44,312 bases of DNA from Dechloromonas sp. GTDB taxonomy: Bacteria > Pseudomonadota > Gammaproteobacteria > Burkholderiales > Rhodocyclaceae. The first letter of the stretch is position 1. Every line of letters starts with the position of its first letter. The DNA is taken from assembly GCA_016791065.1 (NCBI GenBank), contig JAEUOD010000141.1:1-44312 (forward strand), read 5' to 3'. Shown here piece by piece: positions 1 to 44,312 of this stretch. The position numbers and the translations under genes were made by a program. The notes below the pieces were generated by a model, which was given only the letters and a program-made list of their open reading frames with translations, was not told the origin of the DNA and did not search any database.

Positions 1-443
1 GGGTACTGGCCGATACGCTCGATGGCGACGCCGAGGATCTTGTCGGCTTCGTCCTTCATCTTGGAGAGGCTGGCGAAGCCGAAGCGATGCACGTCGCGCA
101 GGGTGCGGTCGACGGCGACCAGCTTGCCGACGGTGATCAGGGCGCGGCCGAAGCCTTCGTGCGTCAGGTGCACCAGCGGCACGGCGAGCAGCTTGCATTC
201 CTTCTCGATGAGCACGGCGATGGCGTTATAGAAGGCCTTGACGCGCGAAATGGTCTCGTCGTCCGGATCGCCGACCAGCGGAATGTTGGCCTTGCGTTCC
301 TTGGTCAGGACGTAGGGATCGAGAATCTTCTCGACGCTCCAGCCCTGATAGGTGCCATAGGTATCGAGGGCGCGCATCTGGCGGGCCATTTCCTTGACGA
401 AATCGGTTTCGAAAATGGGATCGGCAGCAATGGCTTCGGTCAT
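1..443 (-). CDS. NifX-associated nitrogen fixation protein (DUF269), partial
   Basis: The reading frame starts at an ATG (443-441) behind a clear AAGGAG ribosome-binding site and runs off the left edge, so only about 147 N-terminal residues are seen. The protein begins MTEAIAADPIFETDFVKEM and contains a stretch like DTYGTYQGWSVEKILDPYV, typical of the small DUF269 family that sits next to nifX in many diazotrophs. Members are about 150-160 residues long, so little is missing. The molecular role in the family is unknown; it is presumed to help FeMo-cofactor assembly. It is the last visible gene of the nifN-nifX-rseC-like group and starts 4 bases after the rseC-like stop codon, so co-transcription is very likely. 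Confidence 0.88.
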   Translation of the reverse strand, partial: MTEAIAADPIFETDFVKEMARQMRALDTYGTYQGWSVEKILDPYVLTKERKANIPLVGDPDDETISRVKAFYNAIAVLIEKECKLLAVPLVHLTHEGFGRALITVGKLVAVDRTLRDVHRFGFASLSKMKDEADKILGVAIERIGQY

Positions 444-447
444 GGTG

Positions 448-903
448 TTACTCCTTGGAAAATGGGCTGGATTGACTGGAAATCGGGATCAGTTGCGGCG
501 CCGGCATCAGCCCCGGCACCAGGCCGATGGCGATGCGGGCGATGGTCAGCGCGCCGAGGAAGCCGCCGATGGCGCCGAGCGCCGTGGCGCCGTCGCTACC
601 ATCGAGCGCCGAGCCGAGCCAGGCGCCGAAGATCATGGCAAATGCCGGGAAGAGGTAGCCGAGCAGCGCCGACAACGTCAGGCGGCTCTCCGGCAGGCCG
701 ATGACGACCATGTCGCCGGCCTTGACGCCCTCGCCAACCGGCAGGGTGAGCATCGTCGCCGGGCGACCGGCGGCCATCTTGCCAATGCCGCAGCTGCTGC
801 CCTGGCCGCAGGAAGAGCAGCCGGCGGTTTCCATGGCGACGAAGGCCTTGCCGCCTTCAACCCGCTGCACGATGCCGCGGTGTTCGATCATTTTCGGGTT
901 CAT
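448..903 (-). CDS. RseC/MucC-family membrane protein inside the nif operon
   Basis: About 151 residues. The N-terminal part (MIEHRGIVQRVEGGKAFV) is the RseC/MucC start. It is followed by a cysteine cluster (AGCSSCGQGSSCG, near residues 30-42), then two hydrophobic segments (near residues 78-95 and 103-122). RseC-family proteins are inner-membrane proteins tied to the SoxR-reducing Rsx/Rnf complex. A copy inside a nif operon, in a strain whose rnf operon lies in the same cluster, suggests a role in Rnf assembly or redox maintenance for nitrogenase; that link is inference. The start is uncertain: an ATG at 903 overlaps the nifX stop as ATGA, another ATG at 891 begins the conserved part, and an in-frame GTG lies at 912. 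Confidence 0.85.
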   Translation of the reverse strand: MNPKMIEHRGIVQRVEGGKAFVAMETAGCSSCGQGSSCGIGKMAAGRPATMLTLPVGEGVKAGDMVVIGLPESRLTLSALLGYLFPAFAMIFGAWLGSALDGSDGATALGAIGGFLGALTIARIAIGLVPGLMPAPQLIPISSQSSPFSKE

Positions 904-1379
904 CCTTCCCACCCCTCTTCTTCCATGCTGGCGAAGCGCTCCTCGTCCTTGGCCTTGGTCTGGGCCGCGATGGCCCGGTCGATCCAGGCCACGCCGCCCT
1001 CGGTCATGGCTTTGGAAATCTCGGCGAGCAGGTCGTCGATGGCATCGACCTCGTTGATGCGGATCGGCTGCACGCCCGCCGCCATCAGCTTCTTGATGGC
1101 CGAGGCGCCAATCGCCATGACATAGACGGCGGCGCAGCCGGCAAGGAAATCAACCTTGGCGGTGAGCTTGTCTTCGTTGCCGTCCATCGCCTCTTCGGCG
1201 AACTCGGCGACGCCGACCAGCGTCGCCTTGTCCGGCGTCACTTCATAGACGGCGAACCCCTCGGCCGCGCCGAAGTGCTGATTGACCCGAGTCCGGTCGG
1301 TGGAGGCGAAGGCTACCTTGATCACGGCTTCCGGCTCCCGCTTAATGGACCAGACCAGCTGCAGACGACGAGATGACAT
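900..1379 (-). CDS. nifX: NifX, FeMo-cofactor precursor carrier
   Basis: About 159 residues from [18 protein letters not shown]. NifX binds the NifB product and the VK-cluster and passes them to or from NifEN during cofactor synthesis in the cytoplasm. The family signature is visible as [26 protein letters not shown] near residues 20-50: the asparagine/histidine/phenylalanine pocket shared by NifX, NafY and the NifB C-terminus. The frame is open upstream to 1448, but MSSRR at 1379 is the conventional NifX beginning, and the longer extension would lie inside nifN. With this start the gene overlaps the nifN 3' end by 38 bases, so the two are translationally linked. The C-terminus is acidic (EEEGWEG). 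Confidence 0.93.
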
Positions 1380-2751
1380 TTGGCTTGCCGACGCCGAGAC
1401 CGTCTCGGTCGTCGCCCCAGTAGATTGATCGATAGGCTTCGAGTTCATGGTGTTGTCCCAGCATCAGGTTGGCGATATCGAAGAGGGCCTGCCGGGTTCC
1501 CCGGTAGCCCACCCAGGTGCGGGCGTAACCGCCCACGTGGTCGTACTGCGGAAAGCCCGCCCGCATCAGCGGCAGGCCAAGGCGATGCGCCGTTTCGGCG
1601 GCATGGGAATTGGACATGATGAATTGCGCGTCGCCCGCCCTGGCTTCCTTTTCCATGTCTTCCAGATCGCCGACGATGACCTTGCTGATCGGCAGGCCGG
1701 TCAGGCTTTCGTGTTTGTGTGGGCTGACCGCACTGACCACCTCGGCCCCCATGCTGGTCATGAAACGCACCTGCTGGCCGAGCAGATCGGGATCGGCGGC
1801 GAGCGCAACGCGGGCGAAGCCGATCATGAAGTGGCAATCCACCATGGCATCCTGCAGCTGGGCGCGATGGCGCTCGATCTTCTCGGGCACCGGCTTGCCG
1901 GAAATCTCGGCGAGCGCCTGGGTAAAGGCATCGCAATCGTCGAGGCCCATCAGGCCTTCGAAACGGTAGTCGGGCACGCCGCTGCGCTTGTTCAGGATGT
2001 TCGCCGCCTTGTAGAGCGAGGGGCCGACCACCAGCGTCGCCGCCGATTCGCCCATGATCTCGATCTCCGAACGCGGCGTCCCGCCGATGGTCAGCGACGA
2101 GGTTTCAGCCTCGACCAGATGCCCGTCCAGCGAATCGCCGATATCCGGCACGACGATGGGACGCAGGCCGAAAGCCTCGACCCAGTCCTTGATCGCCTCG
2201 ATGTCGCCCGGCGTCAGCATGGCGGAGGCCAGCACATTGACCTGCTTCGGCCGCTTGCCGACGCTTTGTCTCTCCGGTACCAGCGTCTCGATCAGCGACT
2301 CGATGGCCAGCGCGTAGCCACTCTCCAGGCAACCGACGTAATCCGGCGTATTGACCGGCACCACGGCGACATGGGCGAATTCGGGGTGCGCCGCGCGAAA
2401 CTCCTTGAGCGCCCTGCGAATGTCGGTGCCCTGCGTCTCCGACAGGCCGGTAGTCACCAGGCCGATGATGTCCGGCTTGCTCTTGTCGGAAAGGGTACGC
2501 AGCGCCTCGACAATGTTCTCGTCGGCGCCCATGATGGTCGATACCTGATCCATCGCCGTTGTCTGCAGCGGAATCGGCTCGCGGAAGTGGCGTACGAAGA
2601 AAACCTTGCCGAAGGCCGTACAGCCCTGCGAACCATGCATCAGCGGCAAGCTGCGGTTGAGCCCGAGGAAGGCGAGCGAAGCGCCAACCGGCTGGCTGAC
2701 CTTGAGCGGATTTACCGCCAGCGCCTTCTTGGATTGAATGATTTCGGCCAT
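1342..2751 (-). CDS. nifN: NifN, FeMo-cofactor scaffold subunit
   Basis: About 469 residues, a normal NifN length. NifN pairs with NifE in the NifE2N2 scaffold where the iron-sulfur core receives molybdenum and homocitrate. The N-terminal part shows [27 protein letters not shown], whose cysteine matches a cluster ligand of the NifK/NifN family, followed by the nitrogenase component-1 fold. The start at MAEIIQSK (2751) is preferred over an upstream in-frame ATG at 2802, because the sigma54 promoter at 2786-2803 overlaps that codon and would start the transcript downstream of it. Unlike the usual nifEN layout, nifE is about 10 kb away (12699-14099). nifX overlaps its 3' end. Confidence 0.95.
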
Positions 2752-2785
2752 TTGGACATCGTCCCGTTGAGAGTCACCCACTCCC

Positions 2786-2803
2786 AGCAAGGAACGCGCC
2801 AAG
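2786..2803 (-). promoter_or_regulatory. Sigma54 promoter of nifN
   Basis: On the minus strand the sequence reads TTGGCGCGTTCCTTGCT, with the GG (-24) and GC (-12) exactly ten bases apart as sigma54 requires. The predicted transcript starts about 25 bases before the ATG at 2751. A NifA-type site lies about 60 bp upstream. Confidence 0.85.
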
Positions 2804-2845
2804 AAACTAATCGTTTATATACAGACAATTACGACACACGGACGC

Positions 2846-2861
2846 TGTCGCAAACACGACA
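2846..2861 (-). promoter_or_regulatory. NifA upstream activating site of nifN
   Basis: TGTCGCAAACACGACA (plus strand) matches TGT-N10-ACA perfectly and has the longer inverted arms TGTCG/CGACA. The identical 16 bases occur at 31429-31444 before the ferredoxin operon. Confidence 0.88.
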
Positions 2862-2944
2862 AAAGCGCTGCGCACATCACATTTGCATTTTGGTTTGGCA
2901 ATCGGCCCGACTTTGCATATCCTGTCGCCCCGATTATCCCGAGC

Positions 2945-3571
2945 ATGCCCATGCGCTACCAAGGCCGCATTACCTCCTGGAAAGACGACAAAGGCTTCGG
3001 CTTCATCACGCCCAATGGCGGCGGCGAGCCGCTCTTCGTCCATGTCAGTGCCTTGGCGAATCGGCACCGTCGGCCGCAAGGCAACGAGCTGGTCACCTAT
3101 GAAGTCGGCCACGACGCTCGCGGACGACTCCAGGCCAGGAATGTGGGCTTTGTCGGCGAGCATTCGGCGCCGACCGGTGGCAACAAGAGCCGGAGTCCGT
3201 TTCCGCCGCTCTTCGCACTCGGTTTTCTCGCCTTTGTCGCGGCCATGGCTATGCTTGGCCGACTGCCCCCGATCATTCCGGGGATCTACGTCGTCACCAG
3301 CATTCTGGCCTTTCTGGCCTATGGCTTGGACAAATCGGCGGCAAAACGCAATGCCTGGCGCACGAAGGAAAGTACCCTGCACCTCTTCGCATTGCTCGGA
3401 GGCTGGCCGGGCGCTCTGGCAGCGCAACGCGTACTGCGCCACAAATCGGCCAAAACCTCCTTCCAGATCGTATTCTGGGCCAGCGTCGCACTCAATTGCG
3501 GTGCCCTCGGCTGGTTGCTCTCGGCCTCGGGAGCCTCGGTACTGCGGGCTACGCTCGGGCATAGTAGTTGA
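2945..3571 (+). CDS. Cold-shock domain plus DUF1294 membrane protein
   Basis: 208 residues. Residues 1-65 form a cold-shock (OB-fold) domain: GRITSWKDDKGFGFITPNGGGEPLFVHVSAL contains the RNP1-like KGFGFI and RNP2-like LFVHVS motifs. A basic linker and then several hydrophobic segments follow (about residues 85-205), with the DUF1294 signature YGLDKSAAKRNAWRTKESTLHLFALLGGWPGALAAQ. This fusion is known in bacteria but has no assigned function; nucleic-acid binding at the membrane is a reasonable guess. An ATG six bases downstream (2951) is an equally possible start. The gene diverges from nifN, and its upstream region contains the nifN NifA site, which need not act on it. Confidence 0.85.
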   Translation: MPMRYQGRITSWKDDKGFGFITPNGGGEPLFVHVSALANRHRRPQGNELVTYEVGHDARGRLQARNVGFVGEHSAPTGGNKSRSPFPPLFALGFLAFVAAMAMLGRLPPIIPGIYVVTSILAFLAYGLDKSAAKRNAWRTKESTLHLFALLGGWPGALAAQRVLRHKSAKTSFQIVFWASVALNCGALGWLLSASGASVLRATLGHSS

Positions 3572-3602
3572 CTGTTTTCATCAACAAAAATAGGATTTGA
3601 TC

Positions 3603-3745
3603 TTCCCAAGGGGGAGTAGCTCTCCGTCGGCGTGTCGTCAATACGGAAGGTCGCCCGACCTTCCCGGTACGTCGGGTGGCAATCGCAAGAGCTGCGGTTG
3701 CCGCGAGCAAGACCTTTGCCGCACAGGCGAAGGTTCCGTTACCCA
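3603..3745 (+). ncRNA. yybP-ykoY-type (manganese) riboswitch before terC
   Basis: The leader of terC carries both conserved halves of the yybP-ykoY class. The first is AAGGGGGAGTAGCTC near 3608-3622. The second is GCAAGACCTTTGCC at 3707-3720, closed by the near-complement GGCGAAGG at 3726-3733. The class senses Mn2+ (and in some cases pH) and commonly precedes TerC/Alx or Mn exporter genes. TTCCGTTACC (3734-3743) is perfectly complementary to GGTAACGGAA (3807-3816) just before the terC ribosome-binding site. A GC-rich hairpin lies between them (about 3783-3800). These look like the expression platform, acting on translation rather than through a poly-U terminator. The 5' boundary is approximate. 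Confidence 0.8.
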
Positions 3746-3829
3746 GTTCAGGTCGGTCCGGCGCCAGTGCCGGATAAAGGTGCCGCCGGCTTGCGGCGGC
3801 TCGATCGGTAACGGAATGGAGAGCCTGTC

Positions 3830-4840
3830 ATGGAAACAATCGGAACCTGGTGGATGTGGGCGGGATTTTTCGCCATCGTTCTCGTCATGCTGTTCATCGA
3901 CCTCTTCCTGGTCGGCGGCGGCAAACAGCATCGCGTCAGCTTCCGGGAAGCCGCCACCTGGTCGGTGATCTGGGTCGGCGTCTCGCTACTCTTCGCCGGC
4001 GCCTTGTGGTGGCATCTTGACGGCGCGGCGGGACGGGAAATCGCCAACCAGAAGACGCTAGAGTTCGTTACCGGTTACCTGATCGAGAAATCGCTGGCCG
4101 TCGACAACGTTTTCGTCTGGCTGATGCTGTTCAGCTTCTTCGCCATTCCCCTCGAACTGCAGAAGCGCGTGCTGATTCTCGGCGTTTTTGGCGCCATCGT
4201 CATGCGCACTGTAATGATCTTCGCAGGCGTCTGGCTGATCGCCCATTTCCATTGGCTGCTCTACGTTTTCGGCGCCTTCCTGCTGGTTACCGGCGTCAAG
4301 ATGTGGTGGTTCGCCGATGAAAAGCCCGACCTGGCCAACAACCCGCTCATCAAGTGGATACGTGGCCACATGAAATTAACGCACGAACTCCAGGGAGACG
4401 CCTTCTTCGTCTGGCGCGAGGAAGCCGGCAAGCTCGTGCGCTACGCCACGCCGCTCTTCCTCGTGCTGCTCCTGGTCGAGATTTCCGATCTGATCTTCGC
4501 GGTCGATTCGATCCCGGCCATTTTCGCGATCACGACCGACCCTTTCATCGTCCTGACCTCAAACGTCTTCGCGATTCTTGGCCTGCGCGCCATGTATTTT
4601 TTGCTTGCCGACATGGCCGACCGCTTTTCGCTGCTCAAGTACGGCCTCGCCCTGGTACTCATGTTCATCGGCACCAAGATGCTGCTCATCGACATTTTCA
4701 AGATTCCGGTGCTGTTCTCGCTCGGTGTCGTTGCTGCCATCATCGCCACCTCGATAGTGCTGTCTTTGCGCAAGGATGCACACGAGCGGCTTTCCAGCGC
4801 TCACAAGCCCGGCAAAGAGGTTCAGAATCTCTCTGAATAA
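3830..4840 (+). CDS. TerC/Alx-family integral membrane protein
   Basis: 336 residues with about nine hydrophobic segments spread over the whole length. TerC hallmarks are [18 protein letters not shown] (near residue 85) and [21 protein letters not shown] (near residue 220); the acidic residues in these two helices are conserved in the family and fit metal transport. Alx/TerC proteins are linked to manganese export and to tellurite resistance. The Mn-type riboswitch directly upstream favours a manganese role here. The ATG at 3830 follows GGAGAG with 6 bases spacing. The cytochrome c gene starts shortly after its stop. Confidence 0.92.
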
Positions 4841-4867
4841 CCTCCACACATGAACGAAAGGACAAGC

Positions 4868-5278
4868 ATGCGAAGCATCCTCTGCCTCACCACGCTGCTG
4901 GTTGCCGCCTTTTCCTGCACGGCAGCGGACAACGGGATCGACCCCGGCAAGCGCGAATTCCTCAGCAACTGTGCGACCTGCCATGGCGCCGACGGCAAGG
5001 GGGGCGTCCGCCAGCCGAACAGCCTGGCGGTGGCACCACCGGACCTGACACAGCTTTCGAAAGCCAATGCCGGCATCTTCCCGACCGCACGCGTCTACGA
5101 AACCATCGACGGCCGCCTCGCCGTCAATTCGCACGGCCCGCGCGACATGCCGGTCTGGGGGCAGGTCTACACCGCCCAGGCGGCAAGCGGCACGGACAAC
5201 CCGTACGTCGCCGAGGCCAAGGTGCGCCAGCGCATCCACGCGCTGATTGACTATCTCTACCTGATGCAGGAGCGTTAG
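4868..5278 (+). CDS. Small periplasmic mono-heme cytochrome c
   Basis: About 136 residues from MRSILCLTT, which follows GAAAGGA; an upstream ATG at 4850 would add six residues. Residues 1-20 form a signal peptide (RSILCLTTLLVAAFSCTAA). The single heme motif CATCH lies near residue 36, with a downstream methionine in PRDMPVW that can act as the axial ligand. This is a class I cytochrome c for periplasmic electron transfer; its partners are not identifiable here. It lies 27 bases downstream of terC and may be co-transcribed with it. Confidence 0.85.
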   Translation: MRSILCLTTLLVAAFSCTAADNGIDPGKREFLSNCATCHGADGKGGVRQPNSLAVAPPDLTQLSKANAGIFPTARVYETIDGRLAVNSHGPRDMPVWGQVYTAQAASGTDNPYVAEAKVRQRIHALIDYLYLMQER

Positions 5279-5318
5279 GCGGACTTGCTTAACTCACCCG
5301 GCAGGCGCTCGCTGAGCG

Positions 5319-5699
5319 TCAGCGGATACCGGAATCCGCCACCAGCTTGCCGCCCGAAGCCATCACGCGTTCGCTGAGTGCCTGCACCGTGGCCTGTGCC
5401 TCTTCGGCAGCCTCTTCCATTTCCTCCGCCGTCAGCGGCCGAGCCAGCGCTTCCAGTTCGATGCGTTGAATATTCGGGCATTTCTCGACCACGCCCTGCA
5501 GGATGCTATCTACCTTCCTGGCGCCCAGCCCAAACAACACCTTCTCCAGCACGAAGAGCCGGACAACGATGATTTCTTCCGGGCTCTGCACACTGGCCTG
5601 CACCGCCTGAATCTCCTGGCGCAGATAGCCCCGGAACTTGAGCGGCGTCACTTCGGCGGGAACCTGCAGGACTGTGGAACGGAACTGACCTTCGATCAT
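5319..5699 (-). CDS. Hypothetical protein
   Basis: 126 residues, not recognised. It begins MIEGQFRSTVLQVPAEVTPL. The middle is a mix of charged and hydrophobic residues (PEEIIVVRLFVLEKVLFGL), and the C-terminal third is an acidic, alanine-rich helix (TAEEMEEAAEEAQATVQAL) that could form a coiled coil. There is no signal peptide and no transmembrane segment. Base composition resembles the surrounding genes, and the frame is well supported by a GC-rich third codon position. It lies downstream of, and in the same direction as, the nucleotidyltransferase gene, 71 bases after it. Confidence 0.6.
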   Translation of the reverse strand: MIEGQFRSTVLQVPAEVTPLKFRGYLRQEIQAVQASVQSPEEIIVVRLFVLEKVLFGLGARKVDSILQGVVEKCPNIQRIELEALARPLTAEEMEEAAEEAQATVQALSERVMASGGKLVADSGIR

Positions 5700-5770
5700 G
5701 GCGGGCTGGCAAATCAGGGAAAGCGGCGATTTTCGCAGAAGGCTAAGGGCGAGGAAAGCCGGACGCCCGC

Positions 5771-6475
5771 TTAGACCAGCACCCGTCGTAGCCCCCGGAT
5801 TTTACTCCACAGCACCGCCTTGGGCTGCTTAATAGCCATCACCAACATGCAGCGCTCCAGCCAGTCCGGGCGATTCTGCAAACGCTCGATGGCGCGTTCA
5901 AGGTCGCGGGCAATCGCCTCGCCGTAGGCGCCCTGTGCCTTGAGAACAGCCTTGCTCAGCAACGGCAACGAAGGGCTCATCATGGCCAGATCAATCACGT
6001 CGCGGCTGAACACCCCGTCGTCGCTCCACCGATCCGCATTGGCCAGCAACTTGCTGGTCGCCATATCGAGCGGCGTCAGCGTTGAAACGCCCCATAGCTG
6101 ATCTTTCCTGCCGGCCGCCGCAAGCTCGATGCGGCCTTCGAGGACGATTTCAAACTTGATCGGCAGATCATCCACCAGCAGCGTCGTGCGAATTCCATAC
6201 TGATCGGCGCGCACCTCCCGTGCCAACCGAAACTGCTCGCCATCCGGCCGCAATAAGCCGGCAAAGCCCGCGTCTCCAGTCAACAACTGGCGCAGACGGC
6301 GATAGCTGTCGAGGTCCGACACCAGAAAATCCATATCGACCGATTCGCGATACTCGCCAAAACGCAAGGCCATCGCCGTGCCGCCGCCAAACAGGCAATT
6401 CGCCTCACGCAACAAATCGCTATCCAGCGCCGACAACACCCGCGCAATCCGCCGATGGTGCGACCGCTCAAACAT
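5771..6475 (-). CDS. AbiEii/AbiGii-type nucleotidyltransferase, toxin-like
   Basis: About 234 residues from MFERSHHRRIARVLSALD. The pattern CLFGGGTAMALRFGEYRESVDMDFLV (near residues 25-52) is the GG-x-S/T...D-x-D active site of the DNA polymerase beta-like fold used by AbiEii toxins. A later helical region (LTPLDMATSKLLANADRW) is also typical. AbiEii enzymes modify RNA or other targets in abortive infection and toxin-antitoxin systems. The start overlaps the upstream HTH gene by 8 bases (ATGTTTGA), so they form one unit. Whether it acts as a toxin in this strain is inference from the family and the pairing. Confidence 0.82.
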   Translation of the reverse strand: MFERSHHRRIARVLSALDSDLLREANCLFGGGTAMALRFGEYRESVDMDFLVSDLDSYRRLRQLLTGDAGFAGLLRPDGEQFRLAREVRADQYGIRTTLLVDDLPIKFEIVLEGRIELAAAGRKDQLWGVSTLTPLDMATSKLLANADRWSDDGVFSRDVIDLAMMSPSLPLLSKAVLKAQGAYGEAIARDLERAIERLQNRPDWLERCMLVMAIKQPKAVLWSKIRGLRRVLV

Positions 6476-6971
6476 CCCCGGCACCGGGCGCCTCAGCGTC
6501 ACCGAAAGCCAGTCGCAAGGCATCGATCAAATTCCGCTCACGCGGCAGCAAGGCCGCCTCATCGACATGCCGCCAGTTGCGCTCATAAATCCCCAGCGCC
6601 TCGCGCGGCGTCAATTCATCCGTTCCCTGAACCTGCCACGCCAGTTGCTGCAAAGCCGGGAAATCAGCCAGACGAACCCGCGCCGGCAACCAGCCAGCCT
6701 TGTCGTCCGCCACCGGTTGCGAAGCCTCGTCGGCCACAACCGTCGCCGAAAAAGTCATCCCCAACGCCGCCAGAACATTCAAGTAAGCCCCCATCGTCAC
6801 CGAAGGCTCTCCCTGCTCAATGCGATGCACGCTCACCCGCGACATTCCTGAAGCCTCCGCCAGCGCCGTCGCACTCACCCGCAAAGCCTTGCGCTGCGCA
6901 CGAATGCGGGCTCCAAGCGCGGCAAGCTGATCGGTGACGACTGCGGGGGTGGGTGGGGATTTGGCCGGCAT
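6468..6971 (-). CDS. XRE-type helix-turn-helix protein, antitoxin partner
   Basis: About 167 residues from MPAKSPPTPAVV. Residues 15-75 form an HTH_XRE domain: LGARIRAQRKALRVSATALAEASGMSRVSVHRIEQGEPSVTMGAYLNVLAAL. The C-terminal half (residues 95-165) has no name I recognise but is typical of antitoxins paired with AbiEii-like nucleotidyltransferases. It overlaps that gene by 8 bases and would be translated first. Such proteins normally repress their own promoter; the AT-rich stretch immediately upstream (6972-7030) is the likely operator. Upstream in-frame ATGs at 6983 and 7022 exist, but they lie in that AT-rich region. Confidence 0.82.
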   Translation of the reverse strand: MPAKSPPTPAVVTDQLAALGARIRAQRKALRVSATALAEASGMSRVSVHRIEQGEPSVTMGAYLNVLAALGMTFSATVVADEASQPVADDKAGWLPARVRLADFPALQQLAWQVQGTDELTPREALGIYERNWRHVDEAALLPRERNLIDALRLAFGDAEAPGAGDV

Positions 6972-7149
6972 AGTGTATCTCATAATAGGCAAAAATGCGC
7001 AATTGTCAATATTGAGAAACATATTTGTGAAATTTTCAGTGGTGTCGGGGCGGATTAAACGATCAGGATTGGTTTGTAGAGGCTTCCATGGTCAACCTGA
7101 AAAAACGGCCAAATTTGGAGAGGCCAGAAAGCTAAATGTCTCTGACCCC

Positions 7150-7172
7150 TTTGGCTGCTGCTTTGGCTGCTG
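7150..7172. repeat. Short direct repeat in the gap upstream of the HTH gene
   Basis: TTTGGCTGCTG occurs twice (7150-7160 and 7162-7172), separated by one base, in the 213-base gap between the HTH gene and the reverse transcriptase. Otherwise this gap shows an AT-rich stretch and no ORF I can support. Confidence 0.4.
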
Positions 7173-7184
7173 ACCCGATTGGCG

Positions 7185-8909
7185 CTAATAGGGAATGTCA
7201 TCACCCAAATCAAAAAAAACGGCCTCATCTTCATCATCCTGCTCCAACTCAGCATGTCTATTTGAGTAGGCTCTTGAATTTAGGTATGAATCAGAAACCT
7301 CCGGAAATTCAAAGTAATCAAACAAATCATCATCTGAATCAAGCATCCGATTTTTATCATCGTCGGAAAGGGTCGTGTTTTCTTTCCAGACGAAAATCGG
7401 GTCAGGTAGTCTGTTTATATCAAAAAACCTTACGGATTCCGACGCCAGCCATGAATACCCTGGGTGGCTTATAGTTGTTTGATTTAAGTGACTAATCCAT
7501 CCTTGCTCTGCACCTTCGTAGCACAAAAGCCAATGCTCGCAATTGAATGTTGAATGATCCGGTAATAGGTGACGATCAATTTTCTTCTTTAGCTTTCCAA
7601 TTGACTCTAAATAAAGTGCAATTAATGTCGGCACTGAACCTAGATTGCTCTGCTCTATTGCTCTTACAGCATCTCCACTAATTTGTACGCCAAGCCTAGC
7701 TGCTAGCCAGAGTGTCCAAGCTACCTCGCTTTCGTGTTTTGCGGATGCGTGCTCACAGATGATATTGTTTATAACCCCTCTCCAGCCATGCGGCGATATC
7801 TGTAATGGGTATCCGTATCTGAAATATGTGTCAGCTATTAACACCACATCTTGAATTGTATTCGGATAGGCCAGAGCAGATCTAAGTAGAAATGCCTCAA
7901 AGACAGGCCAGTTGTCTTTCTTTATAATCTCACTCTGCATTTTTCGGATTGCAAATTGCATGACATTTTGCTCTGGCTCTCTTTCTGCCATCGAAAATGC
8001 CATATCAAAATAGTGAGTCAGTTGCCTGCGCTGCTTAACCTTTTCTGGTGATAGCTCGTAGTCAGAGAATGAGTGTGTCCATGCATCTTCCATTAGTTTT
8101 TCACACGGTATTATTTTTGTTTTAGGCCCATTCATTTTTAGCTCATACTCCGACAGGGAGTTGTTTAGCTTATTTAATGCGAGAACAGCTTCGGAATAGT
8201 CCTCAAAAAATAAATAAAAGTCATCAACGTATCTAAGCCCTGTTGGCCATTTCCCTAACTTATCCCGTAGCGAAATATCAACCGATGTTCCAATAATCTC
8301 AGATATTATGTGTGACGTGTCAGGGCCAATGGGAATTCCTGCGGTTTGATTTCGCTGGCACTCTGAAACTGCAGCATCTAGTTGATTCCCAAACAACGAT
8401 GCTCCTCTATTGCGTTTCGCGTTGGCCTTTCCATGTATCGCCCACGAAATAGAGTGGGTATATATCGTTGGAAAGAAGTGAGATATATCAGATATTAGAA
8501 CATACCTTGCACCACGCGAAAGTAATAGTTTTTTATCAGGTAGTTGATGCGTAGGTGTTATTAGAATAGAGCGACCAGGATTTGAAGAAAATGCAGGTCT
8601 GCTTACAGATATTCTAGACTTCGAAAAATGCCCATTAATTGATGACCAATTTTCGCAAATAATTTTAGAAAGCTTTAGTTGTGGTATTGGATTGGTAATT
8701 GCTAGTGGTCGCCTGTTGTGGCCAACTCGAGGGGCAGAGTATTTTTCATACGCATATTCTTTGTGCTTTGTGTCAAAAACCCATGCTGGAATCGGTTTTA
8801 AAACTAAATTCGCATATTTATCGCTATTGAAACATGGAGGAACTTGAGCCGGGAAAAATCCTTCTTTTAAAACCCAATTTAAGCGCCTATTGGTATTTCG
8901 AGGGGCCAT
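7185..8909 (-). CDS. Reverse transcriptase, probable antiviral (unknown/DRT-like group)
   Basis: 574 residues, with the ATG at 8909 behind GGAGAAG. Reverse transcriptase motifs are in order: SDISHFFPTIYTHSISWAIHGK (motif A, near residues 138-160), GIPIGPDTSHIISEIIG (motif B, near 190) and LRYVDDFYLFFE (motif C, the YVDD catalytic site, near 220-235). A long C-terminal part (residues 290-574) has no domain I recognise and ends acidic (EQDDEDEAVFFDLGDD). There is no maturase or zinc-finger domain of group II introns, and no retron msr/msd was seen. The length and extra C-terminal region suggest a defence-associated or otherwise unassigned RT. Base composition is far more AT-rich than its neighbours, with codons ending in A or T, a clear sign of transfer. 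Confidence 0.85.
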   Translation of the reverse strand: MAPRNTNRRLNWVLKEGFFPAQVPPCFNSDKYANLVLKPIPAWVFDTKHKEYAYEKYSAPRVGHNRRPLAITNPIPQLKLSKIICENWSSINGHFSKSRISVSRPAFSSNPGRSILITPTHQLPDKKLLLSRGARYVLISDISHFFPTIYTHSISWAIHGKANAKRNRGASLFGNQLDAAVSECQRNQTAGIPIGPDTSHIISEIIGTSVDISLRDKLGKWPTGLRYVDDFYLFFEDYSEAVLALNKLNNSLSEYELKMNGPKTKIIPCEKLMEDAWTHSFSDYELSPEKVKQRRQLTHYFDMAFSMAEREPEQNVMQFAIRKMQSEIIKKDNWPVFEAFLLRSALAYPNTIQDVVLIADTYFRYGYPLQISPHGWRGVINNIICEHASAKHESEVAWTLWLAARLGVQISGDAVRAIEQSNLGSVPTLIALYLESIGKLKKKIDRHLLPDHSTFNCEHWLLCYEGAEQGWISHLNQTTISHPGYSWLASESVRFFDINRLPDPIFVWKENTTLSDDDKNRMLDSDDDLFDYFEFPEVSDSYLNSRAYSNRHAELEQDDEDEAVFFDLGDDIPY

Positions 8910-8959
8910 TTATCTTCTCCGAGAATTTAGATGCTGACCAAAGGAATAGGTAGATACAT

Positions 8960-10735
8960 TTAATTTGCTCCAACCACAATCAACTCCCTCGTCGCCCTTG
9001 TCATAGCCACATACAACAACCGCGCCTCTTCGTCCTTCCGCCCTTCATCTACAACTATCCCAGCACCGGGAATCGCCACCAGCGGAAACTCCAGCCCCTT
9101 GCAGCTATGCATGGTCAGGAACTTCACGGTGTCTTCCTTTTCGGCGAAAGTGATGTCGTCCTGATAGGTGACCGGGATGCCGGCTTTGCGTAGCTTGGCC
9201 AGCACCGGCTTGCCGATACCGTAGTCGCGGTAGATGACGGCCATCTCGCTCCATGGGGTGCCGGTTTTGTGGGCTTCCTTAAGGTGTTTGGCGATGTAGT
9301 CGGCTTCTTCCTGAATGCTCGGGAGCTTGATGAGCAGGGGTTTCGGGCCGTGGCGGCCGGCGCTGATGGGGGCGACGAGGGGGACGCCGTCTTCGTCCGA
9401 GGCGCTGGGTTTGAGCAGTTCGCTGGCGATGCCGCAGGCCAGTTCGAGTACTTCCTGCGTGTTGCGGTAGTTGATCTTGAGGATGGTAGTGCGGCCCTGG
9501 GCCTGGATGCCGAGGCTCTTGAAGCTGAATTTGTTGTGCCGTCCATTGCCGTAGATGGATTGGGCGTCGTCGTAGAGGACGAGCAGGGAATTGGTGCTCG
9601 GATTGACCATCTGGGCGACGAGCTTGAGCCATTCGGGCTGGAAGTCGTGGCCTTCGTCGATGAGCACGGCGTCGTACTGGCCGGCCGGGATGATGTTGGC
9701 GTCTACGGCGCGGATGATACGGTCGACGAGTTCGCTGGCGTAGGCATCGCTGTCCTTGCCGTTTTCCGGCAGGCCGGCGTTGAAGGCGACAAGTTGGGCG
9801 CGGCACCATTGGTGGAAGGTGTGGACGTGCACTTTGTCGGCCAGCCCCTTGGCGGCCATCGTGCGGGCCAAGCGCTTGGCCAGGGTGCGGTTGTAGCAGA
9901 GGATGAGAATCGGCCGGGCGCAGATTCTGGCGAGGTGTTCGGCGCGGTAGCCGAGGATCAGCGTCTTGCCGCTGCCGGCGACGCCGTGGATGACGCGGTG
10001 GCCTTCGCCGAGGCTGCGGGCGAGTTGTTCCTGCTGCAGGTCCATGACGCGGACGATGTCGGGGATTTCCGGTTCCTGATCGTCGAAAAGGCCATTCTGT
10101 GTCGGCACAGCGATGCGGATTTCGGGGAAGAGGTGCCAGCGGATGCGGTCAATCTGCGGCAGGGCGAGCGGCACGCTGCGGGCGAATGGCAGCATGCCCC
10201 ACAACCGTTCCTGAAAGGCTTCGGCGTCAACGCTTTCGGTCATTTCGTCCTGACAGATGACGCGGTGCGGCTCGATGACGTCGCCGAGGTTGGTGCTGTC
10301 GAATTGCTTGCGGCTGATGTTGGCAAGCACGATGCCATAGCTCCACGGGAAGAGCAGTGTGCCTTTCTTGCTGCCGCTGTTGATGGTCAGTTGCGGGTCG
10401 CGTTGCAGCAGGTTGCTGACTTCATGGGCGTATTGCCGGGCTTGTTCGAGCGGGTTGGCGACGCGCTTGAGACCGGTATTGGTGAGGATGCTGGCGCTCG
10501 TGCGGTCGATGTCGCGGATGGTGTCGAGCTTCCAGTCCTTGACTTCCAGCACGAGCACGCCGCGGCGCGGGTTGAAGACAACGAAATCGGGATGGACGTT
10601 GCGTGGCCCAAGCGGTACGTCGTACCAGAGCAGCCAGTCGTCTTCGAGCTTTTGTTCGAGGCGGTAGGCGAAGCGTCGCTCACCGCCTGTCATATTCGAC
10701 ACGCAGGTGCCGATCGCCGGTATCAGCTCAGCCAA
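8960..10735 (-). CDS. NERD-domain UvrD/Rep-like superfamily 1 helicase
   Basis: 591 residues. Residues 15-120 form a NERD (nuclease-related) domain: GERRFAYRLEQKL, then HPDFVVFNPRRGVLVLEVKDW, whose D...E-x-K pattern is the nuclease-fold active site. Helicase motifs follow: Walker A GVAGSGKTLIL (near 250), VLIDEGHDFQPEW (Walker B, near 355), LLVLYDDAQSIYG (motif III, near 388), KINYRNTQEV (motif IV region), FLTMHSCKGLEFP (motif V, near 540) and LLYVAMTRATRELIV (motif VI). The frame opens with TTG at 10735 behind a G-rich ribosome-binding site; an ATG at 10693 is the alternative. NERD helicases occur in DNA-processing and defence settings. It is read ahead of the reverse transcriptase, 50 bases apart, but has host-like GC content. 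Confidence 0.87.
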   Translation of the reverse strand: MAELIPAIGTCVSNMTGGERRFAYRLEQKLEDDWLLWYDVPLGPRNVHPDFVVFNPRRGVLVLEVKDWKLDTIRDIDRTSASILTNTGLKRVANPLEQARQYAHEVSNLLQRDPQLTINSGSKKGTLLFPWSYGIVLANISRKQFDSTNLGDVIEPHRVICQDEMTESVDAEAFQERLWGMLPFARSVPLALPQIDRIRWHLFPEIRIAVPTQNGLFDDQEPEIPDIVRVMDLQQEQLARSLGEGHRVIHGVAGSGKTLILGYRAEHLARICARPILILCYNRTLAKRLARTMAAKGLADKVHVHTFHQWCRAQLVAFNAGLPENGKDSDAYASELVDRIIRAVDANIIPAGQYDAVLIDEGHDFQPEWLKLVAQMVNPSTNSLLVLYDDAQSIYGNGRHNKFSFKSLGIQAQGRTTILKINYRNTQEVLELACGIASELLKPSASDEDGVPLVAPISAGRHGPKPLLIKLPSIQEEADYIAKHLKEAHKTGTPWSEMAVIYRDYGIGKPVLAKLRKAGIPVTYQDDITFAEKEDTVKFLTMHSCKGLEFPLVAIPGAGIVVDEGRKDEEARLLYVAMTRATRELIVVGAN

Positions 10736-11009
10736 GACCGCCCCCTATGCTTATGTATTCCTCCGATTATGCCATTCCACAGCCAACGGGCGATTGGCTA
10801 TTGAATCTGGCATACGGCTACCGAGGTTCCACTTGATCTTGCTCGTACAAGGAGCAACCCTGCCGAGCGCCTACCACCTTGCCATTCCACACCGGCAGGC
10901 AGAGAATCGTGACAAGGGGGTTACGTTATCGTGTCAGCCTTGCCACCGCTCCGGATAATCGCCCGGCACGCCGGAAGCCCTCGCTTGCCGCTGCCAGGCT
11001 GACGCTACC

Positions 11010-12053
11010 GTGGAAGCCCTTTTCCTCCTCGCCGTCGCCACCGTCGTCATCGTGCTGGTGTTCGACTACACCAACGGCTTCCACGACGCGGCCAACATCG
11101 TCGCCACGGTCATCGCCTCGCGTGCAATGACGCCGGCCCAGGCGGTCATCATCGTCGGCGTCTTCGAATTTCTCGGCCCGCTACTCGGCGGCACGGCGGT
11201 GGCCAACACCATCGGCAAGTTCGTCGCGCTCGATGGCGTGGCGCCGGTGCTTTCACTCTCCATCCTGCTGTGCGGGCTGATCGGCGCCATTGTCTGGAAT
11301 CTCGCCACCTGGTACTTCGGCATTCCTTCCTCGTCCTCGCATGCCCTGGTCGGCGGCCTGATCGGCGCGGTCGTCGTCTCGGTTGGCAGCGACCACGTAG
11401 TCTGGGGTTTCGCCGAACTGGCCGAAGGCCGGCTGACCGGCATCATGAAGGTGATCGCCGCCCTCCTCCTCTCACCGCTGATCGGCTTCTGGATGGGCTT
11501 CCTGGTCCATCGCCTGCTCCGCGTCTTTCTCATGGCTTCCAACCCGGCGGCCAATGCCCGTCTGCGTGCAGCCCAGTTCGTGACCGCCGCCGGCCTCGCC
11601 TTTTCGCACGGGGCCAACGATGCCCAGAAAAGCATGGGTATCCTTACCCTCGTACTGCTGCTCGGCGGCTTCATTCCGACGTTCGAGGTGCCGTTCTGGG
11701 TGATGCTCGCCTGCGCCACGGCGATCACGCTCGGCATCATGTCCGGCGGCTGGCGCATCGTCCGCACGCTCGGTTTCGCCATCTACCGCGTCCGGCCGAT
11801 TCACGCCCTCGGCTCGCAACTGACCTCGGCCGGCGTGATCCTGGCCGCCTCGATGGGCGGCGCGCCGGTGTCGACGACCCACGTCGTCGCCACCTCGATC
11901 ATGGGCATCGGCGCCTCGGAACGGCCGCGCGCCGTACGCTGGTCCAAGGCCAAGGATATCGCCGTAACCTGGATCATCACCATTCCCGGCGCCGCTCTCG
12001 TCGCCATCCAGGCCTATGCCCTGGTCAATCTGTTTCTCGGAGGCAAGCCATGA
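11010..12053 (+). CDS. pit: Pit-family low-affinity phosphate transporter
   Basis: 347 residues starting at GTG (MEALFLLAVATVVIV). About ten hydrophobic segments are visible. The two Pit repeats are marked by FDYTNGFHDAANIVATVIASRAM (near residue 18) and AFSHGANDAQKSMGILTL (near residue 195), with the conserved GANDxxK core. C-terminal QLTSAGVILAASMGGAPVSTTH also fits. It imports metal-phosphate with protons. The downstream DUF47 gene overlaps its stop as ATGA, the standard Pit-DUF47 pair. The ribosome-binding site is weak, and the 274 bases upstream show no convincing Pho box or other site. Confidence 0.92.
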   Translation: MEALFLLAVATVVIVLVFDYTNGFHDAANIVATVIASRAMTPAQAVIIVGVFEFLGPLLGGTAVANTIGKFVALDGVAPVLSLSILLCGLIGAIVWNLATWYFGIPSSSSHALVGGLIGAVVVSVGSDHVVWGFAELAEGRLTGIMKVIAALLLSPLIGFWMGFLVHRLLRVFLMASNPAANARLRAAQFVTAAGLAFSHGANDAQKSMGILTLVLLLGGFIPTFEVPFWVMLACATAITLGIMSGGWRIVRTLGFAIYRVRPIHALGSQLTSAGVILAASMGGAPVSTTHVVATSIMGIGASERPRAVRWSKAKDIAVTWIITIPGAALVAIQAYALVNLFLGGKP

Positions 12054-12694
12054 GCGAAACCGCCAGCCCATCGATCTTCCGCCGCCTGTTCGAACGCGTC
12101 TTCCCGAAAATGCCGGACTTCTTCGCGCTGCTGACCGAGCAATGCAGCCATGTCGCCCACACGACCGGGCTGCTGGTCGAGTACATGGAGAGCAACAATC
12201 CCGCCGTCGGCGAGCAGATTCGCCAGGACGAACACGAGGCCGACCGCGTCAAGGTGCATAACCTGCACACCCTGAACGAGGCCTTTTCGACGCCGATCGA
12301 CCGCGAGGATCTCTACCGCGCCATCATCGACCTCGACGAGGTGGTCAATTACTGCAAGAGCACCGTCAGCGAGATGTCGGTACTCGGCCTGACGCCCGAC
12401 AAGCGCTGCCTTGAAATGGCCATGCACATCAAGCTCGGGGCCGATGCCCTCTTCATTGGCTACGGCAAACTCGCTACCCGGCCACAGGAGGCGGCTGCCG
12501 ATGCCGACACTGCGCGCAAGGCCGAGCGCAAGGTGGAAAAAACCTATCGTCTGGCGATCGCCGAGCTATTCCAGGGCGACGACTACATCCATATGTTCAA
12601 GCGGCGCGAAATCTACCGCCACCTCTCCAACGCCGCCGACCGCATGGCCAACTGTGCCAATACGCTGCACGACATCGTCGTGAAGATGTGCTGA
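12050..12694 (+). CDS. DUF47 (PhoU-like) regulator of Pit phosphate transport
   Basis: About 214 residues, all helical by composition. It begins MSETASPSIFRRLFERVFPKMPDFFALL and has repeated acidic, PhoU-like metal-binding positions such as RQDEHEADRVKVHNL and DLYRAIIDLDEVVNY. DUF47 proteins are cytoplasmic partners encoded next to Pit transporters and are thought to modulate their activity. Start and Pit stop overlap by 4 bases. It converges on nifE: only 4 bases separate the two stop codons and no terminator hairpin lies between, so transcripts probably overlap. Confidence 0.9.
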   Translation: MSETASPSIFRRLFERVFPKMPDFFALLTEQCSHVAHTTGLLVEYMESNNPAVGEQIRQDEHEADRVKVHNLHTLNEAFSTPIDREDLYRAIIDLDEVVNYCKSTVSEMSVLGLTPDKRCLEMAMHIKLGADALFIGYGKLATRPQEAAADADTARKAERKVEKTYRLAIAELFQGDDYIHMFKRREIYRHLSNAADRMANCANTLHDIVVKMC

Positions 12695-12698
12695 GGAT

Positions 12699-14099
12699 TT
12701 ACGCCGCCAGCGGCGCTCCCAGGGTCGCCGAACTCGCCCACGGCGCCGGCTTGCGGACAGCGGCCCAGACCGGGCTTTCCATCGACAGCGCAAGCTGGCG
12801 TGCCAGTTCCGTCATGCCGGTGTAGCCGGCGTAGCCAAATTCGCGTTCCTGGTTGATATCGAGGAAAGGAATCCGTGCCTTGAGCGCGGTGTAGAGATTG
12901 CGCCCGCCGGCGATCAGGATGTCGGCCTTGTACTCGTGGTAGGTCGACAGCAGCGCCTTCGGACTGCCATCGTCGATCATCTTGGTGTCTTCGCCCATCA
13001 GTTCGCGGATACGCGCCTTGTCCTCTTCGGTGGACTTCTTGGTGCCGGTGGCCACCACCTTCATGCCGAGATCCTGCAGGGCGGAGACGATGGACCAGGA
13101 CTTTACGCCGCCGGTGTAGAGCAGGACGCGCTTGTCTTTCAGGCGGGCACGCCAGGGCTCCAGGGCGGCATGCGACTTGGCTTCCTCGCGGGCAATGACG
13201 GCTTCGGTGCGCGCCATGAGATCGGGGTCGCCAATCAGGCGGGCGAAGTCGCGCAGGGCGTTGGAAACATCCTGAACGCCATAGAAACTGCCCTCGAAAA
13301 AGGGAATGCCGAAGTTGTCCTGCATCTTGCGTGCAACGTTGAGCAAGGCCTTGGCGCAAACGACCATATTCACCTTCGCGCGATGCATGGTCTGCACCTC
13401 GTGGAAACGGGCGTCGCCGGACAGGGTGCAGAGGATGCGCAGGCCGAGTTCGTCGAAGAGCGGTGCGACATGCCAGAACTCGCCGGCGATGTTGTATTCG
13501 CCGATCAGGTTGACGTCGTAGGTCGGCAGGCCGTCGGCGCGCGGCTTGGCCGGTTCGGGCTCGGCGGTGCCGATGACGTGCTTGAACATGGCCTCGCCGG
13601 CCAGCCGGTTGCCGAGGTTCTTGGTGCCGTAGAAGCCGGCCGCATCGACCGGCACGGTCGGCACCCCCCAGCGTTCGGTCGCCGCCTTGCAGACGGCCTC
13701 GACGTCATCGCCGATCAGCGCAGTGACGCAGGTGTTGTAGATGAAGACGGCCTTCGGCGAATAGCTGTCGATCGCCTGCTTGATCGCATGGAACAGGCGC
13801 TTCTCGCCACGGCCCATGACGACATCGGTTTCCGAGAGGTCGGTGGTCATGCCGATGCGGTAGAGCGTGACGCCCGAGGAGCGCGTTCCCCGGTTGTCCC
13901 AGGAAGAACCGGCACAGGCAATCGGGCCATGCACGATATGGGCGACGTCGGCGATCGGTAACAGTGCGATCTGCGCGCCGTCGAAGGAACAGCCGCCGGC
14001 GGTGGCACCGGGCTTGGGCTTGGCGCAGCCCGACTTTTCCTTCTTGTTATGGTCGCAGGCCGGTTCGTCGAGTAATGCTTGGATTTCGCTGGCTTTCAT
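12699..14099 (-). CDS. nifE: NifE, FeMo-cofactor scaffold subunit
   Basis: 466 residues, normal NifE length, starting at [25 protein letters not shown] behind a GGAG ribosome-binding site. Family landmarks are [37 protein letters not shown] (residues 33-70), [12 protein letters not shown] (near 122), and C-terminal [25 protein letters not shown]. Cysteines in the first two segments match cluster ligands of the NifD/NifE family. It forms the scaffold with NifN, whose gene is about 10 kb away on the same strand. It has its own sigma54 promoter and NifA site and appears monocistronic, since the next gene downstream is convergent. Confidence 0.96.
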
Positions 14100-14128
14100 G
14101 CTGTTCTCCGATAGTCCGGAAGCTGATC

Positions 14129-14145
14129 AGCAAGATGGGTGCCAT
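14129..14145 (-). promoter_or_regulatory. Sigma54 promoter of nifE
   Basis: The minus strand reads ATGGCACCCATCTTGCT: TGGCAC and TTGCT with GG and GC ten bases apart, a near-perfect consensus. It lies about 30 bases before the nifE start codon. Confidence 0.9.
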
Positions 14146-14187
14146 CTCTATCAATCTGTTTTTATTGCTTTTTCAGGCAGAGGCGTT

Positions 14188-14203
14188 TGTCACTTTCGCG
14201 ACA
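14188..14203 (-). promoter_or_regulatory. NifA upstream activating site of nifE
   Basis: TGTCACTTTCGCGACA on the plus strand fits TGT-N10-ACA. The right arm CGACA is identical to the other sites in the window; the left arm differs at one base. It is about 58 bp from the centre of the nifE promoter. Confidence 0.85.
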
Positions 14204-14226
14204 AACGCCCGATTTACCGCTGACGA

Positions 14227-15288
14227 TCAAACCTTCAGCAGCTTGCCGACCTTTTCCAGCAGCTTAGGACCGACGCCCTTGGCACGAAGCACGTCGTCCA
14301 GCGCAGCATAGGGCCGGGCGGCAACGATGGCTTCGGCAATGCCCTTGGTCACGCCCTTGATCGCGGCAAGTTCGGCAACGCTGGCCTTATTGACCGAAAC
14401 CAGCGTGTCCTTGGCGGCTTCCGGCTTGGCTTCAGACTTTTTATCGGCCTTCTTCTCAGCCTTTTTCGGCGCCTCAACGTCCTTGGCGACCTTGGCTTCA
14501 GACTTCTTCTCGACCTTGGCTGTCGCCTTCTTGGCCTTGGCCGGAGCAGCCGCCACCGGGGCAACGGCGACCGGTGCTGCCGGCAGGTTGCGGTAGTCGC
14601 GCGTCACGTAGCCGGCCGGCGTCCATTCGCACAGCATCAAGGTGAGCGCAGCGCCGGGGTTGGTGGTCACGGCCGGAACGCTGTATTGGCAATCGCTCCA
14701 GGCTTCGCCGCCGGCGAGCACGCCGAGCACGAGGCTGGCGACCGGGGTGCCGACCCAGCTGCCGCCAGCATAGGGTACGTCCATTGCCCAGACCTCGAGT
14801 GCCAGCGTGCCGCTCAGATTGCCGGCGTCACGCGGATTGACGATGCCGCCGATGGCGATCTCGGCGCTGCCATCCTTGAGTTCGCAACGCACGGCGCCAT
14901 CGAGGAAGGGCTGGAGGAAAACCTGCTGCGTCGGATAAACCGAGAGGCTACGCACGATCGCCACACCGTCGCTGGTCTGCCCGACCAGCGCCATGGCCAT
15001 TGTTTGAGCCTTGTCGCCCGCCGGCGGCAGGGCGGGAACGCATCCGGCAACATTGAAGCAACCGGCAACCGAATCCAGCGCCAGCTCTGCCACCTTGACG
15101 CCATTCAGCGTCAGTCCTTCAAAACCGTCCACGCTCGCCCAGAGCTGCAGCGCCCAGCTTTCGCCGGCAGCGACATCGCTATCGGCCAGGCTGATGTCGG
15201 CGTTGAGATGGATGTAATCGCCATCAAGGCAATAACCGTGGTTCTGGCCCAGATCGGTGGCGGTGTTCGCGGCGTAGTAATTCGTCAT
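14227..15288 (-). CDS. Duplicated-domain protein with C-terminal helix-hairpin-helix
   Basis: About 353 residues, starting at MTNYYAANTATDLGQNHG with GGGAG upstream. There is no signal peptide, so it is probably cytoplasmic. Residues 15-235 look like two copies of a beta-rich domain: SWALQLWASVDGFEGLTLNG and TLALEVWAMDVPYAGGSWVG align, as do the segments after them. Residues 240-295 are an Ala/Lys/Glu-rich linker (KKSEAKVAKDVEAPKKAEKK). Residues 297-353 are a ComEA-like double HhH (VNKASVAELAAIKGVTKGIAEAIVAARPY and VLRAKGVGPKLLEKVGKLL), usually a DNA- or protein-binding module. I cannot name a function. A NifA-type site upstream and its place just before nifE suggest a nitrogen fixation link. 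Confidence 0.8.
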   Translation of the reverse strand: MTNYYAANTATDLGQNHGYCLDGDYIHLNADISLADSDVAAGESWALQLWASVDGFEGLTLNGVKVAELALDSVAGCFNVAGCVPALPPAGDKAQTMAMALVGQTSDGVAIVRSLSVYPTQQVFLQPFLDGAVRCELKDGSAEIAIGGIVNPRDAGNLSGTLALEVWAMDVPYAGGSWVGTPVASLVLGVLAGGEAWSDCQYSVPAVTTNPGAALTLMLCEWTPAGYVTRDYRNLPAAPVAVAPVAAAPAKAKKATAKVEKKSEAKVAKDVEAPKKAEKKADKKSEAKPEAAKDTLVSVNKASVAELAAIKGVTKGIAEAIVAARPYAALDDVLRAKGVGPKLLEKVGKLLKV

Positions 15289-15318
15289 GTGCACAGGCAG
15301 CTCCCGTTGAAAAAAGGG

Positions 15319-15332
15319 GCGCATTATAGGCC
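15319..15332 (-). promoter_or_regulatory. Possible sigma54 promoter of the HhH gene
   Basis: On the minus strand a GG and a GC are exactly ten bases apart (GGCCTATAATGCGC), about 90 bp downstream of the NifA-type site. The flanking bases fit the consensus poorly. A TATAAT within it could instead be a sigma70 -10 box, although no good -35 is seen. Confidence 0.35.
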
Positions 15333-15407
15333 GCAAATTGTTTCAATTTATCAATCGCTTAGAACATTTTTTCGGCACCGTTTCGGTGCATTTCAAGGTC
15401 TACAATT

Positions 15408-15423
15408 TGTCGTAAAACCGACA
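15408..15423 (-). promoter_or_regulatory. NifA-type site upstream of the HhH gene
   Basis: TGTCGTAAAACCGACA fits TGT-N10-ACA with full TGTCG/CGACA arms, as in the nifN and rnf sites. It lies in the gap between kup and the HhH gene. Confidence 0.7.
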
Positions 15424-15460
15424 GGAAAGCATGTCCTCTAGAAATGTAGTCGCACCTCCG

Positions 15461-17320
15461 TCAGATGACTAGTTGCGTCCCCAACTCGACCACCCGGTTG
15501 GTCGGAATGAGGAAGAAATCGCTGGCGCTGGTCGCATTCTTCGACATCAGGGCAAACAACCTGGCCCGCAATGGCGTGAGCTTGCGGGTCAAGGCGGGAA
15601 CGATGGTCTCACGGGAGAGATAAAAGGTCGTCTCCATGATGTCGAATCGTTCGCCCAGCCGTTTGCATTGATCGAGCGCGCTCGGAATATCGGGGCTTTC
15701 CATGAAGCCGTAGCGCACTATCACACGCATGAAGCCCTTGCCCATGCGATGCAGGTAGATCCGGTCGAAATCGTTGACATAGGGCGTGTCCGCCGTTTGC
15801 GCAGTGAGCAAGACCACGCGTTCGTGCAATACCTGATTGTGCTTGAGGTTGTGCAGGAGCGCCGGCGGAACGCCATTCTTGGCACTGGTCATGAATACTG
15901 CGGTCCCATTGATGCGATGCACATCGTCGATGGCAGTAATGAAATCCCCCATCGGAATGCTTTGCTTGGCCATTTCCTGCGAGACCAGGGCACGGCCACG
16001 GCGCCAGGTCGTCAGTACTGTGAAGGAAACCAGGCCCATCGCGATCGGAAACCATCCCCCTTCGGGAATCTTGATGGCATTGGCCGCGAAGAAGGCAATA
16101 TCGATGGCCAGGAAAAAGCCGATGACACAGGCGACGAGCGTCCAGTGCCAGCGCCACATCAAGATCATGACGAAGGCGACGAGAACAGTGTCGATCAGCA
16201 TCGTCCCGGTCACCGCGATGCCATACGCTGCGGCCAGATTTGAAGATGACTTGAAACCGATGACCAGGGCGACAACGGCCAAGTAGAGGCTCCAGTTGGT
16301 GAAGGGTACGTAGATCTGCCCCTCTTCGTGGCCGGAGGTATGGACGATCTGCATGCGCGGCAGCAATCCCATCTGGACCGACTGGCGGGCAACTGAAAAT
16401 GCGCCTGAAATTACTGCCTGCGAGGCAATGACGGTTGCCAGCGTGGCCAGGCCCAGCATGGGAATCAAGGCCCAATCCGGCGCCAGGTGGAAAAACGGAT
16501 TCTGAATGGCATCCGGTTCGGCCAGCAGGAGGGCTCCTTGCCCGAAATAATTGAGTACCAGCGACGGCATCACGAAGGCGAACCACGCCAGGCGGATGGG
16601 AAACCGTCCGAAATGACCCATGTCGGTGTACAGGGCCTCACCGCCGGTCACCGCGAGGACCACCGAACCCAGCGCCAGAAAGGCGAGCCCGGTATGCGTC
16701 CCGATGAAGGTCAGCGCATAGGTCGGACTCAGGGCGGCCAGAACCGTCGGGTTATGAACGATCTCGAGGATGCCAAGGATGCCGAGGATGCCGAACCAAC
16801 CGGTCATGATCGGCCCGAAGAAGAGCCCCACGGCCCCGGTGCCCCGCTTCTGGATAAAGAAGAGGCCAGTGAGTATGCCCAGGGTAATCGGGATCACATA
16901 AGGCTTCAGGGCCGGCGTGACCAGTTCCAGACCTTCCACGGCGGACAGCATCGAAATCGCCGGCGTGATCATGCTGTCGCCGTAGAAAAGCGCCGCAGCG
17001 AAAATGCCGAGCAGCGTGATCACCCACGACAGGCGGGGATTCTTGGCGCGTTCGGTCACCAGTGCCAGCAGGGCCAGCGAACCGCCCTCCCCTCGATTGT
17101 CGGCACGCATGATGACCAGGACGTATTTCAGGGACACCAGCAGCATGATCGACCAGAAGACCATGGACAGGATGCCGAGAATGTTTTCCGGCGTGACCGG
17201 AATGGGATGGTGCCCGTTAAAGATTTCCTTCAGCGCATAGAGCGGGCTGGTGCCGATATCGCCGAAGACGACGCCGATGGCGCCCAGCGTCAGCGTGGAC
17301 AGCGCCTGACGTGATTGCAT
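15461..17320 (-). CDS. kup: Kup-family potassium uptake transporter
   Basis: About 619 residues from [34 protein letters not shown], the classic Kup start with GDIGTSPLY. About twelve hydrophobic segments fill residues 10-450, including [21 protein letters not shown] and [22 protein letters not shown], and a cytoplasmic C-terminal tail follows. Kup imports K+ with protons through the inner membrane. The frame is open 40 residues further upstream (to 17440), but the conserved start is MQSRQ, preceded by a GGGGAAAT ribosome-binding region. Nothing ties it directly to nitrogen fixation. Confidence 0.95.
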
Positions 17321-17444
17321 GATTTCCCCTTGGGCCCCTTTACGGCGCCTGTTGTTTTTCGTCGGGCAGCGGAAAACTGCCGACAATAAGGCCAATCTAG
17401 CACTCGCACCTGACCGCAACATGACTTCGGTCAATTTCAACGCG

Positions 17445-17477
17445 AAAAAAAGAGGGCGGCTCGCGCCGCCCTCTTTT
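17445..17477 (-). terminator. Rho-independent terminator after the NhaD-type gene
   Basis: AAAAGAGGGCGGC (17448-17460) and GCCGCCCTCTTTT (17465-17477) form a perfect stem with a TCGC loop. Read on the minus strand it ends in TTTTTTT, 24 bases after the antiporter stop codon. Confidence 0.9.
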
Positions 17478-17501
17478 CAATCCGATCGCCCCCGGCCCGC
17501 C

Positions 17502-18836
17502 TTACTGGGCAGGTGCCGGTGCTGCTTGCAGCGGAGTCTCGGCCGCCGCCGGGAGGGCCGTCTTTTTGTGTCCTTCGTCCGGATGCCAGCCAAGTACGAC
17601 TAGCATGACCATGAAGCCGATGACATAGGCAAGGACAACGTGCCAGCCGTTCTTGACCCACTGGACGGCCGACTTGGCTTCCGGATACATGTTGGAGAGC
17701 GCGACACCGGCGGAAGACCCGAACCACAACATCGAACCGCCAAAGCCAACGGCGTAGGCCAGGAATCCCCAGTCGAAACCGCCCTGACGCAAGGCCAGCG
17801 CCGTGAGCGGAATATTGTCGAAGACCGCGGACACAAAACCCAGGGCGAAAGCCGATTGCCATGAAGCTGGCGGCAATTCCTCGACCGGCATCATTGAGGC
17901 GCAGAGCACCAGCGAGAGCAAGAAGATGGAACCCTTCACGGTCTCCGGCAACAACTCCCAATCGTGGCGGCGCACCGGAATGGTCAGGATGATTGCTGCC
18001 CAGACTGCCACGCCGATGAAGGGAAAGTGCTCGGCCAACTCGGGGAACTTGACGTTGATGGTGATATTGGTGGCAACCGCGAAGAGCAGCATGGTCGCGA
18101 CGATGAAAATCCGCCCCCAATCAACCTTAGTATGGCCATGGGCATGCTTGATGATCGGCGAATAGGCGTGCTGTTGCTTGGCGCCGAAGTAGCCGATGAT
18201 CAGCAGGGCAATGCCGGCAGCGACATAGGCATCGAACACCACCACCGGGCTGATGCCGTCGATCCACATCATGGTCGTCGTGGTATCGCCAACCACCGAA
18301 CCTGAGCCGCCTGCATTGGAAGCCGCAACGATGGCTGCGAGGTAGCCGACATGGACCTTGGCCTTGAACAGCTGGTGGGCCATGGCGCCACCGATCAACG
18401 CGGCAGCGATATTGTCGAGGAAGCTCGAAATAATGAACACCATGACCAGCATGACGAAGCCGCCTTTCCAGTCGTCCGGCAGGAACTTGGGCAGGATGAC
18501 CGGCACGTGGCTCTTTTCAAAATGGCGGGCAAGCAGCGCGAAACCGGTGAGCAAGCAAAACAGGTTGGCGATGGTGACCCACTCGTGGCCGAGGTGCCCG
18601 ACAAAGCCGGCGACGCCCACCCCGGTCTTGAACCCGGTAAAGACAATCTTGTATAGACTAATGGTGAATAACCCGGTCAATGCAACGTACAGCGTGGCAT
18701 GGTGGAAAAGCGCAACGCCCAGCAGCGTCAGGCCAAACAGGATGAAATCGACGGGAATCCCGCCAACCTTGGGCAACTCGCCTGCCGCAAAAGCAAGTCC
18801 GGGCAGAAGGCAAAGCAGTGCTAATAAACGATGCAT
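17502..18836 (-). CDS. nhaD: NhaD-type sodium/proton antiporter
   Basis: About 444 residues from MHRLLALLCLLPGLAFAAGELP, which looks like a cleavable signal or first membrane segment. Roughly eleven further hydrophobic segments belong to the ion transporter (ArsB/NhaD/CitM) superfamily. Family-like stretches include IISSFLDNIAAALIGGAMAHQLF, AIVAASNAGGSGSVVGDTTTTMMWIDG and AVFDNIPLTALALRQGGFDWGF. NhaD members exchange Na+ or Li+ for H+. Substrate is inferred from the family only. An ATG 18 bases upstream (18854) is an alternative start. A strong terminator follows the gene. A hairpin just upstream (CCCGTAG 18927-18933 with CTACGGG 18947-18953) separates it from rnfH but has no U-tract on this strand. 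Confidence 0.88.
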   Translation of the reverse strand: MHRLLALLCLLPGLAFAAGELPKVGGIPVDFILFGLTLLGVALFHHATLYVALTGLFTISLYKIVFTGFKTGVGVAGFVGHLGHEWVTIANLFCLLTGFALLARHFEKSHVPVILPKFLPDDWKGGFVMLVMVFIISSFLDNIAAALIGGAMAHQLFKAKVHVGYLAAIVAASNAGGSGSVVGDTTTTMMWIDGISPVVVFDAYVAAGIALLIIGYFGAKQQHAYSPIIKHAHGHTKVDWGRIFIVATMLLFAVATNITINVKFPELAEHFPFIGVAVWAAIILTIPVRRHDWELLPETVKGSIFLLSLVLCASMMPVEELPPASWQSAFALGFVSAVFDNIPLTALALRQGGFDWGFLAYAVGFGGSMLWFGSSAGVALSNMYPEAKSAVQWVKNGWHVVLAYVIGFMVMLVVLGWHPDEGHKKTALPAAAETPLQAAPAPAQ

Positions 18837-18977
18837 GGCTGTTCTCTTGATCATTGTGAAATCTGTTGCGTCGTATTCCGACAGGCATGCCGAACCGGCA
18901 GGCAAGGCGAAACGCGCATTTTGGCGCCCGTAGCTGCGGTTTTCAACTACGGGTTTCCCTTATCGTAATGCGGAAGC

Positions 18978-19250
18978 TCAGTCTTCGCCGTTGGTATCAC
19001 GGCGCGGCACCGTCTCCGGATCGGCGATGATGCCACGGTAGATCTCGATGCGGTCGCCGGGTTTCAGCGCGGCATCGAGCTTGACCAGGCGTCCAAAGAC
19101 GCCGACCTTCTGCGCCCCGAGATCGATATGCGGGAACTGCTTGAGGATGCCCGAGCGCTCGATGCCTTCGGCGACGGTCGTGGTGTCGGGAACCTCGATG
19201 TTGAGCCAGAGTTGCTGGCCGGGTTCGGAATAGGCGATACCGATCTGCAT
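18978..19250 (-). CDS. rnfH: RnfH-like protein
   Basis: About 90 residues from MQIGIAYSEPGQQLWLNIEVPDTTTVAEGIERSGIL. It is a small ubiquitin-like fold protein of the RnfH/UPF0125 family, with VGVFGRLVKLDAALKPGDRIEIYR as the C-terminal signature. Many diazotrophs carry it at the end of the nif-linked rnf operon. Its biochemical role is unsettled; it is presumed to aid assembly or regulation of the Rnf complex. It follows rnfE by 25 bases and is the last gene of the operon. The frame is open further upstream, but MQIGIAYSE is the family start. Confidence 0.9.
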   Translation of the reverse strand: MQIGIAYSEPGQQLWLNIEVPDTTTVAEGIERSGILKQFPHIDLGAQKVGVFGRLVKLDAALKPGDRIEIYRGIIADPETVPRRDTNGED

Positions 19251-19275
19251 GCGGATTCTCCTGAGTATGGATTCG

Positions 19276-19956
19276 TTATGCTGCCGCCGGTGCGGCATCG
19301 CCGGCATTCGCAGCGGCCTTGTCGGCCATCCGCTTCTCCATGACCCGCTTGCCGGCAAGCAGGAAGCCGAGGATGGCGAAACCACCGGGTGGCAGAATCA
19401 TCAGCAGTGCGCCGCCGTAGCCCGGCAATTTCATTTCGAGGAAGGCGAATGATGGACCGAGCAGGTTCGAGGCTTGCGCAAACAGGGTGCCGGAACCCAG
19501 GAACTCGCGGATCAGGCCGATGAAGGTCAGCGCGCCGGTAAAGCCGAGCCCCATGGCCAGGCCATCGACCGCCGAGGCGGCAACTCCGTTCTTGACGGCG
19601 AAAGCCTCGGCCCGGCCAAGGATGGCGCAATTAACCACGATCAGCGCGATGAACAAGCCGAGCACCTTGTAGAGATCATGCAGCCAGGCATTCATCGCCA
19701 TGTCGACCACGGTCACCAGCGTCGCAATGAGCACGACGAAAACCGGGATGCGGACCTGGGAACTGACCGTGTGCCGGATCATCGAAACCAGGATGTTGGA
19801 GACGACCAGCACCGCCGTCGTCGCCAGCCCCATGCCGAGGCCGTTGGTACCGCTCGTCGTCACCGCCATGGTCGGGCACATGGCGAGCAGCTGCGAAAAG
19901 ACCACGTTCTGGTCCCACAGCCCTTCCTTCATGATGCTGCCGTAGTTGTCGCTCAT
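19276..19956 (-). CDS. rnfE: RnfE, membrane subunit of the Rnf complex
   Basis: 226 residues with about six membrane segments. It begins MSDNYGSIMKEGLWDQNVVFSQLLAMCPTMAVTTSGTNGLGMGLATT. The TSGTNGLGMG and VVNCAILGRAEAFA motifs are typical of RnfE/RsxE; RnfA carries the mirror pair, and the cysteines in these segments bind an iron-sulfur cluster between the two subunits in known structures. The Rnf complex couples ion gradients to electron transfer toward ferredoxin or flavodoxin. The C-terminus is an Ala-rich tail. The start lies 9 bases after the rnfG stop. Confidence 0.95.
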   Translation of the reverse strand: MSDNYGSIMKEGLWDQNVVFSQLLAMCPTMAVTTSGTNGLGMGLATTAVLVVSNILVSMIRHTVSSQVRIPVFVVLIATLVTVVDMAMNAWLHDLYKVLGLFIALIVVNCAILGRAEAFAVKNGVAASAVDGLAMGLGFTGALTFIGLIREFLGSGTLFAQASNLLGPSFAFLEMKLPGYGGALLMILPPGGFAILGFLLAGKRVMEKRMADKAAANAGDAAPAAA

Positions 19957-19965
19957 CGTTCGCTC

Positions 19966-20571
19966 CTAGCCCGTGATTTCCGATTTGTGCGCGGCGAAGA
20001 ATTCCAGTCCGCCCTTGACCGCCTTGACCACGGCGCGCGGCGTGATGGTTGCGCCGGCGAACTGGTCGAAGACGCCGCTATCCTTCTTGACGCCCCATTT
20101 TTCCGGTGCCGGGTCACCGAGCGACTTGCCGTCGAAATCGGTGATCCATTTATCCTTCTTGACCTCGATCTTGTCGCCCAAACCGGGCGTTTCGGCATGC
20201 TTGAGGACGCGCACACCAAGGGTCTTGCCATCGGTATCGACGGCCATCAGCACCTGGATGTCGGCCGCGTAGCCGCGCTCGGCCACCTTGAACAGAGCTG
20301 CCTTGACCACGCCGCCCTGGCGGGCGCGGTAGATGGTCATGGTCTTGCCCTTGTTGTCGAGTTCGATCGTGTCCTTGAGGAAATCGTTGTCGGCCATGCC
20401 TTGTGGCAGGACTTCCGACAGCGAGTCGCGCAAGTCCTTGGCCTCGGCCGCCGCAATCGCGGCCCCCGTGGCGTTCGATGCCCAGGCCAGCGCACCACTG
20501 GCCAGCAAGGCGAAGGCGCCGAGCAGGATGGGTTGGTAACCCATCTTCTCGCGGAAGGATTCGAAATTCAT
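19966..20571 (-). CDS. rnfG: RnfG, flavin-binding subunit of the Rnf complex
   Basis: 201 residues. One N-terminal membrane segment (GYQPILLGAFALLASGALAWASNATGA, residues 11-37) anchors a periplasmic FMN-binding domain. The flavinylation motif is AGATITPRAVVKAV near residues 170-185, with the threonine in the S/A-GAT-x-T position that ApbE loads with FMN. KHAETPGLGDKIEVKKDKWITDF is the usual RnfG/NqrC core. It starts 2 bases after the rnfD stop. Confidence 0.94.
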   Translation of the reverse strand: MNFESFREKMGYQPILLGAFALLASGALAWASNATGAAIAAAEAKDLRDSLSEVLPQGMADNDFLKDTIELDNKGKTMTIYRARQGGVVKAALFKVAERGYAADIQVLMAVDTDGKTLGVRVLKHAETPGLGDKIEVKKDKWITDFDGKSLGDPAPEKWGVKKDSGVFDQFAGATITPRAVVKAVKGGLEFFAAHKSEITG

Positions 20572-20572
20572 G

Positions 20573-21670
20573 TCAGGCTCCCTTGCTTTCCGGAATATCG
20601 AGCGGCTTGCCCTTGCGGTCGCGGCCGAGGATGCGCGGCTTGACGAAGCGGTCGATGACCGGGGTCAGCGCGTTCATGAGCAGCACCGCGAAGGCCATCC
20701 CTTCTGGATAACCGCCGTAGGTCCGGATCACCCAGGTCATGAAGCCGATGCCAAGACCGAAGACGATCTGCCCGCGCCCGGTATTCGGCGACGTGACGTA
20801 GTCGGTGGCGATGAAGAAGGCGCCCAGCATGGCTGCCCCCGAGAGCAGATGGCTGGAAACGCTCAGGTAGTGGGCGGGATCGACGGCATGCCCGATGGCG
20901 GCCGGAATAGCCAGCCCGGCGAGCACCGCGACCGGCGTATGCCAAGTAATGATGCCACTGGCCAGCAGGTAGAGGCCACCAGCCAGGATGAGCAGCGAAG
21001 CCGATTCGCCGAGGCTGCCGGCACGCGTCCCGATCAGGGAGAACAAGGCACCGTGCTCGCCGCTCAGCGAATGCAGGAGATCGATGCCGCGCGCCAATTC
21101 GGTCTTGGTATGGCCGAGCAGCGAGGCGCTGGCCATGGCATCGGGCATCGCCTGATTGCCGAGGAAAATCTGCAGACCATGGATGAAGTCTGGCGCTGCC
21201 ACGGTATTGAGCGGCAAGGGCATGATCCACTGGGTCAGCGGCAGCGGAAAGGAGACGAGCAGCGCGACACGGGCGACCATGGCCGGGTTGAAGACGTTCT
21301 GCCCGACACCGCCGAAGACCTGCTTGCCGATCACGATGGCGATGAAGCCGCCGACAATGGCCACCCACCAGGGTGCCCAGGGCGGCAGGGTCATTGCCAG
21401 CAGCCAGCCGGTAAGCAGCGCCGAGCCGTCGAACAGCGTGCGCTTGATGCGCGTGACGCCCATCAGTTTGAGCGACAGCGCCTCGAAACCGAGACATGAA
21501 AGGATGGTCAGCAGCCAGAGGAAGAACGAAGGCCAGCCGAAAAGCCAGAAACCGTAGAGCGTCGCTGGCACCAGCGCCATCTGGACGCGGAACATGGTGC
21601 TGGTGACCGAATTGCCGCCATGCGCATGCGGCGACGCGATGGGCTGAGCGGCCAGGCTTGAGGTAGTCAT
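20573..21670 (-). CDS. rnfD: RnfD, membrane flavoprotein subunit of the Rnf complex
   Basis: 365 residues with about nine membrane segments. It has the RnfD/NqrB features RIKRTLFDGSALLTGWLLAMTLPPWAPWW, GKQVFGGVGQNVFNPAMVARV and MLGAFFIATDYVTSPNTGRGQ. In family members a threonine in a short (S/T)xAT segment carries covalent FMN; the matching region here appears to be DAMASASLLGHTKTEL near residues 180-195, with serine at that position. That alignment was done by eye. The start overlaps the upstream rnfC stop by 4 bases, and rnfG follows after 1 base. Confidence 0.93.
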   Translation of the reverse strand: MTTSSLAAQPIASPHAHGGNSVTSTMFRVQMALVPATLYGFWLFGWPSFFLWLLTILSCLGFEALSLKLMGVTRIKRTLFDGSALLTGWLLAMTLPPWAPWWVAIVGGFIAIVIGKQVFGGVGQNVFNPAMVARVALLVSFPLPLTQWIMPLPLNTVAAPDFIHGLQIFLGNQAMPDAMASASLLGHTKTELARGIDLLHSLSGEHGALFSLIGTRAGSLGESASLLILAGGLYLLASGIITWHTPVAVLAGLAIPAAIGHAVDPAHYLSVSSHLLSGAAMLGAFFIATDYVTSPNTGRGQIVFGLGIGFMTWVIRTYGGYPEGMAFAVLLMNALTPVIDRFVKPRILGRDRKGKPLDIPESKGA

Positions 21671-23172
21671 ACGGTTTCTCCTTGTTTCACGGCACCGGTC
21701 GCCGCTGTTGCCTGGGCGGCTGCCCGTTCCGCCTTGCGGCGGGCAGCTGCTTCGGCCTTTTCACGCGCTTCGCGCTCGAGACGTTCCTGACGCGCCTGAG
21801 CGAGCTTCTTGGTGGACTCGCCGCGCAACTGGTTGCGCTGGCGTGCCGAAAGATCGCCCTTGGCATGGTAGAAATATTGAACCAGCGGGATATGCGAGGG
21901 GCAGACGTAGGCGCAGCAGCCGCAGGCGATGCAGTCGGTAAGACCGATGTCGACCGCGCCGTCGAGATCGTCGTTGCGGATGCGGGCGCTCATTTCGAGC
22001 GGCAGCAGCCCCATCGGGCAAGCCTTGACGCAACTGCCGCAGCGGATGCAGTTCTCCGGCTCCATGGCCGCCGCCTCGCGGGCGTCGAGCAACAGGATGC
22101 CGCTCGTCCCCTTGACCACGGGTACGCGGGTATGCGGCAGGACACTGCCCATCATCGGGCCTCCCATGACGATTTTCGCGACCTGGCCCTTGACCCCGCC
22201 CGTGAAGGCAATGAGGTCGCTGACCAAGGTGCCGAGCGGCACCTGATAATTGCCAGGCATGCCGGCGGCACCGCCATTGAGCGTCAGGATACGGCTGACC
22301 ATCGGCCGCCCGAGACAGATGGCCTCGTGCACCGCATAGGCTGTGCCCACGTTATGAACGATCACGCCGACATCGGCGGCGCGAGCATCGGACGGCACTT
22401 CGCGACCGCTCAGCTCGACGATCAACTGGCGATCCGAACCCATCGGATAGCGGGCCGGCACCGGCACGACCGTAACCTCGCCGTAGCGGGCCGATGCCTC
22501 GCGCATGGCGGCAATCGCCTCCGGCTTGTTGTCCTCGATGCCGACGCGCGCCTCCTGGGCGCCAGTGGCAATCAGCATCAGCCGAATGCCGGAAACGATG
22601 TCCGCGGCGCGTTCGCGCATCAGGCGATCGTCGCAGGAGAGATAAGGCTCGCACTCGCTACCGTTGATGAGCAGCAGATCGATGCCAGAGCGCCTGCCGA
22701 GGTTGAGTTTGACTGAAGAAGGAAAAGTTGCCCCGCCAAGTCCGACAACGCCTGCTGCGGCAACGCGCTCGGCGATCTCGGCTGGCGACAGGGCGAAGGG
22801 TTCGGCCGCCGGCGACAATTCGCACCAGGCATCCTCGCCATCGACGTCGATCGAGATCGCCATGGCCGGCAAGCCGGAGGAATGAGGAGCGGTGATCTCT
22901 CCGACCGCGGAAATGATGCCTGAGGTTGGCGCATGCAGCGGCGCCGAGATATTGCCCTGCGCTGCGGCAATCAGCTCACCCTTCTTCACCCGCTGCCCGA
23001 CCAGCACGGTCGGCCGGGCGGCGGCCCCGACATGCTGCGAGAGCATCAGATGAAGTCGCGGCGGCAACGGCAGCTTGCGCAAGGACTGATCGGCAGCCGG
23101 CCGCTTGTGGTCGGCCGGATGCACGCCCCACTCGCCGCGCAGTATCGTCTTGAAGAGATTCATGAATCCCAT
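21667..23172 (-). CDS. rnfC: RnfC, second tandem copy
   Basis: 501 residues. RnfC is the peripheral subunit with FMN/NADH-binding and iron-sulfur domains at the cytoplasmic face. Visible parts: a biotinyl-like N-terminal region (VLVGQRVKKGELIAAAQG, near residue 57), the flavin/NADH region (GVVGLGGATFPSSVKL and NGSECEPYLSCDDRLMRE), and two [4Fe-4S] motifs (CIRCGSCVKACPMG and CIACGCCAYVCPSH, near residues 385-430). A charged, Ala/Glu/Lys-rich coiled tail follows from about residue 455. It lies 9 bases downstream of a first full rnfC and is roughly two-thirds identical to it by eye. Both keep all cluster cysteines. Confidence 0.94.
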   Translation of the reverse strand: MGFMNLFKTILRGEWGVHPADHKRPAADQSLRKLPLPPRLHLMLSQHVGAAARPTVLVGQRVKKGELIAAAQGNISAPLHAPTSGIISAVGEITAPHSSGLPAMAISIDVDGEDAWCELSPAAEPFALSPAEIAERVAAAGVVGLGGATFPSSVKLNLGRRSGIDLLLINGSECEPYLSCDDRLMRERAADIVSGIRLMLIATGAQEARVGIEDNKPEAIAAMREASARYGEVTVVPVPARYPMGSDRQLIVELSGREVPSDARAADVGVIVHNVGTAYAVHEAICLGRPMVSRILTLNGGAAGMPGNYQVPLGTLVSDLIAFTGGVKGQVAKIVMGGPMMGSVLPHTRVPVVKGTSGILLLDAREAAAMEPENCIRCGSCVKACPMGLLPLEMSARIRNDDLDGAVDIGLTDCIACGCCAYVCPSHIPLVQYFYHAKGDLSARQRNQLRGESTKKLAQARQERLEREAREKAEAAARRKAERAAAQATAATGAVKQGETV

Positions 23173-23181
23173 GGCCGCTCC

Positions 23182-24693
23182 CTAGCTCGTCACTTCCTGT
23201 GGCGCAGCCGCTGCCTTGGCGGCGGCCGCAGCTTCCCGCTCGGCCTTGCGCTTGGCATTGGCTTCGGCCTTTTCACGAGCCTCGCGCTCGAGGCGCTCCT
23301 GACGTTGCTGGGCCAGTTTCTTGGTGGCATCGGTGCGCAGCTTGGCGCGATCCTGTGCCGCCAGCTCGCCCTTGGCATGGACGAAATACTGGACCAGCGG
23401 AATCTTCGAGGGGCAGACGTAGGCGCAACAGCCGCAAGCGATGCAGTCCTTGAGGCCGAGCTCAATTGCATCGGTGAGCGCCTCGTTGCGGATGCGGGCG
23501 CTCATTTCGAGCGGCAGCAGCCCCATCGGGCAGGCCTTGACGCAGGAACTGCAGCGGATGCACGGGTTCGGCTCCTGCTCCGCCACCTCGGCGGTGTCAA
23601 AAGCCAGGATACCGCTCGTGCCTTTGACCACCGGCACACGCCAGTGTGGAATCTGCATGCCCATCATCGGGCCGCCCATGACCCGGCGCGCCAGACCGAT
23701 GCCGTCGCCTTTGAGGCCACCGGCAAAGGCGATGACCTCCTCGGCCAGCGTACCGATGCGTACCTCGATGTTGCCGGGGTTGGCTGCACAGTGGCCATTG
23801 ACCGTGACCAGGCGGGAAATCAACGGCTTGCCTTCTCGCACGGCAGCCCGCACCGCAAGCGCCGTACCGACGTTATGAACGATGACGCCAATATCGGCCG
23901 GCCGGCCATCGGCCGGCACCTCGATACCGGTCAGCACCTGGATCAGTTGCTTTTCCGAACCCATCGGGTAACGCGCCGGCACCGGGCGGATCTGCACCGT
24001 CGGATACAGCGCGGCAGCTGCCTGCATGGCAGCGATGGCCTCCGGCTTGTTGTCTTCGATGCCGACCAGCGCCACCAGTGCCCCGGTGGCATGCAGCATG
24101 ATGCGAATGCCATCGACGATACCCTCGGCCGCATCGCGCATCAGGCGATCGTCACAGGAAAGATAGGGTTCGCACTCGCCCCCGTTCATGACCAGTGTCG
24201 TCACCTTGGCCCGCGAAGCGCCAATCAGTTTGACCGCGGATGGAAAGGCCGCGCCCCCCAGACCGACCACGCCGGCCGCGGCTACCCGCTGGCCGATCTC
24301 GGCCGCCGGCAGGGCGAACGGATCGGTACAGGCCTGCAGCGAAATCCACTCGTCGGCACCATCGGCCTCCAGAATGATCGCCGGCAGCGTCAGTCCAGAC
24401 GGATGTGGCGCCGTAATTTCGGTGACGGCAACGATGGTGCCCGAGGTCGGCGCATGGATCGGCGCCGAAACCATGCCCTGCGCCTCGGCGATCAACTCAC
24501 CTTTCCTGACTTTCTGGCCAACCAGCACGCTCGGCCGGGCAGCTCCGCCAAGATGCTGTTGCAACGGCAGGTAGAGCTTGGCCGGAACGGGCATGACCCG
24601 GACCGGCTGATCGGCGGCCGGACGCTTGTGATCATCCGGATGCACGCCCCAGTCATCGGCGAGGACATGCTTGAAGAGCTTCATGAATCCCAT
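23182..24693 (-). CDS. rnfC: RnfC, first tandem copy
   Basis: About 503 residues from MGFMKLFKHVLADDWGVHP, with GAGTGA 5-10 bases upstream. It has the same architecture as its neighbour: VLVGQKVRKGELIAEAQG, GVVGLGGAAFPSAVKL, NGGECEPYLSCDDRLMRD, then the cluster motifs CIRCSSCVKACPMG and CIACGCCAYVCPSK, and a coiled Ala/Lys/Glu tail. It follows rnfB by 22 bases. A frame opening at a GTG 12 bases upstream (24705) is possible but less likely. One difference from the other copy is RCSSC in place of RCGSC at the first cluster. Confidence 0.94.
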   Translation of the reverse strand: MGFMKLFKHVLADDWGVHPDDHKRPAADQPVRVMPVPAKLYLPLQQHLGGAARPSVLVGQKVRKGELIAEAQGMVSAPIHAPTSGTIVAVTEITAPHPSGLTLPAIILEADGADEWISLQACTDPFALPAAEIGQRVAAAGVVGLGGAAFPSAVKLIGASRAKVTTLVMNGGECEPYLSCDDRLMRDAAEGIVDGIRIMLHATGALVALVGIEDNKPEAIAAMQAAAALYPTVQIRPVPARYPMGSEKQLIQVLTGIEVPADGRPADIGVIVHNVGTALAVRAAVREGKPLISRLVTVNGHCAANPGNIEVRIGTLAEEVIAFAGGLKGDGIGLARRVMGGPMMGMQIPHWRVPVVKGTSGILAFDTAEVAEQEPNPCIRCSSCVKACPMGLLPLEMSARIRNEALTDAIELGLKDCIACGCCAYVCPSKIPLVQYFVHAKGELAAQDRAKLRTDATKKLAQQRQERLEREAREKAEANAKRKAEREAAAAAKAAAAPQEVTS

Positions 24694-24715
24694 GTCTGAT
24701 CTCACTCTGCCGCGT

Positions 24716-25243
24716 TCATGCCAGGGCCGGCTTGGGCATCACCCAGTGCTGCAGGGTGACCGGCACCGGCTTCATCGAGAGCGCCTCAGTCGGGCATTTC
24801 TCGACACAGCTCGAACAACCCGTGCAGGCTTCGCGGAAGACGTTATGAATCTGCTTGGCGGCGCCAAGGATGGCGTCGGTCGGGCAGACCTTGCTGCAGC
24901 GGCAGCAGCCGATGCAGAGCTCCTCGGCGACGACCGCGATCTTCGGGCCATCGTCGGCCATGTCGGAAAGATCGAGGGTCAGGCCGAGCTTGGCGGCAAT
25001 CGCCGTGGCCAGCGCCTTGCCGCCCGGCGGGCAGCAGGTCGGGGCAGCCGAACCGTCGGCGATCGCGCCGGCGGCGCCGGAACAACCGGGGAAGCCGCAC
25101 TGCCCGCAGTTCGAGCCGGGCATCATGGCGATCAGTTCGTCGACCAGCGGATTGCCCTCGACCTGCAGGAATTTGTTGGCGACCCCGAGGATGATGCCGA
25201 GCGCGGCACCGAGGATGGTCAAGCTGAGGATGGCGGCGATCAT
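24716..25243 (-). CDS. rnfB: RnfB, iron-sulfur subunit of the Rnf complex
   Basis: 175 residues. One N-terminal membrane segment (MIAAILSLTILGAALGIILGVANKFL) is followed by a 4Fe-4S domain of the ferredoxin-like Fes type (MMPGSNCGQCGFPGCSGAAGAIADGSAAPTCCPPGG, residues 40-75). Two bacterial ferredoxin motifs come next: CIGCCRCSKVCPTDAI (near 108) and CTGCSSCVEKCPTEAL (near 138). RnfB is the likely electron exit to ferredoxin or flavodoxin. The gene starts 9 bases after the rnfA stop and has GGAGG upstream. Confidence 0.95.
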   Translation of the reverse strand: MIAAILSLTILGAALGIILGVANKFLQVEGNPLVDELIAMMPGSNCGQCGFPGCSGAAGAIADGSAAPTCCPPGGKALATAIAAKLGLTLDLSDMADDGPKIAVVAEELCIGCCRCSKVCPTDAILGAAKQIHNVFREACTGCSSCVEKCPTEALSMKPVPVTLQHWVMPKPALA

Positions 25244-25252
25244 GGTTCCTCC

Positions 25253-25831
25253 TTAGACGTTCAGGCCCGAGAAGCCCATGAAGGCCAGGGCGAGCAGGCT
25301 GATGGTGACGAAGGCAATCGGTGCGCCGGCAAAGGCGGTCGGCACGCGGGCCAGGGCGACGCGCTCACGCAAGCCGGCGAAGATGAGCAGGACGAGGGTG
25401 AAGCCCAGTGCCGAACCGAAGCCGTAGAGCAGGCTCTTGAACAGGCTGAACTTCTGCTCGACATTGAGCAGCGCGACGCCGAGCACGGCGCAGTTGGTGG
25501 TGATCAACGGCAGGTAGATGCCGAGCGACTGGTAGAGGCCGGGGCTCGACTTCTTGATGAACATTTCGGTGAATTGCACCACCGCCGCGATCACCAGGAT
25601 GAAGGTGAGGATGCGCAGGTAGCCGAGGCCGAGCGGCTGCAAGAGCCAGTTGTCGAGCATCCAGGATGCACCGGCGGCCAGGGTGATGACGAAGGTCGTC
25701 GCCAGGCCCATGCCGAAGGCGCTGTCCATGCTCTTCGAGACGCCCATGACAGGGCACAGGCCGAGGAACTTGATCAGCACCACGTTGTTGACCAGTGCGG
25801 TCGAGAGCAGCAGTAGCAGGAATTCGCTCAT
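25253..25831 (-). CDS. rnfA: RnfA, membrane subunit of the Rnf complex
   Basis: About 192 residues from [46 protein letters not shown], the normal RnfA length and start. The frame is open to 26029, but that extension covers the sigma54 promoter and is not translated. Six membrane segments are visible, and the cysteine pair positions are FLGLCPVMG and [10 protein letters not shown]. It is the first gene of the operon rnfA-B-C-C-D-G-E-H. The start codon lies about 37 bases from the promoter's -12 GC. Confidence 0.95.
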
Positions 25832-25867
25832 GGTTCGGAAAATGGTTGGTTGGTTCGGGGCGATCAC

Positions 25868-25884
25868 TGCATAAGGCGTGCCAA
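25868..25884 (-). promoter_or_regulatory. Sigma54 promoter of the rnf operon
   Basis: The minus strand reads TTGGCACGCCTTATGCA, with GG and GC ten bases apart and a complete TTGGCACG -24 element. This is one of the best matches in the window. Confidence 0.9.
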
Positions 25885-25932
25885 TCGAAAAGATGAGCAA
25901 AAACCCCCACCGGTGCGTCCTTTCCGGCTGAT

Positions 25933-25949
25933 CGCACCAATTTTGTGCA
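25933..25949. promoter_or_regulatory. Probable NtrC-binding site
   Basis: CGCACCAATTTTGTGCA contains GCAC-N7-GTGC, the NtrC half-site arrangement. It lies between the rnfA and nifL promoters, about 65 bp from the first and 112 bp from the second. NtrC control of nifLA is known in other diazotrophs. Confidence 0.6.
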
Positions 25950-25965
25950 TTTTTTGATCGAACAA

Positions 25966-25981
25966 TGTCGCAAAGACGACA
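25966..25981. promoter_or_regulatory. NifA upstream activating site shared by rnf and nifLA
   Basis: TGTCGCAAAGACGACA fits TGT-N10-ACA and differs from the nifN and ferredoxin sites at one position. It lies about 97 bp from the rnfA promoter centre and 80 bp from the nifL promoter centre, so it could serve either or both. Confidence 0.8.
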
Positions 25982-26044
25982 TCCACTTCGTCGCATTTGC
26001 TCCGAACCCCGCACCAGAGGGTGAAACAAGCCGATTGGTGCGAT

Positions 26045-26062
26045 GCGGCATGAAACCTGCTA
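26045..26062 (+). promoter_or_regulatory. Probable sigma54 promoter of nifLA
   Basis: CGGCATGAAACCTGCT has GG and GC ten bases apart (26047-26048 and 26059-26060) with a moderately good context. It lies 35 bases before the nifL ATG and ahead of the GAGGAG ribosome-binding site. Confidence 0.65.
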
Positions 26063-26070
26063 ATCGATAG

Positions 26071-27627
<1,557 letters not shown>

Positions 27628-27655
27628 TAAAAACAGGCAACGAGAACAGAAACAC

Positions 27656-29281
27656 ATGCACGACCACACCCTTCACAAGCTCGATCCCGAATGCCCGCCG
27701 ACCGGCGGCTTCTGTCGCACCCACGAGCTCAACATCCTGCTGCTCGCCGCGCTCTACGCGGTCAGCCGCGTCCTCAGCCGCTCGCTGGCTTTCAACGAGA
27801 CGCTGCGCGACGTGCTGCGCGTCCTGCACGACGAAGCCGGCCTCTCCCGCGGACTGATCAGCGTTGTCGATCCCGAAAGCGGCAAACTCAACATCCACAC
27901 CATCTACAACCCGGACGGTCCGGACTCGGACGATGCCCAGTACGGCCCGGGCGAGGGCGTCATCGGTCTGGTCCTCGAAAAGCCGCGCACCATCAAGCTG
28001 GTTCGCGTCGCCGACGAGCCGCGCTTCCTCAACCGGACCAATCTTTACCAGTCCGACCTGCCCTTCATCGCCGTGCCGATCAAGGTCGGCGGCGACCTCA
28101 AGGGCGTCCTTGCCGTCCAGCCCGAATTGCCGGAAGACGGCCTGCTTGAGGAGCGCGCCCAGTTCGTCGAGATGGTCGCCAACCTGATTGGACAAAGCTT
28201 GCGCCTGTCGATGGAAGTCGCCCAGGAAAAATCCTCGCTGCTCGAAGAGCGCGACCTGCTGCGCCGCACCGTCCGTCACCAGTTCGGCTTCGACAGCATG
28301 GTCGGCCGCTCGGCCGTGATGCGCCGGGTGTTCGATCAGGCGCGCATGGTCGCCAAGTGGAACACGACCGTGCTGATCCGCGGCGAGACCGGCACCGGCA
28401 AGGAACTGATCGCCAACGCCATCCACTACAACTCGCCGCGCGCCCGCAATGCGCTGGTCCGGCTGAATTGTGCGGCGCTACCCGAGAACCTCCTCGAATC
28501 CGAACTCTTCGGCCATGAGCGCGGCGCCTTCACCGGCGCGGTGGAATCGCGCAAGGGACGTTTCGAGCAGGCCCACGGCGGCACCCTCTTCCTCGACGAA
28601 ATCGGCGAAGTCTCGCCAGCCTTCCAGGCCAAGCTGCTGCGTATCCTGCAGGAAGGCGAGTTCGAGCGGGTCGGCGGCAGCAAGACGATCAAGGTCGATG
28701 TGCGGATCATCGCCGCCACCCACCGCGACCTCGAAACCGCCGTCGATATGGGGGATTTCCGCGAGGACTTGTTCTACCGCCTCAACGTCATGCCGCTCTT
28801 CCTGCCGCCACTGCGCGAGCGGATCGAGGACATCCCGGAAATCGCCCGCCACCTGCTCGGCAAGATCGGTGGCGAACAGAAGCGCAAGCTGACCCTGACC
28901 GACATGGCCAATCGTCGGCTGGCCAGCCACGACTGGCCGGGCAATGTGCGCGAACTGGAAAACTGCCTGGAGCGGGCTGCCGTGCTTTCCGAGGACGGCG
29001 TCATCGACGTCGACCTGATCCGTTTCCCGAGCGCCCGCGAACGTCCGAATGCGCCGCGTCCGCAGCGCGGCGGCCCGGCGGCGCCCCCGCCACCGGTCTT
29101 CGCCTCGAACAGCGAGGCGGTCGATATCGACGATCCGAATCTCTCGGAAAAGGAACGCGTCATCGCCGCCCTTGAACAGGCCGGCTGGGTCCAGGCCAAG
29201 GCCGCCCGCATCCTGGGCATGACGCCGCGCCAGATCGCCTACCGCATCCAGACGCTGAACATCGAGGTCAAGCAGTTCTGA
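27656..29281 (+). CDS. nifA: NifA, sigma54-dependent activator of nitrogen fixation genes
   Basis: About 541 residues from MHDHTLHKLDPECPPTGG; the open frame reaches further upstream inside nifL. Residues 20-190 are a GAF domain. Residues 215-440 are the AAA+ sigma54-activation domain, with Walker A GETGTGKELIANAIH, the sigma54 contact loop GAFTGA, Walker B GGTLFLDEIGE and the arginine-rich C-terminal subdomain. After a Pro-rich linker (near 460-485) comes a Fis-type HTH (QAKAARILGMTPRQIAYRIQTLNIEVKQF). The linker lacks the cysteine pair of oxygen-sensitive NifA proteins, as expected when NifL is present. It binds TGT-N10-ACA sites such as those listed here. Confidence 0.95.
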   Translation: MHDHTLHKLDPECPPTGGFCRTHELNILLLAALYAVSRVLSRSLAFNETLRDVLRVLHDEAGLSRGLISVVDPESGKLNIHTIYNPDGPDSDDAQYGPGEGVIGLVLEKPRTIKLVRVADEPRFLNRTNLYQSDLPFIAVPIKVGGDLKGVLAVQPELPEDGLLEERAQFVEMVANLIGQSLRLSMEVAQEKSSLLEERDLLRRTVRHQFGFDSMVGRSAVMRRVFDQARMVAKWNTTVLIRGETGTGKELIANAIHYNSPRARNALVRLNCAALPENLLESELFGHERGAFTGAVESRKGRFEQAHGGTLFLDEIGEVSPAFQAKLLRILQEGEFERVGGSKTIKVDVRIIAATHRDLETAVDMGDFREDLFYRLNVMPLFLPPLRERIEDIPEIARHLLGKIGGEQKRKLTLTDMANRRLASHDWPGNVRELENCLERAAVLSEDGVIDVDLIRFPSARERPNAPRPQRGGPAAPPPPVFASNSEAVDIDDPNLSEKERVIAALEQAGWVQAKAARILGMTPRQIAYRIQTLNIEVKQF

Positions 29282-29283
29282 AT

Positions 29284-29307
29284 CTGGCGGGCGCCAGCGC
29301 CCGCCAG
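29284..29307 (+). terminator. Hairpin after nifA
   Basis: CTGGCGGGCGC (29284-29294) pairs perfectly with GCGCCCGCCAG (29297-29307). Only a short run of T follows, so termination may be weak or bidirectional. A second stem (29316-29323 with 29333-29340) overlaps the end of the convergent sulfatase gene. Confidence 0.6.
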
Positions 29308-29322
29308 GGTTTAACACCGCCT

Positions 29323-31044
29323 CTAGCGGCTGGAGGCGGTCCGGGTCATGCTCCGAAGATCTTTGAAGGCCTTCGGCGTATCGGGATCGCCCACCCACAG
29401 CGGGCGCTCGACGAACTTGTCGTTGACCAGGCTGCGCGTCGGGTCGAAGCCGTCGAAGCGGAGGCCGGCGAGATCGGCCCAGGTGTGGATGAAATGCATG
29501 GTGCTGTACTGGCGGTCGAGCACGTCGCCGCGCACCACACCACGGGTGGCCTGCCACTGCTCGGAAGACCACATCAGGAAGGGCACGGCGTACATCGCAT
29601 AGGTCGGCGCATGCTCGTTGCGGCCGTTGAAATCGTGCGGCTCGGTATCGAAGACATCCTCGCCGTGGTCGGCGAAATAAAGCAGAAAACCGTTCGGCTT
29701 GGTCGCCGCGAAGGTGTCGATCAGGGTCTTGACGACATGATCGTTGAAGAGCAGCGCATTGTCGTACTGGTTGTAGGAAAGTAGCTGGCTATCCTGCAAC
29801 CAGGCCGGCGTATCCGTGCGATCGGTGAAGCGCTCGTAGTCCGCCGGATAGCGGTAGCGGTACTTCATGTGCGCCCCAAGCAGGTGAACGACGATGAATT
29901 TCTTGGGGGCGGGATCCTTGAGCGCTTCCGCGAAAGGCTCGAAGACGGCGCTGTCGTACTGGCTCGAATCCTGGGAAGCGCGGTGATTCAGGTAGACCTG
30001 CACATCAGTCTGCTTGGCGAAAGTCGTCAGCATGGTGTTGCGCTCGGTCATCGTTTGCTGGTTGGTGATCCAGTAGGACTTGTAGCCGGCCTGCTTCATC
30101 ATGTTCATGATCGATGGCTTGCTCAGGTAGAGATCGGGATGCTCCTGATCGGCGAAAGTCAGCACCTGCTGCAGAACCTCGATCGTATAGGGCCGCGACG
30201 AGACCACATTGTTGAAGACCTGCAAGCGATCACGCATGGCCTCCAGCCCGGGCGAGGTCTTGCGCGGGTAGCCGTAGAGGCTCATGTGCTGGCGGTTGGT
30301 CGATTCGCCGATCACCAGCACCAGCGTGCGCGGTTCGTCCCCGTTCGCATCCGTGAGGTTTTCGAGCGGCGGCATTTGCGCGCTTTGCGCGAGCAGGGCC
30401 TGCATGTTGCCAAGGATGGTGCGATAGCGGTAGAAACCGATGCCCAGGTCCCAGGGCGTCACGCGCTGGAAGCGGTTGCCGATTTCGAAGACGGCGGTAT
30501 CGGCCCGCGCCTCACGCACGACCATCTGCTTGAACATCGGGTAGGCCAGCGTGCCGGCGCAGATGGCGACGACCGCCAGCCCCGCATGCAGCGGCCGGAC
30601 CGCGAAGTTGCGCACCTGGCGCCAGAGGAGATAGGTCACCGCCGCATGCGCCAGGAAAGCCGGAATCATCCACCAGACGAAATACTGCGCGATGTACTCC
30701 TTGCTCTCGGCCGGGTTCGACTCAAAGATGATGAACATCACGCTCTGCGAGAATTCCTGTCGGTAGATGAAGAAATAGCCGAGACCGAGCAGCGAAGTGG
30801 CCCACAGCAGGGCGCAGGCAATCCCGGCGACCAACCGTGCCCGCTGCGCGAAGATCAGCACGGGCACCAGCCACAGCAGGCTGAGCAGCAGCCCCTGGCG
30901 CACCGGCACGAAGCTGTCACCCGTACGCACCATGATCAGCAGCGGGGTCAGGCAGGAAAGATAGAGGAAGGGCAGATAGGCCCTGACAACGGCCAACCAA
31001 TCGAAACGACGGCCCGTATCCAGTTTGTTCGAACTCACCTGCAC
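29323..31044 (-). CDS. Phosphoethanolamine transferase-like sulfatase (EptA/CptA family)
   Basis: About 573 residues. Four or five N-terminal membrane segments (residues 15-200) are followed by a periplasmic alkaline phosphatase/sulfatase domain. LVLVIGESTNRQHMSLYGYPRKTSP (near residue 240) holds the nucleophile threonine in GEST, and LLYFADHGEDVFD near residue 460 holds metal ligands. Such enzymes add phosphoethanolamine to lipid A or core heptose. A GTG at 31044 is preferred because GAGGGAG lies seven bases upstream; an ATG pair at 31087-31092 is the alternative. It converges on nifA and has no evident link to nitrogen fixation. Confidence 0.87.
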   Translation of the reverse strand: MQVSSNKLDTGRRFDWLAVVRAYLPFLYLSCLTPLLIMVRTGDSFVPVRQGLLLSLLWLVPVLIFAQRARLVAGIACALLWATSLLGLGYFFIYRQEFSQSVMFIIFESNPAESKEYIAQYFVWWMIPAFLAHAAVTYLLWRQVRNFAVRPLHAGLAVVAICAGTLAYPMFKQMVVREARADTAVFEIGNRFQRVTPWDLGIGFYRYRTILGNMQALLAQSAQMPPLENLTDANGDEPRTLVLVIGESTNRQHMSLYGYPRKTSPGLEAMRDRLQVFNNVVSSRPYTIEVLQQVLTFADQEHPDLYLSKPSIMNMMKQAGYKSYWITNQQTMTERNTMLTTFAKQTDVQVYLNHRASQDSSQYDSAVFEPFAEALKDPAPKKFIVVHLLGAHMKYRYRYPADYERFTDRTDTPAWLQDSQLLSYNQYDNALLFNDHVVKTLIDTFAATKPNGFLLYFADHGEDVFDTEPHDFNGRNEHAPTYAMYAVPFLMWSSEQWQATRGVVRGDVLDRQYSTMHFIHTWADLAGLRFDGFDPTRSLVNDKFVERPLWVGDPDTPKAFKDLRSMTRTASSR

Positions 31045-31247
31045 TTGATCACTCCCTCTGCAATTCCGCTGCGGCGGACCCGAAACCATCATGGCGCGGC
31101 CCGCAAAGCGCGAGATTATGGCAGAGCAGCTTTAATGAATTCTTAACAAATTCGTAACAGCTCATATCCCGACGACTGCGCAGGTAATGCGAAGCAATGA
31201 AAATATTCGGGCAAAGCCTGACTAATTCGTTATAATGCGCGCCCCAA

Positions 31248-31323
31248 GCGTTCTTAGCTCAGTTGGTAGAGCGTCTGCCTTACACGCAGAATGTCGGCGG
31301 TTCGAGCCCGTCAGGACGCACCA
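31248..31323 (+). tRNA. tRNA-Val (anticodon TAC)
   Basis: A complete cloverleaf: acceptor GCGTTCT pairs with AGGACGC, anticodon stem TCTGC/GCAGA with loop CTTACAC (anticodon TAC), T-loop TTCGAGC, and encoded CCA. A TATAAT-like box lies at about 31230-31235. Confidence 0.96.
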
Positions 31324-31327
31324 GGTT

Positions 31328-31402
<75 letters not shown>

Positions 31403-31428
31403 CTATTTTTAGCGTGGTCGCAGCGGTT

Positions 31429-31444
31429 TGTCGCAAACACGACA
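31429..31444 (+). promoter_or_regulatory. NifA upstream activating site of the ferredoxin operon
   Basis: TGTCGCAAACACGACA, identical to the nifN site at 2846-2861, begins 27 bases after the tRNA-Thr gene. Confidence 0.88.
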
Positions 31445-31486
31445 CAACACATTCACGCCAAACCACTGAATTCATTGGTTTGATAC

Positions 31487-31504
31487 CTGGCATCACCCTT
31501 GCAA
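31487..31504 (+). promoter_or_regulatory. Sigma54 promoter of the ferredoxin-nifZ-nifF operon
   Basis: CTGGCATCACCCTTGCA has GG (31489-31490) and GC (31501-31502) ten bases apart with TGGCA and TTGCA intact. It is about 60 bp after the NifA site and 29 bases before the ferredoxin ATG. Confidence 0.9.
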
Positions 31505-31532
31505 TGGTTTTTCCATCGTCAAGGAGATCAGC

Positions 31533-31859
31533 ATGCCAAAACCCAAGAAACACGTACTCGTCTGCGTCCAGGGCCGCCCCGCCGGGCACCCGCGCGGTTC
31601 CTGCCAGGAAAAGGGCTGCGGCCAGACCTGGCAAGCCTTTTCGGATGAATTCACCACCCGCAATCTGTGGGCCTCGGGCTTCCAGCTCACCAACACGGGC
31701 TGCCTCGGCCCCTGTCATCTCGGCCCGAGCGTTCTGGTCTACCCGGAAGGCATCATGTACACCGGCGTCAAGCCGGAGGATGTCGGGACCATCATCGACG
31801 AGCACCTGATGTTCGACCAGCCGGTCGCCCGCCTGCTCGCCCCGGCCGATGTCTGGTGA
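31533..31859 (+). CDS. Thioredoxin-fold [2Fe-2S] ferredoxin, nif-linked
   Basis: 108 residues starting MPKPKKHVLVCVQGRPAGHPRGSCQEKGC with AAGGAG upstream. The cysteine spacing (LVCVQG, GSCQEKGC, and NTGCLGPCHLGP) is that of the Shethna-type thioredoxin-like [2Fe-2S] ferredoxins found beside nif genes. It probably acts as an electron carrier or protective iron-sulfur protein for nitrogenase. It is first in a four-gene operon with its own NifA/sigma54 promoter; nifZ starts 4 bases after its stop. Confidence 0.9.
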   Translation: MPKPKKHVLVCVQGRPAGHPRGSCQEKGCGQTWQAFSDEFTTRNLWASGFQLTNTGCLGPCHLGPSVLVYPEGIMYTGVKPEDVGTIIDEHLMFDQPVARLLAPADVW

Positions 31860-31863
31860 CGCC

Positions 31864-32133
31864 ATGGAAAAAGTCCAATACGAGATCGGCGACATGATTT
31901 TCGCCGCCGAGGACATCCTCAACGATGGCGGCATGCCCGGCATCGAGGAAGAGGAAGGCCTGATCGCCAAGGCCGGCACGCGCGGTGTTGTCATCCACTT
32001 CGGCGTCGCCGAGATGGACGAGACGCAGGAAATCTATCTGGTCCAGTTCGAAAACGGTCCTGACGGCAACCTCGGCCATCCGGTCGGCTGCCTGCCGGAA
32101 GAACTGACCCAGGTCGAACCGGTTGCCGCCTGA
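31864..32133 (+). CDS. nifZ: NifZ-domain protein
   Basis: About 89 residues from MEKVQYEIGDMIFAAEDILNDGGMPG. The NifZ pattern is clear: a GD near the start, NDG-x2-PG, a GxRGxV turn, IYLVQFENG, and VGCLPEEL near the end. NifZ helps mature the P-cluster of the MoFe protein. This copy lacks the longer C-terminal tail of some NifZ proteins. The upstream ATG in the same frame (31849) lies inside the ferredoxin gene. Confidence 0.87.
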   Translation: MEKVQYEIGDMIFAAEDILNDGGMPGIEEEEGLIAKAGTRGVVIHFGVAEMDETQEIYLVQFENGPDGNLGHPVGCLPEELTQVEPVAA

Positions 32134-32142
32134 GGCAGACCC

Positions 32143-32676
32143 ATGGCGAAGATCGGCATTTTCTTCGGCACCGACACCGGCCGTACGCGGCTGGTCGCCA
32201 AGCAGATCGCCAAGAAACTGGGCGAAGCTGCCGATGCACCGGTCAACATCGGCCGCACCAGCCTGGAAGCCTTTCTCGCCTACGATTCCCTGATCGTCGG
32301 CAGCCCGACCCTGGGCGACGGTGAGTTGCCCGGTGAATCGACCGGCCTTAGCCAGCCGAGTTGGGAGGAATTCCTGCCGCAATTGGTCGAAGCCGACCTG
32401 AACGGCAAGACGATCGCCATTTTCGGCCTCGGTGACCAGAAGAAATACGCCGGCGAATTCGTCGACGCCATCGGCCTGCTCCACGACGCCTTCGCTGCCC
32501 GTGGCGCCAGGGTGGTTGGACGCTGGCCGACGGCGGGCTATGAATTCGAGGCCTCCAAGGCGGTCGACGGAGATGACTTCCTCGGCCTCGCCATCGACCA
32601 GCATCACCAGGCCCTGCTCACCGAATCGCGCATCGATGCCTGGCTCGATCAAATCCGACCGGAGTTGCTGCCATGA
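32143..32676 (+). CDS. nifF: NifF, nitrogenase flavodoxin
   Basis: 177 residues, long-chain flavodoxin length. The FMN phosphate loop is GIFFGTDTGRTRLVAKQIAKKL (TDTGRTR at residues 10-16). LIVGSPTLGDGELPG (near residue 50) and IFGLGDQKKYAGEFVDAIG (near residue 100) are the ring-binding loops. NifF carries electrons to the Fe protein. It lies 9 bases after nifZ and overlaps the next gene by 4 bases. Confidence 0.95.
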   Translation: MAKIGIFFGTDTGRTRLVAKQIAKKLGEAADAPVNIGRTSLEAFLAYDSLIVGSPTLGDGELPGESTGLSQPSWEEFLPQLVEADLNGKTIAIFGLGDQKKYAGEFVDAIGLLHDAFAARGARVVGRWPTAGYEFEASKAVDGDDFLGLAIDQHHQALLTESRIDAWLDQIRPELLP

Positions 32677-32978
32677 ACGTCAATCCCTGGGCCGCCCCCA
32701 AATCCCGTGAAATCCGCCGCGTCCTGGTTTCCCTTGACCAGCGCATCGCCGAGGCCTGCGACATCGTGCCCGACGACGGTGGCGACCCGCACATCGTCAC
32801 CTTGCGCCATATCGAACTCGACAAGCTGCGTGCCCATGTCTACCTGCACGGTCAGCGCAACGGCACCTATGGCATCTTCTACGAGTACCCACACCCGGTA
32901 CCCGGCATCCTCGAAACCGAGGAAAACCTCCCCCTACCCAAAGTCCTGGCCAGCCTGGCCATGCATTTCGACGCCTGA
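32673..32978 (+). CDS. Hypothetical protein co-encoded with nifF
   Basis: 101 residues, MNVNPWAAPKSREIRRVLVSLDQRIAEACDIVPDD onward. No signal peptide, membrane segment, cysteine cluster or known motif is visible apart from a single cysteine near residue 29. The start overlaps the nifF stop as ATGA, so translation is coupled. The composition matches the operon. A role beside flavodoxin or NifZ is likely only by position. I do not recognise the family. Confidence 0.75.
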   Translation: MNVNPWAAPKSREIRRVLVSLDQRIAEACDIVPDDGGDPHIVTLRHIELDKLRAHVYLHGQRNGTYGIFYEYPHPVPGILETEENLPLPKVLASLAMHFDA

Positions 32979-33009
32979 GCCTCCACCCCTTTCGTCGTAC
33001 TGTCGACAT

Positions 33010-33033
33010 CGTTGTATATAAAACAACATAACG
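33010..33033. promoter_or_regulatory. ModE-type operator before the 33130 gene
   Basis: A 24-bp imperfect palindrome with arms CGTTGTAT and ACATAACG, matching the pattern of known molybdate-responsive ModE sites. It overlaps the TGT-N10-ACA site at 33013-33028. Confidence 0.6.
33013..33028 (+). promoter_or_regulatory. Possible NifA site inside the ModE-type operator
   Basis: TGTATATAAAACAACA fits TGT-N10-ACA but lacks the TGTCG/CGACA arms of the other sites. It lies about 68 bp from the sigma54 promoter centre. Confidence 0.45.
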
Positions 33034-33078
33034 AAAACGCGGCAATTAAAATAATTATATAAAACAATAGCTTGGAAA

Positions 33079-33096
33079 CAGGCATTCAATTTGCAT
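33079..33096 (+). promoter_or_regulatory. Sigma54 promoter of the 33130-DUF2478 operon
   Basis: CAGGCATTCAATTTGCA has GG and GC ten bases apart with GGCA and TTTGCA intact. It lies about 35 bases before the ATG at 33130. Confidence 0.75.
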
Positions 33097-33129
33097 TGCC
33101 TATTTAGACGTTATAAATCTACACACATC

Positions 33130-33525
33130 ATGGATACGAGATCAGACCGCCCAATTGCGACAACGGAAAACCAGCGGCACAGTGGCTCGGTCACTCCTCC
33201 GTGGCGCCAGTTCCTGCCGGCCGAATGGCAGGACGCTGTCGAGGCACCACTACATTTCAAGCACTATCGGGAATATGAGATGAACGCCCAGCGCACCGTC
33301 GGTTACGACGCCGACGACCAGCCCTGCTTCACGGCGCATCGCGTTATAGTGACTCGCCCAGTTTCCGACGACGACGAGGAGTACTACAGCGTCGTTAGCT
33401 ATGGCGAGGAAATGGCTGCCTGGCGGCTGCGCGACGACCGCTGGTTGATCTATCGCGCTTTTACTTCCGGCAATTGCGCTCCGGTCCGCAATTTCTATAC
33501 CCTTGGCAGCGAGATGCCACGTTAA
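33130..33525 (+). CDS. Hypothetical protein, sigma54-controlled
   Basis: About 131 residues from MDTRSDRPIATTENQRHSG. A longer frame opens at 33091, but that codon lies in the sigma54 promoter, so 33130 is preferred; its ribosome-binding site is weak. Visible features are an aromatic-rich stretch (PPWRQFLPAEWQDAVEAPLHFKHYREYEMNAQRTVGYD) and an acidic DDDEEYYSVVSYGEE. No signal, membrane segment or motif is recognisable. It is followed after 13 bases by the DUF2478 gene. Its promoter, with a ModE-type site, suggests a role under nitrogen fixation or molybdenum limitation. Confidence 0.75.
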   Translation: MDTRSDRPIATTENQRHSGSVTPPWRQFLPAEWQDAVEAPLHFKHYREYEMNAQRTVGYDADDQPCFTAHRVIVTRPVSDDDEEYYSVVSYGEEMAAWRLRDDRWLIYRAFTSGNCAPVRNFYTLGSEMPR

Positions 33526-33538
33526 GCCACGAGAAACC

Positions 33539-34066
33539 ATGCCCAACCTGATTGCTGCCCTGGTCAGCCGCTCCGATAGCGGCGTCGATCAACTCGTTGC
33601 CAGTTTTGCCCGCTCGCTGATTGCGCGCGGCCGACGGGTCCGCGGACTGGTTCAGGAAATGCATCCCGACGAACAAGGCTGCACTTTCTCGCTCTGTGAC
33701 CTCGAAGCCGGCAAGCGTTACGCGATCAGCCAGGATCTCGGCTCCTGCGCCCTTGCCTGCCGTGTCGACACTGCCGGCATCGCCGAAGCCAGCGAAGTCT
33801 ACCGCCGACTTGACGACAACTCGACCGAACTGGTCATCTTCAACCGTTTTGGCGGACTGGAAGCACAGGGCGAGGGCTTCAGCGCCGAGATGGCCGACAT
33901 CATGAGCCGCGGCATTCCCAGCCTGACCATTGTCTCGGAAAAACACCGGGACGCGTGGCTGCGCTTTACGGGCGACCTGGCAATTGAACTCGACGGTCGG
34001 CCCCAGGCGTTGGAGGAGTGGTTCTCCGGGGCGTATCAGGATGCCCTGTCGGCACACGAATCTTAA
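33539..34066 (+). CDS. DUF2478 protein, molybdenum-gene associated
   Basis: About 175 residues from MPNLIAALVSRSDSGVDQLVASFARSLIARGRRVRGLVQEM. The start resembles a small P-loop protein, but the usual glycine-lysine loop is degenerate (SRSDSGVDQL). LELVIFNRFGGLEAQGEGF-like features near residue 100 are typical of DUF2478, a family often found beside molybdate transport genes. The function is not established; nucleotide-dependent chaperoning of Mo or cofactor has been guessed. It sits in an operon with the unknown gene at 33130. Confidence 0.8.
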   Translation: MPNLIAALVSRSDSGVDQLVASFARSLIARGRRVRGLVQEMHPDEQGCTFSLCDLEAGKRYAISQDLGSCALACRVDTAGIAEASEVYRRLDDNSTELVIFNRFGGLEAQGEGFSAEMADIMSRGIPSLTIVSEKHRDAWLRFTGDLAIELDGRPQALEEWFSGAYQDALSAHES

Positions 34067-34093
34067 AACTGCCGACGGCTTCCCGCCGGCGGC

Positions 34094-34456
34094 TCAACTG
34101 GAACACCGAGCGGCGAACCACGCCCTCAGGGAATCATCGATCGCCCCATACGGATAATCGCTGACCGCCTCGATGCCGGCCTCGGCCAGTCGACCACGCG
34201 GGCCATCGCCGACGCGGGCAACAAAGCAGGCCGCGCAATCGGCCAGGGTACGCAGGATGGCATCGCGCTTATCCTCGTCGCCGTAGCCATCCTGGCAATA
34301 ATGTTCGACCAGGCGTTTTTCCAGAAAGCGCGTGCCATCGGGTGCCAGTTCGTAAATCAGGAAGGCATCGGCATGACCGAAGTGCTCATCGATCTGTACG
34401 CCCCCTTTACTCGCCACCCCAACCCTGACAATCCGGTTTGCCGCCATTTCCGCCAT
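34094..34456 (-). CDS. NifX/NafY-family cofactor-binding protein
   Basis: 120 residues from MAEMAANRIVRVGVASKGGVQIDEHFGHADAFLIYELAPDG. The DEHFGHADAFLIYE stretch is the cofactor-pocket signature shared with the NifB C-terminus, NifX and NafY. Near residue 75 there is a double-cysteine ADCAACFVARVGDGPRGRL, common in the NifX/NifB-like group. It probably binds a FeMo-cofactor precursor or an iron-sulfur cluster. The start at 34456 follows GAGAG with six bases spacing; an ATG at 34447 is possible. It has its own sigma54 promoter and converges with the DUF2478 gene. Confidence 0.88.
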   Translation of the reverse strand: MAEMAANRIVRVGVASKGGVQIDEHFGHADAFLIYELAPDGTRFLEKRLVEHYCQDGYGDEDKRDAILRTLADCAACFVARVGDGPRGRLAEAGIEAVSDYPYGAIDDSLRAWFAARCSS

Positions 34457-34516
34457 CCTTTTCTCTCGTCACGCGAATGAAGAGCAGCCCATCGCAGGCC
34501 AGCCCAGGCCTTGAGT

Positions 34517-34533
34517 AGCAATGAACTTGCCAC
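34517..34533 (-). promoter_or_regulatory. Sigma54 promoter of the NifX/NafY-like gene
   Basis: The minus strand reads GGTGGCAAGTTCATTGCT with GG and GC ten bases apart and intact TGGCA and TTGCT. No TGT-N10-ACA site was found in the 150 bases upstream, so its activator contact is unclear. Confidence 0.75.
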
Positions 34534-34566
34534 CCTGGCCCAGGCCGAATGGACGGCCGGAAAACC

Positions 34567-34995
34567 TCAAGCCGGCACACCGAGAATGACGTTGCTGGCC
34601 TTGATCAAGGCCACCGCCGCAACACCCTCCTTGAGCCCAAGTTCCAGAACGGCTTCGTTGGTCACCACCGCGAAGACCAGAGTCCCGCCGGGCAGCGCAA
34701 TCCCGACTTCGGTATTGACTGCGCCCTTGCGCAGGACGCTGACGGTGCCCGCCAACTGGTTGCGGGCCGAAAACTTCACATCGGCCGCACCGGCCAGCAA
34801 CATGACCCACGGCGCCTTGACGTAGGCGACCGCCTCCTTGCCAACGGCGAGGCCAAGCGACTTGACGCTGCCCTCTGTCACGATTGCGACAATTTTGTCG
34901 CCTCCCGGCAGGGTGAGTTCGACTTCGGCGTTGACCGCCCCATCGACCAGGGCGGTGATTTTTCCTTTGAAAGCATTGCGTGCGCTGACATTCAT
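34567..34995 (-). CDS. modG: Molbindin, two-domain molybdate-binding protein
   Basis: 142 residues made of two Mop repeats: SARNAFKGKITALVDGAVNAEVELTLPGG (residues 4-32) and FSARNQLAGTVSVLRKGAVNTEVGIALPGG (residues 75-104). Each starts with the SARN molybdate-binding signature. Molbindins store or buffer molybdate in the cytoplasm. It diverges from modE, and two ModE-type operators lie in the 202 bases between them, so repression by Mo-loaded ModE is likely. The ATG is preceded by GGAGAA. The NifX/NafY-like gene follows downstream with its own promoter. Confidence 0.93.
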   Translation of the reverse strand: MNVSARNAFKGKITALVDGAVNAEVELTLPGGDKIVAIVTEGSVKSLGLAVGKEAVAYVKAPWVMLLAGAADVKFSARNQLAGTVSVLRKGAVNTEVGIALPGGTLVFAVVTNEAVLELGLKEGVAAVALIKASNVILGVPA

Positions 34996-35035
34996 GATGT
35001 TCTCCTGAGAGGTTTAACTATTCTGGCCCGCTTTT

Positions 35036-35059
35036 CGCTATATACAAACATATCTAGCG
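35036..35059. promoter_or_regulatory. ModE operator between molbindin and modE
   Basis: A 24-bp palindrome with arms CGCTATAT and ATCTAGCG, one mismatch from perfect. It lies 40 bases from the molbindin start codon. Confidence 0.78.
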
Positions 35060-35168
35060 ATTTGTTGTCGGGTTAGGCACACTTTAGTTCGACCCGTCTG
35101 GCGAATTCAACCATAACGCAAGGCTATTTTCCGACTATTTTCTGCATGACAAGCCGGGTTATAGTTAC

Positions 35169-35192
35169 CGCTATATAAAATTGGAAATTACG
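35169..35192. promoter_or_regulatory. Second ModE-type operator, at the modE start
   Basis: Arms CGCTATAT and AAATTACG in the same 24-bp geometry, ending 6 bases before the modE ATG. The left arm is exact; the right arm has two mismatches. This suggests autoregulation. Confidence 0.6.
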
Positions 35193-35197
35193 AAATC

Positions 35198-36780
<1,583 letters not shown>

Positions 36781-36795
36781 GCACCACCCGCCGCC

Positions 36796-37635
36796 ATGAG
36801 CCCCTACACCCTGCCCGACAGCTTTCTCGAAAGCCTCCTCCACGACGACACGCCCTGCGGCGACGCCACCAGCTTCGCCCTCGGTCTCGCCGGGCAGCCC
36901 GGCCGGTTGCTCTGCAGCGCCCGCTACGACATGGTGGTCTGCGGTAGCGAGGAGGCGATCCGCTTCGGCGAATTGCGCGGCCTGCGTGCGGTCGGGCCGT
37001 GTCGGGCCAGCGGCGAAGCGCTGGCGGCCGGCGAAACGATTCTCTGCCTCGAAGGCCCGGCCGGCGCCCTGCACGCCGTCTGGAAAACGGCGCAGACGCT
37101 GATGGAATACCTCTCGGGCATCACCACCGCCACGGCCGCGATTGTCGCTGCCGCCCGGCGCGGCGACCCGCATGCCGGCGTCGTCTGCACCCGCAAGAAC
37201 TTCCCCGGCACCAGGGCTGCCGCCGTGAAGGCGGTACTCAGCGGCGGCGCCAGCCCACACCGCCTGAGCCTCTCGGAGACCCTGCTCGTCTTCGCCGAGC
37301 ATCGTGCCTTTTTTCCCGACGACAGACCGTCCGCGATGGTCGAACGCCTGCGCCGCCGGTGGCCGGAACGCGCCGTCGTTGTCGAGGTTGCCGACGAAAC
37401 AGAAGCCGCGGCCTGGGCGGCGGCGGGCGCCGACATCCTGCAACTGGAAAAAATGCCGGTCGAGGCAGTCGCCAGCCTGCATGCATCGCTTCCGGGCACG
37501 CGAATTGCTGCGGCAGGAGGAGTCAATGCCGCCAACGCCGAGGCCTATGCCCGGGCCGGTGCCCGCATCCTGGTCACCAGCGCCCCCTATTTCGCCCCGC
37601 CGCGCGACGTGGCCGTGACCCTGAGCCCCCTTTAG
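36796..37635 (+). CDS. modD: ModD, nicotinate phosphoribosyltransferase-like mod-operon protein
   Basis: 279 residues of the quinolinate phosphoribosyltransferase (NadC)-like fold. LHDDTPCGDATSFALGL near the start and CTRKNFPGTRAAAVKAVLSGGASPHRLSLSETLLVF (near 130-165) give the ModD signature, and AAGGVNAANAEAYARAGARILVTSAPYFAPP ends the barrel. ModD occurs in Mo transport operons; its exact role is unknown. Start and spacing fit operon expression between modA and the NifX-like gene. Confidence 0.9.
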   Translation: MSPYTLPDSFLESLLHDDTPCGDATSFALGLAGQPGRLLCSARYDMVVCGSEEAIRFGELRGLRAVGPCRASGEALAAGETILCLEGPAGALHAVWKTAQTLMEYLSGITTATAAIVAAARRGDPHAGVVCTRKNFPGTRAAAVKAVLSGGASPHRLSLSETLLVFAEHRAFFPDDRPSAMVERLRRRWPERAVVVEVADETEAAAWAAAGADILQLEKMPVEAVASLHASLPGTRIAAAGGVNAANAEAYARAGARILVTSAPYFAPPRDVAVTLSPL

Positions 37636-37656
37636 CCCGCCTCCCGAGTCCCGATC

Positions 37657-38049
37657 ATGAAAATCGCCATCGCCACCAAGGATTTCACCGCTGTCAGCGG
37701 CCACGCCGGCCAGACCCGCCAATGGCTGGTTTACGACCTGTCGAACCACCGCTCCAACCAGTTGCTGCCCGCTCCGGTCCGCGTCGACCTCGAAAAAGAG
37801 CAGGTGCTCCACGTTTTCGACGACAGCGGGCCGCACCCGCTCGACGGCATCGACATTGTCGTCTGCGCCAGTGCCGGCGACGGCTTCATCCGCCACATGA
37901 AGAAGCGCCGCGCCGAGGTGCTGCTCACCGGCGAGACCGACCCGGCCGTGGCCATCACCCGCATCCTGGCCGGGGAAGCGCTGCCCGACCCGCGTTTCGA
38001 CATCACGACCAGCCTGTGTAAACTGCGCGATCTGTTTTCCCGCCACTAG
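37657..38049 (+). CDS. NifX/NifB C-terminal-like protein within the mod operon
   Basis: 130 residues, MKIAIATKDFTAVSGHAGQTRQWLVYDL onward. The layout VSGHAGQTRQWLVY replaces the usual xxHFGxA pocket of NifX/NafY proteins and keeps the histidine. A double-basic RHMKKRRAEVLLTGETDPAVAITRILAGEAL helix region follows. The family binds FeMo-cofactor intermediates or other metal clusters. Between modD and modB, 3 bases before modB, it is firmly part of the Mo uptake operon. Binding of a Mo-containing species is a fair inference. Confidence 0.82.
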   Translation: MKIAIATKDFTAVSGHAGQTRQWLVYDLSNHRSNQLLPAPVRVDLEKEQVLHVFDDSGPHPLDGIDIVVCASAGDGFIRHMKKRRAEVLLTGETDPAVAITRILAGEALPDPRFDITTSLCKLRDLFSRH

Positions 38050-38052
38050 TTC

Positions 38053-38727
38053 ATGGAAAGTGCCGACCTCGCTGCCGTCTGGCTGACCCTCAAGCTGGCC
38101 ACGGTGGTCACCCTGCTGCTGCTCATCTTCGGCACGCCTATCGCCTGGTGGCTGGCCCGCACGCACTCGCGACTCAAGGGCGTGGTCGGCGCCATCGTCG
38201 CCCTGCCCCTGGTCCTGCCGCCAACCGTGCTCGGCTTCTACCTGCTCATCACGATGGGGCCGAACGGTCCGGTCGGGCGGCTCACCGAGGCGCTCGGCCT
38301 CGGCCTGCTGCCTTTCACCTTTCCCGGCCTGGTCATCGCCTCCGTGTTCTACTCCCTGCCCTTCGTCGTGCAGCCGATCCAGAACGCCTTCGAGGCGATC
38401 GGCGAGCGGCCGCTCGAAGTCGCCGCCACGCTGCGCGCCAGCCCCTGGGATGCCTTCTGGTCGGTCGCCGTGCCGCTCGCCCGGCCCGGCTTCCTGTCCG
38501 GCGCCATCCTCGGCTTTGCCCACACCGTGGGCGAATTCGGCATCGTGCTGATGATCGGCGGCAACATTCCGGAAAAAACCCGCGTCGTTTCCGTGCAGAT
38601 CTACGACCACGTCGAGGCGCTGGAATATACCCAGGCCCACTGGCTGGCCGGCGGCATGGTGATCTTCAGCTTCCTGGTCCTGCTCGGGCTCTACACCTTC
38701 AATCCGACGCGGCGGAAAGTCCTGTGA
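38053..38727 (+). CDS. modB: ModB, molybdate ABC transporter permease
   Basis: 224 residues, about five membrane segments. The permease coupling loop is [42 protein letters not shown] near residues 120-160, with the EAA-type motif. [10 protein letters not shown]-like N-terminal [26 protein letters not shown] and [15 protein letters not shown] are typical of ModB. It starts 3 bases after the NifX-like gene and overlaps modC by 4 bases (GTGA). Confidence 0.95.
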
Positions 38728-39803
38728 GCAACGATATCCGCGCCCGCTTCCGGATCGACCGCAAGGACTTTTCCCTCGACGTCGACCTCGCCCTGCCCGG
38801 ACGCGGCATCACGGCCCTGTTCGGGCATTCCGGCTCGGGCAAGACCACCTGCCTGCGCGCCATGGCCGGGCTGGAGAGGGCCCCCGGCGGCCACTTCGCC
38901 ATCGGCGGCGAAGTCTGGCAGGACGCGGCAAGCGGCCTGTTCGTTCCGACCCACCGGCGGGCACTCGGCATGGTCTTTCAAGAAGCCAGCCTTTTCCCGC
39001 ACCTGACGGTGCGCGGCAACATCGAGTTCGGCCAGAAAAGAGCCGCTTCTGTGCCGCCGGCCGGCGGAGTGCCGGAAATCGCCGACCTGCTCGGCATCGG
39101 CCACCTGCTCGAGCGCCGGCCGGCCGAACTCTCCGGCGGCGAGCGCCAGCGCGTCGCGATTGCCCGCGCCCTGCTCGCCGCGCCACGCATCCTGCTGATG
39201 GACGAGCCGCTGGCCGCGCTCGACCTCAAGCGCAAGCTGGAAATCCTGCCCTACCTGGAACGCCTGCACCGCGAACTGGCGATTCCGATCATCTACGTCA
39301 GCCATGCACCGGACGAGGTGGCGCGCCTGGCCGATCACCTGGTGCTGCTCGATCAGGGCAAGGTGGTGGCCAGCGGTGCGCTCAACGCCGTACTCTCGCG
39401 CATCGATCTGCCCGCCGCCTTCGCCGACGACGCCGGCGTCGTCATCGAGGCCACGGTCGCGGCCCATGAGGCGGACGACCTGACCCGGCTCGAATTCACG
39501 GGCGGGACGATCTTCGTCTCGCGCCGCCCGGAGGCCATCGGTACCGTACTGCGCTGCCGCATCCATGCCCGCGATGTCAGTCTGGCGCTCGTACCGCCGC
39601 AGCAGAGCAGCATCCTCAACTGTGTCAGCGCGGTGGTCTCCGACCTCGCCCCGACCGATACGCCGGGTCATGTGCTGGTCCGTCTCGATGTTGTCGGCGA
39701 ACCCCTGCTCGCCCGCATCACGCGGCGCTCGGCGGAACGTCTCGACATCCGCCCCGGCCTGGCGCTGCGCGCCCAGATCAAGGCCGTGGCACTGCTCGCC
39801 TAG
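38724..39803 (+). CDS. modC: ModC, molybdate ABC transporter ATPase
   Basis: About 359 residues, starting at a GTG that overlaps the modB stop codon. Walker [17 protein letters not shown] (near residue 35), signature [15 protein letters not shown] (near 135), Walker [12 protein letters not shown] and the switch histidine ISH-like [14 protein letters not shown] are all present. The C-terminal region (residues 285-355) forms a Mop/TOBE domain for regulation by molybdate. It ends flush against the convergent response-regulator gene, with adjacent stop codons. Confidence 0.95.
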
Positions 39804-40595
39804 TCAGGCGCCAAGCAGTTTCTGGATGAAATTCTCGACATAGGCCGGGCGCAGCGGCTTGACGATGTAGCCGACCGCGCCGAGCCCGGCGGCCTGCGCC
39901 ACCATGGTCTTGTCGGCCTCGCCGGTGACCATCACCACCTTGGTGTCCGGGCTGGCCTCCATGATCTTCGGCAAGGCATCGATGCCCCCCATGACCGGCA
40001 TGTTGACGTCGAGGCACAGCACGCGCGGCTTGTGATTGAGCGCCGCCTGGATCGCTTCGCTGCCATTGGCCACCGACTGCACCACCTGGAGACCGGTCGC
40101 TTCGAGCAGGCCCTTGAGCACGAGGCGAACCGAGCCGTTGTCGTCGGCGATCACCGTCGTGCCGCGACTGCCGCGCTTGGGATAGCCCGGTGCCGGCTGA
40201 GCGAACGGAGTTGCACCGGTTTTCATGGCCACCCGGCGCGTTTCGCTGACGGCACTGATTTCCTCGATGATCTGGGCCTGCCCAAAGGGTTTGCGGATGA
40301 AACCCGCCGCCCCGGCATCGGCGGCCTGCGACTCGACGGCGGCATCGCTCGACGCCGTCATCAGGATGACATCGACGCCCGGCGCGGCCTTCTGGATAGC
40401 GCGCAAGATGGCCAGACCATCGCGGCCAGGCAGATGGTAGTCGAGACAGATCACTTCCGGCGTCGTCTGGCCGATCAGTTCCTCGATTCCATTGCCGTCG
40501 GCGAAGGCGCCGACCACCTCGTGGCCGGCCCCGGAAAACAATGCCACCAGCACCTTGCGCATGGATGCATTGTCATCAACGATCATGATCCGCAT
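39804..40595 (-). CDS. Response regulator with two receiver domains
   Basis: 263 residues and no output domain. REC 1 (residues 1-120) has IVDDNASMRKVL, the phospho-acceptor region EVICLDYHLPGRDG and FIRKPFG. After a linker of about 25 residues, REC 2 (residues 148-262) has VIADDNGSVRLVL, RVLCLDVNMPVMGG and YIVKPLRPAY. All aspartates and lysines needed for phosphorylation are present in both. It may be a phosphotransfer or chemotaxis-like adaptor (CheY-like). Its cognate kinase is not in the window. It shares a stop-to-stop boundary with modC. Confidence 0.9.
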   Translation of the reverse strand: MRIMIVDDNASMRKVLVALFSGAGHEVVGAFADGNGIEELIGQTTPEVICLDYHLPGRDGLAILRAIQKAAPGVDVILMTASSDAAVESQAADAGAAGFIRKPFGQAQIIEEISAVSETRRVAMKTGATPFAQPAPGYPKRGSRGTTVIADDNGSVRLVLKGLLEATGLQVVQSVANGSEAIQAALNHKPRVLCLDVNMPVMGGIDALPKIMEASPDTKVVMVTGEADKTMVAQAAGLGAVGYIVKPLRPAYVENFIQKLLGA

Positions 40596-40674
40596 CTAAC
40601 CCGACTCCGCCGCCTCATTTCTACAATGTGGCAAGACTACCAGAAGCCTGGGGAAAACCATGGGTTCGGACTGA

Positions 40675-41568
40675 TCAGCCGCTGCGGCACAGGCGGAGCA
40701 GCGGCAGCAGTTCCTCCCGCTGGTGCACGGCCAGGCCGAAAAGGATCAGACCGGTTCCCAGTCCAAGACGCAGGCCGACCTCTTCGCCATTCAGGGCATG
40801 GCCCAGCCACAGCGCCAGCGCCGGCGTGATCAGCGTGATCAGTGCCACCTTCGAGGCTTCAAGATGCTTGATCACGTAGTAGTACATGGCGAAGCCGATG
40901 ACCGAGCCGAAAATGCCGAGATAGACGATGGCCGCCGCCGAGCGAGGCGGCAGCAGCGGTGGCAGCTGCCCGTCGTTCAGCCACCAGACGAGCCCGAACA
41001 GCGGCAGCGAGACGCTGAGCGAGCCGAGCGTGGTGGCGAGCGGTGGACTGTCGTCGGCAATACGTTTGATCCAGACCAGGCTACCTGAATAGATGAAGAC
41101 GGCCGCCAGCAACGCCAGCATGCCGGCCACTGCATGTTCGCCGCCCAGGCTCTCGCCCTGCACGAAAATCACCGCCAGCCCGATGGCCCCGAGCAGCATG
41201 CCGCCGATCCGCCATGGCGTCAGTGCCCTTTCGCCGAGACAAAGTGCCGCCAGCACGGCTGCCATCAATGGCGACAGTCCGAAAAGCACCGAGACGAGAC
41301 CGGAATGGATGTAGCGGGCACTCCAGTAGGTCAGCGCCATGGCGCCGAACAGGCCGAGGCCGCCCACCAGGTAGGCGCGGCGGGCACGCGCATGCAGCGG
41401 CAGTTCGATACGCCAGATGGCGAGAGCCAGCGCGGCGACGGCGACGCCGATCGCCATGCGGGCGAGCACGGCAAAGGCAAAGCCGGCGCCCTGGGTACTC
41501 CACTGGATGGCGAGCGGCGTGGTGGACCAAATGAGGATGATGGCGAAATAGGCTGCGGGGACGGACAT
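40675..41568 (-). CDS. EamA/DMT-family membrane exporter
   Basis: 297 residues in two EamA repeats and about ten membrane segments. YFAIILIWSTTPLAIQWSTQG starts the first repeat and LLAAVFIYSGSLVWIKRI starts the second. Members export amino acids, nucleosides or other metabolites; the substrate cannot be read from the sequence. It is downstream of the chorismate mutase gene (20 bases apart), so a link to aromatic compounds is possible but unproven. Confidence 0.88.
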   Translation of the reverse strand: MSVPAAYFAIILIWSTTPLAIQWSTQGAGFAFAVLARMAIGVAVAALALAIWRIELPLHARARRAYLVGGLGLFGAMALTYWSARYIHSGLVSVLFGLSPLMAAVLAALCLGERALTPWRIGGMLLGAIGLAVIFVQGESLGGEHAVAGMLALLAAVFIYSGSLVWIKRIADDSPPLATTLGSLSVSLPLFGLVWWLNDGQLPPLLPPRSAAAIVYLGIFGSVIGFAMYYYVIKHLEASKVALITLITPALALWLGHALNGEEVGLRLGLGTGLILFGLAVHQREELLPLLRLCRSG

Positions 41569-41588
41569 CTCAGTTCACTCCTTCGGAA

Positions 41589-41888
41589 TCAGGGCTGCGG
41601 TGGATGCAAGGCGGCATGCGCGATCTGTTCGGCTTCGATGAAAGCGCCGATCATCGCCCGCCAAGTCGCCTCGACGACATGCGGATCGGCGCCGTACTCA
41701 GGCGCCAGCGCCAGCAAGCGGTTCATCACCTGCGCGACGCGGACCGGTGCGGCGACTTCGTCCGCCGATTTCTTGAAACGCGCCGCCTGCGCGACATAGC
41801 GGCCGCGCTCAGCAATCAGCCCAAGCAGTTGGCGGTCCAGGCGATCGATGTTGTGGCGGACTTCTTCAAGCGTCAGGCAGGTGGTCAT
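41589..41888 (-). CDS. Chorismate mutase type II (AroQ-like)
   Basis: About 99 residues from MTTCLTLEEVRHNIDRLDRQLLGLIAERGRYVAQAARFKKSADEV. The AroQ helix pattern is visible: R-x3-D-x2-D-x2-LLxLIxxR, then RFKKS with the lysine/arginine pair of the active site. Such enzymes convert chorismate to prephenate; isochorismate pyruvate lyase is a family alternative that cannot be excluded. A GGAG ribosome-binding site precedes the ATG. A terminator-like hairpin ends about 22 bases upstream, which leaves no room for a promoter in between. Confidence 0.85.
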   Translation of the reverse strand: MTTCLTLEEVRHNIDRLDRQLLGLIAERGRYVAQAARFKKSADEVAAPVRVAQVMNRLLALAPEYGADPHVVEATWRAMIGAFIEAEQIAHAALHPPQP

Positions 41889-41910
41889 CACAGGCTCCTC
41901 GGGGGTGGGA

Positions 41911-41950
41911 AAAACAAAAAGGCCGCGGGTCATTTCTGAGCCGCGGCCTT
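41911..41950 (-). terminator. Attenuator-like terminator upstream of chorismate mutase
   Basis: AAGGCCGCGG (41919-41928) pairs with CCGCGGCCTT (41941-41950). On the minus strand it is followed by TTTTTGTTTT. It ends 22 bases before the aroQ-like ATG and 97 or more bases after the leader ORF start. Confidence 0.75.
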
Positions 41951-41973
41951 GCTGGAATCGGGAAAATTTTCGA

Positions 41974-42072
41974 CTACGGCAATGCAGGCTCCGGGCGAAC
42001 GACGACGCGCCAGGCACGCAGGGCGCGGCGGCGCAGGCAAATCGGGGCGAGGGAGTTGAATGCCAGAATCAT
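41974..42072 (-). CDS. Possible 32-residue leader peptide before the attenuator
   Basis: A short frame opens with ATG at 42072, five bases after the MocR gene's stop codon, and reads MILAFNSLAPICLRRRALRA, then WRVVV, and ends at TAG (41974-41976). It has one tryptophan and one phenylalanine, so it lacks the tandem control codons of classic trp or phe leaders. Its existence is plausible only because of the terminator 24 bases downstream. Confidence 0.35.
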   Translation of the reverse strand: MILAFNSLAPICLRRRALRAWRVVVRPEPALP

Positions 42073-42076
42073 CGTT

Positions 42077-43561
42077 TCATTGTGCCGGCGGATGCTGCAC
42101 TGCGTCAAGCGTGGCGCGAGCCAGCCGACCGACCAGCTCCGGAATCAGCTTTTCGTCCGCCATGCCGTAGCCGAGCACCAGGCCGTTCTCTACCGGCTGG
42201 CCGGGCCCGGCCACGCCATAGTCGCTCAGGGCGCGCGCTGTCACGCCGAGGCCGGCAGCCCGCCGGACGATCTCCCGGTCGCATGGCCCTTGTGGCAGGC
42301 GCAGGGTCAGATGCAATCCGGCCTCGCCACCGAGAATGTCTACCGCCGCACCGAAATTTGCCTGCAAGGCCTGGCGCAACAGCGCCTGCCGTCGGCGGTA
42401 GATAGGCGCCATCGCCCGCAGGTGGCGGGTCAGCCCGCCGTTTTCGATGAAACGCGCCAGCGCCCGCTGCTCCACCGCCTGACCGCCCCGGTAGAGCCCT
42501 GCGATGCCCTCGCCGAAGCGGCGGGCGATCCAGCGCGGCACCACCATGTAGGCGATGCGCAACCCCGGATAGAGCAATTTGCTGAAGGTGCCGACATAGA
42601 CCACCGGCGCGTCGGACTGCAGGCCCTGAATGGCCGGCAGTGGCCGCCGCCCCGGGCTGGCATGGCAGAACTCGCTGTCGTAGTCGTCCTCGATGATCCA
42701 GCCGCTGCCGGCGAGACGGCCGAGGAATTCGAGGCGCCGCTCCAGACTGAGTACGGCACCGAGTGGATACTGGTGCGAGGGTGTCAGGTAGATCAAGCGG
42801 GGGGGATGACTCTTCCAGAGCTCCTCCCCGGGCGCCATACCTTGCCCGTCCACCGGCACGGGTAGCGACTGCAGGCCGGCGGCCAGCATGACGCTGCGTA
42901 CCGCCGTGTAGCCGGGATTTTCCAGCCAGACCGTATCGCCGGCATCCGCCAGGAGACGGGCACAGGCGTCGAGCGCCATCTGCGCACCAGCCACGACGAA
43001 AACCTGCTCCGGCGTGCAATCGACACCGCGGCGGGCCCGCAGGTCGTCGGCCAGCGCCCGGAGCAGCAGCGGCTCGCCACCCGCTTCGGCATAGGCCAGC
43101 TGACGGGCGCTGACCTCGCCCCAGGCCTTGCGCAAATGCCGCGCCCAACTCGACCAGGGAAAGGCATTGAGATCGCCGACCCCTGGCGCGAAGGGCAACA
43201 AGGGCTCGTCAGCCCGCCGGTGCAAGCCGGCCGCACGCCGCGACAAGCCGACACCTCCCATCTCGTCGGCTGCCCCGGCGATCCCAGCCCGGCCCAACTG
43301 CGGCAGGCTCGCCACCTGCGTACCCCGCCGATCAGCCAGCAAAAAGCCTTCTGCCAGCAGTTGCTGATAGGCGTAGAGCACGGTGTTGCGCGCCATGCCC
43401 GCATCGGCGGCCAGTTGGCGGCTGGACGGCAAGCGTGCGCCGCCCGCCAGGCGGCCATCGACGATGGCCTCCTTGAGCAGGCGATAAAGGCGTTGCTGGC
43501 GCGGCTGCTCTGGCGAAACCGATGCCGCATCGAGCCCCGCCAGAAGTTGATCAAGGTTCAT
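42077..43561 (-). CDS. MocR/PdxR-type GntR regulator
   Basis: 494 residues. Residues 15-85 are a GntR winged HTH (RLYRLLKEAIVDGRLAGGARLPSSRQLAADAGMARNTVLYAYQQLLAEGF). After a linker, residues 130-490 form an aminotransferase-like fold with VYVGTFSKLLYPGLRIAYMVVP, in which the lysine in FSK is the PLP Schiff-base site. MocR proteins are PLP-binding regulators that usually control vitamin B6 or amino-acid genes. The divergent flavin-binding gene at 43648 is a natural target. Three repeats lie between the two. Confidence 0.92.
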   Translation of the reverse strand: MNLDQLLAGLDAASVSPEQPRQQRLYRLLKEAIVDGRLAGGARLPSSRQLAADAGMARNTVLYAYQQLLAEGFLLADRRGTQVASLPQLGRAGIAGAADEMGGVGLSRRAAGLHRRADEPLLPFAPGVGDLNAFPWSSWARHLRKAWGEVSARQLAYAEAGGEPLLLRALADDLRARRGVDCTPEQVFVVAGAQMALDACARLLADAGDTVWLENPGYTAVRSVMLAAGLQSLPVPVDGQGMAPGEELWKSHPPRLIYLTPSHQYPLGAVLSLERRLEFLGRLAGSGWIIEDDYDSEFCHASPGRRPLPAIQGLQSDAPVVYVGTFSKLLYPGLRIAYMVVPRWIARRFGEGIAGLYRGGQAVEQRALARFIENGGLTRHLRAMAPIYRRRQALLRQALQANFGAAVDILGGEAGLHLTLRLPQGPCDREIVRRAAGLGVTARALSDYGVAGPGQPVENGLVLGYGMADEKLIPELVGRLARATLDAVQHPPAQ

Positions 43562-43562
43562 G

Positions 43563-43607
43563 TGGTTCCATCAATAGTGCTATCTATGGCTCCATTCATG
43601 GTGCCAC
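43563..43607. repeat. Three near-identical 9-base repeats, probable MocR operator
   Basis: TGGTTCCAT (43563-43571), TGGCTCCAT (43587-43595) and TGGTGCCAC (43599-43607) lie in the 86-base gap between the MocR regulator and the flavin-binding gene. Spacing of 24 and 12 bases fits the multiple direct sites bound by MocR dimers. Confidence 0.6.
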
Positions 43608-43647
43608 AAAGCAGCTATGCTGGCGCCATCGATTCAAGGAGCTCACC

Positions 43648-44304
43648 ATGTCACAGCATCCCCCCAGCCTGCGCACCACAATCCGGCGCAAGGCCGATCG
43701 CGGTCATTACAATGCACCGAGCATCCACGCCATCGTCGACGCCGCCTTCGTCTGCCAGATCGCCTTCAATGCCTCCGGCAGCGTCCATTGCCTGCCAACC
43801 GCCTGCTGGCGCGACGGCGATTATCTTTACATCCACGGCGCCGGCAATTCGCGCCTGATCGACGCCCTGCTCGCTGCCGAGGCGGCGGTCAGCATCACCC
43901 ACCTCGATGGCCTGGTGCTGGCCCGTTCGGCCTTTCATCATTCGATGAACTTTCGCTCGGTCGCCATCTACGGGCAGTTCACCGAAGTCACGGCAGTCGA
44001 TGACAAGGCGGCCGCCATGCACGCCTTTCTCGAACATGTCAGCCCCGGCCGGAGCGCGCTGGTACGCGCGCCCAGCCCGGCCGAACTGGCCGGCACCCGC
44101 ATCCTGCGGCTGGCGCTGCACGAAGCGGCGGCCAAGATCCGCAACTGGGGCGTCGAGGACAGCGCCGACGACATGGACATTCCGGTCTGGGCTGGCGTCG
44201 TGCCGCTCGGCCTGCGCGCCTCTGCTATCGTTGCCGAAGCGGGCTGCGCCGACTTCCCGCCCCCCACGTTGCCATCCAGCCTGCAAGAGGAGCCAAGCCC
44301 ATGA
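43648..44304 (+). CDS. Pyridoxamine 5'-phosphate oxidase-like flavin protein
   Basis: About 218 residues from MSQHPPSLRTTIRRKADRGHYNAPSIHAIVDAAFVCQIAF. The split beta-barrel FMN-binding pattern appears as VHCLPTACWRDGDYLYIHGAGNSRLIDALL and LVLARSAFHHSMNFRSVAIYG, as in the Pyridox_ox_2 group. FMN or heme-oxygenase-like binding is inferred from the family. AAGGAG stands before the ATG. It is divergent from the MocR gene and overlaps the next gene start by 4 bases. Confidence 0.85.
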   Translation: MSQHPPSLRTTIRRKADRGHYNAPSIHAIVDAAFVCQIAFNASGSVHCLPTACWRDGDYLYIHGAGNSRLIDALLAAEAAVSITHLDGLVLARSAFHHSMNFRSVAIYGQFTEVTAVDDKAAAMHAFLEHVSPGRSALVRAPSPAELAGTRILRLALHEAAAKIRNWGVEDSADDMDIPVWAGVVPLGLRASAIVAEAGCADFPPPTLPSSLQEEPSP

Positions 44305-44312
44305 CGATCAGC
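44301..44312 (+). CDS. Start of next gene, truncated by window edge
   Basis: An ATG at 44301 overlaps the preceding stop codon as ATGA and has AGAGGAG 8 bases upstream. Only MTIS can be read, so nothing can be said about its function. Confidence 0.55.

Follow-up and report, generated by a model that had tools for sequence, protein, structure and literature searches.

A probable slot for exchangeable AT-rich cassettes behind a NERD-UvrD helicase gene in Dechloromonas

Our results suggest that a NERD-UvrD helicase gene in Dechloromonas is constant, together with its own upstream region, and that its 3' end is probably a slot for exchangeable, AT-rich, often defence-type cassettes pointing in the same direction. 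In the DNA analysed here the cassette carries a DRT6 reverse transcriptase (RT). At the level of sequence, several things support this reading: the RT is identified, the helicase has kept its motifs, a single genomic site holds different cassettes, the junctions at the 3' end of the helicase are sharp, and two pairs of helicase and cassette are kept in different surroundings. The RT is rarely found with the helicase and other AT-rich genes replace it, which suggests that the RT-helicase pair is one instance of the slot and not a dedicated two- or four-gene system.

DRT6, NERD-UvrD helicases, AbiE and defence hotspots are already known. The literature searched, which covered few subscription papers, gave no report of co-directional cassettes being exchanged behind a constant NERD-UvrD helicase. 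The appeal of the locus is that it appears to be a sharply bounded, naturally replicated exchange of defence genes: the same helicase and nearly the same junction with 13 BLASTP cassette families in one genus. This makes it testable whether UvrD-type helicases are shared partners of unrelated effectors, and how defence genes get swapped without visible recombinases.

The locus and its AbiE neighbours

The window is the whole stretch analysed, a Dechloromonas sp. contig of 44,312 nt in which ORFs were called by a simple script. The features that matter here are the following:

10736..10777, minus strand: stretch 5' of the helicase that moves with it (identity between the window and L122 ends at 10777; aligned in congeners)
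8960..10735, minus strand: NERD-UvrD (SF1) helicase gene, 591 aa, the constant gene (ORF calling, PADLOC, Pfam)
8960..8975, minus strand: variable 3' end of the helicase gene, the probable junction of constant gene and cassette (divergence of congeneric copies)
7174..8970, minus strand: putative exchangeable cassette, about 1.8 kb and AT-rich, made up of the helicase 3' tail, the RT and 11 bp past the RT stop (limits from comparison with L220/L122 and L229)
7185..8909, minus strand: DRT6/UG12 reverse transcriptase gene, 574 aa, the cassette gene (ORF calling, PADLOC, Pfam, tree, fold)
7141..7153, minus strand: REP-like repeat CAAAGGGGTCAGA, two mismatches to AATAGGGGTCAGA, directly 3' of the cassette gene (pattern search, 1 match where 0.41 would be expected by chance)
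6982..7009, minus strand: promoter-like site of the AbiE pair, TTGACA-16-TATTAT (consensus match)
6468..6971 (longer reading to 7022), minus strand: AbiEi-type XRE antitoxin gene, separate neighbouring module (ORF calling, PADLOC, Pfam; start reassigned)
5771..6475 (longer reading to 6523), minus strand: AbiEii-type nucleotidyltransferase toxin gene, separate neighbouring module (ORF calling, PADLOC, Pfam; start reassigned)
5319..5699, minus strand: conserved gene g5319, 126 aa, downstream anchor (also near the slot in L220, L222, L223 and L229)

An earlier note on this DNA had described a cluster of four minus-strand genes, all of defence type, and on both counts it was right. ORF calling, Pfam and PADLOC find the four genes where it placed them, with the domains it named (RVT_1 in the RT, NERD and UvrD N/C in the helicase, HTH in the XRE protein and AbiEii in the toxin), and the PADLOC labels are Drt6/Drt4, C3a187 (NERD+UvrD), AbiEi and AbiEii. 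Pfam neighbours around the locus are PHO4, RT, HTH/AbiEii, cytochrome c and TerC. The RT is indeed AT-rich (GC 0.409, GC3 0.357, against 0.61 in the flanking genes and 0.615 in the helicase) and lies 50 bp from the helicase. The suggestion that the two genes could form one operon stands as far as their arrangement goes, since they are adjacent and the single close relative of the pair, in genome G827 (locus L122), preserves their order with a gap of 17 bp in a different setting; that they may be co-transcribed is what we infer from this. Promoter and terminator scans of the region gave counts near chance (6 promoter-like sites against 3.3 expected).

The AbiE pair begins about 210 bp 3' of the RT (162 bp with the longer reading) and looks, from its sequence, like a transcription unit of its own. 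The XRE start is better placed at 6971 because the promoter-like TTGACA-16-TATTAT (7009-6982) falls inside the longer reading, and the AbiEii start is better placed at 6475, where ATGTTTGA and the XRE stop codon overlap. AbiEii scores 65.8 bits with Pfam and 238.6 bits with PADLOC, AbiEi 70.6 bits with PADLOC. As in AbiE type IV toxin-antitoxin systems, AbiEi and AbiEii are adjacent and their genes overlap; in the window they are a module separate from RT and helicase. L224, L229 and L294 also have the pair close to the slot. No AbiE gene was found in 17.7 kb around the closest RT-helicase pair (L122), and we therefore reject a four-gene unit that includes AbiE. The same region has a 105-bp stretch, 71% identical, that resembles the sequence upstream of AbiEi.

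The reverse transcriptase and how often it meets the helicase

From its sequence, the RT is a DRT6 (UG12) enzyme. It scores 531.9 bits with the PADLOC Drt6 model PDLC03748 and 276.4 bits with the Drt4 model PDLC03752, and two further PADLOC models labelled Drt4 give 532.7 and 446.2 bits. Phylogeny, by which the earlier note wanted the RT classified, places it apart from the DRT4 (UG15) rows, which form their own group (36 rows, of which the 80 best RT loci supplied 26; support 100/100, with a long-branch warning). A DRT4 identity is also rejected by NCBIfam NF041749 (249.8 bits against a cut-off of 450) and the identity to DRT4 is 23–24%; to AbiK it is 18–19%. The protein fits the fold of solved DRT6 (PDB 9wy8) including the C-terminal helical part, so the large C-terminal region that had been called unassigned belongs to this fold. 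The catalytic YVDD occupies residues 227–230 and the first Asp is D141; D141, D229 and D230 are invariant across 25 sequences aligned by structure. The tail, within residues 539–574, is acidic, and by eye a ribosome site GGAGAAG precedes the ATG. No viral contig scanned with the RT gave a match, and in phages tblastn hit 8 of 50,697 records, each time over less than 80% of the query.

PMC13314766, PMC13213688 and PMC13174585 describe Class 1 UG RTs that synthesise DNA without a nucleic-acid template, some of them protein-primed, and that become toxic once their product is stabilised in infection; this mechanism is reported there for DRT4 and suggested for DRT6. By analogy, the window RT most likely acts like other Class 1 UG RTs: during infection it would make DNA without a nucleic-acid template, and growth would stop.

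Does the RT belong with the helicase? We compared the best 80 of 478 RT loci, some on short contigs; 78 had an upstream ORF. The NERD-UvrD helicase adjoins the RT in one of the 80, the L122 pair described above; in L167 a stretch downstream of the RT resembles part of the helicase weakly (31%). The co-occurrence of RT homologues with NERD helicases that the earlier note wanted checked is hence not general. Within the host genus (76 genomes; helicase counted at at least 83% identity, RT at E up to 1e-20) the helicase occurs in 21 genomes and an RT of the window type in four. In two of these four, the window and G827, the RTs are close and stand behind the helicase; the other two (G822 and G388) carry RTs of 31–32% identity and are outside the 21 genomes with the helicase. 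Helicase copies of 46–49% identity in G377, G381 and G393, below the E limit, were left out of the 21. Since one of the 80 best RT loci and two of the 21 helicase genomes have both genes, the pair is real but local.

A dedicated system of RT and NERD helicase, which the earlier note had proposed, is consequently very improbable. The genes are adjacent, the pair is conserved in L122/G827 and PADLOC has a model for RT-associated NERD helicases. The distribution nevertheless largely refutes it: besides the single locus among 80, this RT is absent from 19 of the 21 congeneric genomes that have the helicase, and its place is usually taken by some other AT-rich gene. The RT-associated model (RTasNERD-Hel) also fits the helicase weakly and in part (45.7 bits, best over residues 224–432 of 591), whereas C3a187 "NERD+UvrD", the best model, matches over the whole length with 597 bits.

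Cassettes and junctions behind the helicase

An AT-rich gene or small operon follows the helicase in 15 of the 17 readable loci; four of the 21 (L097, L098, L225 and L226) were left out with less than 260 bp downstream. The lead genes have a GC of 0.36–0.51, lie −8 to +128 bp from the helicase and are co-directional with it in all 15 cases. By all-against-all BLASTP the cassettes fall into 13 families, with the RT common to the window and L220 and HEC-01 to L092 and L223. Thirteen is an upper count of independent kinds because in two cases a Pfam domain is common to two families, GmrSD_N (L091, L093) and AAA_21 (L092, L230). The contents are:

Window and L220: DRT6 (PADLOC)
L092 and L223: HEC-01 ATPase and DUF4276 (Pfam/PADLOC scan of L092)
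L093: GmrSD two-domain protein, Orf5/HEC-06 like (Pfam/PADLOC)
L091: GmrSD_N and HEPN, NsnA-like (Pfam/PADLOC)
L224: putAbiC/AbiP-like (Pfam/PADLOC)
L227: PD-T4-10_B-like (Pfam/PADLOC)
L230: AAA_21 and DUF4435 (Pfam/PADLOC)
L221: DUF4747 (Pfam only)
L222: three-gene set, of which the third gene alone has a weak PDC-S54 match (PADLOC)
L219, L094, L096 and L229: no match above cut-off (Pfam/PADLOC)

PADLOC thus matches seven of the 13 lead genes. Six have no PADLOC match (L219, L221, L222, L094, L096 and L229), and Pfam gives a match above cut-off for L221 alone; the other five are candidate new defence genes.

In 315 kb of congeneric control DNA, two of 227 ORFs of at least 150 aa have a GC of at most 0.51, and among 66 neighbours that lie within 150 bp and point the same way, none has a GC lower by at least 0.11. 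With random orientation, 13 of 13 co-directional families would have a chance of 0.0001; families and not genomes are counted here because related genomes of one genus are not independent. Many of the genus genomes are incomplete assemblies or bins. Outside the close clade, 23 more distant helicase loci with more than 500 bp downstream (one of them, L101, from the copies of 46–49% identity) include five with a co-directional ORF within 150 bp, and one of the five (L086) is clearly AT-richer than its helicase.

The junctions are sharp. L220, L222 and L223 (G827, G818 and G815) are alike through the helicase (94–95% pairwise). Their likeness returns at a hairpin and T-run, GCCGGGCATG(C/T)CCCGGCTTTTTT, and continues beyond it (92–96%, further stretches 86–95%); the 1.8, 2.2 and 3.0 kb in between are unrelated, save for about 90 bp ahead of the hairpin that L222 and L223 share. 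In L220, which bears the RT, the common flank resumes 6 bp past the RT stop. The window and L229 agree in the helicase (84%) and downstream in the AbiE pair and g5319 (70–82%), with the RT or a 403-aa gene between. The 19 aligned congeneric copies part within about the last ten helicase codons. A second copy or repeat of this junction was found in none of 16 loci, and the helicase 3' end shows no attachment-site-like DNA conservation (fourfold-site identity 0.68–0.76 in the last two blocks against 0.55–0.84 elsewhere). Exchange would occur through recombination between helicase genes (or by other machinery) and in the downstream flank.

Two pairs have been kept in different surroundings. Between the window and L220, 3,604 bp are common at 88.9% identity, from 42 bp 5' of the helicase to 11 bp past the RT, while their immediate surroundings differ (PHO4 upstream in the window, a 4Fe-4S protein gene in L220; in both, g5319 follows at a greater distance). 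In L092 and L223, helicase and HEC-01 agree over 3.67 kb at 90%, again in different surroundings. Within each pair, the DNA identities of helicase and cassette are similar (92.0 and 86.6%; 89.9 and 91.9/92.7%).

There is also evidence that counts against a slot. L095 and L228 have the helicase and ample room and no cassette; their next genes are one of GC 0.58 on the opposite strand and one of GC 0.64 at 795 bp. The helicase is not always kept, because it is frameshifted in L229, where a cassette follows it, and reduced to a 5' remnant in L294 and L295. The missing repeat of the junction, the absence of an identified recombinase and the small number of AT-rich followers among the 23 more distant loci weigh on the same side. 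Finally, there are the six lead genes that PADLOC does not match.

Possible rival readings: partner, hotspot resident or mobile repeat

In the helicase itself, one chain unites a NERD nuclease domain with a motor of UvrD type. Its motifs are intact (HPDFVVF / LVLEVKDW in NERD, GVAGSGKT, VLIDEGHD, TMHSCKGLEF and LLYVAMTRATRE), and an alignment of 18 genus copies, which includes the window copy, shows the NERD, Walker and helicase motifs unchanged or almost unchanged. The C-terminal tail of most outgroup helicases (L078 excepted) is absent from this clade. Read by eye, the gene starts with TTG behind the ribosome site AGGGGGCGG, itself preceded in the upstream stretch by a −10-like element, TGGCATAAT. 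The cassette would be transcribed from this region, which moves with the helicase. The helicase would process DNA as a second, mostly independent layer of defence; it may break down or remodel the DNA of phages by itself, or assist the cassette.

One could argue for a functional partnership, in which the helicase is a shared sensor or DNA-processing part and each cassette an alternative effector that it activates, as GajB activates GajA in Gabija according to PMC10952713. Co-direction and close spacing in all 15 cassettes would fit this, as would the similar divergence of both parts in the two relocated pairs and the preservation of helicase motifs while cassettes change. In four rhizobial plasmids, moreover, Drt6 lies 15 bp behind a UvrD-type helicase. 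Yet 79 of the best 80 RT loci lack a close helicase relative in the stretch examined, DRT6 is described as a single-gene system in PMC13213688 whereas the window RT stands behind a helicase, two helicases have no cassette, and more distant helicases are mostly alone. We regard such a partnership as rather unlikely. The broader picture is equally tentative: immunity would be modular and two-part, with the helicase, a DNA-processing sensor enzyme, as its constant chassis and with operon-linked effectors (DRT6 RT, HEC-01 ATPase, GmrSD nucleases, AbiC-like and other genes) swapped by recombination at the 3' end of the helicase gene.

Gabija itself is not what this locus encodes: no GajA (OLD nuclease) model is among the best 25 PADLOC matches for each of the four proteins. 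The likeness lies in a UvrD-type helicase beside another defence gene, and in the rhizobial plasmids the Drt6 gene follows GajAB (GajA/GajB models were run on one). At the window locus, however, no GajA-type gene was seen, NERD is fused to the helicase and the GajB match is partial (82.6 bits).

An ordinary defence hotspot could also be at work, namely a site where defence genes gather, flanked by the genes of a 4Fe-4S protein and a FliD-like protein, with the helicase as a frequent hitch-hiker. In congeners this site is anchored by a Fer4_5 domain upstream (NosR-like by eye) and a FliD_C domain downstream. It is empty in L299 (about 300 bp) and about 940 bp long without a helicase in L297. 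In L293 a 269-aa gene (GC 0.49, matched by neither Pfam nor PADLOC) occupies it, and the right boundary is unchanged. L294 and L295 retain no more of the helicase than roughly 40 and 113 bp from its 5' end; in L294 a 722-aa AAA_13 gene (PADLOC PDC-S06, 870 bits) and the AbiE pair come next. Conserved flanks, variable defence content and an empty state are thus found at the congeners' site and not at the window's own; the site is an ordinary hotspot too, with the helicase among its residents. Core defence hotspots are known in Pseudomonas, where cDHS1 has a lower GC (PMC10250203), and island hotspots (PMC12629846) share the conserved flanks and variable content. Here, by contrast, the gene that stays constant is itself of defence type, a helicase that lies immediately upstream of the cassette and points the same way, and the two are also found together without these flanks (beside PHO4 in the window, and in L092, L093, L096 and L227). 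None of 19 congeneric PHO4 regions holds the helicase, so its place next to PHO4 is an uncommon one. Nor does a hotspot defined by its flanks explain by itself why the junction lies at the helicase 3' end every time. That a hotspot is all there is seems to us somewhat unlikely, if a shade more credible than the partnership; both are compatible with the slot that we favour.

Could the repeat AATAGGGGTCAGA be a mobility signal, with cassettes moved in an integron-like manner or by a REP/Y1 transposase? There are 31 exact copies in the 76 genomes, five of them just behind helicase cassettes (about 0.009 expected), an enrichment that is not an independent test as the pattern was chosen from these same loci. 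Two other copies adjoin a Y1_Tnp (IS200-like) transposase gene (L263 and L289), and none of 19 congeneric control loci contains the 9-mer GGGGTCAGA. On the other hand, the exact 9-mer is missing behind the cassette in L219, L220, L091, L092, L093 and L227 (L091 and L092 have less than 200 bp there). We consider such movement improbable. Copies of the repeat also stand behind ordinary genes, so it may be a terminator-like REP.

Third-position usage at the helicase 3' end

Codon usage changes towards the end of the NERD-UvrD helicase gene. In the final 50 codons (8960-9110 in the window) of this gene and of 17 congeneric helicases, third-position usage differs from that of the gene body: G3 is 0.50-0.78 compared to 0.21-0.34, and C3 is 0.04-0.16 (0.34 in L097) compared to 0.46-0.63. 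The switch is absent from most of 19 outgroup copies of the helicase, and present in L078 and L082.

A repeat behind several exchangeable cassettes

The helicase is usually followed by a cassette of one or more exchangeable AT-rich genes, in the window the DRT6 reverse transcriptase (RT).

7141-7153, minus strand: inexact copy of the repeat AATAGGGGTCAGA, with two mismatches
5771-6475 and 6468-6971, minus strand: AbiE pair, a separate neighbouring module

The repeat also lies 3' of the cassette at five other loci (L221, L222, L223, L224 and L229), and at some sites it is palindromic with TCTGACCCC. Across 76 genomes of the host genus there are 31 exact copies, five of them directly 3' of helicase cassettes. 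Two further exact copies adjoin a Y1_Tnp transposase gene.

An AbiE pair is found close to the cassette site in L224, L229 and L294 as well as in the window (5771-6971), and the cassettes that precede it differ.

Duplications and a variable site

Within the genus, the interval between a Fer4_5 (4Fe-4S) protein gene and a FliD-like gene is a variable hotspot, which across L293, L294, L295, L297 and L299 is empty or holds other genes or helicase remnants. Around the helicase-cassette unit of L221 and L224 there are duplicated pieces of the 4Fe-4S protein gene; L221 has duplicated pieces of the helicase there as well. The duplicate fragments at these two loci are possibly traces of past recombination. 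L077 carries a second, partial copy of the helicase 5' part, 1.9 kb 3' of the full gene. In L229 (genome G810) a frameshift splits the helicase into two overlapping matches, yet the cassette ORF is open.

A second setting on rhizobial plasmids

Four rhizobial plasmids (L026, L028, L029 and L030; locus 2123-10832) are another setting in which a DRT6 gene lies downstream of a UvrD-type helicase. Here an AAA/TOPRIM ATPase, the helicase and the RT form a co-directional row, with the RT 15 bp 3' of the helicase and followed by an XRE gene and then a beta-family gene. Model matches at the L026 locus are GajA, GajB, Drt6 and PD-Lambda-2.
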